Shown here in pieces: positions 1 through 46,949 of a stretch of 46,949 bases of DNA. The stretch's first letter is position 1. Every line of letters begins with the position of its first letter. Source of the stretch: Patescibacteria group bacterium (lineage in GTDB: Bacteria > Patescibacteriota > Gracilibacteria > Peribacterales > Peribacteraceae). The position numbers were made by a program, and so were the translations under genes. Below the pieces are notes generated by a model, which saw only the letters and a program-made list of their open reading frames with translations, was not told where the DNA came from and did no database searches. Location of the stretch: NCBI GenBank assembly GCA_018814875.1, contig JAHIYH010000027.1, positions 1 through 46,949 of the forward strand, given 5' to 3'.

Positions 1-1
1 A

Positions 2-100
2 CCAAATCAGGCTGCAAGAGAGTTTCAAGAAGCGAGATTGAATGTTCTCAAGATTGCTCTGGATTCTTCTGCTACACTCTCCTCGTCCTGTGATTCTTAA
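2..100 (+). CDS. 3' end of an unknown CDS (partial)
   Basis: The second forward frame is open from the window edge to a TAA at 98-100, giving a 32-residue tail that begins PNQAAREFQEARLNVL and looks like an amphipathic helix. The other two forward frames stop early or read as cysteine-rich nonsense. The gene would run convergently with the giant gene on the minus strand. Too short to assign a family, and it could be chance. Confidence 0.35.
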   Translation, partial: PNQAAREFQEARLNVLKIALDSSATLSSSCDS

Positions 101-167
101 AGACTCTTCTACAGGCTCATTATTGGATTAGAAAATGCTGGAAAGGATGTATTCAATACTAGATGTT

Positions 168-3100
168 TCAATTTCCCTTTTTATATTCCTTCGCTAAATC
201 ATTGATAGTTTTGTCGTCTCCAATATTCCCATCTCCCACAAAAGAATCTCCATATTGATGTAGCTTTTCTTTGAACTCCTGCATCTTTGCTGGATTTTCC
301 AGAATGGCATTCTCCAATTCTTTTAGGAAATAAGGAATAGATTTAGCTATATTTGCTGACAGCTCTTTATTGTGTGCATTTTTCCCGACAGACAATCCGA
401 CGAAGTTATTAGCTTTGATATCATTTTCCTCTTTTCTTTCCGGGTTTACGCTATCGTTGATGCGCTCCCACGCAGCATTATCAATGAATGGTATGATTTG
501 ATTCATAAAGCCGCTCATTGCATTTCTATAGTCTCCAACAGACTTGCCCGAACTTCCACAAACAGGAACTTGATTGTCAATTTCATATTCTGTTAATTGA
601 GGGCGTTGTTTCCCATCATATCCATTGCGCGTCAGAAGATTATCCGAATAGATGTAAGCACCAATAGTTTGAATTAGATCATGCACATCTGCTTTAGAAA
701 CACGATCATTCCCCATTTCTTTATTTTCGATTTCCAGAAGGGTGGCATAGGTTTTAAATTTCATATTGTAGCCAACATATCCATTTTTTACCGCTTCCTG
801 AGAAAGTTTTTGTCTGGATCCTCCAAGCGGCAGGTACCAGTCGTCGATGGCCCCCCAACCAAGTTCAGGAAGGAAGTATGGAATGTCATCGTGGTCAATT
901 TTTTCACCAACCTTGCTTTGTGCTTTTCTAAGACGTTCTTTAACTGCTTTTTCGCGTGCAATTTCCAATCGAATGAACAAAGTAGTTTTACTCCCCGGTT
1001 TATATCCTCCTTCATCAATGCGTTCACCTAATCTTATGACGGATTCTAAATCATTATTCTTCTGATAGAAGTAGTCGATGAACGGGAAAATCATGAGAAT
1101 ATCACCACCTTCTCCTGCCATAACACGCAAACGGTCGATAGAAAGAAGCCCATATCGTACTCCCTGTATCAGATAGTAAAACTTGTCTTCCATACTCATC
1201 TTTCCGTTACGAATTGAATAGTGAAGAACTTCTTCGTATAGATGTGGATTTACATCTTCAGGAATGGCACTACCTCTTTTTCTGGCTTCTACAAATAGTT
1301 TGAGCTGGCGTTGTAATTCACTTGCAAGACCGCCGGCAAGATTAGCAAGCTGGTCTGTTGTGTCTGTGAATTTCTTTTTGCCACTTTCCACTCCGCCATC
1401 GTTTGCGCGTTTCCAGTTGTAAAAAAGATCCTTGTCGTTCCAGATATCGGAAATGAGTTTTAGCAGCCACTTATCACGCAAAACGTCATCATCTTTGCAA
1501 GGACCGGAAGGCATTTTGTAGTGTGAGAGTGAATTGAGTTTTTCCCAGAAGCCTTGGCTATTTAAGTCTAATCGCCCACGCTCAGAAAGTTCTTCGCAGA
1601 GAGCTTTGGTTTCATCTTTGCTTTTGTTTTGCTTACTTTCTAGCCTCGCCATCAGTTCGTAGCTATCTAGGTTTTTTAGCGGATCGCGCCAATTTTTCAC
1701 TTCTTCCTGTTCAGAAGCTTGATCACGGCGTTTAAATTCATGCTTGAGCCTACCTGCATAAGGCACCCACGATGGTATCCATCCTGTGATAATCATACCT
1801 GCCTGTGCCTGAGCTGATTCTCCACGGCGTTTCCATGTACGTGCAATATCTTCGCCGATTGATTTCCCGATGTTTATCAGATCCATGATGCTCAGAAGTG
1901 GCAAGTCTCCATAGCGAATCATATCGATGATATTTTTGCGGTGAGTCGTCGCCTCTGTAACCTTTGATAAATCGACATTTCTTAGATTTTTTAGTCCTTT
2001 TTCCCACCATTCTGCCTTTTTTTTGAATTGTTCAATAGCAGTTAGCGTATCTGAAATATGTCCATCTGCTTGTGCTTGTTCAATCTTTTCTGTTACGAAA
2101 CGATCCATGTCTATAAGATCCTGTTCCACTGAAACTTTTCCGGTGACATTATTTATGATTGGCAAAGCAGTTACTTGACCTCCGTTGTATTCCTGATGCT
2201 CTTTGAAGAATGATCTTACCATGTGAATAGTGCGGTGATACTCGCGGATTTTTTGGTTGGTATCTATTTCTGATGAGGCTGAAGTGGATGTCTCGTCATA
2301 GCCATCATCAGTAGAGTAGAGCTCCTGCTCCATTATTTCTTGTACATTTGAACGTGTCTTGTTGATCGTCTGGTCTATCAGATGTTTATCAATGCCACGG
2401 AATAAAGTGATCTCTTCCGGACTATAATTTCCTGTTCGATTTGCATCTACCCAGCTTGCATGCTTAGAGAGAAGTTCATCGATTAGATAATCATGATAAA
2501 ACGGATTGTCTTTATCAACAGTAACCATCCAGCGCTCTCCTTGTTTTTCTAGTAAAGATTGGAAAGTATCTCCTTCCAGCGATTCAGTGTCGATCTTTGT
2601 TCCAAGTGTGGCATATATATCTATGAGTAATCCAGTTAGCACTCCTGAACGTCGTATCAGAATATCCAGCAAGGCATGACCTTGCTCATGTTTTAGAGTG
2701 CGTATGTATTTTTCACTAGTCTTATCCACTGTTCCGTCAGGCTTCTTGGGCAACCTAGATGCATTCAGGTAGATAGTCCCATCTTTGCCAATTATGTAAC
2801 AGCCTACGGTCTTATCTGTTTTTGTATATTTCTTATATTCTTCAGCTTCAAGTACTTTAACAAGGCTTGGTTTTTCGTGGAGATTTTTTGCATATTTGTA
2901 ACAATTTTGAAGCATGATTACTCGATCGCGAGCTTCGTAGACATTTGCATTTGATTTCCTGCGCATTTTTTTTATCTCTTCGATTTCATCTTTAAGTCCA
3001 TTTCTGACAGGGGATATAGTGCATACAGTGTGATCAAAGTATTCGCATATTTTACCGTCAGGACCTTCGGGGAATAATTCTTTCTCTATGTTCGCCAGTT

Positions 3101-4892
3101 CTTTGGAAACGTTGTCCCATTCTTTTGATTTAGTTGGGCTGAGTGTTTCCTGTCTTGGCTTTCGCAGTTCTTGCTCCAATTGTGATCGTACAGAATGTGA
3201 TTGCAAAGACATGAGAATCGTTTTAATCCGAACATGTACATCAATTAATCGGTAAACAAGATCATGATCATCTGGATTTAGATTCCCATTTCTAAGGCGT
3301 TGTGCCAAAGCAATTATCTCGTCACATTGTCCGTCTTGGAGAATCTTTCTGATTAATGGTTTGTTTTCTGGTACATCATATTTATCAGCCAATTCTTTTA
3401 GCACGTCGATAGTTGATTGATGATCTTTTCGTTCATCTCCGAGAATTGCATGTAGCCATCCTTCATTACCTTCATTCACTTCATTTTTCTGAGCATTGGA
3501 AATGCTTTCAGCCAGGTTTGTAAGTTGGTCGAGAGTTTGATTTGCATCTGTAAGATAGTTCTCATCTTCAGGTGGTAAAGCATTTTCTTCTTTATCTTCT
3601 TTTAAACGTAACGCTATCTCAATCGGAGACAGTTGTTCTCCTATTTCGTGGTAGAGAGCGGCAGTGCTTGTTCCAAATGCAGCATAAATCTTCTCGTCTG
3701 AGTGCGGATCACGCATTTCGGGTGGGACCGCTCTGTTGATAACATTATCCGCTTGTTTGCCCAATAAATTTGCTCCCTGTTGGATAAGCGCATCAAGATG
3801 ATTTCGTAGCATCAGGCTCTGTGATTCAAGTTTTCCAATAGTTTCTTGAGCGTTGAAGTCCGAAGATGCATTTTTATCAAATCCGTACGTTTCACTATCT
3901 CGCATGCCCAAAAAACCCTTGCGATCAAAAAATGATTTCTTCAAGCGTTGCAGTAACGCAGGTCTGGTGAAATTGCCAGTTACATGATCTTTGTGTGTCC
4001 ATTTATCTGTTCTACTTTCTTCCCTGATTTTATCTTTCCATTTTGCCCATACACGTTTAATGGCTCGTCCGGCTTCGTCGAGTTCTTCGTCACCTTCCGG
4101 CACTTCGGGGAGAGTGAATGTGGCATCAATGGATTCTGAGCTTATAATTCTCTCTCTGAGAGCAGAATCAATGTTCATAGGACTATCTTCAAGCCAAGAT
4201 TCAAAGCTCATAGGATTAGGCCGTTCCTTAAGTTGCTTATCCAGATCCTCAATCTTTTTCATATCCAGTGTTGTGATATTCAGATTGCCTGATAAGGGTT
4301 TTCCAAGTTTCTTTTCCAGTATGGCGAGATATCTTTTGTATTGTTTTAATCTCTCATCCACTGCGTAACATAAATTCAATACGGTTTGCGGATTAGTAAG
4401 AGCTTCTTGAATAATTTCCTGAAGTTCGTGATCATCTGAATCTTTTGGATTTCTGTCGAGATGTTGAATAATTTGCGTTGCAAGCGACTTGCGTTCATCA
4501 AATCTATTATTCATCCACTTACGTGCAACGAGCTTCATTCTATCTTCCTGTTCGGATGACATATAGTCACCGGAAAGAAAACTGAGAAGTACCGCAGGAG
4601 ATTGTGTAACCATCTCAGGACACTGCGAGAGAACATTAGGACTGTTGCTTAATATTTCTCTGCGCGTTTTATCCATCTGTTCGTCCGGTACATTTTGGGA
4701 ATTTCCAAGTTTAGCTGGTTGGTCAGGAGCGTTTTCTATCGAATTGATTAGTTTATCATCATCATTTTTTGCAAAGAATGCCTCCCGCCTTTCTCTGGAA
4801 GGGGAGTTGGAATATGCAAAGTGATCCATGCAGTTGTGGTGCATGGGGTCAAAGTTTACAAATTCGAGAAATCTTGTCAAATATCTTTTCAT
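168..4892 (-). CDS. Giant unknown protein with a zincin-like HEQGH motif
   Basis: About 1574 residues from the ATG at 4892. The frame stays open to a GTG at 4952, and another ATG lies at 4844, four bases after the stop of the upstream gene, so the start is uncertain. No family recognised. The chain is hydrophilic, helical and charged, with no signal peptide or clear membrane span, so cytoplasmic by appearance. Numbered from codon 4952, HEQGH lies at residues 755-759 and fits the HExxH zinc-binding helix of metallopeptidases. About 65 residues later, YLIDELLSKHASW supplies a glutamate in an ExxxxHA helix where gluzincins carry their third ligand. That suggests a peptidase domain embedded in a long helical scaffold, but this is inference from motifs only. 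The gene overlaps or abuts the upstream small membrane protein gene, which suggests one operon. Confidence 0.8.
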   Translation of the reverse strand: MKRYLTRFLEFVNFDPMHHNCMDHFAYSNSPSRERREAFFAKNDDDKLINSIENAPDQPAKLGNSQNVPDEQMDKTRREILSNSPNVLSQCPEMVTQSPAVLLSFLSGDYMSSEQEDRMKLVARKWMNNRFDERKSLATQIIQHLDRNPKDSDDHELQEIIQEALTNPQTVLNLCYAVDERLKQYKRYLAILEKKLGKPLSGNLNITTLDMKKIEDLDKQLKERPNPMSFESWLEDSPMNIDSALRERIISSESIDATFTLPEVPEGDEELDEAGRAIKRVWAKWKDKIREESRTDKWTHKDHVTGNFTRPALLQRLKKSFFDRKGFLGMRDSETYGFDKNASSDFNAQETIGKLESQSLMLRNHLDALIQQGANLLGKQADNVINRAVPPEMRDPHSDEKIYAAFGTSTAALYHEIGEQLSPIEIALRLKEDKEENALPPEDENYLTDANQTLDQLTNLAESISNAQKNEVNEGNEGWLHAILGDERKDHQSTIDVLKELADKYDVPENKPLIRKILQDGQCDEIIALAQRLRNGNLNPDDHDLVYRLIDVHVRIKTILMSLQSHSVRSQLEQELRKPRQETLSPTKSKEWDNVSKELANIEKELFPEGPDGKICEYFDHTVCTISPVRNGLKDEIEEIKKMRRKSNANVYEARDRVIMLQNCYKYAKNLHEKPSLVKVLEAEEYKKYTKTDKTVGCYIIGKDGTIYLNASRLPKKPDGTVDKTSEKYIRTLKHEQGHALLDILIRRSGVLTGLLIDIYATLGTKIDTESLEGDTFQSLLEKQGERWMVTVDKDNPFYHDYLIDELLSKHASWVDANRTGNYSPEEITLFRGIDKHLIDQTINKTRSNVQEIMEQELYSTDDGYDETSTSASSEIDTNQKIREYHRTIHMVRSFFKEHQEYNGGQVTALPIINNVTGKVSVEQDLIDMDRFVTEKIEQAQADGHISDTLTAIEQFKKKAEWWEKGLKNLRNVDLSKVTEATTHRKNIIDMIRYGDLPLLSIMDLINIGKSIGEDIARTWKRRGESAQAQAGMIITGWIPSWVPYAGRLKHEFKRRDQASEQEEVKNWRDPLKNLDSYELMARLESKQNKSKDETKALCEELSERGRLDLNSQGFWEKLNSLSHYKMPSGPCKDDDVLRDKWLLKLISDIWNDKDLFYNWKRANDGGVESGKKKFTDTTDQLANLAGGLASELQRQLKLFVEARKRGSAIPEDVNPHLYEEVLHYSIRNGKMSMEDKFYYLIQGVRYGLLSIDRLRVMAGEGGDILMIFPFIDYFYQKNNDLESVIRLGERIDEGGYKPGSKTTLFIRLEIAREKAVKERLRKAQSKVGEKIDHDDIPYFLPELGWGAIDDWYLPLGGSRQKLSQEAVKNGYVGYNMKFKTYATLLEIENKEMGNDRVSKADVHDLIQTIGAYIYSDNLLTRNGYDGKQRPQLTEYEIDNQVPVCGSSGKSVGDYRNAMSGFMNQIIPFIDNAAWERINDSVNPERKEENDIKANNFVGLSVGKNAHNKELSANIAKSIPYFLKELENAILENPAKMQEFKEKLHQYGDSFVGDGNIGDDKTINDLAKEYKKGN

Positions 4893-5334
4893 GATAATTT
4901 GGATTTTCGGGAATAAATCCCGATATAACCGCGCGTAACTGAGCAATATCACCGTTTCTGATAGAAATGATGATGTTGTCTTTCATTCGTTCTTTGCGAT
5001 GAATTTGTAGCTGAGAATAGGCGGGAGTGTCTACAATCCAGAATGTGTCCACTTTTGACCATGGAACAAATTCTCCTTCGAAATACACTCCATCACCTTG
5101 AATACGAATTGTTTTTTCTACTTCTTCTTTGCGATGCACATAGATATAAAGCCCAATAGCCAAAACGAGTACACCCGTAAATGTCCATGCTCCTGTTGCT
5201 AAGCTATAGAAAAGTATTAAGAGTGCTACAACGATTGCACAGATATACCACTTTTTTGTGCGTACTGGCTCAGGTGTTACAGGGGCCGTCCATGTGAGGA
5301 GAGTTTCTCCTTGTGGTTGGGTGTTTGTGTTCAT
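4849..5334 (-). CDS. Small membrane protein, two helices plus PH-like cytoplasmic part
   Basis: 161 residues from the ATG at 5334 (MNTNTQPQGE); a TTG at 5349 would add five residues. Two hydrophobic segments (WYICAIVVALLILFYSLATG and FTGVLVLAIGLYIYV) lie at roughly residues 30-70. They are followed by a soluble half with alternating strands (IRIQGDGVYFEGEFVPW, LQIHRKERMKDNIIISI) and a C-terminal helix. This layout resembles the bacterial PH-like proteins common in CPR genomes, but I cannot name a family. It sits directly upstream of, and nearly overlaps, the giant HEQGH protein gene, so co-transcription is likely. Confidence 0.75.
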   Translation of the reverse strand: MNTNTQPQGETLLTWTAPVTPEPVRTKKWYICAIVVALLILFYSLATGAWTFTGVLVLAIGLYIYVHRKEEVEKTIRIQGDGVYFEGEFVPWSKVDTFWIVDTPAYSQLQIHRKERMKDNIIISIRNGDIAQLRAVISGFIPENPNYHEKIFDKISRICKL

Positions 5335-5450
5335 GTGTTTGTGTGTCAATAGTTCGATAGACTCACCACAAGTGAATCCTCTTATTATAGCGGAAAAAGC
5401 GGGTTTGATCTATTTGGAGAGATTGCTATTTGCTGGATATATTTTCCAAT

Positions 5451-5515
5451 ATGGTTCGGGCTCGGGCTGGGAAGAAAAATGCCTAGACCTAGCCCAAAAC
5501 CCTAACCCTAACCAT
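5451..5515. repeat. Iterated-unit inverted repeat at the comF-like stop
   Basis: The left arm (5451-5470) is built of TCGGGC-like units. The right arm (5484-5515) reads CCTAACCCTAACCAT. ATGGTT and AACCAT close the outer ends. The TAG stop of the ComF-like gene lies inside the right arm. The resemblance to CCCTAA telomere repeats is superficial. Confidence 0.5.
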
Positions 5516-6140
5516 GAGCCACCACCCATCCTTCAACCCGCTCAACTCCAGCCTGTTTCAATGCTTTAGCACATTCATCCATCGTTGCTCCGGTTGTAGC
5601 TAGATCATCAATCATAATTACTCTGAGCGGGGGATTAATAGAAGTACATCGAAAAGCATCCTTCAGTGCCACTAGTCTTTCGGATCTTGTCCTTCCTACT
5701 TGATGTCCGGTTGGTCGAATTCGTTTAACCAAATTCTGAACAGGAATATTAAGTTTCGCCCCAACAATGTTTGAAAGTAATTCAGATTGATTAAACCCGC
5801 GTGAAAATCTTCTAGACCAATGCAATGGGACAGGGCAGAGGACTGCATCTTTGAGATCGGGAGTTGCTTTGATCATCAGCTCAGCAAGGTCATCTGCAAG
5901 TGAGCGTACACGTTTGAATTTGAAAGTATGAATTGCCTTTTTAAGTAGCGGGCAATTGGGGTAATTGCTTCCGGCGTAAATGCAGTCGATAGATTCGAGA
6001 CCTCTTGCCTGCAGTTGCCCCTTCTTTTCAATGACGGGTGAAGATGCCAACTGTTTTCGTTCCTCATCTGTAATCCACTCACCGGCTTCTCCTGTAAGGG
6101 AGGTGCGGGGGAAGAGGAGGTCGAGGAGGCTTGTTAACAT
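5508..6140 (-). CDS. ComF-family phosphoribosyltransferase-like protein
   Basis: 210 residues. The C-terminal part carries the PRPP-binding loop IDDLATTGATMDECAKAL (about residues 176-194), the hallmark of type I phosphoribosyltransferases. CPVPLHWSRRFSRGFNQSE and the following GHQVGRTRSER match the ComFC pattern. The N-terminal LLDLLFPRTS block is where ComF proteins normally carry a four-cysteine zinc finger; here the cysteines are missing. ComF proteins are associated with DNA uptake in competent bacteria, though their enzymatic role is unclear. The gene ends inside an inverted repeat. A -10-like TACGAT lies 8 bp before the ATG, with no Shine-Dalgarno sequence. Confidence 0.85.
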   Translation of the reverse strand: MLTSLLDLLFPRTSLTGEAGEWITDEERKQLASSPVIEKKGQLQARGLESIDCIYAGSNYPNCPLLKKAIHTFKFKRVRSLADDLAELMIKATPDLKDAVLCPVPLHWSRRFSRGFNQSELLSNIVGAKLNIPVQNLVKRIRPTGHQVGRTRSERLVALKDAFRCTSINPPLRVIMIDDLATTGATMDECAKALKQAGVERVEGWVVAHG

Positions 6141-6202
6141 AGCTGGTGATCGTACGCTACTAAAAGTGAATAGTTAATCATTCAATAAACTCATGACAAG
6201 TA

Positions 6203-6232
6203 GTTAAAAGTTAATAGTTAATAGTTAATAGT
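6203..6232. repeat. Period-7 tandem tract (AGTTAAT)
   Basis: About four iterations of a 7-bp AGTTAAT-like unit. No complementary arm is visible nearby. The unit length matches the inverted-repeat arms seen elsewhere, so it may be a half element. Confidence 0.5.
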
Positions 6233-6272
6233 GAAAAAGTCTGAACCGCAGATGGCGCTGATGGCGCAGATT

Positions 6273-6424
6273 GTCTGAATCACAGATGACCAGCCTTCGC
6301 CTCTTGGCTACGGCTTGGCAGGCGCAGATTGAACGGATTACACGGATTCTTATTTTATGAAGCACCAAATCTAATCGAAATAATCCGTGTAATCCGCTTA
6401 ATCCATTTAATCCGTGATTCAGAC
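6273..6424. repeat. Period-9 inverted repeat with a nested REP-like insert
   Basis: Outer arms GTCTGAATCAC (6273-6283) and GTGATTCAGAC (6414-6424) are exact complements. Inner arms CGGATTACACGGATT (6334-6348) and AATCCGTGTAATCCG (6382-6396) are also exact. Both arms iterate a 9-bp GGATTnnnn unit; the right arm has one unit more than the left. A GC-rich REP-like segment interrupts the left arm at about 6288-6325. Confidence 0.8.
6288..6325. repeat. GC-rich REP-like hairpin
   Basis: The segment starts CCAGCCTTCGCC and ends GGCTACGGCTTGGCAGG. Related sequences occur at 20615-20655 (minus orientation) and, more diverged, at 37440-37477. CAGAT occurs on both sides, as a short target duplication would. 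No transposase is present in the window. Confidence 0.5.
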
Positions 6425-6449
6425 GTGTGTGAAATTATGACAGAGAAAA

Positions 6450-6532
6450 GTCTGAACTAAGATTTAAAGGATTAAAGGATTAGCATGACTAATCCTGTCC
6501 ATCCTTTAATCCTGTGAATCCTAGTTCCAGAC
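6450..6532. repeat. Inverted repeat with ~9-bp AGGATTnnn units
   Basis: The left arm (6450-6482) begins GTCTGAACTAAGATT. The right arm (6491-6532) ends CCTAGTTCCAGAC, its imperfect complement. Both arms iterate AGGATTAAA-like units. It lies between another such element and tRNA-Val, with no gene between. Confidence 0.7.
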
Positions 6533-6681
6533 AATGCGTAATCAGACAATGGAGCCTGTAATACAATGTACCCTAAATGTAGGACAATGTAATACATGGC
6601 GGCTGGGGGCATGTCATTTTTGTGTCCATCATGTCTTGTTGGACGTCTAGAACGTTGGTACTCTCTCTCAGCTTCTTTGAA

Positions 6682-6758
6682 GGGCAATTAGCTCAGTTGG
6701 TTAGAGCGCCTCGTTGACATCGAGGAGGTCACTGGTTCGAATCCAGTATTGCCCACCA
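6682..6758 (+). tRNA. tRNA-Val (anticodon GAC)
   Basis: 77 bases including an encoded CCA. The acceptor GGGCAAT pairs with ATTGCCC, followed by A73 and CCA. The anticodon stem CCTCG/CGAGG encloses TTGACAT, anticodon GAC at 6716-6718. The T arm is ACTGG-TTCGAAT-CCAGT. The following accessory stretch (6.77-9.2 kb) carries repeats whose core resembles this tRNA's 3' end. Confidence 0.97.
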
Positions 6759-6771
6759 TTCGTCACTTCGC

Positions 6772-6810
6772 ACTTAACTTCGTTCAGCACAGCCCATCAT
6801 CAACACAAAC
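6772..6810 (+). repeat. Cassette-boundary repeat, copy A
   Basis: The first of four related ~35-bp direct repeats. Its core AGCCCATCATCAACACAAAC matches copy D closely (27 of 35 bases over the aligned block) and copy C in 22 of 28. It lies 13 bp after tRNA-Val. Confidence 0.6.
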
Positions 6811-6828
6811 AACCGCTTACTTTACAAA

Positions 6829-6861
6829 ATAAAGCCCCACACATCCCTGTATGAGGCTTTG
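6829..6861 (-). terminator. Intrinsic terminator, minus strand
   Basis: Read on the minus strand, AAAGCCTCA and TGGGGCTTT form a 9-bp stem with one G-T pair, followed by ATTTTG. It lies about 30 bp after the stop of the broken small ORF, which supports a real minus-strand transcript. Confidence 0.6.
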
Positions 6862-6892
6862 AGTCTGAAATTTCGATCACGACGTAGATCGC

Positions 6893-7084
6893 CTAGGGAG
6901 ACCAAGTGTCTTCTGAACTGCTTGAGATACTCGGCTTGCGATTTCTGATGTCGCGAATCTGCTGCTGAGCATTTTGAATTGTGCTCAGCGCAGTATCCTT
7001 TTCCGATCCTTCGTATCGCTTGTACTTTTCGATGTGCTCTCGAATCGTACCACGATGACTGTCGACAGCTCGTTGCTAGTCCAT
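6893..7084 (-). pseudogene. Small ORF interrupted by TAG at codon 3
   Basis: An ATG at 7084 preceded by AGAGGT is followed by GAC and TAG, after which the frame stays open for 60 codons to a TAG at 6893-6895. The product would be MD*QRAVDSHRGTIREHI, continuing with a charged helix and ending SSSSEDTWSP. Composition looks like real protein and a good terminator follows. No other start codon exists after the TAG. No family recognised. It could be a recently killed gene, a readthrough case, or have an unconventional start. Confidence 0.4.
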
Positions 7085-7157
7085 TTTAACCTCTACTTTC
7101 AAAAAGTGTAGAAACAACAGGGAACAAGAAGTCTTTCCGCGAATCTCCTCCTTTCTG

Positions 7158-7214
7158 CTAGGAAATGAATGGAGTTGTCAAAGAGCGCATTTCAGACCCA
7201 GCCTGCATGTGCAT
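7158..7214 (-). CDS. Possible 18-residue leader peptide
   Basis: MHMQAGSEMRSLTTPFIS starts at an ATG (7214) with GGAG six bases upstream, one of the few good Shine-Dalgarno spacings in this window. It lies between the minus-strand promoter at 7244-7273 and the broken small ORF. A second strong purine tract, AAAGGAGGAG (about 7145-7155), follows it without an ATG. Very short, so it may be chance. Confidence 0.25.
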   Translation of the reverse strand: MHMQAGSEMRSLTTPFIS

Positions 7215-7243
7215 TTCTGGCTCCTTCTTATAGGAAGAAACTA

Positions 7244-7273
7244 ACAATACCTCTTTTTTTTTGCTATAGTCAA
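7244..7273 (-). promoter_or_regulatory. Candidate promoter for the minus-strand small ORF
   Basis: On the minus strand, TTGACT (7268-7273) and TATTGT (7244-7249) are separated by 18 bp. The transcript would run through the small ORFs to the terminator at about 6830. Confidence 0.45.
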
Positions 7274-7326
7274 ACTGTTTGATTACGATTTATTCTGTTC
7301 ATTGGAGTTAAGTTTCTGGTTTATTT

Positions 7327-7863
7327 ATGTCCATTCATACCCCTTCAAGTAAAGGCGAATTACGTCAAAAAAAATCAAACAAGAATGAGTTTGTACAACT
7401 TACACGATCTCCTATTTACATAGTTTTAGATAATTTGAAATCAGCATATAACGTGGGTTCGATGTTTCGTCTTTCGGATGCATTACTTGTTTCCAAGATG
7501 TATCTATGTGGAAAAACAATTTTACCTCCAAACTATAAAATTAAAACAACATCACGAGGAACTGAACGATGGGTACCATGGGAGCATCGAAAATCCACTA
7601 TCGAGACAGTGCAAGAATTGAAAGAAGCCGGAGTGTATATTCTCTGTGCTGAGATATGTTCAAATAGTATTGATTACAAGAAAATCAAACCTTCATTTCC
7701 AGTATGTCTAATACTTGGAAGAGAATATGATGGAATTTCACCAGAAGTATTGGATTTGGCTGATTGTATTGTATCTTTGCCAATTTTTGGAATGACCAAT
7801 TCATTAAACGTGGCTACAACTGCAAGTGTTTTACTTTATGAACTTCATCAAATGACCAGTTAG
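7327..7863 (+). CDS. SpoU/TrmH-type RNA 2'-O-methyltransferase
   Basis: 178 residues, the size of a minimal SPOUT methyltransferase without an N-terminal RNA-binding domain. Motif 1 is NLKSAYNVGSMFRLSDA (about residues 36-52), motif 2 CLILGREYDGISPEVLDLAD and motif 3 LPIFGMTNSLNVATTASVLL near the C-terminus. These form the knotted SAM site of TrmH/TrmL/RlmB-like enzymes, which methylate the 2'-OH of a ribose in tRNA or rRNA; the exact target cannot be read from sequence. The gene is visibly A/T-richer than its chromosomal neighbours and lies in the repeat-bounded accessory stretch beside tRNA-Val, which suggests transfer. Start ATG at 7327 without a Shine-Dalgarno. Confidence 0.88.
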   Translation: MSIHTPSSKGELRQKKSNKNEFVQLTRSPIYIVLDNLKSAYNVGSMFRLSDALLVSKMYLCGKTILPPNYKIKTTSRGTERWVPWEHRKSTIETVQELKEAGVYILCAEICSNSIDYKKIKPSFPVCLILGREYDGISPEVLDLADCIVSLPIFGMTNSLNVATTASVLLYELHQMTS

Positions 7864-7939
7864 AATTCTGAAGCAGTTTTCTAAAAATATCTCAACTACG
7901 ATTGGCAGTCCATAGAAAGCGGAGGATGGTAGGAGGACT

Positions 7940-7975
7940 AGTTCTAACTTTTTCTATTACAGTCCACAATAAATT
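7940..7975 (+). repeat. Cassette-boundary repeat, copy B
   Basis: Begins AGTTCTAACTTT, then TTCTATTACAGTCCACAAT. Matches copy C at about 28 of 34 positions without gaps. Copies B and C directly flank the MazF-like gene. Confidence 0.7.
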
Positions 7976-8136
7976 CTAATTTTGCTCTGGAAAGGTCATT
8001 TTAGTCGAGATATGTGCTTTTAAAGTCAGATTATATTAATCTATATATAGACAATAAATAGATGGTCATATACAATAGAAGTACAAATTCCTTCGGGACC
8101 ACCCCACGCAAGTGGGGGTTAAAAAGTTGGAAAGGA

Positions 8137-8526
8137 TCATTCGTTAACGAGGTAGCAGATTCTCTCTTTGAGTGTTTTAAAATCTTTGTTAGAGATCATA
8201 CCTATCTTATTCATAAGTCGTTTACTATCAATAAGTCTAAGTTGAGACAGAATGGCAGTACTAGTTCTGTTTTCTATAAATGAAAAGGTGAAATAATATT
8301 TACCCTTCTTCTTAGTTGTTCCCAGTGGTACTGCCCAAAGGACTTGTTTGTTGAATTTACGAAGAACAATGACAGGACGAAGGAATTTATCGCCTTTTCC
8401 ATTTTCCTCAAAACCTATGTTATGTCCTAAGTGTGTATAGAAGATCTCACGCTCTTTGAAATGGCGTTCTTTAGTCTTGTCGTGTAATTGTTGCTTAAGT
8501 GTGTTCCAAAAATCAAAGAAGCTCAT
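8137..8526 (-). CDS. PemK/MazF-family toxin-like protein
   Basis: 129 residues from the ATG at 8526; a GTG at 8535 would add three. The MazF/PemK fold is indicated by REIFYTHLGHNIGFEENGKG, then FLRPVIVLRKFNKQVLWAVP, and SQLRLIDSKRLMNKIG near the C-terminus. Family members are ribosome-independent mRNA endonucleases, usually paired with a small antitoxin gene. No antitoxin ORF is visible on either side, so this copy is an orphan, or is controlled from elsewhere. An extra N-terminal helix of about 25 residues (FFDFWNTLKQQLHDKTKER) precedes the toxin fold, as in many CPR homologues. The gene lies between direct repeats B and C and is A/T-rich, consistent with a small acquired cassette. Confidence 0.85.
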   Translation of the reverse strand: MSFFDFWNTLKQQLHDKTKERHFKEREIFYTHLGHNIGFEENGKGDKFLRPVIVLRKFNKQVLWAVPLGTTKKKGKYYFTFSFIENRTSTAILSQLRLIDSKRLMNKIGMISNKDFKTLKERICYLVNE

Positions 8527-8570
8527 ATTTAGCACTATACATTTGATTGTTAATACAAACTATATGAAAC

Positions 8571-8612
8571 AGTTCTAACTTTCTCCAATACAGCCCACCA
8601 TCAAAATCAACA
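8571..8612 (+). repeat. Cassette-boundary repeat, copy C
   Basis: Begins AGTTCTAACTTT with core CAGCCCACCATCAAAATC. It contains GCCCACCAT, identical to the end of tRNA-Val plus one base. Separates the MazF-like gene from the following unknown gene. Confidence 0.7.
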
Positions 8613-8625
8613 TCCTAAGATAAGC

Positions 8626-9099
8626 CTATCGCGAACCATACTTTTCATCTTCTGCTATTAATGCTTTACAAAGCGCCTCCCTTATTCGTGCATGATCCTC
8701 TTCAGTATATGGCGCATTGCTCAAGGCAATAGGTCCCGATACACAACAATCTTTCCAGCCAAACGGAATTCGATCGAGCTCATCAGGCGTGAGGACACGA
8801 CAACCATGTCCCTGCTCATTGTACCAAACAAGAATTCTACTACCTCCAGTACCCTTTCTAACATAGTAACCGCGGTTCTGAAATGTATGCGACCTTCCAC
8901 CTGAACTTTCGATTTGATCAAGGAGATTCGTATAAGCTTCTCTGCTAATTGAGCAGCCAACCCCAACCTGCAAATCTGAAGGCGCAATTTCATCTCGGTC
9001 TGTCCAGTCTTCTTGGCAAGACACAGCTGCAAGATCAATAAAAACTTGAGCAATATCTACTCGGTCTTCAGCAACCCATGATCTTGCTTCTACTACCAT
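8626..9099 (-). CDS. Unknown soluble protein
   Basis: 157 residues starting MVVEARSWVAEDRVDIAQVF. No signal peptide, membrane span or family motif recognised. It is acidic and mixed alpha/beta, with four cysteines and a central GGSRILVWYNEQGHGCRVLT segment that looks like a beta-hairpin core. It lies on the same strand as the MazF-like gene and between boundary repeats C and D, so it belongs to the accessory stretch. It could be a defence, immunity or metabolic cassette gene; no function is claimed. Confidence 0.7.
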   Translation of the reverse strand: MVVEARSWVAEDRVDIAQVFIDLAAVSCQEDWTDRDEIAPSDLQVGVGCSISREAYTNLLDQIESSGGRSHTFQNRGYYVRKGTGGSRILVWYNEQGHGCRVLTPDELDRIPFGWKDCCVSGPIALSNAPYTEEDHARIREALCKALIAEDEKYGSR

Positions 9100-9148
9100 G
9101 TGAGGATGGTAATACTGATTTGAGGTATGTCAAAGATAACTGTAGCAT

Positions 9149-9202
9149 TTTAAACTTCCTTGATTGCACCACACCATCAACACAAACCACTGCCCACTTT
9201 TC
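9149..9202 (+). repeat. Cassette-boundary repeat, copy D
   Basis: AACTTCCTTGATTGCACC then ACACCATCAACACAAAC. The last 12 bases of the aligned block are identical to copy A, and similarity continues another ~15 bp. It closes the accessory stretch before the probable origin region. Confidence 0.6.
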
Positions 9203-9255
9203 CCCACATTCATACATTGCGAATGTCTTACTGCAAGCATGCAACATGAAGTGAG

Positions 9256-9281
9256 TGTGGAAAACTTTTAAATTATCCACA
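9256..9281. promoter_or_regulatory. Two DnaA-box-like sites; candidate oriC
   Basis: TTATCCACA (9273-9281) matches the DnaA box consensus exactly. TGTGGAAAA (9256-9264) is TTTTCCACA on the other strand, a one-base variant. An A/T-rich run joins them. They lie 1.3 kb upstream of dnaA in a non-coding stretch (9100-9476). Only two convincing boxes were seen, so origin status is tentative. Confidence 0.4.
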
Positions 9282-9476
9282 GTGACGCTAACATGATCGC
9301 CTTGCTAAGAACACGTCTTTTTCTCCTGCAGTGTGAGGTGTATTACATGTGACGTGAGTCCCCCTCACCCTGCCTCTCCCCCTTCTGTGGGGGAGAGGAG
9401 AATCGGAAAAAATAGCGATTTTGGTCTCATTTATTTCTGCGCTTATGTCAGTTGCAAGTTTAAAATCATTGATAAT

Positions 9477-10592
9477 ATGACAGTTCTATTATCAGTACTG
9501 GCGTTTTTCCTTCTCCTAACGGTGCTCATTTTGATACACGAATGGGGCCATTTTATTGCTGCTCGTAAGTCGGGAGTAATAGTAGAGGAGTTTGGATTCG
9601 GTTTCCCACCACGTGCAAAGAAGCTCTTTAAACAGGGGGGAACAGTTTTCACATTAAACTGGATTCCCTTTGGAGGATTTGTACGCCTAAAAGGGGAGAA
9701 TGCATCTAATGAAAAGGAGCGTAAGGCGAATGGTAGCTTCGGATCAGTACCTATCTACAAGCGCATTATTATTTTGATTGGTGGGGTGTTTATGAACTTT
9801 GTTCTTGCGATTACATTACTTACTGTCGGTTTTTCGGTTGGACAATGGATTCCAACCTACTTCACGATTGATGAAATGCAAACGGCAGCCGAGGAGGGGA
9901 TTATAGATCTGAAGTTGGGAGTGCTGATTCAAGAAGTTGTAAGTGGTGGAAGTGCGGCACAAGTTGGTGTGCCATCAAAAAGTGTTCTAGTTTCTGTGGA
10001 TGGAATAGAGGTGGATGTACCCGACGATGTTCCGGCATTACAAGAAGGTAAGAGATATGTTGTGTATACCGTTCGTTCTGGGGCCGATCTATCCGAGGAG
10101 GCTGAGTACACCGTTCCACTTGTAGATGGCAAATCAGGAGTATCACTTATTCCATTTCCGCTTGAGCTATCTGCACCGCGCCATGATGTATTAACGGCAC
10201 TAAAGCTAGCATTCCGCGAAACTTGGGCAATAAGTTGGCAAACAGTTAAGGGGATTGGCGGCTTATTTAAATCACTAGCATCAACAGGAAGAGTTCCGGA
10301 AGGCATTGCAGGGATTGTTGGAATTGCTCAGCTTACATACTCATCTGTGCAAGAAGGATTAATGACGTACCTGCGATTGGTGGCTTTGCTTAGCTTAAGC
10401 TTGGCAGTGCTCAACATTCTTCCATTCCCCGCACTAGATGGAGGCCGTTTGGTATTTGTTCTTGCCGAACTTATCACTCGGCGACCGATTAATCGGCGTT
10501 TTGAATTGATGACCAATGCTTTAGGATTTTTGTTCCTAATTTCTCTAATTCTTTTAATCACATTCTATGACGTCGTCCGTCTCTTCTCTTAG
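9477..10592 (+). CDS. rseP: RseP-type site-2 membrane zinc metalloprotease
   Basis: 371 residues from the ATG at 9477; the open frame upstream (from 9333) lacks sense and precedes the first membrane helix. The zinc motif HEWGH is at residues 21-25 within the first transmembrane helix, followed by FGFGFPPR, as in RseP/YluC (M50B). A PDZ-like domain occupies the middle, and the second active-site motif LNILPFPALDGGR supplies the third ligand Asp near residue 320. The enzyme cuts transmembrane substrates such as anti-sigma factors and signal-peptide remnants. The C-terminus overlaps the start of dnaA by 26 bp, so the two are probably co-transcribed, which is an unusual partnership. Confidence 0.95.
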   Translation: MTVLLSVLAFFLLLTVLILIHEWGHFIAARKSGVIVEEFGFGFPPRAKKLFKQGGTVFTLNWIPFGGFVRLKGENASNEKERKANGSFGSVPIYKRIIILIGGVFMNFVLAITLLTVGFSVGQWIPTYFTIDEMQTAAEEGIIDLKLGVLIQEVVSGGSAAQVGVPSKSVLVSVDGIEVDVPDDVPALQEGKRYVVYTVRSGADLSEEAEYTVPLVDGKSGVSLIPFPLELSAPRHDVLTALKLAFRETWAISWQTVKGIGGLFKSLASTGRVPEGIAGIVGIAQLTYSSVQEGLMTYLRLVALLSLSLAVLNILPFPALDGGRLVFVLAELITRRPINRRFELMTNALGFLFLISLILLITFYDVVRLFS

Positions 10593-12033
10593 CGCGCAAG
10601 AGCCAACCTTAAAACAGGATGGAGTGCTTCAGGATATGTGGCTGAAAATGCTAAATATTTTGGAGCCAAAAGTGCAACGCAGCCAGTTTGTGACGTGGTT
10701 TAAGGACACGACGATTTTGGGAAGAGATGGCGGAAAACTAGTTGTTGGTCTACCACTTCCGATGAGCCTTCATTGGCATATGGAGCACTATTGTGGGATG
10801 ACATTAACTGCAGCACAGGAGTGTGATAAAACAATCGAACAGATTGTGTACAAGGTGGACGGAGGATTAAAAGATAACAATGCACGTTCAGTAGATATTC
10901 TTGTGCACTTTCCGGAAGTCAAAAAGCGCAAACTACCTGGTAAGCAAGAAGTGAAATTAGCCGAAGGAGTGGTTAGTAAAATTTTAAATCCACGTTATTC
11001 GTTGGATAACTTTATTGTTGGTGGATCCAATAGGCTTGCACATGCTGCTTGTCAGGCCGTCGCCAATCAGCCGGGTGGAAAATACAATCCACTTTTCCTT
11101 TATGGTGGAGTGGGCTTAGGAAAAACACACTTGCTGCAGGGTACTGGTAATGCCATTTTCAGACAGATGCCCAAGGCAGCGATTGTCTATACCACAAGCG
11201 AAGACTTTACGAACCAAGTAGTGGAAGCAATCCGTTCACAGAAGATGGAAAAGCTTAGATATCGTTATCGCAAAGTTGATGTGCTAATTATTGATGACGT
11301 GCAGTTCCTCGCGAACAAAGAGCGTACGCAAGAGGAGTTTTTCCATACATTCAATGCACTCTACGAAGATCACAAGCAGATCATCATCTCCGCAGATCGT
11401 CCGCCGCAGGAATTGCAGCTTGAGGATCGTCTCATATCCAGATTTGAACGCGGTATGATTGCCGATATTTCTGCACCAGATTACGAAACGCGTCTTGCGA
11501 TTTTAGTTGAGAAGGCACAGGAGTATGAGATCTTTATCGATATGCAGGTTCTTCAGTTTGTTGCGGAGCACACCACACGGTCTGTGCGAGAGCTAGAAGG
11601 AATCTTGATGCAGGCGGTTGCGCTCTACGAATTGGAGCAGCGTATGCCTACCATCAAGAGCATCGCGGAGATCATGCGCAAGTTGAATAAAGATACAAAT
11701 CTAGAAGATGAAGACGTTGGGTTTGAGAAACAAAAGAAGCGCCAGCCTACTTTCCAAGAGGTGATAGAATGCGTGAGTCGCTATTATTCAGTTTCTGTAA
11801 CCGACATGATTGGACCCTCGCGGGTGCGTGAGATTCTTGTTCCTCGTCAAATTACGATGCTTCTTGGTAAAAAACATCTCAGAATGAGTTATGTGAATCT
11901 GGGAGAGGCGTTCTCCGGTCGCGACCATACAACGGTGATGAATGCATTTAATAAGATAGAAGAGAAGCTACAAAATGATTCGAGGTTGTTGAGAGAGGTT
12001 CATGCTATTGAGAGGGAATTAGGTGTTGTTTAA
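10567..12033 (+). CDS. dnaA: Chromosomal replication initiator DnaA
   Basis: 488 residues. Domain I (about 15-90) includes SQFVTWFKDTTI. The AAA+ domain has Walker A GGVGLGKTH (180-188) and Walker B VLIIDDVQF (239-247), followed by SADRPPQEL. The C-terminal DNA-binding domain contains VPRQITMLLGKKHLRMSY and the DnaA signature GRDHTTV (451-457). DnaA binds boxes in the origin, melts the duplex and loads the helicase. The start overlaps rseP by 26 bp. The usual neighbours dnaN and recF are absent; thrS follows. Confidence 0.98.
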   Translation: MTSSVSSLSAQEPTLKQDGVLQDMWLKMLNILEPKVQRSQFVTWFKDTTILGRDGGKLVVGLPLPMSLHWHMEHYCGMTLTAAQECDKTIEQIVYKVDGGLKDNNARSVDILVHFPEVKKRKLPGKQEVKLAEGVVSKILNPRYSLDNFIVGGSNRLAHAACQAVANQPGGKYNPLFLYGGVGLGKTHLLQGTGNAIFRQMPKAAIVYTTSEDFTNQVVEAIRSQKMEKLRYRYRKVDVLIIDDVQFLANKERTQEEFFHTFNALYEDHKQIIISADRPPQELQLEDRLISRFERGMIADISAPDYETRLAILVEKAQEYEIFIDMQVLQFVAEHTTRSVRELEGILMQAVALYELEQRMPTIKSIAEIMRKLNKDTNLEDEDVGFEKQKKRQPTFQEVIECVSRYYSVSVTDMIGPSRVREILVPRQITMLLGKKHLRMSYVNLGEAFSGRDHTTVMNAFNKIEEKLQNDSRLLREVHAIERELGVV

Positions 12034-12055
12034 AATGGAAATCGAGGAAATCTAT

Positions 12056-12366
12056 AAAAAGGAAACCAAGGAATCCAAAGAAACCAAGGAATCCAAGGGG
12101 CTACCTTAAAACATCTATCAAGGTTTATCCGCCTTCACATAAAACCTCCGGCGTAAGCTGGAGGATGAATGCGTTCTTTGTTGGTGGCGATACTGCTATC
12201 CGTCGCGGCTCGGCCGCGCCGAGACGGGCGGCGGATTTCGCGTGCTACGCCGAAGGCGAGTGGGAAGACACCTCCTGCGTAAGCTGGCGGAGCTTCATGT
12301 CGATAAAAACATCACCTACTTTGGATTCCTTGGATTCCTTGGTTTCTTTGGATTCTTTTCTTTGGT
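12056..12366. repeat. AATCCAAAG/AAACCAAGG inverted repeat with 170-bp insert
   Basis: The left arm (12056-12098) and right arm (12319-12366) iterate a 9-bp unit alternating AAACCAAGG and AATCCAAAG. The central core (GGGGCTACCTT to CATCAAGGTTTAT, then GTCGATAAAAACATCAC) matches the core of the element at 15779-15972. Here the core is split by about 170 bp (12129-12298). This fills the 350-bp gap between dnaA and thrS. Confidence 0.8.
12129..12298. repeat. 170-bp GC-rich insertion within the repeat core
   Basis: The insert splits a core that is continuous at 15852-15900. Its ends carry related palindromes, CCTCCGGCGTAAGCTGGAGG and CCTCCTGCGTAAGCTGGCGG, and the middle holds a CGGCTCGGCCGCGCCGAG palindrome. 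TTTAT on the left and TTCAT on the right resemble a degraded 5-bp target duplication. No coding capacity is evident. Resembles a MITE or REP-type element. Confidence 0.55.
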
Positions 12367-12371
12367 ACTCT
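12366..12371 (+). promoter_or_regulatory. -10 box of thrS (leaderless)
   Basis: TACTCT ends 9 bp before the thrS ATG at 12381. The -35 region would fall inside the right arm of the preceding repeat. Confidence 0.4.
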
Positions 12372-12380
12372 TACCACATA

Positions 12381-14186
12381 ATGACACCTCAAGAGAATAA
12401 CGAACAGCTCCACAACCTACGTCACTCCATGGCGCACGTTCTTGCGCAGGCGGTACAGAAGTTATATTCCGATGTACAAATCACAATTGGACCTCCAATT
12501 GATTATGGATGCTATTACGATTTTTTGTTCAAAGAGCCTATTACAGATGAGGACTTCAAAAAGATTGAGAAAGAAATGCGTTCCATTATTAATAAGGGTC
12601 AAACGTTCGAAGTCGAAGAACTTTCCGCAGATGACTCAATTGCATTCTGGAAGGATCAAGGTCAGACATTCAAGGTTGAGTTGATAGAAGATCTGAAAAA
12701 AGAGGGAGAGAAGAAAATAACTCACTACAAAAATGTAGATAAAGAGGGGAATGTTGTGTTCACAGATCTATGTAAGGGTGGTCATGTGTCGGATACCAAA
12801 GAACTTCCTGCAGACGGATTTAAAATCATGAGCTTGGCTGGTGCATACTGGCGTGGTGATGAAAAAAATCAGCAACTCACTCGTGTCTATGTTGCTGTTT
12901 TTCCATCTAAAGAAGAGCTAAAGCAGTACATTGCAATGATTGAGGAGGCAAAGAGGCGAGATCACAGAAAGCTTGGGAAAGAACTTGGATTGTTCGCATT
13001 TAGTGATTGGGTAGGGCCAGGGCTTCCACTCTGGACACCAAAAGGAACTGTGATCGCAGATGCATTAGAGGATCTTGCAAAAGAAACAGAAGCTGAGGCT
13101 GGTTACAAGCGTGTGCGCACGCCTCACATTGCTAAAGGAAAGTTGTATGAACGAACAGGACATCTATCGCACTACAAAGAATCAATGTTTCCTCCGATGA
13201 AGTTGGATGGTGAGGAAGAATATTATTTGAAGCCAATGAACTGTCCGCATCATCACGAAATCTTCGCGTCCAGCCCCAAGAGCTATCGTGATTTACCGCT
13301 AAGACTAGCCGAATACGGGCATTGTTATCGCTATGAAGATAGTGGAGCGTTATTTGGTCTGATGCGTGTGAGATCACTCTCTATGAATGATGCGCACATG
13401 TACTGCACAGAGGAACAATTTGAAGAAGAGTTCTTGGGTGTGATAAATATGTACCTGAAGTACTTCGAAATTTTTGGAATTAAGAAGTATGTAATGAGAT
13501 TTTCACTTCATGATCCAAAAGAGTTGGGGAAGAAGTATGTAGATGCTCCGAAGTTATGGATCAAGACGGAGGAGTTGGTGCGAAAAGTGATGAAGAAGTC
13601 AGGATGTGAGTTCACAGAAGTGCCAAACGAAGCTGCGTTCTATGGTCCTAAGATTGATATAGAAGTATGGAGTGCGATTGGTCGTGAGTTTACACTTGCG
13701 ACTAACCAAGTGGACTTTGATGTTCCAGGAAAGGTTGGGCTCAAGTACATTGATAAAGACGGAAGTGAGAAAGTACCGCTCTGTATTCACCGTGCACCAC
13801 TTGGCACACATGAACGTATGATTGGATTCCTAATCGAACACTTCGCGGGTCTCTTCCCCTTGTGGCTTGCTCCTGTACAGGCAGCCATTATCCCTGTTGC
13901 TCAGAATCACGAGGAATACGCGCAAAAAGTCGAGTCAGCCCTTAAAGAAAAAGGTATTCGAGTTGAATATTTCGACTCATCCGAGTCGCTACCTAAACGT
14001 GTGCGAGATGGAGAGAAGCAGAAGATTCCATATCTTCTTGTGGTAGGTGATAAAGAAGTCGCAGATGAATTGGTTGCAGTGCGAAATGTGAAGACCAAGG
14101 GGCAGGTGACGGTTGGTTTGAATGAATTTATAGATAAGACTGTGGATGATGTGAAAGAGAGGAGGCTGGAGGCGTCGATTGGATAG
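12381..14186 (+). CDS. thrS: Threonyl-tRNA synthetase lacking the TGS domain
   Basis: 601 residues from the ATG at 12381; upstream in-frame sequence is repeat-derived. The chain starts directly with the editing domain: HSMAH (residues 15-19) and CKGGH (131-135) are its paired HxxxH/CxxxH motifs. The class II core has the three zinc ligands expected of ThrRS: Cys288 in MNCP, His339 in NDAHMYC and His470 in CIHRAP. Motif 3 reads GTHERM. The C-terminal HGTP anticodon domain begins WLAPVQAAIIPVAQNHEEY. The ~60-residue N-terminal TGS domain of the Escherichia coli enzyme is missing. Charges tRNA-Thr. Confidence 0.96.
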   Translation: MTPQENNEQLHNLRHSMAHVLAQAVQKLYSDVQITIGPPIDYGCYYDFLFKEPITDEDFKKIEKEMRSIINKGQTFEVEELSADDSIAFWKDQGQTFKVELIEDLKKEGEKKITHYKNVDKEGNVVFTDLCKGGHVSDTKELPADGFKIMSLAGAYWRGDEKNQQLTRVYVAVFPSKEELKQYIAMIEEAKRRDHRKLGKELGLFAFSDWVGPGLPLWTPKGTVIADALEDLAKETEAEAGYKRVRTPHIAKGKLYERTGHLSHYKESMFPPMKLDGEEEYYLKPMNCPHHHEIFASSPKSYRDLPLRLAEYGHCYRYEDSGALFGLMRVRSLSMNDAHMYCTEEQFEEEFLGVINMYLKYFEIFGIKKYVMRFSLHDPKELGKKYVDAPKLWIKTEELVRKVMKKSGCEFTEVPNEAAFYGPKIDIEVWSAIGREFTLATNQVDFDVPGKVGLKYIDKDGSEKVPLCIHRAPLGTHERMIGFLIEHFAGLFPLWLAPVQAAIIPVAQNHEEYAQKVESALKEKGIRVEYFDSSESLPKRVRDGEKQKIPYLLVVGDKEVADELVAVRNVKTKGQVTVGLNEFIDKTVDDVKERRLEASIG

Positions 14187-14195
14187 AATACATGA

Positions 14196-14282
14196 GATTG
14201 TTCCATTGCTCCATTGTTCGCAAGCTATTACCAGATCTGCTGCCACTTTAGAACAATGGAACCATAGAGCAATGGAACAATC
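14196..14282. repeat. Period-8 inverted repeat between thrS and lgt
   Basis: The left arm 14196-14219 iterates ATTGTTCC/ATTGCTCC. The right arm 14251-14282 is its complement but contains one additional 8-base unit. Removing that unit makes the arms match exactly. Confidence 0.85.
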
Positions 14283-14316
14283 TTTTTATGTATTAAATGT
14301 AAACAAGTCATTATTT

Positions 14317-14325
14317 TGCTATGCT
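14317..14325 (+). promoter_or_regulatory. Extended -10 of lgt (leaderless)
   Basis: TGCTATGCT is an extended -10 ending 6 bp before the GTG at 14332. This spacing decides the lgt start in favour of that GTG. Confidence 0.45.
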
Positions 14326-14331
14326 TTACTC

Positions 14332-15255
14332 GTGTTCGAAGCCTTCGCCATCGGCCCCTTCATTATCTGGATGCGTGTGGTGTTCCTTCTGCTGGGCGTG
14401 TGGCTTGCAACAGAATTTTTCCTTCGGCTCTCAAACAGTGCTCATCTATCGTTTCAACATTTCCGTGATCATGCACTTGGGTATTTGATTTCGTTTATTC
14501 TGAGCGGACGTGCGATTGCGATACTCGCTGAGTATCGCATCTATATACTTGATCCGATGAGAATCTTTGTCTTCTGGGACGGTGGTTTCAGCTTCTTGGG
14601 TGGTGCGATGGGTGTTGCACTGCTTCTGTATTGGGCTACTCGTGCACAACGCGCTACGTTCCTGCAATGGCTGGATGTGCTTTTGCCTGCGACTACCTTT
14701 GGGCTCTTCTTCGACTGGGTTGGGAAGTTTGCAGGAGGAAAGGCGTATGGTAAGCCGACAGATCTTATCTGGGGTGTGACGTACGATACGATTAGTGTGC
14801 GTTACACGGTTCCGATTCATCCGGTGCAGCTTTATTACGCTATTTTCTTTCTTTTGCTTACATTTGGATTGCTCATTATTCGCAAGTACACCAAGCGTGC
14901 TGGTGCAGAGACATTGTTTGGTATTCTACTCGCGAGCTTTGCAACGTTTTTCTTTGAATATTTCCGTGGAGATTTCAGCATTCCGGTATTTGCAACTCAG
15001 CTCGATTTTGTAGTGCTTATAGCACTATTCGCGAGTCTTGGTGTCTTTGCAGCTGTAGAGCTTTCCTTATCACGGATTGGAATGATCATCTACGAAATTG
15101 CACTTGTGGGTGTGTTTGGAGGGTACATCTTTGTACGATCAATGCTGACTTACGCAACATATGAGTTGAGGTTTAGCCAGTTCCTTGCAGTTCTCGCCGT
15201 ACTTTCTATAGTGGTGTATGTACTTGTGCATCGGAGAAGGTATCCGCATTTATAA
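14332..15255 (+). CDS. lgt: Prolipoprotein diacylglyceryl transferase-like protein
   Basis: 307 residues from the GTG at 14332. The frame is open further upstream (ATG at 14272), but that part lies in an inverted repeat, and a -10 sits just before the GTG. The N-terminus FEAFAIGPFIIW matches the usual Lgt opening. FWDGGFSFLGGAMG, the signature GKFAGGKAYGKPTDLIWGV and PIHPVQLYYAIFFLLL follow in family order, and FEYFRGD corresponds to the late ExFR motif. About seven membrane helices plus an extra C-terminal pair. Lgt transfers diacylglycerol to the lipobox cysteine of prelipoproteins. The lipid-binding motifs are more diverged than in model bacteria. Confidence 0.88.
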   Translation: MFEAFAIGPFIIWMRVVFLLLGVWLATEFFLRLSNSAHLSFQHFRDHALGYLISFILSGRAIAILAEYRIYILDPMRIFVFWDGGFSFLGGAMGVALLLYWATRAQRATFLQWLDVLLPATTFGLFFDWVGKFAGGKAYGKPTDLIWGVTYDTISVRYTVPIHPVQLYYAIFFLLLTFGLLIIRKYTKRAGAETLFGILLASFATFFFEYFRGDFSIPVFATQLDFVVLIALFASLGVFAAVELSLSRIGMIIYEIALVGVFGGYIFVRSMLTYATYELRFSQFLAVLAVLSIVVYVLVHRRRYPHL

Positions 15256-15371
15256 GTAAGGTAAGTAAAGTATGTAAGGTAAGTAAGGTAAGTAAAGTAT
15301 GTAAGGTAGGTTGTTGGTATACTTACATTACCTACAATACCTACAATACTTACAATACCTACAATACCTTC
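15256..15371. repeat. Period-9 inverted repeat (GTAAGGTAA units)
   Basis: The left arm iterates GTAAGGTAA/GTAAAGTAT. The right arm iterates ACAATACCT/ACAATACTT. The arms are imperfectly complementary and homogenised within themselves. It lies directly after the lgt stop. Confidence 0.8.
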
Positions 15372-15402
15372 CTCAATAGTTGAGCCTCAACCACAACATC
15401 GC

Positions 15403-15408
15403 TACACT
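15403..15408 (+). promoter_or_regulatory. -10 box, leaderless
   Basis: TACACT ends 7 bp before the ATG at 15416. Confidence 0.4.
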
Positions 15409-15415
15409 CTTGCCT

Positions 15416-15778
15416 ATGCAAACAACTCTTCTCTCCTCAATCAAATCCTACATCGAGCCTTGGCTTCTTTTTGTTTCCGAAGATCCTGTTCTACGAATGT
15501 GGCAGGGCTCACTTATCTTTGTGGGTGTGCTTGCGATCTTTCTTGTGTTCTATACAACGCGTGATGTGATTCTAAGAACACACTCGTTCCTATATATGCT
15601 TTTTTCCATTCTATTGGTTGCTCTGCTTCCGGGTGTTGGCTTTCTCATGTATATACTCATTCGTCCTGCACGCACTATTAAGGAGCGTGAACTAGAGAAG
15701 ATGATCCAGAATATTTTGTGTGATCATGAGAAGATCTCTAAGGAGAAGAAGAGTGTAAAGAAGACGGTGAAAGTATAA
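15416..15778 (+). CDS. Small membrane protein with charged C-terminal tail
   Basis: 120 residues from the ATG at 15416, chosen because a -10 TACACT lies 7 bp upstream. Two hydrophobic helices (SLIFVGVLAIFLVFYTT and MLFSILLVALLPGVGFLMYI, about residues 31-85) are followed by RPARTIKERELEKMIQNILC and a lysine-rich tail. The short loop between helices suggests a hairpin with both ends in the cytoplasm. No family recognised. The neighbouring small membrane protein gene may be functionally linked. Confidence 0.72.
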   Translation: MQTTLLSSIKSYIEPWLLFVSEDPVLRMWQGSLIFVGVLAIFLVFYTTRDVILRTHSFLYMLFSILLVALLPGVGFLMYILIRPARTIKERELEKMIQNILCDHEKISKEKKSVKKTVKV

Positions 15779-15972
15779 AGAAACCAAGGAATCCAAAGAA
15801 ACTAATGAAAAGAAACCAAGGAATCCAAAGAAACCAAGGAAACCAAAGGGAGTGATGTTTTTATCGACATAAACCTTGATGGATGTTTCAAGGTAGCCCC
15901 TTGGATTCTTAGGTTTCCTTGGTTTCTTTGGATTCCTTGGTTTCTTTGGATTCCTTGGTTTCTTCGGATTCT
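15779..15972. repeat. AAACCAAGG/AATCCAAAG inverted repeat, intact core
   Basis: Left arm 15779-15849 and right arm 15901-15972 iterate the same 9-bp units as the element before thrS. The core (15852-15900) runs GATGTTTTTATCGAC to CAAGGTAGCCCC without interruption, in opposite orientation to the copy at 12.1 kb. Only these two elements in the window share a core sequence. Confidence 0.85.
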
Positions 15973-15996
15973 TTTTGATCCCCGAACAGTTTATAT

Positions 15997-16002
15997 ATAG
16001 AA
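15997..16002 (+). promoter_or_regulatory. -10 box, leaderless
   Basis: TATAGA within TATATATAGAAT ends 8 bp before the ATG at 16011. Confidence 0.45.
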
Positions 16003-16010
16003 TCCCTCCG

Positions 16011-16418
16011 ATGTCTGATCTACTTAAGTACATTCTTTGGCCAAATCTCGGTACAGCTACGTACGACAATCCAAAAGTACTCGCACTATTGGGCGTTGCC
16101 ATTGGTCTGATCACCATCTCATTCATTGTTCGTATTTGGAGAAAACGTCTCAGTAATTCTATTACAAAAAAATTGAGCAGATCATGGGCGTCTGCAGCAT
16201 TATGGTTTGGAATCTCAGCACTAGTACTTACAGTTTCACGTGCCGAAGGTATTAGTTACGTTTCTATGCGTCTCTGGTGGATGGTATGGGCTTTGATACT
16301 TGCTATTTACGTTGTGTTTCAGGTGAAGACATTCAGAACTCGTCATTACAAAAAGATTGTCACAGAGATTGTGGACGATCCACTTAAGAAGTATTTGCCG
16401 AAGAAAAAACGACGGTAA
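16011..16418 (+). CDS. Small three-helix membrane protein
   Basis: 135 residues from the ATG at 16011; an ATG at 15975 is upstream of the -10 and is rejected. Hydrophobic segments lie near residues 24-43 (VLALLGVAIGLITISFIVRI), 61-77 (AALWFGISALVLTVSRA) and 86-103 (LWWMVWALILAIYVVF). The C-terminal tail is strongly basic (KKYLPKKKRR), which by the positive-inside rule places it in the cytoplasm. No family recognised. Confidence 0.72.
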   Translation: MSDLLKYILWPNLGTATYDNPKVLALLGVAIGLITISFIVRIWRKRLSNSITKKLSRSWASAALWFGISALVLTVSRAEGISYVSMRLWWMVWALILAIYVVFQVKTFRTRHYKKIVTEIVDDPLKKYLPKKKRR

Positions 16419-16466
16419 TGAAAATTGATAATTGAGGAGTATGTTGTTTGTTGTACGTTCAGAAGG

Positions 16467-16563
16467 TAGTGAATAGTTAATAGTGAATAGTGAATAGTGG
16501 CTGCAAGGTTATTTATTCTGTGTAGAATGTTCACTATTCACTTTTCATTATTCACTTTTCACT
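16467..16563. repeat. Period-7 inverted repeat (AATAGTG units)
   Basis: The left arm (16467-16500) iterates GAATAGT/TAATAGT. The right arm (16530-16563) iterates TTCACTATTCAC and TTCATTATTCAC. It lies between the small membrane protein gene and corA. Confidence 0.8.
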
Positions 16564-16657
16564 TAAATCCCAGAATGTTTGAAAATGATATGCATGTGAG
16601 AATTATTCTTGCACTTAAGCCATTTCACGTATTTAATACCTCCAACCCCTCTTTGTT

Positions 16658-17569
16658 ATGAGAACACTTACATACAAGGGCATTACATGGCTGGACAATC
16701 CTAACCCAACAGAAGAAGATCTCTTCGATTTACAGAAGAAGTACAAATTCCATGAGCTTGATATTGAGGATTGCTTAAGTGAACACGAGCGTCCAAAAAT
16801 TGAGGAATACGACGAATATCTGTTCCTTGTTTTTCACATTCCGTATTTAAACAAAAGGACAGGACGCGTGATTAAAGAGGAGGTTAATATCTTCTTGGGG
16901 CAGGATTTCTTTGTCACCCTGCATGAAGGTAAAATCCCACTTCTCGATTCACTTTGGCAAGATTTGCAGGAATCCAAGGTGAAGCGTGAAGAGTATTTGG
17001 AGCATGGGACGGGGTTCTTTCTGTATGAGTTGATGAATCAGCTATTCGAAGGTCTGTTCCCACTTGTGGATACTATTACAAAAGAGATACGTCGCATGGA
17101 GGATGAATTGTTCGATAGTGATGAGCAGGTTGATATTCTAAAAGACATCATGACCCTGAAGCGCAATATTATTACGATGCGATCCATTCTACTCCCACAA
17201 CGAGCTATTATTGGAACGCTTGAGCATAAAAACAAAAAGTTTGTTTCCGAAGAGTTGGCACTCTACTTTGACGATATTCTAGATGCGATTGAGCGTCAGT
17301 GGTCTCTGCTCGATACTGCCAAAGAAATGGTAGATGCACTGCAAGATACACATGAGTCTTGGCTGACACACAAGACTAATTCAGTCGTCCGTATTCTTAC
17401 GGTCTTTTCTGCGACGATGCTTCCGCTAACTGTGATTACTGGGTTCTTTGGAATGAATGTTTTGTTACCACTTCAAGATCACCCAAGTGCTTATATGTTT
17501 CTGGTTATGATGATGATGGCTATTCTGGGAGGGCTCATTGGATACTTTGCGAAGAAAGGCTGGTTGTGA
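16658..17569 (+). CDS. corA: CorA-family divalent cation transporter
   Basis: 303 residues. The large cytoplasmic N-terminal domain includes HELDIEDCLSEHERPKIEEYDEY, typical of CorA. Long stalk helices follow (MEDELFDSDEQVDILKDIMT). Two C-terminal transmembrane helices are linked by the signature GMN at residues 265-267 (TGFFGMN). The second helix ends with a short basic tail. CorA forms pentameric channels for Mg2+ (also Co2+ or Ni2+). The periplasmic loop after GMN is short and carries one acidic residue (PLQDHPSA). Confidence 0.95.
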   Translation: MRTLTYKGITWLDNPNPTEEDLFDLQKKYKFHELDIEDCLSEHERPKIEEYDEYLFLVFHIPYLNKRTGRVIKEEVNIFLGQDFFVTLHEGKIPLLDSLWQDLQESKVKREEYLEHGTGFFLYELMNQLFEGLFPLVDTITKEIRRMEDELFDSDEQVDILKDIMTLKRNIITMRSILLPQRAIIGTLEHKNKKFVSEELALYFDDILDAIERQWSLLDTAKEMVDALQDTHESWLTHKTNSVVRILTVFSATMLPLTVITGFFGMNVLLPLQDHPSAYMFLVMMMMAILGGLIGYFAKKGWL

Positions 17570-17585
17570 GTAAGCCCTAAGAGTT

Positions 17586-17666
17586 AAATCCCAAAACCCA
17601 AATCCCAAATCCCAAAAAAACCTCCGATTTAGGCATTTGGGTTTTGTTTTTTGTTTTTGGGATTTT
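17586..17666. repeat. Period-7 inverted repeat (AATCCCA units)
   Basis: The left arm iterates AATCCCA/AACCCAA. The right arm reads TTTGGGTTTTG to TTTTTGGGATTT. It lies immediately after corA. Confidence 0.75.
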
Positions 17667-17738
17667 ACGAAGTTTGTCTACTTCTAGTGTTCATCGAGCT
17701 TGACTTTCAAATTGTCAACGAGGAACATAACCCGTCCT

Positions 17739-18647
17739 ATGCCACTGAAGCACGCCACAGAAACATTATTGGTTTTTCTACTCGGAGTATTTCTTGTTCT
17801 AACGGGTGTTTTAACATCTACATTGCCAGATCTTCCTGAGGGCGCATTGCCGTGGGGAGTGCTGATGGTGTTGGCAACGCTATATCCGTTGAGTCTTACA
17901 AGAATCTTTAGAAATAATAGAGCAGACTATTCATTTAGATGGTTGCACTGGTTTCCGGTGGGCATTCTAGTTTTGTGGCTTGCATTACAACTCATTGCAC
18001 AAGCAGTACCAGCTGTGCAGATTGCTACTGAGGTTTACACGTGGGGATGGACTTTGCCAATAGTCGCATTGGGGTTTGTTGGTGCAATTGCATTCTGTCT
18101 TCATGTGATTCGTCGTCGTGTACCACGTCTTATTCTTTTGCTTGCAGTCTTTATTCCATTTGTTGTATTGGCAACCGTTAGTGAGCGCGGGCAAAATTGG
18201 GAGCAGTATATTGCGAGTGTCTTGTGGGATGGTGAATTGCTGCACGGGCTCAATGGCAATATGACGGGGACAGGTACAGAAGTTGCAATGAAAGATGATC
18301 CAGAGCCAAAAAATTTAGAAGAATCGGAAGATCCTGCAGAAGAAGCATGGCGCGAGAGGTTGCGTGCCTTTGAAGAGCGTCGTCAGCTGATTGCATTAAA
18401 AATGGCTGAGCAATATGAAGAGCCACAAGATCCACAAGAATCACAAGATCCACAGGAACCACAAGAAACACAGGAGCCACAGGAATCGACGGCTCCTAGA
18501 ACAGGAACAGGGCGTGAATTCTCAGAAGCTTCCACATCTCCAACTGCACTTCCATCATCCGGAGCGGGAGTAGGTTTCTTAGGGCTGACTATGATGATGG
18601 GGTATTGTGGGGTATTACATCAGAGGGTACGTAAAAGAGTTGGCTAG
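17739..18647 (+). CDS. Membrane protein with acidic repeats and LPSSG-type C-terminal tail
   Basis: 302 residues from the ATG at 17739. Four to five hydrophobic helices fill residues 5-145, including LLVFLLGVFLVLTGVLTSTL and LILLLAVFIPFVVLATV. An acidic helical segment (EAWRERLRAFEERRQ) follows, then a low-complexity stretch of PQEPQE/DPQES repeats from residue about 225. The end, starting near residue 271, is LPSSG, a hydrophobic helix (VGFLGLTMMMGYCGVL) and RVRKR, the layout of an LPxTG-like cell-wall sorting signal. No sortase is in the window. The family is unknown. The TAG stop lies at the edge of an inverted repeat. Confidence 0.75.
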   Translation: MPLKHATETLLVFLLGVFLVLTGVLTSTLPDLPEGALPWGVLMVLATLYPLSLTRIFRNNRADYSFRWLHWFPVGILVLWLALQLIAQAVPAVQIATEVYTWGWTLPIVALGFVGAIAFCLHVIRRRVPRLILLLAVFIPFVVLATVSERGQNWEQYIASVLWDGELLHGLNGNMTGTGTEVAMKDDPEPKNLEESEDPAEEAWRERLRAFEERRQLIALKMAEQYEEPQDPQESQDPQEPQETQEPQESTAPRTGTGREFSEASTSPTALPSSGAGVGFLGLTMMMGYCGVLHQRVRKRVG

Positions 18648-18739
18648 TTCACTGGTTTCTAGTTGCTAGTTCTGTCGCAAAAGTACAATTGAGTGTTTTG
18701 AGTTGCAAACTAGAAACTAGAAACCAGCAAACCAGTAAA
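18644..18739. repeat. Period-7 inverted repeat (CTAGTTT/CTAGTTG units)
   Basis: The left arm 18644-18672 and the right arm 18703-18739 (CAAACTAGAAACTAGAAACC, then AGCAAACCAG) are imperfect complements. The preceding gene's stop lies at the start of the left arm and the eno -10 follows the right arm. Confidence 0.8.
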
Positions 18740-18745
18740 CTTACT

Positions 18746-18753
18746 GGTATGAT
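18746..18753 (+). promoter_or_regulatory. -10 box of eno (leaderless)
   Basis: TGGTATGAT: TATGAT at 18748-18753 ends 6 bp before the eno ATG. Confidence 0.5.
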
Positions 18754-18759
18754 TGTGTT

Positions 18760-20025
18760 ATGCCAAAGATAACCTCACTCCATGCCAGACAGATCTTAGA
18801 CTCCCGTGGTAACCCCACAATCGAAGTCGACTGCTTGCTCGATGATGACTCATTCGGTCGTGCCGCAGTTCCCTCAGGTGCTTCTACAGGAACGCATGAG
18901 GCGTTGGAGCTGCGTGACGGGAATAAAGGTATGTTTGGAGGAAAGTCTGTGCTCAAGGCAGTATCAAACGTTAATGAAGTGATTGCTTCAGCGCTCAAAG
19001 GGTCAGAGGTTAGTGATCAGAGGTCAGTGGATAGCGCTTTGCTTGAACTTGATGGCACTAAGAATAAATCTAAGTTGGGGGCGAATGCTATCTTAGGAGT
19101 ATCGATGGCGGTGTGCCGTGCAAGAGCTGGGAGTGAACATCAGTCGCTCTTCTTATCTCTTGCTCAGCAGTTTGGAATCAAAGATCCAAATCTAATTCCG
19201 GTTCCAATGATGAATGTGCTCAATGGAGGATCACATGCAGACAGTGGGCTTGCGATTCAGGAGTTCATGATATTACCTACAGGATTCAATTCATTTACTG
19301 ATGCACTGAGAGCTGGTGCCGAAACATTCCAGGTTCTCAAAAAGCTTCTCGAGGATCAGGGTCAAGTAACTGCGGTAGGGGATGAAGGTGGATTTGCTCC
19401 AAGGCTCAAAGATACCAATGAAGCGTTTAATCTGCTTCTGGGAGCGATCAAAGCTGCGGGGTACGAAGGCAAGATTCAATTGGCTATCGATGCTGCAGCA
19501 TCGGAGTTCTGCAAAAACGGTTCTTATGCGATTGATGGTAAGAAACTTTCGAGTGAAGAACTAACTGAGTATTATAAAGAGTTGTGCGATAAGTATCCTC
19601 TTGTCAGCATTGAAGATAGTCATAGTGAGTATGATTGGGATGGGTTTGCTGCTCTTACAGGCGCACTAGGGGATAAGATTCAGTTTGTTGGTGATGATCT
19701 GCTAGTAACTAATACAGAGCGTATTAAAGAAGCAATAGATAAGAAGGCGGTGAATTCGGTTCTGATCAAACTCAATCAGATAGGGACCGTTTCCGAAACT
19801 GTAGATGCAATTAAGATGACTCAAGATCAGGGATGGACTGCAGTTGTTAGTCATCGTAGTGGAGAGACGGAAGATACGTTCATCGCGCATCTAGCTGTTG
19901 GACTTAAGACTGGGCAGATCAAAACAGGTAGCTTAAGTAGAACCGATCGTGTGTGTAAATATAATCAGCTTTTGAGGATTGAGGAGCAGTTGGGGAAGAA
20001 GGCGGAATATGTCTCTCCTTTTTAA
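18760..20025 (+). CDS. eno: Enolase
   Basis: 421 residues, normal length. SGASTGTHEALELRDG (about 38-53) is the mobile substrate loop. GDEGGFAPRL (about 206-215) carries the catalytic Glu. Metal ligands sit in AIDAAASEF, SIEDSH and VGDDLLVTN. LIKLNQIGT (about 336) holds the catalytic Lys, and SHRSGETED (about 365) binds phosphate. The usual SIEDP reads SIEDS here. Converts 2-phosphoglycerate to phosphoenolpyruvate in glycolysis. A period-7 repeat tract at 19001-19030 encodes the surface segment GSEVSDQRSVDS without changing family length. Confidence 0.98.
   Translation: MPKITSLHARQILDSRGNPTIEVDCLLDDDSFGRAAVPSGASTGTHEALELRDGNKGMFGGKSVLKAVSNVNEVIASALKGSEVSDQRSVDSALLELDGTKNKSKLGANAILGVSMAVCRARAGSEHQSLFLSLAQQFGIKDPNLIPVPMMNVLNGGSHADSGLAIQEFMILPTGFNSFTDALRAGAETFQVLKKLLEDQGQVTAVGDEGGFAPRLKDTNEAFNLLLGAIKAAGYEGKIQLAIDAAASEFCKNGSYAIDGKKLSSEELTEYYKELCDKYPLVSIEDSHSEYDWDGFAALTGALGDKIQFVGDDLLVTNTERIKEAIDKKAVNSVLIKLNQIGTVSETVDAIKMTQDQGWTAVVSHRSGETEDTFIAHLAVGLKTGQIKTGSLSRTDRVCKYNQLLRIEEQLGKKAEYVSPF
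19001..19030 (+). repeat. Period-7 tract inside eno
   Basis: GGTCAGA, GGTTAGT, GATCAGA, GGTCAGT, GG: four 7-bp units in coding sequence. Same unit length as the intergenic inverted repeats, but no complementary arm is visible. Confidence 0.55.
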
Positions 20026-20101
20026 AGAGAGTTTGATATATTGAGGACATCGGGGCGTAGTTCGGCCATTCTTTCATGGTATTCCTTTGAATTGTGAAAT
20101 A

Positions 20102-20110
20102 TGTTATAAT
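20102..20110 (+). promoter_or_regulatory. Extended -10 promoter, leaderless
   Basis: TGTTATAAT is a perfect extended -10 ending 6 bp before the ATG at 20117. The nearer ATG at 20111 touches the -10 and would not be transcribed. Confidence 0.6.
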
Positions 20111-20116
20111 ATGCAT

Positions 20117-20611
20117 ATGGATGAAATAACAACTCCTAATGAGGCAGATCGGAAGGAAAATGATGTGCATGTGTTAGATATGGAAGAAACAGAAGAAGTA
20201 TCTGTAGCAGATGACATGATTAAATCGGTGAGAGGTAGAATCGAAAAAATTTGGCATAGAGGATCGAGGAGTTATGCACCGACCAACATTGGTACAGTAA
20301 AATGGCACACACCTGTTGAAAGTGTTTGTGCAGACACATTCCTATTAGTCATACCTGATGGACAGAATGCGGGTCGACCAGTGGATATTGGGGGTGTGCT
20401 CTTGGAGAGGCTTGGCTGGAAACGCATGACACAACGTCGATTGAAAGCATTAATCGATACCGCACCAAATGAAATAACATTACTGGCAACAACAGAATGG
20501 AGAAAGCATATTAGGCGCGAACCAGCAGATGGAAAGTTCTATATGGGTCTTTCAGATGAAGATCTGGATGCTTGGTTTGCTCGTGTAAAAGAGTCGCTTC
20601 GGAAAGAATAA
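20117..20611 (+). CDS. Unknown soluble protein
   Basis: 164 residues from the ATG at 20117, chosen from the -10 position. The first ~45 residues are acidic and low in order (DEITTPNEADRKENDVHVLDMEETEEVS). The rest looks folded: SVRGRIEKIWHRG, FLLVIPDGQNAGRPVDIGGV, then a basic helix LGWKRMTQRRLKALIDTAP that could bind nucleic acid, and a C-terminal helix LDAWFARVKESLRKE. No family recognised. The gene sits between eno and tRNA-Pro. Confidence 0.75.
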   Translation: MDEITTPNEADRKENDVHVLDMEETEEVSVADDMIKSVRGRIEKIWHRGSRSYAPTNIGTVKWHTPVESVCADTFLLVIPDGQNAGRPVDIGGVLLERLGWKRMTQRRLKALIDTAPNEITLLATTEWRKHIRREPADGKFYMGLSDEDLDAWFARVKESLRKE

Positions 20612-20614
20612 CTC

Positions 20615-20652
20615 TGGCTCGCCAGCCGTAGCTCGCCACAGCGAGCGAAGGC
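20615..20652 (-). repeat. GC-rich REP-like hairpin beside tRNA-Pro
   Basis: On the minus strand CCAGCCTTCGCTCGCTGTGG is followed by CGAGCTACGGCTGGCGAGC. Same family as 6288-6325. It starts where the tRNA CCA ends, so it would be in the tRNA's 3' trailer. Confidence 0.55.
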
Positions 20653-20728
20653 TGGTCGGGGCGACTGGGCTCGAACCAGCGACCACACGGCCCCCAGCCG
20701 TGCATTCTACCAACTGAACTACGCCCCG
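20653..20728 (-). tRNA. tRNA-Pro (anticodon GGG)
   Basis: 76 bases including an encoded CCA (20653-20655). Acceptor CGGGGCG pairs with CGCCCCG, A73. The anticodon stem CACGG/CCGTG encloses CTGGGGG, anticodon GGG. T arm GCTGG-TTCGAGC-CCAGT. The 3' trailer contains a REP-like hairpin. Confidence 0.96.
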
Positions 20729-20961
20729 ATACGCAGAGTATGGTAGATGAATTATTTTCTGTGACAACTACCTGCGCACGATAAATGACGTTGTAAGTAA
20801 TCTTTTACATCGACATGATCGCACACATTGGAAAGACCACTTTTTTGTTTTAAATATAAGCAGAGCGTACGCTGAAAGGTTTTCGTTTCCTTACTTAGTT
20901 TTGCTTGTTTGTGATCGATGGAATAGTACGGGCGTCTTTTATTTACTTTTCATTTTTTATT

Positions 20962-21123
20962 ATGACTTCAGATAGGCAAAAAAGTTCCTTAGATTTTCCG
21001 GGGAGAGAAGATCCGCCGCATATCGAGGTATCGAGATCTGATACTCCTGATGTTGATACTGATTCCGTAAGAGATCATCTCGCAGAGATTTTTCCTTATG
21101 TAGGATCAGCAGAATGGGCATGA
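20962..21123 (+). CDS. Possible small acidic protein
   Basis: 53 residues from the ATG at 20962 (MTSDRQKSSLDFPGREDPPH), ending with a helical DSVRDHLAEIFPYVGSAEWA. It is rich in Asp and Ser, has no hydrophobic segment, and its composition looks like protein. The frame is open to a start at 20905, but that part is uncoding A/T-rich sequence. The inverted repeat beginning at 21131 directly follows the stop, as with other real genes here. No family. Confidence 0.5.
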   Translation: MTSDRQKSSLDFPGREDPPHIEVSRSDTPDVDTDSVRDHLAEIFPYVGSAEWA

Positions 21124-21130
21124 TTTGGGA

Positions 21131-21266
21131 TTAGCTTCTAGCTTTTAGTTTCTAGAGGAAGCTGGACAGGAATTGAGAGGAATGAGGAGAACATCCTAAT
21201 TAACCTTGGCATTTATAAATTAACCTCTCTTCTAAAAGCTAGAAGCTAGCAGCTAGCAGCTAGAAA
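21131..21266. repeat. Period-7 inverted repeat (AGCTAGA units)
   Basis: Left arm 21131-21155 (TTAGCTTCTAGCTTTTAG). Right arm 21230-21266 (CTAAAAGCTAGAAGCTAG with further AGCAGCT units). A ~75-bp spacer separates the arms, longer than in most elements. Confidence 0.75.
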
Positions 21267-21414
21267 CAACAATATTAACAACCAACCAACACCTTTCACT
21301 AATGTGCCCTTAAATAGGCATCTTTGTCTTGCAAAGGACAACGGAATTTGCTTCTATATCCTCTTATTTTTAAACATATCGAGGGATTGATAAATCTAAG
21401 AAAATATGTCATAA

Positions 21415-21420
21415 TATCAT
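21415..21420 (+). promoter_or_regulatory. -10 box, leaderless
   Basis: TATCAT ends 6 bp before the ATG at 21427; an overlapping CATAAT lies 5 bp further up. Confidence 0.4.
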
Positions 21421-21426
21421 GATTAC

Positions 21427-22779
21427 ATGAGTATATCACAACAAGAACATACGGCAGCCACCAATGCGATAGAGAGCGCACAGCGCATCCTAATCGTTCC
21501 ACACGCCAATGTAGATCCTGATGGTTTGAGTAGCGCTCTGGCATGTTATGAATTCTTCAAGTCTATTGGTAAGGAGGCGACGGTTGTATGCCCAGAATCA
21601 CCTCCGGAGTCACTCAGCTTTTTGCCGGACGTAGGAAAGGTTCAATCGGGGCTGGAAGATAGTCAGCAGTTTATTGTGACGGTGAATCTGGAGGAGGGGA
21701 TGGAAGTGGATAAACTCAGATATACAGTAGAAGACCGCAAGGTAAATATTATTGTGGTGCCCAAGCAAGGTCACATTCGTTCGCAGCAGATTTCTTTTAG
21801 CGAAGGCGAGAATCAGTATGATCTGATAGTTGTTGTAGACACTGCTGATATCTCGCTACTTGGATCGCTGTACACAGATCATTTGGATCTCTTCTCACAA
21901 GTTCCGATTCTCAACATTGATCATCACATTAGTAACACTGGTTTCGGGCAGATCAATTTGATAGATCCAACTGCCGCAAGTGCAACAGAAGTGTTGTATC
22001 ACTGGTTCACACAGGAGCCCAAATGGAGTGATAAGATCACAGGGGACATAGCAACTCTTCTTATGACGGGGCTTATTACGGATACGCGCAGCTTCCAAAA
22101 TCCCAACACAACACCACGTTCGCTAGAGATTGCAGCAGTTCTATTAGAGAAAGGGGCACGCCAACAAGATATCATCAAGAATGTATATAAGACGAAACCG
22201 CTTAGTACTTTGAAGATTTGGGGAAGAGCACTGAATCGTATTCAGATGGATAGTCAGGCAAGGATTGTGTGGTCAGCGATTAGCAAGGAAGATTTGGTGG
22301 AGATGGATGCCAGCAGTAAGGAGACGAGCGGCATCTTAGATGATCTCATTTCGACAGTGCCAGAGGCTGATGTCTACGTTCTGTTTACCGAGCTTGAAGA
22401 CAGAGGACTAAAGGCGAGCATGCGTTCATCCACAGTCATTAATGCAAGCTCTCTTGCATCTAAGCTTTTTGGAGGAGGAGGTCATCCACGCGCAGCCGGA
22501 TTCCGTGTTCCTGCATTTGATAATTTCCAATTGCAAGTGTTGGAATGTGTACAGCAAATTAAGGAGGGTATGCGCTCTCAGCAGAGTGAGAAGATGGGGC
22601 CTCTTGTTATTCCAGATGCGCTCAAGCAATCGGAGAATGTTGCATCTAAGGAGGATGGCAAAGATGGAAAAGAAATCATGCCTTCAAGCACACAGGTACA
22701 AGGGAAAGGTATTGACGTTTTGGATAAGATAGAGAGGAGTAAGGATGAGGGGATGGATATTGTGAAGGAACTAACGTAA
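21427..22779 (+). CDS. DHH-family phosphoesterase (NrnA-like)
   Basis: 450 residues. The DHH domain shows HANVDPDG (residues 26-33), the Asp of VVVDTAD (138) and NIDHH (163-167), the metal-binding set of RecJ/NrnA-type phosphoesterases. TGLITDTRSFQNPNTT follows. The DHHA1 domain ends with GGGGHPRAAG (from residue 349). NrnA-type enzymes degrade short oligoribonucleotides and 3'-phosphoadenosine 5'-phosphate, and some members hydrolyse cyclic dinucleotides; which applies here cannot be told. A charged ~70-residue tail after the DHHA1 domain (from about residue 380) is extra relative to the family core. Confidence 0.92.
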   Translation: MSISQQEHTAATNAIESAQRILIVPHANVDPDGLSSALACYEFFKSIGKEATVVCPESPPESLSFLPDVGKVQSGLEDSQQFIVTVNLEEGMEVDKLRYTVEDRKVNIIVVPKQGHIRSQQISFSEGENQYDLIVVVDTADISLLGSLYTDHLDLFSQVPILNIDHHISNTGFGQINLIDPTAASATEVLYHWFTQEPKWSDKITGDIATLLMTGLITDTRSFQNPNTTPRSLEIAAVLLEKGARQQDIIKNVYKTKPLSTLKIWGRALNRIQMDSQARIVWSAISKEDLVEMDASSKETSGILDDLISTVPEADVYVLFTELEDRGLKASMRSSTVINASSLASKLFGGGGHPRAAGFRVPAFDNFQLQVLECVQQIKEGMRSQQSEKMGPLVIPDALKQSENVASKEDGKDGKEIMPSSTQVQGKGIDVLDKIERSKDEGMDIVKELT

Positions 22780-22783
22780 AACA

Positions 22784-22895
22784 ATAGAGGAAATAAAAGG
22801 AACAGAAGAAATAGAAGAAATAGAAGGAACAGAAGAAATAGAGGATCCTCTATTTCTTCTATTTCCTTTCTTTCCTTTATTTCCTTTCTTTCCCG
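22784..22895. repeat. Period-9 inverted repeat (AGAAGAAAT units) before infB
   Basis: The left arm iterates AGAAGAAAT/AGAAGGAAC. The right arm iterates ATTTCTTCT/ATTTCCTTT/CTTTCCTTT. The two arms meet at GAGGATCCTC with almost no loop. It spans the whole gap between the DHH gene and infB. Confidence 0.85.
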
Positions 22896-22947
22896 CGTGA
22901 TTTTTCCTACACTTAGCCTGTTCTCTTGGCTTTTTACCAGAAACACT

Positions 22948-25230
22948 ATGCGCCTCGTCAAGGTGGCAAAAGCATTGGGTATGACAGGACAGCAGCTCCG
23001 TCACGAGCTGGAAAATGTTAATTTTGGCGTTAAGCCAACAGATCGCGAGGTACCCGATAATTTGGCTCAGGGAATTCTGCGTTTTGTTTCGCAGAAACAC
23101 GGGATCGAAGTTGATATGGTAGCGCTTGGTTTTTCTATTGATGGCGAAGAAGGTGGAGTCAGAGAAGTATCTGATGAAGAATCTTCAGAAGAATCTGAGA
23201 AGACAACAGTAGAACAAGTTGGAGTGGTGGGTGCTGTTAATCAAAAAACAGAATCTGCAGAAAGCGAATCGCTTCATGTTCTCAGGAAGCTTACGTTGGA
23301 AGGTGTTTCTAAAGAGGCTATAGAACAGCAGCAAAAAATAGACCCGACTATTCTAAAGAAGGAAAAGGAAGAAACTAATATTGTAGATAAGGCTGCTGCT
23401 ATTTCTCAGCGCAAACGGAATTTAGCTTCTGGATCTAACCAAGAACAGATTAAGAAGAAGAAGGGTGTAGTTCTGCTTCCGGCGGAACTATCAGTCAAAG
23501 AATTTGCGGAAAAGACGGGCGTACAGGTGCCAAAGGTCATCGGTGTGCTCATGAAAAACGGCATCATGGCTACGATCAATCAGACGGTAGACTTCGATAC
23601 TGCCGCTATTGTGGCATCAGAAATGGGAGTCGAGGTACAAAAAGAGCAGGAGTCTGCAACGGCAGAGGATCTTATGAGTCGTAATTTGCAGGAATTACTC
23701 CGTGATGAACCGGAAAATCTTGTAAAGCGTCCGCCTGTTGTTGTAGTTATGGGGCATGTTGATCACGGAAAGACTTCCATTCTTGATGTAATTCGTGAGA
23801 CAGAAGTCGCAGCGGGAGAGGCTGGTGGTATCACACAGCAAATTGGAGCTTATCAAGTAGAACACACGCCGAAAGGATCCAAAGAAGCACAAGCGATTAC
23901 TTTCCTTGATACACCCGGACATGAGGCGTTTACTGCAATGCGCGCACGTGGTGCACAGGTTACAGATATTGCGATTATCGTGGTGGCGGCAGACGAAGGT
24001 ATCAAACCTACAACAATAGAAGCAATTGATCATGCCAAAGATGCCGGTGTACCTATTCTTGTTGCACTCAATAAGATGGATCGAGAAGGAGCGGATCTTG
24101 AGCGTGTAAAGGGAGAACTAGCAGCTCAAGGTCTCCAGCCAGAAGATTGGGGTGGAAAGATACCAGTGGTACCTTGTAGCGCTAAGACTAAGCAGGGAAT
24201 AGAAGACATACTGGATTCTTTGGTGCTTATCTCGGAAATGAATGAATTTAAATCTAATCCAAATCGCACAGCAGTTGCAACTGTTATCGAGAGTCATCTG
24301 GATCCTTCGCATGGTCCACTTGCGACGGTTCTGATAAATACGGGGACACTCAAGACGGGAGATGTATATGTGTGTGGAATAACGTCTGGCAAAGTACGAA
24401 CAATGATGGATGCACATGGGAAGAGGATAGAATCGGTTTTGCCTTCCGGAGCGGTGCGTGTTTCTGGTTTTACTAGAGTGCCTCAAGTTGGAGATATCCT
24501 TCAGGTTGTTTCATCTGAGCAGGAGGCACGTGCTTTAGTGGAAGAGGTTAAAGTGCAGAAGGAGAGGAACAAGAAGCGTCGTTTTGTGGATTTGGTTAGC
24601 CGTCTTTCGGAAGGGAAGCTTAAGCAACTTAAAGTGGTTCTGAAGGCCGATACTCAAGGATCACTGGAGGCGGTGAAAGATGCACTAGCAAAACAATCTA
24701 GCGAAGGTGTTAGCGTAAAGGTGATTCATGCGGCGGTGGGAGCAGTGTCGGAATCTGATGTGATGATGGCAGCAGCTAGTGAGGGTGTGGTGATTGCATT
24801 CACAGCTCCTGTGCCAACCAGTGTGCAAAAAACAGCGGAACATGAAGGAGTGGAGGTTCGTAAGTATGATGTTGTCTACACGCTTCTGGATGACGTAGAG
24901 GGACTGGTGAAAGGTCTTGTGGAGCCGGAAGAGGAAGAGAAGATTTTTGGACACGTGGAAATTCGTGTCATCTTCTTGACCAAGAAGAATGAGCAAATTG
25001 TAGGAGGCAAAGTTACAGACGGTAACATTAAGCGCCTCTCTTTCCGTTTGCAGCGTGCAGGTGAAGAAGTAGGTACAGGTCGTATTACATCTCTAAAACA
25101 CGGAGAAAAGGATATCAAAGAGGCGAAGGAGGGGATTGAATGCGGTATGCGCGTGGAATCATCCATCCCGATTCAAGAAGGAGATATTATCGAAGTCTTC
25201 CTACGTGAGCTTAAGCGTAAGGAGAAGTAG
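22948..25230 (+). CDS. infB: Translation initiation factor IF-2
   Basis: 760 residues from the ATG at 22948 ([17 protein letters not shown]). A short IF2-N-like domain, an acidic linker and a second IF2-N domain ([25 protein letters not shown]) precede the GTPase: G1 GHVDHGKT (269-276), G2 [11 protein letters not shown]3 DTPGHEAF, G4 NKMD, G5 SAKT. Domains II-IV follow and the C-terminal C2 domain includes [15 protein letters not shown]-2 brings initiator tRNA to the 30S P-site and promotes subunit joining; it matters for leaderless mRNAs, which are predicted to be common here. Confidence 0.98.
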
Positions 25231-25254
25231 ACATTGAGATGATATTTATGAGAC

Positions 25255-27024
25255 TTACTTTGCAAGTAGTTTTTTAACAACTTCTTCATTGTAATTAGCA
25301 CCGAGCTTATTTGCGAATTCAGTTACTGTCTTTTCGTTGATGATTATATTTGGATCAGCCTCTTTCATTTTAGCTGCTATATCTTTAACATTTTTTATTG
25401 CATTGGTTAATTTGTCAACATTTTCTTTAGCATATGTATCAAAGTCTTTTCCGGTAAAATTATTTACTGAATTAAAATCATTAGAAATTCTAATGTCAAT
25501 ATCACTTCTAATCGCTCTAAGCGCTGGTTCGTTAAGCACCCTATCAGCAAGTGCTCCACCACCTAAGCCTGTTGCTTCACCAGGATATTCCTTAGATAGC
25601 TCGTTGTAGACTACCTTGCGTGGATCAAGCGTATCTTTAACCTTTTGATATGCAGCTCCTGCCGAGAGGAATCCGCCTGGCTTGCCACCAATAGCAGGAA
25701 TAAACGGTATGCGAAGTGGTAGCTTCGCCATTCCTTTACCAAGCGTTTGTCCGTAGTTTTTAATGGTGTCAACCACGCCACTGGCGATATTTGCAGACTT
25801 GAGTGCAGCGAAGGTTCCTATCCACAGAACGCCCAAAGACATGGCAAGCCATAACAGATCCATGAAATTGTTCATGTCAAATACCCCAAGAAATCTGCCT
25901 GCTTCTTCATATTTTGGTAATTGGATGGTGCGCATTCCTGTATTTAAAAGTATGAAACCTACTGCTATCGGTATGCCGACAATCGCAGGCAAAAAGGCGG
26001 CACCAAGGAACTTTTTCCAAATAACATTCATAGTATTAAACTCACCCATTTTATTTCCGATAATAAGCCCTAGGAACATAAATGGCATAAAGGCAACTGT
26101 CAGCCAGATAATAGGAATACGTACCGTGAAGGCAACTAGCATTGCAAGCAACGGAAAGAAAACTGCTGCGAGTATAATTACCGAAAATAATGCGTAAATG
26201 ACAATGCGAACTTGTTCACTCACTCCAGCAGTTCCAAATGGCACATTTTCGTTATCGGTATCTGGGAAATCGGGCATTTTACCTAAATCAAATACACGTA
26301 AGTTATTAAACAAAAGTCCGAGTAAAATGGCAGGAGGAGTATTCGCGTTTCTTGCAAGTGGTACTTTTTTGTAATGGAGATCGTCAGAAGAAGGTATATA
26401 TCCATCACCAATTTTTTCTGCTGCTTCAATCGAACTAAGATCGAATTGAGGGTCTTCCCAAATGAAGCAGGATGTATCTCCCTTTAACGGTTTACACTCT
26501 ACATTTAGAGCTGCAGGGAGGGAATAAATAGTAGCTGTAAGCACACTTGCCGTATCTATAATGACGCGTGGGAACCACCAAGAGAAGTTTACAAGTATGA
26601 TGGCAATCATGAATTTTTTAATATTATTTTTAAGAATATCTCCATTTGCAGTCACAATTGTAATCACAGCTCCAACAACCAATATGGATGCAAGTATGAT
26701 ATTTACTATATCACGTGAATGTTTCCAAAGTTCATGCAGAGGATTTGGATTGCCTTTTGCAGGAGTTAAATATTCAGTGATGAACGTGTTAGGACTGAAT
26801 AGAATCTCCAGTGCAAACATCAATTTATAAAGGAGCCACATGATCATCATTTGGACAAATCCGATCATTTGTAGAAGTGTGTTGTAGAACTGATCGGGGT
26901 GTGGTGATGCATCTTGGGCTACAACTTTCTCTATCACAAAAATTTCCCACCCATCTAACCCGATTAGCCACCCAAGGAGGAGTGCCGAGAAACTAGCAGT
27001 AAGGATTTTTTTGTGTTGTAGCAT
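25255..27024 (-). CDS. Polytopic membrane protein, possibly VirB6/TrbL-like
   Basis: 589 residues. An N-terminal hydrophobic segment (SALLLGWLIGL) may be a signal sequence. Further helices lie near residues 55-76, 107-125, 136-166, 268-322 (two), 340-364 and 388-412. A hydrophilic loop of ~100 residues (WEDPQFDLSSIEAAEK region) separates helices 4 and 5, and a 170-residue soluble C-terminal tail ends with ...NYNEEVVKKLLAK. Layout and the long helices with internal Trp/Pro resemble the polytopic channel proteins of type IV secretion (VirB6/TrbL), which CPR genomes often encode apart from a full system. That link is by shape only. An extended -10, TGATATAAT, lies 7 bp before the ATG. Confidence 0.8.
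   Translation of the reverse strand: MLQHKKILTASFSALLLGWLIGLDGWEIFVIEKVVAQDASPHPDQFYNTLLQMIGFVQMMIMWLLYKLMFALEILFSPNTFITEYLTPAKGNPNPLHELWKHSRDIVNIILASILVVGAVITIVTANGDILKNNIKKFMIAIILVNFSWWFPRVIIDTASVLTATIYSLPAALNVECKPLKGDTSCFIWEDPQFDLSSIEAAEKIGDGYIPSSDDLHYKKVPLARNANTPPAILLGLLFNNLRVFDLGKMPDFPDTDNENVPFGTAGVSEQVRIVIYALFSVIILAAVFFPLLAMLVAFTVRIPIIWLTVAFMPFMFLGLIIGNKMGEFNTMNVIWKKFLGAAFLPAIVGIPIAVGFILLNTGMRTIQLPKYEEAGRFLGVFDMNNFMDLLWLAMSLGVLWIGTFAALKSANIASGVVDTIKNYGQTLGKGMAKLPLRIPFIPAIGGKPGGFLSAGAAYQKVKDTLDPRKVVYNELSKEYPGEATGLGGGALADRVLNEPALRAIRSDIDIRISNDFNSVNNFTGKDFDTYAKENVDKLTNAIKNVKDIAAKMKEADPNIIINEKTVTEFANKLGANYNEEVVKKLLAK
25256..25275 (+). terminator. Weak intrinsic terminator after infB
   Basis: TACTT-TGC-AAGTA forms a 5-bp stem followed by GTTTTTT. 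It overlaps the 3' end of the convergent gene. Confidence 0.3.
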
Positions 27025-27031
27025 TCAAAGT

Positions 27032-27040
27032 ATTATATCA
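27032..27040 (-). promoter_or_regulatory. Extended -10 promoter, leaderless
   Basis: On the minus strand TGATATAAT, with consensus TATAAT, ends 7 bp before the ATG at 27024. Confidence 0.6.
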
Positions 27041-27068
27041 GCCTTTTTAGACATGAACAATGTCCTTT

Positions 27069-27178
27069 GCATGAATACAAGATTAGATCTTCTATATTGC
27101 TCTACAGCGTTACATACGCCTTAAAATACAACCAGAACACATTAGGTACTCGAAGATGAGTACAAATAGTATTCATGC
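27069..27178. repeat. Long-range inverted repeat with internal hairpin
   Basis: GCATGAATAC (27069-27078) and GTATTCATGC (27169-27178) are perfect 10-bp complements about 90 bp apart. Inside, GTACTC-GAAGAT-GAGTAC forms a perfect 6-bp hairpin (about 27147-27164). The element is not built of iterated units, unlike the others. It lies in the 320-bp gap between two divergent genes. Confidence 0.55.
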
Positions 27179-27242
27179 ATAAGTCAAATAAGGTAGTCCT
27201 ATACAGTAATTTTGGCTTATACTCCAAAAAATATTAGAACAA

Positions 27243-27275
27243 AAAAGTTGATCATTTGCTTGATCACTTTTCTTG
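27243..27275 (+). terminator. Hairpin with U-rich tail
   Basis: AAAAGTTGATCA and TGATCACTTTT pair with one bulge, followed by CTTG. Could be a terminator of a short plus-strand transcript or an operator. Confidence 0.3.
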
Positions 27276-27318
27276 CACTATTAGTATGTTCATGAGTACA
27301 GTTTGTGTACGCAATGTT

Positions 27319-27336
27319 AAGATTCCTTAAATCTTC
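27319..27336. promoter_or_regulatory. Candidate operator upstream of the winged-helix gene
   Basis: AAGATT-CCTTA-AATCTT is a perfect 6-bp dyad about 10 bp before the ATG at 27346, a natural place for autoregulation by the encoded DNA-binding protein. Inference only. Confidence 0.35.
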
Positions 27337-27345
27337 TTAGGTTCC

Positions 27346-27933
27346 ATGTCATCAACCATTCTTAAAGCACTATTCAGTTCCCAGACGAGAGTCAAACTTC
27401 TCAGTACATTTCTCTTACATCCAGAGGAAGAGTACTACATACGTGAGTTAACCAGACTGCTGCACGAACAAATCAACTCCATCAGAAGGGAGCTGGAGAA
27501 TTTACGAAGAATAGGAATGGTGCGTGCTCGTCACAGAAATCGAAAGAAGTACTACCGTGTGGATCCGGAGTTTTCTCTTTATCCGGAGTTACGTAATATC
27601 TTCTCAAAAGAGATTCAGGCAGAGAGTCCTATTGTTGCCAGCCTCAAGAAGCTGTCGGATGTGGACCTGATTCTTTTGGCGGGGAACTTTGTTGGTACAG
27701 AAAGTAAAGTTGATTTGTTAGTAGTGGGAGAGGTGAAGAAAGAGATGCTCGAGGCACTCCTCATTCAAGATCCATCGCTCAAGAATGTGAAGTATTCTAT
27801 CTTCTCTCAAGGAGACTTCCTTTATCGTCTTAGTCTACGCGATCGCTTTATTACTACTATCCTAAATGATCCTCGTCACTTGGTTGTTCATAATGCGATC
27901 CAGAAGCAGATTGAGGAGGCACAAAAGAAGTAG
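27346..27933 (+). CDS. Winged-helix regulator fused to a nucleotidyltransferase-like domain
   Basis: 195 residues. The N-terminal ~75 residues form an ArsR-like winged helix: RVKLLSTFLLHPEEEYYIRE, recognition region RLLHEQINSIRRELENLRRIG and wing MVRARHRNRKKYYRVD. The rest (LKKLSDVDLILLAGNFVGT, SKVDLLVVGEV) resembles the minimal nucleotidyltransferase fold seen fused to such domains. The usual GSxxxG...DxD catalytic pattern is reduced to GNFVGTESKVDLLVVG. This architecture is frequent in CPR and archaeal genomes; the regulated genes are unknown. A dyad just upstream of the ATG could be its own operator. Confidence 0.8.
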   Translation: MSSTILKALFSSQTRVKLLSTFLLHPEEEYYIRELTRLLHEQINSIRRELENLRRIGMVRARHRNRKKYYRVDPEFSLYPELRNIFSKEIQAESPIVASLKKLSDVDLILLAGNFVGTESKVDLLVVGEVKKEMLEALLIQDPSLKNVKYSIFSQGDFLYRLSLRDRFITTILNDPRHLVVHNAIQKQIEEAQKK

Positions 27934-28131
27934 GGGCTAGGTACTAGGTAATCTCTGAAAAACACGTAGTGCAGGTTCGATTGCCTGCAAGATATGCGCG
28001 GATAGTCGAATCCGCGTTACGTTTTATGTATTAATTAGAGGTTCCCTAGGGACTAGGGACTAGGCGTCTATGGGCTAGTTTAGACAAACAAAAAGCTACG
28101 ATTCTTCTAGTCCCTAGCGCCTATCTCCTAA
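27932..28131. repeat. Period-7 inverted repeat (GACTAGG units) with structured insert
   Basis: CTAGGTACTAGG units lie just after the preceding stop. CCTAGGGACTAGGGACTAGG lies at about 28044-28064 and TCTAGTCCCTAGCGCC at about 28106-28121. A non-iterated hairpin-rich segment (27963-28024) is enclosed. The element fills the gap before rplS. Confidence 0.7.
27963..28024. other. Compact three-way-junction-like hairpin cluster
   Basis: ACGTA closes with TACGT and encloses two perfect hairpins, GCAGG-TTCGATTG-CCTGC and GCGGAT-AGTCGA-ATCCGC. TTTT follows. It might be a structured RNA or an inserted element; nothing known matches by eye. Confidence 0.35.
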
Positions 28132-28189
28132 CAATTATCTAGCTATTTCCTTTACACAGCTAAATCTCCGCGGTAGTCTTCCCCAGCTC

Positions 28190-28639
28190 ATGACTTCTCC
28201 AATCATTACAAAGCAGTCGGCTTCTTATCTAATAGAGAGACCTGAAATCAGGTCGGGTTATACTGTGCGTGTGCACGAGAAGATTCAGGAGGGTGCCAAG
28301 GAGCGCATACAGATCTTCGAAGGCCTTGTGATTGCCGTTCATAAGGGACTTGCGCCAACAGACAGCACTTTTACAGTTAGACGAATTGTTTCCGGTGTTG
28401 GTGTGGAGCGTATTTTCTCTCTGTATTCTCCGGTAGTTGTGAAGATTGAAGTGAAGAAAGTTGCCAAAGTACGTAGAGCCAAGCTCTTCTTCCTACGTGG
28501 ACGCCAAGGAAAAGCAGCACGTTTGAGCGAGCGTTTCACCACGGCAGAAGAATTCGCAATTGCTGCAAAGGTGGATGATAAGGCTACAAATGAGGATACC
28601 GATGTGGGCGAGGGTGTCGAAGAAAAAGAGACAAATTAG
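28190..28639 (+). CDS. rplS: 50S ribosomal protein L19, tail truncated by TAG
   Basis: 149 residues. The L19 core is clear: [55 protein letters not shown] and [21 protein letters not shown]19 sits at the 30S-50S interface. The family normally ends near residue 115-120; here an acidic tail continues to a TAG at 28637-28639. The frame then stays open another 53 codons. The TAG arises by one G-to-T change in the first copy of a 36-bp repeat, where other copies read GAG. Confidence 0.96.
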
Positions 28640-28726
28640 GAAAAGGAGGTAAACGAAGAAAAGGAGACAAATGAGGAAAAGGAGGTAAACGAAGAAAAGG
28701 AGACAAATGAGGAAAAGGAGGTAAAG
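28619..28726 (+). repeat. Three 36-bp tandem repeats in the rplS tail
   Basis: Three copies start at 28619, 28655 and 28691, each encoding EEKETNEEKEVN-like residues. Copy 1 has a stop in place of the central Glu codon; copies are otherwise nearly identical. Confidence 0.85.
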
Positions 28727-28801
28727 GAGAAAAAAGAAACTTCATCTGCTCAGGATGGTGCTGAAGATAAGACTCAGGAAGAAGAGAAGAAAGAGGAATA
28801 G
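28640..28801 (+). pseudogene. Orphaned in-frame C-terminal extension of L19
   Basis: From the codon after the rplS TAG, 53 sense codons run in the same frame to a second TAG at 28799-28801. They encode a Lys/Glu-rich tail (EKEVNEEKETNEEKEV, then SSAQDGAEDKTQEEEKKEE). No start codon suits separate translation, so this was part of L19 or is reached by readthrough. Confidence 0.7.
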
Positions 28802-28816
28802 TTTCTCAATTCGCGG

Positions 28817-28822
28817 TATAGT
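28817..28822 (+). promoter_or_regulatory. -10 box, leaderless
   Basis: TATAGT ends 6 bp before the ATG at 28829. Confidence 0.5.
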
Positions 28823-28828
28823 TTGCCT

Positions 28829-29767
28829 ATGCGTTTATTGCTCGTAGGAAATTATGGTGTTGGCAATCTTGGAGACGAAGTCCTAAAGGAGTACTTTCTC
28901 CGGCAATTTCCGGAAGTGGAGTGGCTTGTAGTTTCGGCAAATCCTTTGAATGGTGAATACAATCGTTTGCCAGCTGGATTTCGATCATTCTTAAGGCCTT
29001 GGTGGAGAACAATTGGTGCTATGAGAAAATCCGATGGAATAGTCTTTGGCGGAGGCAGTTTGTTTACAGATACCGAGTCGGTTTTCGCGTGTTTCCTGTG
29101 GTGTTGGCATGCATTCGTTGCGAGAATATTCAGAAAAAAGATTCATCTTGCTTTTCAGGGGATCGGACCCTTTAAAACTCGTCTTGGAAAGTGGTGTTCG
29201 AGGTGGGTGATTGCTAGGGCGACAAGTATTTCGGTTCGTGATCTATCATCAAAAGAACAGATTGAGTTGTGGGAAAAGAACACAAAAGTAGTTCAAACTA
29301 GCGATCCTGTTATTTCGCTTATACAAGCTGAAAACATGGATGGTAGTTCAAAGAATGTATTCATAATTATCCCTCGAAAAAACTCAACTGAACGTTTTAT
29401 AAACAAGGTATGTGAGTGGTCCAAAGAGAGAGAGTGGGATTCACTTCGCATACTGTCGCTTCAGCCGGAAGACGGTGAAGAGCAGAAGATGTGTAGGAGG
29501 ATAAATCAGGTCTGTGGTGGTGAGGCAGAAATGCGTTCAGTAAAAACACTTGCTGATCTATCACGCGAAGTTGCACAAGGAAGTATCGTACTTTCTCAGC
29601 GCTATCATGGAGCTTTGGCTGCCATAGCCCTTGGTAAAGATTTCGAAGTGGTGGAGCAGAAGGAAGGCGATAAATTATCTTATTTGAGAGGAAAAAGTCG
29701 GGAAGAGCTGCTTGGATTGGTGAATATAGGCGAAGAAACTCTTAGAATGGTCTGGGCTTCAAAATAA
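28829..29767 (+). CDS. csaB: Polysaccharide pyruvyl transferase (CsaB-like)
   Basis: 312 residues. The start ATG at 28829 follows a -10 by 6 bp. N-terminal LLVGNYGVGNLGDEVLKEYF is the family's opening glycine-rich loop. DGIVFGGGSLFTDTES, LAFQGIGPFKT and SISVRDLSSKE follow in order, and SQRYHGALAAIALG near residue 262 is the conserved R-x-H motif of the GT-B fold. Members add ketal pyruvate to secondary cell-wall polysaccharides, and in Bacillus CsaB this makes the ligand for SLH domains. An SLH protein is encoded at 39667-40983, which supports that role. Confidence 0.88.
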   Translation: MRLLLVGNYGVGNLGDEVLKEYFLRQFPEVEWLVVSANPLNGEYNRLPAGFRSFLRPWWRTIGAMRKSDGIVFGGGSLFTDTESVFACFLWCWHAFVARIFRKKIHLAFQGIGPFKTRLGKWCSRWVIARATSISVRDLSSKEQIELWEKNTKVVQTSDPVISLIQAENMDGSSKNVFIIIPRKNSTERFINKVCEWSKEREWDSLRILSLQPEDGEEQKMCRRINQVCGGEAEMRSVKTLADLSREVAQGSIVLSQRYHGALAAIALGKDFEVVEQKEGDKLSYLRGKSREELLGLVNIGEETLRMVWASK

Positions 29768-29777
29768 TGTGTTTTTC

Positions 29778-29786
29778 TGTTAAAAT
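29778..29786 (+). promoter_or_regulatory. Extended -10 of the three-gene unknown operon
   Basis: TGTTAAAAT ends 9 bp before the ATG at 29796 (12 bp before the second ATG at 29799). Confidence 0.45.
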
Positions 29787-29795
29787 AGAGGATAG

Positions 29796-30224
29796 ATGAT
29801 GATCACTATTCATTTAACGGCAGATGAAAAAACTCTCTTCGAGAAGCTGCCTGCAGATATTCAGGAAGGATGGACAGTAGAAGAGGAGAAGCAGACATTT
29901 CAAGATACTCCTGATCGTGCTCGGGTACGCCTCTCGTTGCTTAGAATTGAGGATCCGAAAATGCTTCAAGTTATTGAAGAGGCAAAGTCCAAAGAATCCG
30001 CTGATGATGTAGCGTCTCTTATACTTGATACAGATCTCTCTGGTATATCAGAACGTGAACTTGCAAAGTTATTCTTTGCAATTGGTCCAACAACACTCAG
30101 TACGATAATTTCGGCAATGCTTGTACAGGTGAAGACGGATCAAGACTTAAAAGATCTAGTTGCCGTTACGACTGTACGCAATGTTGTGCTCTCTTCGATG
30201 ACTCATTCCTCCAAAGTAGAATGA
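29796..30224 (+). CDS. Unknown helical protein, first gene of operon
   Basis: 142 residues; ATG at 29796 or 29799. No signal peptide or membrane span. It starts with a beta-like MITIHLTADEKTLFEKLP and continues as amphipathic helices (ISERELAKLFFAIGPTTLST and ISAMLVQVKTDQDLKDLVAV). The TGA overlaps the next ATG (ATGA at 30221-30224), so translation is coupled. No family recognised. Confidence 0.75.
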   Translation: MMITIHLTADEKTLFEKLPADIQEGWTVEEEKQTFQDTPDRARVRLSLLRIEDPKMLQVIEEAKSKESADDVASLILDTDLSGISERELAKLFFAIGPTTLSTIISAMLVQVKTDQDLKDLVAVTTVRNVVLSSMTHSSKVE

Positions 30225-30886
30225 TATTCTCTGGTGCTTCATCACAGGCCGGACTGGAAGGTGGGCCAGAAAGGATCGAGTTCATGCCAACTCCACGAAA
30301 TATAGAAACAGCTTTCGAAAAGGTCAGGGAACTTCCTAATCAAGTAGAATTTAAAGAGCGAATAGCTGATATGGATGCAGAGAGAATTTCGACGCTTTTG
30401 CAGAGTGTAGAAGGCCAAGAGGAGCTATGTGATTTACTCATTAATCAGCATGACAGTTTCCAACAGGTGGACGTGAATTTTGATCCGGAAGAATTAAAAT
30501 CACACGTTGAGCTGGTAGGAGCAACACTTAAAGATATGCAGGAGTATGACGAGCTTATTCGACAGGTAGAAGGAGTAGATCCAGAAGCAGAAATAACAGT
30601 AGATACTCCAGAAGCCCAGAAGAAGCTCGGATTATTTAGGCGTGCTTTAGGGTCTGTTGGAGGCTTTGCTAAAAAGCATCCAATTGTTACTACTGTTCTT
30701 GCTGCAGGGCTAGTTTCAGGCAGTGTAGCCGGAGTACTGTATTTATCGGGATATTTAAGTGCAGCACAAGCAGGGGTAGCCGCTGAAGCAATACATGAAT
30801 TTATTGAAGGTACTGGGATAGCAGGAGGAGGTATTGGTGAAATGCCAGGATTCAATCCGCTGGAAGGAGTGCCGCTTGGGAAGTAG
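30221..30886 (+). CDS. Unknown protein with one C-terminal membrane helix
   Basis: 221 residues, translationally coupled to the preceding gene by an ATGA overlap. The soluble N-terminal part is helical (FEKVRELPNQVEFKERIADM, LKSHVELVGATLKDMQEYDE). A single hydrophobic segment HPIVTTVLAAGLVSGSVAGV (about residues 160-180) is followed by an Ala/Gly-rich tail ending in NPLEGVPLGK. Basic residues before the helix (FRRALGSVGGFAKKH) suggest the N-terminus is cytoplasmic. No family recognised. Confidence 0.75.
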   Translation: MIFSGASSQAGLEGGPERIEFMPTPRNIETAFEKVRELPNQVEFKERIADMDAERISTLLQSVEGQEELCDLLINQHDSFQQVDVNFDPEELKSHVELVGATLKDMQEYDELIRQVEGVDPEAEITVDTPEAQKKLGLFRRALGSVGGFAKKHPIVTTVLAAGLVSGSVAGVLYLSGYLSAAQAGVAAEAIHEFIEGTGIAGGGIGEMPGFNPLEGVPLGK

Positions 30887-30913
30887 TAAAAGTTTTAATC
30901 AAAACAAACATAT

Positions 30914-33900
30914 ATGTCACAAGAACAAGAGTCACACCTCGGCAATCTAGCAGAAGAAATTCGCACGATTAGTGGTATAGGAAACCAGACGATTTTAGAA
31001 GAATTTTATAATCGAAATGAGTCTGAAGATCCATTGAGTGAAGATGAGCTGGAAGAAAAGATTGATAAGATTGAGGAAAATGTAGACCAACTGAGTTTCA
31101 GCACAGCATTAGAGAGGAGTATGTATTACGCTCTTCTTGAACGATTGCGTCTTAGAGTAGAAATGCGTGGCGGAGTAATTGATCAAGAGAATCCGATGGA
31201 TCGTAGAGATTTAGAGGTCTTAAAAGATTTGGAAAGGCGCATAACGTACGAACAGCATGAGCAAGCAGCTGTTGATGAGATGTTGGATACGGTTGCTCGT
31301 TACGAAGCATACAGAAATAAATTCAACCTCGATCGGCCAGTTTCTAAAGGTGGAATTCCAAGAAATGCAGAGATCGAGAAAGACGTGTTAAATCAACTTG
31401 AAACTCTCAAAGAGCTACTTCCTCAGATGGCTCTGGTAAGAAGAATACGTTTTTACCGTTATCGTCTTTCGTTGAATTCGGAGAGTGGTGGTCTTAAAGA
31501 CAAAATTACAGAATTAAGTAAGCAATTACCTGAAGGATTTAAAGACGAAAATATTGACGAGTACTATGGGGAATTGGGGCAGCAATTGCGTAATATTCTA
31601 GGATATACATCAAAAGGAGCTGAGGGTCGTGGAATTAAAACACAACGTTCCATAGAAATGCAGACGAATGCCATGCAGAGACATTTTGAATCGGTTCTCA
31701 CTCGTCGTAAGAGTCTTCTGGGGCGCACAAATCCTCTTGCAGAATCTGAAAAGCAGAATCTTAAGGAAGAGCATTCAATGCTATTGAATGAAGCTTTGGA
31801 ATTTAATTTCAGAGTAGTACAGCAGCGCACTAGATTAACTACGCTCTTGGTATTGGAAGGACATATGCATCAGCCAGTTGATGAACCGCAAATATCTGAA
31901 GATCCTGATCGAGATTATGGTCTTCTTAAAGATAGGAATGCATTAGAGAACGAGCGAGATAGACACATAAAAATGCTCGAGGATTATATACATCACTTTC
32001 GTGAAGATGTTCTTAAGGAAGGTGAGAGTATTGATATACCGTTTATTGATGAAGATGTCATTCTAGATCCATCAGTCATTATTGAGGATATCATGACAAA
32101 TTATGTGATCCCCACAAAACTTAATCTTGTTGAGCCAATGGCCAGAGGATCTACTTGGGCGTGGAGTGTTCATGATACTGTTTGGAGTACAGTCGGTATC
32201 GATTTTGATATTAAAAACAGGCGTACACAGGCAATAATGCAACCTATCTTTGAACGTCTTGGATTACCTCCAAATTACAGTGAGCTTTCTGATGTAGAGA
32301 AAGCAAAGGCACGTTCAAGCTCATTAGTTCAGAAGAAGCTTCGTAGTGTAAAAACAATTATTGACACATTCAGACAGAATGAAGCTCAAGCGCTAGATAA
32401 CATTGAGCAAGATTTAATGGTACTAAAAAAGCTTTTGCGAAAGAAAAAGCCAAGTGATCTTGTTCTGTCTGGATCAGTAGAAGTCCCCGAAGAATTTCCA
32501 AGTATTGATCAACTTAAAACAGATGAAGAGATTGCAGGTGCATATATATTTCTTATGGAGCGTCTCCAAACTATTCGAATTCAAGAGTTGGACATAACAC
32601 AGCAGAAATTTATTAATCAACTTAACGAGAATCTGAATCTCAATATCGATGTAGCTGATATTGAAATGCAACTATCTAGTGCATGGATACGCGAAACGGT
32701 GTATGCCACTTCTGCAATTCTTGGAGAAGCATTAGCAGGATATTATATGTTACGAAAGAGTGCTGCATTTGCACTGAAAAAGTCACCATCAGCTTTACGT
32801 AGCGTGGTTACTAATACCGCACGGGTAGGGGCAAGAGCCATTAGAAGCAGTATCGAAGCAGTGGGCCAGTTAAGACAGTCACGTACTGCTGAAGCGCTCA
32901 CAAAAACTCGATATATCGAAAAGGAAAGGCAATTGGTACAAGCAGTGGAGAACACTCGTTTTGGGCGATATATTGCACGCATGCCTGCTCTGCAGAATAT
33001 GCGAGTGGTAAGAGTTGGAGGACGTGTTTTGAGATTTGCCGCTTGGGCTGCCATTCCTGCAGTTGCAGCTTATGAATCTCATATTACAAATCAACGTGTA
33101 GAGGAAACAGATAATGAAAATCTAAAAGAAGAGTATCGCAAAATGCATGGTTCTATTTGGTTGGAAGCTGCAGGTATCGGCTCATCGTTTGTTTTAAGTT
33201 GCACTCCTGCCATTGTGCTTGCAACACCTGTAATTGGTGCGGGATTGTATAATCGTAAACGAAGAGAGGTGGTTGTAGATTGGAAAAGAAATCCTCAGGA
33301 TTGGGCAAGAGACTTTGATGGAGCTGGATTACGACAAGCCCTTGAAGATGCATCTGCTATGAAGGCAGTTGAAGCAGGAGGAGGAGGAACTTTGAAACCT
33401 AGAATTACTTCTTCGTGGTTAGGCTTTGGAAAGTCGAGTAAGGAATCACAACGAGAAGCTGTTGATCAAATGGAATCTGCATATGTTGGAACACGTGGAA
33501 ATATTTACGAGGCGTATTTTGCCCAAAACCTTTTTGCTCCAGAAGGTACTGACAAAAAAACGAAGCAGGAAATAGTTAATAATAAAACAAAATATTTACG
33601 TCTTATTACGAGTGGAGACTTCATAGACGTTCCAAATGAAACGTTACAAAAAGCAGATATCTATGCCGAATTGGTCGAGCGTAAACAAGAACTAGAATCA
33701 AGAGGTGAGATACCATTAATGTCCTATTTAGATGAAGAAGGAGAAAGACATTGGATGGATTTACGGTCTCTTGTTCCTCTGACAGACCAGAACAAAGACG
33801 CTATTGGGCAACTTATTCAAGAATATCGTAGCAATGTGAAACCTTTTGAAGAAATATTGCTTTTCTATACTCAAGCAGAGGCAGCAAAAGAGAGTCGTGC

Positions 33901-34315
33901 TGAAAGTATGCGTAAAAAGAATTTAGGTAAGGTTGCTGAACAAGTACGTGCACATTTGATGGTGCAGCTCATTCATCATCTTCATGATGCCGAAAAGTAC
34001 ATAAGTGTGCACAATTGGCCAGGGTTTGAAATGACAGGAGGTGAGGGAAGTTCAGAAAACATAGTACTTGCGTATGTTGTTGAAACACTTAGACCAAAGA
34101 TTGAGGCGTTAGTATCTGAGCTATTAGCTGGCGAGCTTGTACCTGAACAATATGAACAAAGATTGAGAGAGATTGAGAACATGTTAGTAGATCTGAGAGA
34201 AATCGACGACACAAAGAGCTACTTGAAGAAAGCAGCAGATAGTGTAAATGCTGAAAAAGTTGAACACATGGAATCCCATCCATTGTTTTCATTATTTTTG
34301 CCTAAAGAAAGCTAG
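30914..34315 (+). CDS. Large helical membrane-associated protein, unknown
   Basis: 1133 residues, 27 bp after the preceding gene. Residues 1-590 are highly charged and helical, with coiled-coil-like runs (LSEDELEEKIDKIEENVDQL). Hydrophobic segments lie around residue 600-625 (YATSAILGEALAGYYML), 705-720 (FAAWAAIPAVAAYE) and 750-775 (FVLSCTPAIVLATPVIGAG). A basic Ala/Arg-rich stretch lies between the first two. The last 350 residues are again soluble and helical. Together with the two coupled upstream genes this forms a three-gene module of unknown function. Confidence 0.8.
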   Translation: MSQEQESHLGNLAEEIRTISGIGNQTILEEFYNRNESEDPLSEDELEEKIDKIEENVDQLSFSTALERSMYYALLERLRLRVEMRGGVIDQENPMDRRDLEVLKDLERRITYEQHEQAAVDEMLDTVARYEAYRNKFNLDRPVSKGGIPRNAEIEKDVLNQLETLKELLPQMALVRRIRFYRYRLSLNSESGGLKDKITELSKQLPEGFKDENIDEYYGELGQQLRNILGYTSKGAEGRGIKTQRSIEMQTNAMQRHFESVLTRRKSLLGRTNPLAESEKQNLKEEHSMLLNEALEFNFRVVQQRTRLTTLLVLEGHMHQPVDEPQISEDPDRDYGLLKDRNALENERDRHIKMLEDYIHHFREDVLKEGESIDIPFIDEDVILDPSVIIEDIMTNYVIPTKLNLVEPMARGSTWAWSVHDTVWSTVGIDFDIKNRRTQAIMQPIFERLGLPPNYSELSDVEKAKARSSSLVQKKLRSVKTIIDTFRQNEAQALDNIEQDLMVLKKLLRKKKPSDLVLSGSVEVPEEFPSIDQLKTDEEIAGAYIFLMERLQTIRIQELDITQQKFINQLNENLNLNIDVADIEMQLSSAWIRETVYATSAILGEALAGYYMLRKSAAFALKKSPSALRSVVTNTARVGARAIRSSIEAVGQLRQSRTAEALTKTRYIEKERQLVQAVENTRFGRYIARMPALQNMRVVRVGGRVLRFAAWAAIPAVAAYESHITNQRVEETDNENLKEEYRKMHGSIWLEAAGIGSSFVLSCTPAIVLATPVIGAGLYNRKRREVVVDWKRNPQDWARDFDGAGLRQALEDASAMKAVEAGGGGTLKPRITSSWLGFGKSSKESQREAVDQMESAYVGTRGNIYEAYFAQNLFAPEGTDKKTKQEIVNNKTKYLRLITSGDFIDVPNETLQKADIYAELVERKQELESRGEIPLMSYLDEEGERHWMDLRSLVPLTDQNKDAIGQLIQEYRSNVKPFEEILLFYTQAEAAKESRAESMRKKNLGKVAEQVRAHLMVQLIHHLHDAEKYISVHNWPGFEMTGGEGSSENIVLAYVVETLRPKIEALVSELLAGELVPEQYEQRLREIENMLVDLREIDDTKSYLKKAADSVNAEKVEHMESHPLFSLFLPKES

Positions 34316-34375
34316 GATAAGTGCTCAGTAAATTATCGCGAATGTAGCTTTATGCAGCTAAGATGTAGTGGATTT

Positions 34376-36232
34376 ATGGACATCCGCAATTTCTGCATCA
34401 TCGCTCACATTGATCACGGTAAGTCGACACTTGCTGATCGCATGATTGAGCAGACTGGCACACTTCAAAAGCGCCAGATGAAGGAGCAGCTACTCGATAC
34501 TATGGATCTGGAGCGAGAGCGGGGTATTACGATCAAACTTCAGCCTGTTCGTATGCAACATAAAGACATAGAGTTGAATCTGATTGATACTCCTGGGCAC
34601 ACAGATTTTCGTTACGAAGTCAGCAGATCTCTCGCTGCATGCGAAGGAGCAATTCTGCTTGTAGATGCATCGCAGGGAATTCAGGCACAAACTTTGGCGG
34701 TTCTTTATATGGCGATGGAGCATGATCTAACGATTATTCCTGTGCTTAATAAGATTGATCTTCCTGCAGCAGATCCAGAGCGTGTGAGTGTGGAAGTGAT
34801 GAAGCTTCTGGGATGTAAGAAGGAAGATATCCTACTCATTTCTGCAAAGGATGGGAGTGGGGTTGTGGAAGTGTTAGATGAGGTTATTGATAAGATACCA
34901 CCACCTTCTTTGGAACTTGGAACTTGGAACTTAGATAAAGGTGCCAAGTGCCAAGTGCCAAGTGCCAAAGGCAGTAGGGCTCTTATATTTGATGCTGTAA
35001 TGGATCCATATAGAGGAGCAGTAGCATACGTTAGAGTTGTGAGTGGGTTGTTTGAGAAGGGGCAGAAAGTGCATTTGCTTGGCACAAAGATGCAGGTTGA
35101 GGTAATGGATGTAGGTCACTTTGCGCCAAGTTATGCTTCTGACAAAAAAATCACAGAAGGGGAGATTGGCTACATCGTCACTGGAGCGAAAGATGTAACT
35201 CATGTGCGAACAGGAGATACCATTGCATCATCGCAAGATCTACAACCACTGCCTGGGTATAAAGAAGTGCAACCAATGGTCTTTGCAGGACTTTATCCAT
35301 CGCAGACGGATGATTATCAACAACTAAGAGAATCATTGGAGAAGTTGGCACTAAATGATGCGGCTCTAAAGTTTGAACCGGAACGCAATGCAGCACTAGG
35401 TAATGGATTTAGAAGTGGATTCCTTGGTCTTCTCCACATGGATATTGTTCAAGAACGTCTTGAGCGTGAACACGATTGTGATCTGATTATTACAGCCCCA
35501 AGTGTGATGTATGAGGTTAAGTTAAATTCAAAGAGTCCTGCATCAATTGTTCGTGCAAGTTTGATTAAAGCAGATGAGCCAGATGTTGCGATGATAAGCA
35601 ATCCTGCAGACTTTCCAGATCCAACTGTGATTTTGGAAGTTCGTGAACCGTGGGTAAAACTAGAAATAGTGTGCAGAAAAGAAGATGTTGGTTCGGTAAT
35701 GGAGATTACCCAGAAGCGACGTGGGGTGTATTCCTCATTAGAGTATCTTGATGCTGAGCTAGCACTTCTTCATTTTGAAGTACCGCTCGCAGGAATCGTC
35801 TTGGATTTTTTCGATCAACTCAAATCTTCTACAGCCGGTTACGGATCCATGAGTTATGAGCCGATTGGATATAGGGCAGGGGATTTGGTTAAAATGCAGA
35901 TTCTGCTTCTGGGGGAACCTTCGGAGGCTCTTAGTACCATTGTTCACAAGAGTGAGGCGCAGCAAGCAGGTTCTGTGATCTGTAAGATGCTCAAAAAATC
36001 CATTCCCAAAGCGCAGTATCAGATTCCGATTCAGGCAGCGATTGGAGCAAAGATTATTGCGCGAGAAACACTGTCGGCATTTAGAAAAGATGTAACAGAG
36101 AAGTTATATGGAGGAGATGTGTCTCGAAAGCAAAAACTCCTCAAAAAACAGAAGAAAGGAAAGAAGAGGATGAAAGCGATGGGGAAGGTTACTTTGACTC
36201 AAGAGGCGTTCTTGGCGGTTCTTAAACGATAA
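34376..36232 (+). CDS. lepA: Elongation factor 4 (LepA) with a repeat-derived insertion
   Basis: 618 residues from the ATG at 34376 (MDIRNFCIIAHIDHGKST); eight further upstream codons are open but untypical. G1 AHIDHGKST (10-18), G3 DTPGHTDF, G4 NKIDLPAADP, G5 SAKDGSGV. The EF4 C-terminal domain ends QKLLKKQKKGKKRMKAMG. LepA is a ribosome-associated GTPase linked to 30S assembly and translation under stress. Between PPPS and RALIFDA (about residues 176-199), where the family has a short linker, a period-7 inverted repeat is translated in frame as LELGTWNLDKGAKCQVPSAK. Confidence 0.97.
   Translation: MDIRNFCIIAHIDHGKSTLADRMIEQTGTLQKRQMKEQLLDTMDLERERGITIKLQPVRMQHKDIELNLIDTPGHTDFRYEVSRSLAACEGAILLVDASQGIQAQTLAVLYMAMEHDLTIIPVLNKIDLPAADPERVSVEVMKLLGCKKEDILLISAKDGSGVVEVLDEVIDKIPPPSLELGTWNLDKGAKCQVPSAKGSRALIFDAVMDPYRGAVAYVRVVSGLFEKGQKVHLLGTKMQVEVMDVGHFAPSYASDKKITEGEIGYIVTGAKDVTHVRTGDTIASSQDLQPLPGYKEVQPMVFAGLYPSQTDDYQQLRESLEKLALNDAALKFEPERNAALGNGFRSGFLGLLHMDIVQERLEREHDCDLIITAPSVMYEVKLNSKSPASIVRASLIKADEPDVAMISNPADFPDPTVILEVREPWVKLEIVCRKEDVGSVMEITQKRRGVYSSLEYLDAELALLHFEVPLAGIVLDFFDQLKSSTAGYGSMSYEPIGYRAGDLVKMQILLLGEPSEALSTIVHKSEAQQAGSVICKMLKKSIPKAQYQIPIQAAIGAKIIARETLSAFRKDVTEKLYGGDVSRKQKLLKKQKKGKKRMKAMGKVTLTQEAFLAVLKR
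34906..34970 (+). repeat. In-frame period-7 inverted repeat inside lepA
   Basis: The left arm iterates TTGGAAC three times and the right arm iterates GCCAAGT four times. The arms are complementary except that one base of every unit differs consistently (A on the left, the complement of C on the right). The insertion lies at the linker after the GTPase domain. Confidence 0.85.
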
Positions 36233-36240
36233 AAAATAAA

Positions 36241-36276
36241 TGAAAAATGAATAATGAAAAATGAAAAATGGGAGCA
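36241..36276. repeat. Period-7 tract (AAAAATG units) after lepA
   Basis: AAAAATGAATAATG-like 7-bp iterations follow the lepA stop. The following CTTTTACTC repeats (36282-36310) have period 9 and are not complementary, so this looks like two half elements. Confidence 0.5.
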
Positions 36277-36301
36277 TGTCTTTTTACTCCTTTTACTCCT
36301 T

Positions 36302-37015
36302 TTATTCCTTTATCTCTTTTTCCTCTTCTTTAAGGAGTGCCTTCTTCACACTTCCCATAAACGGTTGCAGCACAGTCTGAAGAATACTCGCAGTCAAAGG
36401 TTGAATCTTATCAAATGGAGTCTCGCGTCCTCGGTTCTGGAAGAATTCCTGCAGTACAAAGGTTGTGAGTTGTAGGACGGTTCCATCAATATTCTTTTCA
36501 TCAACCATCAGTCGCAGGAGAATTTTCTCAGGTGAGATTGAGAGGACCATCTGCATGCGGGTTATCCATTCGATGAGTGAGCGATTTGTATCCACATCAA
36601 GCTCATCTGTTTTTGTTAGTGCCATGGTTCGATCATGCTCACCATAAATACTCTCATCAACCGTTTCTTCAGCTGTCTTTTTGATTGTTTCTTCTAGGTA
36701 ATTGCTAACAGTTTTTAGACTTTCCTTATGGATAAGTGAGAGGATGGAGAGGATGAAGATACTAGGGCAATCGCGTGCGACCAGTCTGGAAATGAGGACA
36801 AATAGATGGGAGTGTCCTTCATCTCCTAGGAACTGGATGATTACTTGTGCAACTTGGTCATCACGCTTCTTGGATTGTTTCTCCTCTTTCTTGATCTGCT
36901 GCATAGCTGCCGCAGCTGCTGCAAAGCGCTGTTTTGCCTCTTCACTTAGTGCCTCTGATACGCCTCCGACACCTTCGTCGGGATTGAACGATTCTGGTCC
37001 TCCAATATCTGACAT
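36302..37015 (-). CDS. Unknown helical cytoplasmic protein
   Basis: 237 residues. It opens with a Gly/Pro/Glu-rich linker and an alanine-rich helix (KQRFAAAAAAMQQIKKEEKQ). The rest is a bundle of helices (VAQVIIQFLGDEGHSHLFVLISRLVARDC, IFILSILSLIHKESLKTV) and an acidic C-terminus. There is no clear signal or membrane anchor. Its gene follows rpmA on the same strand, preceded by its own -10 (TACTAT) 7 bp upstream. No family recognised. Confidence 0.78.
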   Translation of the reverse strand: MSDIGGPESFNPDEGVGGVSEALSEEAKQRFAAAAAAMQQIKKEEKQSKKRDDQVAQVIIQFLGDEGHSHLFVLISRLVARDCPSIFILSILSLIHKESLKTVSNYLEETIKKTAEETVDESIYGEHDRTMALTKTDELDVDTNRSLIEWITRMQMVLSISPEKILLRLMVDEKNIDGTVLQLTTFVLQEFFQNRGRETPFDKIQPLTASILQTVLQPFMGSVKKALLKEEEKEIKE

Positions 37016-37022
37016 TAGGAAA

Positions 37023-37028
37023 ATAGTA
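37023..37028 (-). promoter_or_regulatory. -10 box, leaderless
   Basis: TACTAT on the minus strand ends 7 bp before the ATG at 37015. Confidence 0.45.
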
Positions 37029-37067
37029 CCCGCAGTACACTAGGATTACAAAGAACTTGAAACTTTG

Positions 37068-37349
37068 TTATGCCACGAGTTCTACATGCACAAAGGTGCA
37101 GAGCTCCCTTCGACCGTTGAATTTGGTCATATTTTTTTTGCTAAAGGCAACTTTGCCATCGACATTAGCATGAATAGTCCAATCCTTACCCAGATGCGTA
37201 TTATCACCTGGACGGAACTGGAAGCCTTTCTGACGAATCAAAATCTCTCCTGCGTTCACAATTTGCCCACCAAAGCGCTTAACGCCACGTCGCTTTGATT
37301 GGCTATCTCTGCCGTTTTGGGTAGATCCCCCAGCCTTTTTATGAGCCAT
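37068..37349 (-). CDS. rpmA: 50S ribosomal protein L27
   Basis: 93 residues. It begins [20 protein letters not shown], the conserved N-terminal arm that reaches the peptidyl transferase centre, so there is no Firmicutes-type propeptide to remove. [20 protein letters not shown] and [14 protein letters not shown] follow. The usual neighbour rplU is absent. A -10 TACAAT lies 9 bp before the ATG. Confidence 0.97.
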
Positions 37350-37358
37350 AACTAAACC

Positions 37359-37364
37359 ATTGTA
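37359..37364 (-). promoter_or_regulatory. -10 box of rpmA, leaderless
   Basis: TACAAT on the minus strand ends 9 bp before the ATG at 37349. Confidence 0.45.
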
Positions 37365-37439
37365 CTGAGATTAGATTCATTTTCCAGTAATATATAGTTT
37401 TTTTTCTTGTTAAAGTTCCAAGTTCCAAATATCAACAGC

Positions 37440-37477
37440 CTTCGCCCAGCCGTCGCTAAAGCTATGGACGGCAAGAG
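37440..37477. repeat. Diverged REP-like hairpin
   Basis: CAGCCTTCGCCCAGCCGTCG then GCTATGGACGGC, related to the elements at 6288 and 20615. It is embedded between GTTCCAAGTTCC and GAGTTCCAAGG, remnants of a period-7 tract. Confidence 0.4.
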
Positions 37478-37532
37478 TTCCAAGGATACTTCTTGCAGGA
37501 ACTACTCTTTTAATACAAGATATCGATATCGA

Positions 37533-37609
<77 letters not shown>

Positions 37610-37678
37610 ACTTTCGTAGTAAGCGAATCAAATAACATTAATTGCACGTGGATCCGTGATTTGGTCGGCAGGCCAATT

Positions 37679-38125
37679 TTACATACTCTCCTTTAATCCC
37701 GTCAGCTTCTCTTTTTGAAAGAGGTAAAGTTTCCAGTGTTCGAAGATTGGCATCTGGCGCAGTAACTCTAAGTATGCTGCTTCGCGTTGCTCCTTCCTCA
37801 TCTCACTTTCTTCTTCATCCGGAGAGAGAGAACGAGTTGGCTGTTGGATGATTAGTATCTTCTCGCCGTGGTTTAAGAGTCCCAGATTCTCTTTTGCATA
37901 TTTATCCTTATATTGACTCGAGCGGAAGTATTCCAAGTCGCGGTATCCTTGGTCGATATCTGAGCGCAATACATCATTCTGCGCATGTATGTTGTCTAGT
38001 GTCTGTTCGAAGAGGACATTGCGATAGTAGGATAGAGCGAGTCCGAAGGCCATAAAGCCGACAACCGTCAGGCCAACTATGATAGTTAGCTGCTTGGAGA
38101 CGGGTTCGAGATTTTTATAAGCCAT
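37679..38125 (-). CDS. FtsB/DivIC-like septum protein
   Basis: 148 residues from the ATG at 38125 (MAYKNLEPVSKQL); the frame extends upstream but a -10 TATCAT lies 6 bp before this ATG. One transmembrane helix (IIVGLTVVGFMAFGLALSYY, about 15-34) is followed by a coiled coil (LDNIHAQNDVLRSDIDQGYR) and the family motif YAKENLGLLNHGEKILII. The extra C-terminal region (RKEQREAAYLELLRQMPIFE) is longer than in Escherichia coli FtsB. Family members link early and late divisome proteins. It is divergent from murC, which also serves cell-wall growth. Confidence 0.83.
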   Translation of the reverse strand: MAYKNLEPVSKQLTIIVGLTVVGFMAFGLALSYYRNVLFEQTLDNIHAQNDVLRSDIDQGYRDLEYFRSSQYKDKYAKENLGLLNHGEKILIIQQPTRSLSPDEEESEMRKEQREAAYLELLRQMPIFEHWKLYLFQKEKLTGLKESM

Positions 38126-38131
38126 GGTTAT

Positions 38132-38137
38132 ATGATA
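38132..38137 (-). promoter_or_regulatory. -10 box, leaderless
   Basis: TATCAT on the minus strand ends 6 bp before the ATG at 38125. Confidence 0.45.
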
Positions 38138-38165
38138 CCTGTTAAGACAGCTAACGACACGTCCC

Positions 38166-38287
38166 ATTCGGGGACTTTCAACACGCCCCGCTCTGCGAGG
38201 CTCTCAACATTCAACAGTTGATTGTTGAAAGCGAGGCCGACGAAGGCCGAGCGTGTTGAGAGCCCGAAAGGCGTGTTGATAGTTGCC
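38166..38287. repeat. GC-rich nested inverted repeat between ftsB-like gene and murC
   Basis: CTTTCAACACGCC (38168-38180) and GGCGTGTTGATAG (38270-38282) are near complements. GAGGCTCTCAACA pairs with TGTTGAGAGCC. CAACAGTTGATTGTTG lies at the centre. It separates two divergent leaderless promoters. Confidence 0.7.
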
Positions 38288-38310
38288 AGTTGTAGTGATA
38301 CGAGTACAAT
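38283..38310 (+). promoter_or_regulatory. Promoter of murC (leaderless)
   Basis: TTGCCA (38283-38288), 16-bp spacer, TACAAT (38305-38310). The -10 ends 9 bp before the ATG at 38320. Confidence 0.6.
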
Positions 38311-38319
38311 CAAACCTCA

Positions 38320-39597
38320 ATGAAAATATATTGCAGCGGTATCGGCGGAATTGGATTAAGTGCATATGCAGCATTGCAGAAGGCTAACGGACACGAAGTG
38401 CTTGGGAGTGATCGTGCAGAAAGTGATATTCTAAAGAAGCTTCGAGAGCAGGAGATCTCAGTCGCACTTAATCAGGATGGTACGTTTATTCCCGATGACA
38501 TTGATCTTTTTGTATATTCCGAAGCTATCCCCAAAGATGCTCCTGAACGCAGACGTGCAGAAGAACTTGGTGTGAAGATGCAGTCCTATTTTCAGGCGTT
38601 GGGAGAGCTATCACAGAATCACACGGTCATTGCAGTATGCGGAACACACGGGAAGTCTTCTACAGTTGCAATGGCAGCACGCGTATTGATAGAAGCAGGA
38701 AAAGATCCAACTATTGTTTGTGGTACAAAGCTCAAGGAACTCGACGATTCAAACTGGCGAAAAGGGGAGAGTGACATCTTCCTTCTGGAAGCATGCGAAT
38801 ATCGAAGATCCTTCCTAGCGCTACATCCGAACATCGTTTTGATGACCAATGTAGATGGGGATCACTTTGATGCATTTGATTCTGTCAAAGATTATCAAGA
38901 GGCCTTTATAGAATTTCTGAAGAGCGTATCTATGGATGGGAAAATCATCACACATATGGAAGACTATGACTGTATTCGTGTGTCTAAAGAATCAGGGAAG
39001 GACACTGTTGATGCAGATGTATTTCCATTATCCGAGCTTTCTGTACCGGGACGTCATATGCAACAAAATGCGCAGTTGGTTTTGGGTTTAACTCAGGTGC
39101 TAGATATACCTCAAGAAGATGCTATCAAATCTCTTTCGGGCTATCCAGGATGCTGGAGGCGCATGGAGGTAAAAGGGGAGTATGGTGATGGGATCACGGT
39201 TATAGATGATTATGCGCATCACCCGCGTGAGATTGAAGCAACACTGGAGGCAATGCGCTCTGCGTATTCTGATCGACGTTTAGTCTGTGTTTTTCAGCCA
39301 CACATGCACAGCCGAACACTCAAGCTTTACGAGGATTTTACGAAATGTTTCGGTCAAGCAGATATAGTCGTGATTACTGATGTTTATGATGCACGCAGTG
39401 ATGTGGATAAAGAAAAAGTAAATATGTCTGCATTTATCGAGGACATTGCACGAAATAGTAATGTTGAGACGATTTATGGGTTTGATCTTCTCAAGACGAA
39501 GTCGTTACTTAAAGAAGATATTCTTCAGTCTGGTAACGTTCTTCTTTGCTTAGGAGCTGGGGATATTACGAATTTAGCTGGTTCGCTTGTTCGGTAG
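38320..39597 (+). CDS. murC: UDP-N-acetylmuramate--L-alanine ligase
   Basis: 425 residues. The N-terminal Rossmann motif GIGGIGLSAYA identifies the MurC/Mpl branch. The ATP loop GTHGKSST is at residues 108-115. The central domain has LLEACEYRRSF and TNVDGDHFDAF; the third domain begins near VIDDYAHHPREIEATL. MurC adds L-Ala to UDP-MurNAc, the first step of the peptidoglycan stem peptide. The sequence is somewhat shorter than typical MurC (~460). Mpl is the main alternative, but the presence of murJ and FtsB-like genes fits de novo synthesis. The stop lies inside the following inverted repeat. Confidence 0.92.
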   Translation: MKIYCSGIGGIGLSAYAALQKANGHEVLGSDRAESDILKKLREQEISVALNQDGTFIPDDIDLFVYSEAIPKDAPERRRAEELGVKMQSYFQALGELSQNHTVIAVCGTHGKSSTVAMAARVLIEAGKDPTIVCGTKLKELDDSNWRKGESDIFLLEACEYRRSFLALHPNIVLMTNVDGDHFDAFDSVKDYQEAFIEFLKSVSMDGKIITHMEDYDCIRVSKESGKDTVDADVFPLSELSVPGRHMQQNAQLVLGLTQVLDIPQEDAIKSLSGYPGCWRRMEVKGEYGDGITVIDDYAHHPREIEATLEAMRSAYSDRRLVCVFQPHMHSRTLKLYEDFTKCFGQADIVVITDVYDARSDVDKEKVNMSAFIEDIARNSNVETIYGFDLLKTKSLLKEDILQSGNVLLCLGAGDITNLAGSLVR

Positions 39598-39660
39598 TTC
39601 GCTTAAGTGTGCAGAAAGTTATTTGTCCTAACAAGCGAATAAACGAACAAACAAATCGTC
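39581..39660. repeat. Inverted repeat at the murC stop
   Basis: The left arm (39581-39606) contains TTGTTCGGTAGTTCGCTTAAG including the TAG of murC. The right arm (39629-39660) iterates CAAGCGAATAAACGAACAAAC. Unit about 7 bp. Confidence 0.7.
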
Positions 39661-39666
39661 GTTTTT

Positions 39667-40983
39667 CTATTGATCATACTGCCTAAACTCACTTGTATCT
39701 TCGCCGTATAGATCAATGGCTAGACTAATGATCTTAGAGATTTCTGCTCTATTGATAGGATTATCTGGTTTAAATTCGCCATCTCCATATCCAGCTACAA
39801 GGCCATCAGCTGCAGCAGTTTCTATAGAAGAACTGTATTCTGTATCTAAATTAACATCTGTGAACATCTTTCCTTTCGCCCAATTACGAGGAACATCGAG
39901 TGCCTGTAGAAGTGTTGTGACTACTTCTGCACGTGTTGCGTTGCGTCCCGGATCTAGGCGTGTATTGGTGAACAATTGCCATCCAAGGTTTTCAGCAGAT
40001 GCAAAGTATTGATCAAACCACGTGTCACGTGCACGGATATTAATTGGATTCAAATTTGTTTTAGTTTCGTCTATTCCAGCAATCTCATGTGCGATCTTAG
40101 AAAGTTCTGCAATGGTGACATTTCTATCGGGACCATAAATTCCACTCGGTTCTCCTTGTTCGTCTTTGAATCCTGACATGATGCTTGCACGCACAGATTG
40201 GTTCACGTATGGGGCAAACCACATTCCAAGAGGCACATCGGTAAAGACAACCGTTTTACCATCGACCGTTGCTGTGACATAGACGAGTGATTTGCTTTGT
40301 TCAATCATTTGCACAAGATTCTCGATACCTTCGCACGCAACTTTAAGAGAGAGTGTAATGCGACTGTCTTTCTTGAGACGATCAGATCGAGGTATCGAAT
40401 CGATGCATCCTTCGATTTTATGGAATGTAGCTGTGTAGAGACCTTCTGGCATGTCAGGATACTCCGCAGGAGTAACATCTTCTATCGAATAATCATTAGG
40501 ACCTTTCAATGTGAATTCCAATCCTGCAGGATCACTGGTAATCGACACTTTTCCTACCTGTGTAAAAACACTTGTGATGACAATCTTTATTGTTTCGTCA
40601 CTTCCGAGTTCGAAGTTGGCTTGAGGATGACCGAAGGATTCAATCAATTCATTTCCCAGATAGATTTCAACCGATGCAGTAGCTCCTTCTAGAGGATCAA
40701 CAAGAACTGAGTAGTTTCCTATTGGTGTGATATTGATTGCTTGGGATTGATGACGACCAATTACACTGATATTATTCGGTTTAATCAGTGTCCATTCCGC
40801 ATACAAGCTATCGATGGGGCTTATTTGTTCTATGAGAATTGTTCCCAAGCCGCTTTCTTCTTCTATTGCAGTACCAGTGCCACTATCTGGATCTTCGACT
40901 ATATCGCCTGTTGCAGCGTGCATAGGCGATGTCTGGATCAGCAAAGTGGCCATGCTCAACAGTGCTAGGGTGTGACGTTTCAT
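39667..40983 (-). CDS. Secreted SLH-domain surface protein
   Basis: 438 residues. A signal peptide (KRHTLALLSMATLLIQTSPMHA) ends near residue 24. The N-terminal half has beta-rich domains, including a PEGA-like KVSITSDPAGLEFTLKG segment, shared with the next surface protein. The C-terminal ~190 residues carry three SLH repeats: FTDVPLGMWFAPYVNQSVRA, RDTWFDQYFASAENLGWQLF and FTDVNLDTEYSSSIETAAAD with GDGEFKPDNPINRAEISKII. SLH domains bind pyruvylated wall polysaccharide, which a CsaB-like enzyme encoded at 28829 could make. Confidence 0.9.
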   Translation of the reverse strand: MKRHTLALLSMATLLIQTSPMHAATGDIVEDPDSGTGTAIEEESGLGTILIEQISPIDSLYAEWTLIKPNNISVIGRHQSQAINITPIGNYSVLVDPLEGATASVEIYLGNELIESFGHPQANFELGSDETIKIVITSVFTQVGKVSITSDPAGLEFTLKGPNDYSIEDVTPAEYPDMPEGLYTATFHKIEGCIDSIPRSDRLKKDSRITLSLKVACEGIENLVQMIEQSKSLVYVTATVDGKTVVFTDVPLGMWFAPYVNQSVRASIMSGFKDEQGEPSGIYGPDRNVTIAELSKIAHEIAGIDETKTNLNPINIRARDTWFDQYFASAENLGWQLFTNTRLDPGRNATRAEVVTTLLQALDVPRNWAKGKMFTDVNLDTEYSSSIETAAADGLVAGYGDGEFKPDNPINRAEISKIISLAIDLYGEDTSEFRQYDQ

Positions 40984-41062
40984 AAGAAAAGAGGGGAGTA
41001 ACTGCGAGCGGTATTCTTACTTCTTTCCACATTTTTTGCAATGAAATACACAGGGAAAGAAA

Positions 41063-41143
41063 AAATCCCAAAATCCAAAAATCAAATCCCAAAAAGTCCT
41101 TTATAAGTATTTGTGATTTGTGTTTTAGGATTTGGATTTTCTT
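41063..41143. repeat. Period-7/8 inverted repeat (AATCCCAAA units) between surface genes
   Basis: Left arm AAAATCCCAAAATCC with further AAATCCC units. Right arm GATTTGTG, TTTTAGGATTTGGATTTTC. The unit resembles the element after corA but is not identical. Confidence 0.7.
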
Positions 41144-41216
41144 ATTGTCATCCGTCAAAGCAGTACGTGCATTGCACACACTGCCAGGACGGAACCCTTC
41201 CCCGTACTTTTTATTA

Positions 41217-42356
41217 TTATACCGTCTTAATACGTACAGATCGTTTTGGGCAAATCGAGAAGGCAAGAGTGGAAACGAGCACCATCAGAGCTGTCAAAAG
41301 AAATTCAGCTCTCAATCCTGTTTGTGGAAGCAATGTGACACCAACTTCCTGTGTTAGTACTTCTTCTAAGATTCCTGCTTCTAGCAGTCCTTTTCCAGAA
41401 ACGCGTGTTGTCATAGCAATGAGATCACCTACTAAAAGATCCTCATTTGTGTTTAGTGAAAACGTGGTAGACCATCGGCGACCGGCATAAATTTTGGGGA
41501 TTTCCCAGACAATCAGATTATTTTTCAATATACCTTCGTTGCGCACACTATGCACATTTCCTTGTTCAGGATTAAATTGTACGGAAACTGTAAGATCTTC
41601 GGCTGATTGTTTACTAAGGTTGAGAATCGTGAGTGTGTAATGAACAGTACCTCCGGGGAGGACTTCTGATTGGTTTGCACTTAACGTCATCTCCAGAAGT
41701 TTTACTGGTTCTTCTTCTATAGGTTCCTTAATCACTTCGCCAACTGTTAGAGGTTCTCTACAATCGTAGACACCATGAAAGAAGAGTGATCCATTGGGAT
41801 CTAGTAAGCGGCTCTGGTTGCGTGGTGTGCGACAACCGTTTAGGCGGTCAAATTCTACTGTGTAATAAAGAGGTGGAACGCTATTAAATCCAGCAGGAGT
41901 AGTACCTGTGTATGTAACAGTATCTGCTCCTTTGATTACAAACGGTTGTCCGGAAGGTTCGCTGGTAACCATGATAGTGCCAAAAAAGCGGTGAGTAATA
42001 ACTATGCGAACGTCTGAATCTTCACGGACTGTAAATGACAAATTAGAATCCTCTGTCTTTCGAATCACTTCGTTGCCGTGGTATACAATGACTGTCGTTC
42101 GTGCTTTACGTGGGGAATTTACTTTGAGTCCGTATGTACCACCAACAACATGATCAATTGTTTTTACATATTCACCTCGGCTGTCAGTGATAGTTTCACC
42201 GGCAGGAGTGCTAATCATCCACGTACCAAGTTGGTTTGTATTACTAATTTGCTGGATTGTCATTCTTCCTCCTGCAGCTTGCGTATGTGTTACAAGCAGA
42301 AGCCCTAAGAGGACTCCGCTGAAGATCGTTAAGAAATTTGTGCGACTAAGAAGCAC
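41217..42356 (-). CDS. Surface protein with DUF11-like domain and LPQTG sorting signal
   Basis: 379 residues from a GTG at 42356. A signal peptide (FLTIFSGVLLGLLLVTHTQA) ends near residue 28. Residues ~30-200 are related to the neighbouring SLH protein, with a PEGA-like block TIMVTSEPSGQPFVIKGA and a GCRTP...DC cysteine pair. Residues ~225-335 resemble a DUF11-type Ig-like repeat (SANQSEVLPGGTVHYTLTI, ILNLSKQSAEDL). The end is LPQTG (343-347), a hydrophobic helix (FLLTALMVLVSTLAF) and a basic tail, a standard sortase signal. A TTGACA lies upstream at about 42408-42413 on the minus strand. Confidence 0.85.
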   Translation of the reverse strand: MLLSRTNFLTIFSGVLLGLLLVTHTQAAGGRMTIQQISNTNQLGTWMISTPAGETITDSRGEYVKTIDHVVGGTYGLKVNSPRKARTTVIVYHGNEVIRKTEDSNLSFTVREDSDVRIVITHRFFGTIMVTSEPSGQPFVIKGADTVTYTGTTPAGFNSVPPLYYTVEFDRLNGCRTPRNQSRLLDPNGSLFFHGVYDCREPLTVGEVIKEPIEEEPVKLLEMTLSANQSEVLPGGTVHYTLTILNLSKQSAEDLTVSVQFNPEQGNVHSVRNEGILKNNLIVWEIPKIYAGRRWSTTFSLNTNEDLLVGDLIAMTTRVSGKGLLEAGILEEVLTQEVGVTLLPQTGLRAEFLLTALMVLVSTLAFSICPKRSVRIKTV

Positions 42357-42430
42357 GGAAGCGTTGTGGGGAAGAGTAAAGGAGAGTATTTAATCACAAT
42401 ACACTTGCAGTGTCAACAATTAGTCAATAT

Positions 42431-44959
42431 CTATTTTATGGCTTCTTCTAGCCCAAAACTCCATGCTTTTCGGAGTGTTTTGAGGTCTTCAGATAATAAT
42501 GATTCGCCATTTCTGGAAATATTCAGAGTAGGGGAGTTATTAGTATTTCCAAGAGAAATCAGCTTTACATCCAGATGTCCGGCTATTTTCTCGACAGCTT
42601 CTTCATTTTCTGGATTTACTTCGATCACAAAGCCACCGGTCTCGGAGAAGAGAAGTGCATCAGGACGCAGTGAACTTTGTAGATTTTTCAGATCAATGCT
42701 CAATCCGATGTCTCCACCGATTTTTCGTTGGGGTAATGTCATCTCGAATAGTGTCATAATAAGGCCGCCATTAGAAATATCGTGACAAGAGTTTAGGAGA
42801 CCATCTTCAATCAAACGTGTGACCAGTGCTATCTGTGAGGAGACTTCTTTTAGATCAGGAACCGGTACGTTCTTCCCAAGAAGTGCGTCACGTGGAGCCC
42901 CTGACATATTTTCCAGAATCTCGTAGTATCCAGATCCTCCGCACTCATCCTTGCGTTCACCTATAAGTAAGAGTTTTGAACCTGATTTCTTTAACTGCAT
43001 GGTGATTGCTTTGCGTGCGTCTTTCATAATTCCTGCACAACAGACAATTGCGGTTGGATCGATGGAGCTTCCATCTGCTTTGCCATTGTAGAAGCTGACG
43101 TTTCCGGAGATGACGGGGACGTTTTCTCCATCAACTTTTACTCCTTCGGTTGCATCTATAATTCCTCGTACACTTTCTTCAAACTGCCAAAGTTGCTCAG
43201 GAATTTCCGGATTACCAAAGTTTAGACAATCTGTAACAGCTCTTGGTTTTGCGCCAACTGCAGCCACATTACGCATGGATTCAACGGATGCATTCAGTCC
43301 TTCTAGATACGGAGAAATTCTTCCGTAACGACCATTTCCATCGCCGGCGACTGCAACGCCTCTCCACTTTTCATCTTCGCTCAAATCCCAACCGGGATGA
43401 GATCCTGTATGCACAAAACTTTCTAAATTTTGCAGAGGTGCAATCACTCCTGCATCTGCTTCACCAGGTTCTATAATTGTGTTTCCAATCACGTTCTTGT
43501 CGTAGTGACGAATAATCGGAGAAGTGGACGCGAAATTTGGGTGTACGATCATCCTTTTGAAGACATCAGTGATAGTTGTTTCAAACGTTGCGCGTTGCGC
43601 GTTGCGCGTTGAACGTTTCGCATTACTAAACGCGTAACGCGTAACGCGTAACGCGTTACCACTGCATTCAATATTCGGTTCAGTGAAATCCACCTCCATT
43701 TTCTTCGTCGGACGTGCGTATTGCAGGCCACAAGTGATGTCGAGTGCCTTAGCTTCCACCACTATCTCTCCTTTATGTGTAAGTGTGTACACGCCACCTT
43801 CCCTAACTTTACCCACACAGCTCGCTCGTGCATTTTCGGCGATACTTGGGAGGTCCCAATCTTCATTGTAATGCTTAAGTATGTGCTCGGTGATGTCTGG
43901 ATGACACATCCAACAGAAACGTTCTTGTGTTTCTGCACATGCGATTACTTCTGCAGGCAAATCGGGGATAGAGACATGAACTTTATCCAGATTAACATCA
44001 GCTCCAAACCCCTGATCGGCGACTTGTTCCACTGATGCACAAATCACTCCGCCTGCTCCCAGATCTTTAAAGGAAACCTTATCAAGCTTTTTGGCTTCTG
44101 CAAGCCAATCGAACAACGCATATGTTGATGCAAGCAGATGACGTTCCAAGAATGGATTAGGCTCCTGTACAGCGCCTGTATTTTGTTCATCATCTTCCTC
44201 TTCCAGTGTTGTGCTCGCAAAAGAAGCGCCACCAAAACCAGATCGATCCGTTGGTTTACCTACAAAGATAATATCGTACCCAACTTTGCCCGCTTCCTCT
44301 GGTACGTAGCTATGAATAACTTCATCTTCGCGTACAATTCCTATTGCAATGGCGTTCACCAGGCAATTTGAGTTATAAGACGCGTCAAAAACAGTGTCGC
44401 CTCCAAGATTTGGAATACCCAATGGATTTCCGTAGCCAGCAATTCCGCGTGCCACTTCTGATGCGATAGTTTTACTCTCTTCTGTTTTTAAATACCCAAG
44501 TCGTAGCAGATCTAAACAGCCGACTATTCGAGCGCCCATACAAACAACATCACGAACGACTCCTCCAATTCCAGTTGCTGCTCCTTCGTATGGAACAATT
44601 TGTGATGGATGGTTGTGAGACTCATGACTCATCACCAATCCCCAACGTTTTCCGTTTGGTCCATCTGTTATCGCAACGATTCCACTGTCTTCTTTTGGAC
44701 CGAGGATGATGTGCTTTCCGGACGTTGGGAAGTTCTTCAGGAACCTGGCTGAAGATTTATAACTGCAGTGTTCCGAACCCTGAATTCCCCATATCACTGC
44801 TTCTACCAACGTTGGATCACGCCCAAGCATTTCCGAAATCTTACGTGCTTCCTCAATCGTTAATCCTATTTGATATTTCTTTAGCAACTTCAAAACATCC
44901 TCGTCAGACATTTTGCTAAAGGGGAGAGTGGTGACCGATGTATTTGGCTCTGTATTCAT
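42431..44959 (-). CDS. purL: Phosphoribosylformylglycinamidine synthase II (PurL) with insertion
   Basis: 842 residues, about 100 longer than the stand-alone small PurL of Bacillus. GSEHCSYKSSARFLK (about 61-75), HESHNHPSQIVPYEGAATG and GGVVRDVVCMGARIVG are the substrate/ATP motifs of the first half; CLNFGNPEIPEQ and SGNVSFYN mark the second. The enzyme converts FGAR to FGAM in purine synthesis with PurQ and PurS, which are not in the window. About residues 434-458 (ALRVTRYAFSNAKRSTRNAQ) are encoded by a period-7 inverted repeat inserted in frame at the junction between halves. Confidence 0.96.
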   Translation of the reverse strand: MNTEPNTSVTTLPFSKMSDEDVLKLLKKYQIGLTIEEARKISEMLGRDPTLVEAVIWGIQGSEHCSYKSSARFLKNFPTSGKHIILGPKEDSGIVAITDGPNGKRWGLVMSHESHNHPSQIVPYEGAATGIGGVVRDVVCMGARIVGCLDLLRLGYLKTEESKTIASEVARGIAGYGNPLGIPNLGGDTVFDASYNSNCLVNAIAIGIVREDEVIHSYVPEEAGKVGYDIIFVGKPTDRSGFGGASFASTTLEEEDDEQNTGAVQEPNPFLERHLLASTYALFDWLAEAKKLDKVSFKDLGAGGVICASVEQVADQGFGADVNLDKVHVSIPDLPAEVIACAETQERFCWMCHPDITEHILKHYNEDWDLPSIAENARASCVGKVREGGVYTLTHKGEIVVEAKALDITCGLQYARPTKKMEVDFTEPNIECSGNALRVTRYAFSNAKRSTRNAQRATFETTITDVFKRMIVHPNFASTSPIIRHYDKNVIGNTIIEPGEADAGVIAPLQNLESFVHTGSHPGWDLSEDEKWRGVAVAGDGNGRYGRISPYLEGLNASVESMRNVAAVGAKPRAVTDCLNFGNPEIPEQLWQFEESVRGIIDATEGVKVDGENVPVISGNVSFYNGKADGSSIDPTAIVCCAGIMKDARKAITMQLKKSGSKLLLIGERKDECGGSGYYEILENMSGAPRDALLGKNVPVPDLKEVSSQIALVTRLIEDGLLNSCHDISNGGLIMTLFEMTLPQRKIGGDIGLSIDLKNLQSSLRPDALLFSETGGFVIEVNPENEEAVEKIAGHLDVKLISLGNTNNSPTLNISRNGESLLSEDLKTLRKAWSFGLEEAIK
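43583..43661. repeat. In-frame period-7 inverted repeat inside purL
   Basis: The plus-strand left arm iterates GCGCGTT (three units) and the right arm iterates AACGCGT/AACGCGTT. Complementary except for one base per unit (G on the left, A in the complement of the right), the same arm-specific pattern as in lepA. Confidence 0.88.
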
Positions 44960-44967
44960 TCAAAAGG

Positions 44968-44973
44968 ATTATG
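44968..44973 (-). promoter_or_regulatory. -10 box of purL, leaderless
   Basis: CATAAT on the minus strand ends 8 bp before the ATG at 44959. Confidence 0.4.
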
Positions 44974-44982
44974 CAGCATAGT

Positions 44983-45067
44983 AATGAATAATGAAAAGTT
45001 AATAATGAAAAATTATGAACGAATATTCTTGTCATTATTCATTTTTCATTATTCATTTTTCATTTTC
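44983..45067. repeat. Period-7 inverted repeat (AATGAAA units) before murJ
   Basis: The left arm iterates AATGAATAATGAAAA. The right arm iterates TCATTATTCATTTTTCATT. The frame through the right arm is open and makes a spurious N-terminal extension of murJ. Confidence 0.8.
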
Positions 45068-45107
45068 TACTCACGATACAAGTTTTACTCTGCTAAGCTG
45101 GGGGTCT

Positions 45108-46421
45108 GTGAAACTATCACTTCCATCTTCGCTTGCTCAGAATCGTATCCTTGGAGGTGCGATGGTTTTGGCTTTTATGCAATTTGGAGCGTCCTTTATG
45201 GGGCTTATTCGTGATCGTGTTCTTACCAAAACTTTTCCGGGTTTAGATGTGGTGGATGTATATATTGCAGCCTTTCGCCCGAGTGATCTTTTGTTTCAGG
45301 TAATGATTATGGCTGGATTCTCGGTGGCGCTGGTTCCACTCTTGGCGAAATATAAAGCTAAAGATGAGAAAAAAAATATGTCCGATCTTCTCAGTGGCGT
45401 CGTGACGGTTGCGGCTGTCGGGTTCGGGCTCGTTGCACTTGTTGCTGCAATCTTCTTTCCACAAATCGCGCCAGCCTTTGCACAGTTTGAAGGGGAGAGT
45501 AAGGAGCTATACATACAGTTTGCACGTCTTGCGCTGCTAACAAACTTTCTGTTTGTATTTAGCAATGCATTTGGCCAGTACCTGATCACAATTCAGCGCT
45601 ACTGGATCTATGGCCTAACTCCAATAATCTATACGCTAGGAACGATTTTGGGAACGCTGTATTTAACTCCTTTCTTTGGACCTTTTGGTCCGATCTATGG
45701 AACTCTTGGTGGATCAGTTATTTATCTACTTCTCCGCTTTGTCGCAATCAGTAAAGCAGGATATCGTCCAAAACTTCTATTCTGGCACTCAGATATCCCT
45801 GAGCTTATTCGTTTGATGATTCCCAGAATGGTCGCGCTTGGTGCTCTACAACTTGAATTGCTTTTGTTTGATCGTGTTGCCTCTGGCTTAGCCACAGGAT
45901 CAATTACTATTAATTCGTATGCACGCAACTTTCAGGCAGTTATTGTTGGAGTTGCGGGCATTGCACTCGCGCAATCTGCATTTTCACTTCTCAGTCAGGC
46001 GGCTGCGAAGAATGAGACAGAACGATTTTGGATATATCTAAAGAAGGGGATTGGAATTATCCTTATACTCACGATTCCCGGAGCGATAGCACTCGCATTT
46101 TTGGCACCTTTCGCCGCATGGCTTGTTCATCTAACTGCAGTTTTGCCAGCCTTTTCTATCTGCTTAGCGCTTTATGCCTTCAGCATTCCATTCGAAAGTA
46201 TCAATCATTTACTTCTTAGATCGTTCTACTCACTTAAACATACAGTGACTCCTGCAATCTTGAGTGTGATGAATGGATTAGTTGCAATTGTGGTAGCGTG
46301 GTATATGGCTCCTAAATATGGAGTATATAGTTTGGCACTTGGATTTACGGTTGGGCAGATTGTTCAGATGATTGGATTGGGTGTGATGTTGCCGAGGAGA
46401 GTGAGGAAGTTGGGCTCTTAG
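45108..46421 (+). CDS. murJ: Lipid II flippase MurJ (MviN)
   Basis: 437 residues from the GTG at 45108 (VKLSLPSSLAQNRILGG). The frame extends back to 45015, but that part is translated inverted repeat. GASFMGLIRDRVLTKTFPGL and DVYIAAFRPSDLLFQVMIMAGFS match the conserved MviN opening, and LLFDRVASGLATGSITINSY is the mid-protein family block. About twelve membrane helices. MurJ flips lipid-linked peptidoglycan precursor to the outer face. Slightly shorter than Escherichia coli MurJ (511 residues, 14 helices), so one or two C-terminal helices may be missing. Confidence 0.93.
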   Translation: MKLSLPSSLAQNRILGGAMVLAFMQFGASFMGLIRDRVLTKTFPGLDVVDVYIAAFRPSDLLFQVMIMAGFSVALVPLLAKYKAKDEKKNMSDLLSGVVTVAAVGFGLVALVAAIFFPQIAPAFAQFEGESKELYIQFARLALLTNFLFVFSNAFGQYLITIQRYWIYGLTPIIYTLGTILGTLYLTPFFGPFGPIYGTLGGSVIYLLLRFVAISKAGYRPKLLFWHSDIPELIRLMIPRMVALGALQLELLLFDRVASGLATGSITINSYARNFQAVIVGVAGIALAQSAFSLLSQAAAKNETERFWIYLKKGIGIILILTIPGAIALAFLAPFAAWLVHLTAVLPAFSICLALYAFSIPFESINHLLLRSFYSLKHTVTPAILSVMNGLVAIVVAWYMAPKYGVYSLALGFTVGQIVQMIGLGVMLPRRVRKLGS

Positions 46422-46431
46422 ATAGAGACAT

Positions 46432-46520
46432 TCGTATATCGTATTTAGTATTTCGTATTTCGGAAAGAGTCATATGTTTTGATACTAAATACGAAATATG
46501 AGATACGCTATACGATTTCA
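46432..46520. repeat. Period-7 inverted repeat (TCGTATT units) after murJ
   Basis: The left arm (46432-46462) iterates TCGTATT/TAGTATT. The right arm (46480-46516) reads GATACTAAATACGAAATATG and continues. Imperfect complements. Confidence 0.8.
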
Positions 46521-46568
46521 AACGATTCACAGGATTCTATCGTAGAATCACCTCTTTTAACCATTGAT

Positions 46569-46586
46569 ACCTTTCGTGCGAAAGGT
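46569..46586. other. Perfect short hairpin
   Basis: ACCTTTC-GTGC-GAAAGGT, 7-bp stem, 4-base loop, no U tract. Lies just before the minisatellite. Confidence 0.4.
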
Positions 46587-46612
46587 CATACATAACCAGT
46601 AAAGTATTCGTC

Positions 46613-46949
46613 TACTTGTACTGAATACATTGAAGTACTTGCACTGAATACATTGAAGTACTTGTACTGAATACATTGAAGTATTTGTACTGAATACATT
46701 GAAGTACTTGCACTGAATACATTGAAGTACTTGTACTGAATACATTGAAGTACTTGTACTGAATACATTGAAGTACTTGCACTGAATACATTGAAGTACT
46801 TGTACTGAATACATTGAAGTATTTGTACTGAATACATTGAAGTACTTGTACTGAATACATTGAAGTACTTGTACTGAATACATTGAAGTACTTGTACTGA
46901 ATACATTGAAGTACTTGTACTGAATACATTGAAGTACTTGTACTGAATA
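46613..46949. repeat. 23-bp minisatellite running off the window end
   Basis: Fourteen full copies and a partial copy of TACTTGTACTGAATACATTGAAG without spacers. Within and across units GTACTT and AAGTAC form a dyad. Two positions vary (TACTTGC and TATTTGT variants). Because 23 is not a multiple of 3 and no stop occurs, all three minus frames give overlapping ORFs with the same 23-residue repeat; these are not regarded as genes. Confidence 0.95.

Follow-up and report, generated by a model that had tools for sequence, protein, structure and literature searches.

The essential purine-synthesis gene purL in the analyzed stretch of DNA from a Patescibacteria group bacterium (46,949 nucleotides; hereafter, the window) contains, within its coding sequence, an inverted repeat composed of iterated heptamers. 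This raises the question of whether the segment is a working part of the enzyme, a product of chance, or a piece of repeat DNA that the protein accommodates. The last is what it looks like: repeat DNA, neutral or selfish, that a linker of the protein puts up with and that is not part of the enzyme, since the genome carries about 300 such repeats and the relatives carry a different seven-letter word at the same spot.

The inverted repeat within PurL

The features of the window are listed in Table 1. The purL ORF scores above the cut-off of the FGAM synthase II family, and two stretches each of the AIRS and AIRS_C domains were found in its product. The repeat is read in frame on the minus strand and lies in the linker that joins both AIRS/AIRS_C halves. 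Thus, repeat detection, the ORF, and the domains agree with the preliminary description, in which a period-7 inverted repeat had been placed at the junction of the PurL halves. Its characterization of the encoded stretch as Arg/Ala-rich is roughly right, as 5 R and 5 A occur in the 25 residues. When PurL was compared by phmmer with the solved Thermus PurL (3viu), the match was interrupted either side of the repeat region, query residues 373-457 standing against 54 residues in the chain. A structure model based on four sequences reached a pLDDT of only 34 and was discarded.

The two arms form a 25-bp stem in which each unit has about one G.T mismatch (plus strand). Each arm is uniform within itself, and the units of the two arms are one base apart (GCGTTGC vs GCGTTAC). 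The DNA fold of the repeat has an energy of -28.5 kcal/mol (z -2.5), and the mRNA strand is only weakly special in its folding energy (z -1.6). No second copy of the complete hairpin with its loop was found in the genome sequence examined, but single arms do recur: a near-copy of arm 2 is present at L105:5730-5755 (C61), and the arm 1 unit, or AACGCGC, is read in frame within two further genes (L013:15772 and L014:14708).

Table 1 Genes, hairpins, and repeats located in the window
Feature	Position	Strand	Remarks
purL, phosphoribosylformylglycinamidine synthase subunit PurL	42431..44959	-	842 aa; TIGR01736, 609.8 bits (cut-off 525.75)
Iterated inverted repeat inside PurL	43584..43659	-	Encodes NALRVTRYAFSNAKRSTRNAQRATF
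PurL arm 1, CGTTGCG x3.7	43586..43611	+	Encodes 3' half STRNAQRATF on minus strand
PurL loop between arms	43612..43628	+	Single copy in sequence examined
PurL arm 2, AACGCGT x4	43629..43656	+	Encodes NALRVTRYAF on minus strand
Intergenic period-7 hairpin directly upstream of purL	44983..45066	+	AATGAAA family
lepA, elongation factor 4	34352..36232	+	TIGR01393, 810 bits
LepA insertion hairpin, (TTGGAAC)3.3 then (GTGCCAA)4	34910..34968	+	Linker after GTPase domain
Period-9 inverted pair	12059..12358	+	Same family as the 15777..15974 hairpin
Intergenic period-9 hairpin	15253..15369	+	TAAGTAAGG
Period-9 hairpin	15777..15974	+	AAAGAAACC/AAGGAATCC; conserved loop common to other loci
Intergenic period-7 hairpin	16467..16564	+	TAGTGAA
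Period-9 hairpin	22783..22893	+	AATAGAAGA
Period-7 hairpin	46431..46515	+	TTCGTAT

Arrays of period 7, 8, and 9 across the genome

The genome-wide occurrence of such repeats was examined in 976 kb of the 1.42 Mb of this genome and in 554 kb of the about 1 Mb of G001, a genome of the same genus. In the former, tandem-repeat rows of periods 7, 8, and 9 number 181, 41, and 89, respectively, while a Markov-3 shuffle of the 976 kb gave 12 tandem-repeat rows and none with a period of 7-9. A chance origin of the PurL repeat is therefore excluded. The heptanucleotide arrays exceed chance in the comparison with the lag-7 null as well as with the shuffle. A reverse-complement partner within 300 bp accompanies 177 of the 457 merged arrays, as compared with 6 for the control places. 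After merging, about 305 array elements remain, of which about 130 are paired with their reverse complement. Mechanically called ORFs contain 71 arrays (10 paired and 61 without an inverted partner); the remaining elements are intergenic and show no strong preference for gene ends. A role as terminators was rejected, as paired elements occupy 23 of 153 convergent, 71 of 476 tandem, and 20 of 152 divergent gaps, with no concentration at gene ends.

The PurL repeat and the hairpin in LepA had previously been taken as two independent in-frame cases that share a design with unrelated sequences, and that argue for an active process rather than chance. The common design and the unrelated sequences hold good; however, the two are not isolated cases but 2 of the 71 in-ORF arrays among the roughly 305 elements. 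The argument for an active process becomes much stronger with the genome census and the relatives. Their independence has to be qualified, because the units belong to families dispersed within the genome and the array at a given site may be ancestral.

These families are evident from two counts. The 90 strict arrays fall into 44 unit classes, vs about 86 expected from random genomic 7-mers, and the LepA-type hairpin occurs at nine dispersed loci, most of them having one TTGGAAC-type and one TTGGCAC-type arm. Together, these unit classes and loci point to copying between places. Two coding arrays point to turnover in place: at L013:15770, one change is present in all the copies at the same codons (TTGCGCG x3 vs TTACGCG x3), and at L014:14705, the species differ by whole units ((CGCAACG)3 vs one copy).

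The amplified units are lineage-specific, and G001 has amplified others. A universal unit vocabulary was rejected, since (TTGGAAC)3, with 16 occurrences here, turned up in just a single other genome among 380 from the phylum. The unit classes shared with G001 number 14, vs a null mean of about 5 and null maxima of 11-14. Judging from these two results, the sharing of units between genomes is modest. A tendency of units to spread locally on the contig was also considered; the signal is weak (P 0.04 at 5 kb) and was not observed in G001. A mirror order of the arm variants was weakly positive but biased by the choice of arms.

Several hairpins have conserved loops. Those composed of 8-mers (ATTGTTCC/ATGGTTGG; L065:789, L065:8336, L068:8368, L068:18076, L012:7617, and L085:11561) have a conserved loop of about 38 nt, with 12 copies here and 3 in G001, and are a stronger candidate for a genuine mobile element. 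The 9-mer hairpins with the conserved loop CTACCTTGAAA..TCAAGGTTTATGTCGATAAAAACATCA are located at 12059-12358 and 15777-15974 of the window, L011:17158, and L097:1780; six copies of this loop occur in this genome and none was found in G001. As a separate observation, a 23-bp unit, TACTTGTACTGAATACATTGAAG, is repeated 14.7 times (96% match) from 46613 to the contig end at 46949, unlike the 7-9 bp class, and this repeat is probably the reason why the contig ends there.

Array sites in the relatives

The PurL sequences of 24 family genomes, four of them of the same genus (G000, which is this genome, G001, G002, and G004), were aligned. An inverted period-7 array occupies this linker in each of the four same-genus genomes in which PurL was found, and the unit is different every time: GCGTTAC/GCAACGC in G000, AACGTCY in G001, AAAGTCG in G004, and AAGTCAC in G002, which are about 1-2 changes per unit apart. 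The hairpin is retained despite the sequence change, the inserts having z values of -4.0 (G001), -6.0 (G004), and -2.0 (G002). In the fifth same-genus genome, G003 (81% complete), no PurL match was found. The same residues were not found without DNA repetition in the PurL genes of the family outside the genus: 18 of these 20 linkers are short and lack these residues, and the other two hold a different repeat (an AAGTTGC direct array in G021 and a GC-rich palindrome in G028). The insert peptide is not conserved even inside the genus, and most other genera have no insert. The relatives place the lineage in Peribacteria; one of them, at 62% identity, is a genome named Candidatus Peribacteria. The closest record, labelled Kiritimatiellales bacterium (L155, JAIPIN010000009.1), has a PurL with 85% identity over 842 aa, and its public name looks wrong.

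The occupation of few codon sites is also found in other proteins. All 9 lag-7 matches in PurL fall at one site (5 of 24 genomes; null 0-0.2), all 5 in LepA at one site in the linker after the GTPase domain (3 of 19 genomes), and 19 of the 20 in MurD at three sites (14 of 19 genomes), where the unit differs in almost every genome. At the LepA site, too, the units differ from species to species. For LepA and MurD, the lag-7 null is likewise 0-0.2, and lags other than 7 are near the null. The MurD site at column ~190 has been gained or lost between genera. MurD (L080:9166-10458; relatives L200-L218) is a better system than PurL for following repeat turnover. Besides LepA and MurD, the genes with arrays inside them include those for GMP synthase, TsaD, UvrC, and carbamoyl-phosphate synthase, as recognized by eye from the sequences. 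For 5 of 11 strict coding arrays, an array exists at the same codons in G001, vs 20 of 3300 random columns; the unit in G001 is different at 3 of these 5, and less strict cases seen by eye add more.

The inserts of PurL, LepA, and the probable carbamoyl-phosphate synthase large chain (CarB) are all situated between domains. The last of these genes (L016:7330-10689) carries a GGACTTC hairpin at 8923-8997 between its parts, which is absent in G001. Another ORF of 368 aa contains in frame a near-perfect iterated palindrome of 58 bp (L097:17106-17163), which G001 lacks; the order of its variants is equal in both arms, as expected from fold-back copying. The LepA linkers of other genera, inspected by eye, contain in frame the GC-rich palindromes CCCTCTCC..GGGAGAGGG (L181 of G006 and L183 of G007) or the REP-like GTCATGCTGAGCGTAGTCGAAGCATG (L184 of G018).

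Between genes, an element similar to the hairpin directly upstream of purL is present at the corresponding place in G001. Orthologous intergenic sites of the two genomes are often occupied by another family or period (7 to 9, 8 to 7), and this same-site occupation may in part reflect repeats landing wherever room exists. The array abundance is 5.4 per 10 kb in the genus vs 1.2 in the rest of the family, values that rest on a small sample of about 10 kb per genome.

Origin of the arrays

In E. coli, SbcCD cuts hairpins. SbcD was detected in just 1 of the 36 relatives searched and in no genome of the family, as opposed to 13 of 14 control genomes; because of this non-detection, hairpins may go uncut in the family, and the apparent absence would let palindromes persist. 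MutS above the cut-off was not found in any family genome searched. These losses do not explain the array abundance, since they are family-wide and the excess of arrays is most marked within the genus. The Y-family polymerase (IMS) was absent from the five same-genus genomes and occurs in roughly half of the remaining genera; loss of DinB as the cause was rejected, as several genera with few arrays lack it too. Reverse transcriptases were dismissed likewise: this genome has two, but none was found in G001 (82% complete), which also has arrays. Two Y1_Tnp genes occur in this genome, and Y1 is absent from several relatives. One of the two genes (2201-2533 in L017:1980-2650) is flanked by GCAGCGGTTCGAAAACCGCTGC-type palindromes, not heptamers, and is likely a RAYT with its REP sequences. 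In the genome and the relatives searched, no transposase or reverse transcriptase fits the array distribution.

We consider it rather likely that the PurL segment is a non-functional, tolerated repeat, an in-frame member of the genome-wide class of iterated hairpins, which would have arisen by slippage, fold-back, ectopic copying, and linker selection. Arrays would lengthen, shorten, and become homogenized as replication slips, preferably by 7 nt at a time. A nascent strand that folds back and serves as its own template would turn an array into a hairpin, and each arm would then be homogenized separately, which could account for the single mismatch per unit. Arrays and hairpins would occasionally be copied elsewhere and so generate unit families; these would need copying between distant loci, by a machinery that is only hypothetical. 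Long hairpins would stay uncut, SbcCD seeming absent. Selection would keep coding copies only where the length preserves the frame and the site is a linker, and this may be why few sites are occupied in many species despite the change of unit. The comparisons establish the occupation of the sites, whereas the mutational steps and the neutrality of the repeats are inferred from it.

A miniature mobile element, palindromic and of the RPE/MITE/REP type, that a transposase carries in frame into genes would also be compatible with hairpin families that have the same asymmetric arms at unlinked loci, with the loops conserved in 12 (8-mer) and 6 (9-mer) copies, and with the two Y1_Tnp genes; RPEs behave exactly so in Rickettsia (PMC10969869). 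It is nevertheless an unlikely origin. At the arrays examined, neither a matching transposase nor fixed ends nor, without a systematic search for it, target duplication was recognized; the palindromes beside the Y1 gene at L017:2201 are not heptameric, and Y1 is missing in several relatives. Moreover, 61 of the 71 coding arrays lack an inverted partner, the PurL loop has no second copy, and the site stays constant while unit, period, and length vary. An ancestral array at each site that drifts only through point changes spread by slippage, without copying between loci, would suit the small distances among the congener PurL units, the change common to all copies at L013:15770, and the G001 PurL unit, which was found nowhere else in the G001 sequence examined. 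Such drift is quite improbable as the whole explanation, because units are common to many unlinked loci (AACTTGG at nine), far above random 7-mers, because the period shifts at some orthologous intergenic sites, and because sites such as MurD column ~190 are gained and lost between genera.

The location between domains and the retention of the hairpin in all four congeners might suggest that the hairpin or the Arg-rich peptide is functional, for example, in ribosome pausing at a domain border or in RNA binding. This is very improbable: the peptide varies within the genus and is lacking in most other genera, most coding arrays are not hairpins, and the mRNA strand folds in a weakly special manner. 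The genome is a 70-contig metagenome bin, and hence an assembly artefact also had to be weighed; it is hardly credible, as four same-genus genomes, each assembled separately, have arrays of differing units in frame at these codons and all the reading frames remain open. Apart from these, the linkers might be standing docking sites for exchangeable heptamer words, where the array persists for long periods and its unit is swapped by template-using copying from the genome repertoire; we regard this as a speculative and unlikely variant. If true, new in-frame linker peptides are generated in essential enzymes.

The tolerated repeat that we favor resembles several known systems. The P6b stem-loop of the cyanobacterial tRNA-Leu(UAA) intron consists of heptanucleotide repeats, and together with the STRR repeats it represents 7-nt repeats with their complements. 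As here, a stem of 7-nt repeats lies at a fixed site and the repeat classes differ between related strains; to our knowledge, P6b/STRR have been described from one intron site and from copies between genes, and are not known to occur in coding sequences across the genome of a member of another phylum. REP/REPIN sequences with RAYT transposases are similarly small dispersed palindromes, and the Y1 transposase here has such palindromes adjacent to it. However, REP has a fixed, non-iterated consensus, whereas the heptamers here are iterated and the local RAYT palindrome is unrelated to them.

Rickettsia RPEs are in-frame palindromic insertions in genes (Ogata et al. 2000/2002, as summarized in PMC10969869). 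Palindromes (tens to ~150 bp in RPEs) that occur in families, in frame in unrelated housekeeping genes, and are tolerated by the proteins were found here as well. RPE families each have a consensus sequence and a conserved peptide. The arms here are iterated 7-mers of variable unit and length, with units that differ between species at one site; the LepA-type hairpin occurs at nine loci, while the PurL hairpin is single as a whole and only its arms recur. In many bacteria, heptamers are reported to outnumber all other long simple repeats (Mrazek 2007, summarized in PMC4679880), and a 7-nt polymerase contact has been proposed as the basis of slippage (reported in PMC4679880). Examples are the GGGNATC (PMC4692102) and TAACTGA (PMC4679880) repeats. 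Like these, the present arrays are tandem 7-mers dispersed in unit families; the known ones are mostly direct, one-unit, and intergenic, whereas here many units, inverted pairs, and in-frame positions in conserved genes are found. In Peribacteria genomes, strain variation is reported to consist mainly of indels, tens of bp long, that affect twelve proteins (PMC4736985). No account of hairpins made of iterated heptamers was found for this lineage in the open-access literature searched, which is not proof of absence. Heptamer repeats and in-frame palindromes are each known already; what looks new is their combination with unit replacement at the same site.

Three separately known oddities, namely heptamer repeats, coding palindromes, and the apparent loss of a hairpin nuclease, are thus joined in one genome. 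Alignments of many orthologous sites allow the origin of repeats, their change of unit, and their disappearance to be followed. The case also offers a route to test why bacteria prefer 7 nt as a repeat length. The essential proteins of this reduced genome accept in their linkers random peptide from repeat DNA.
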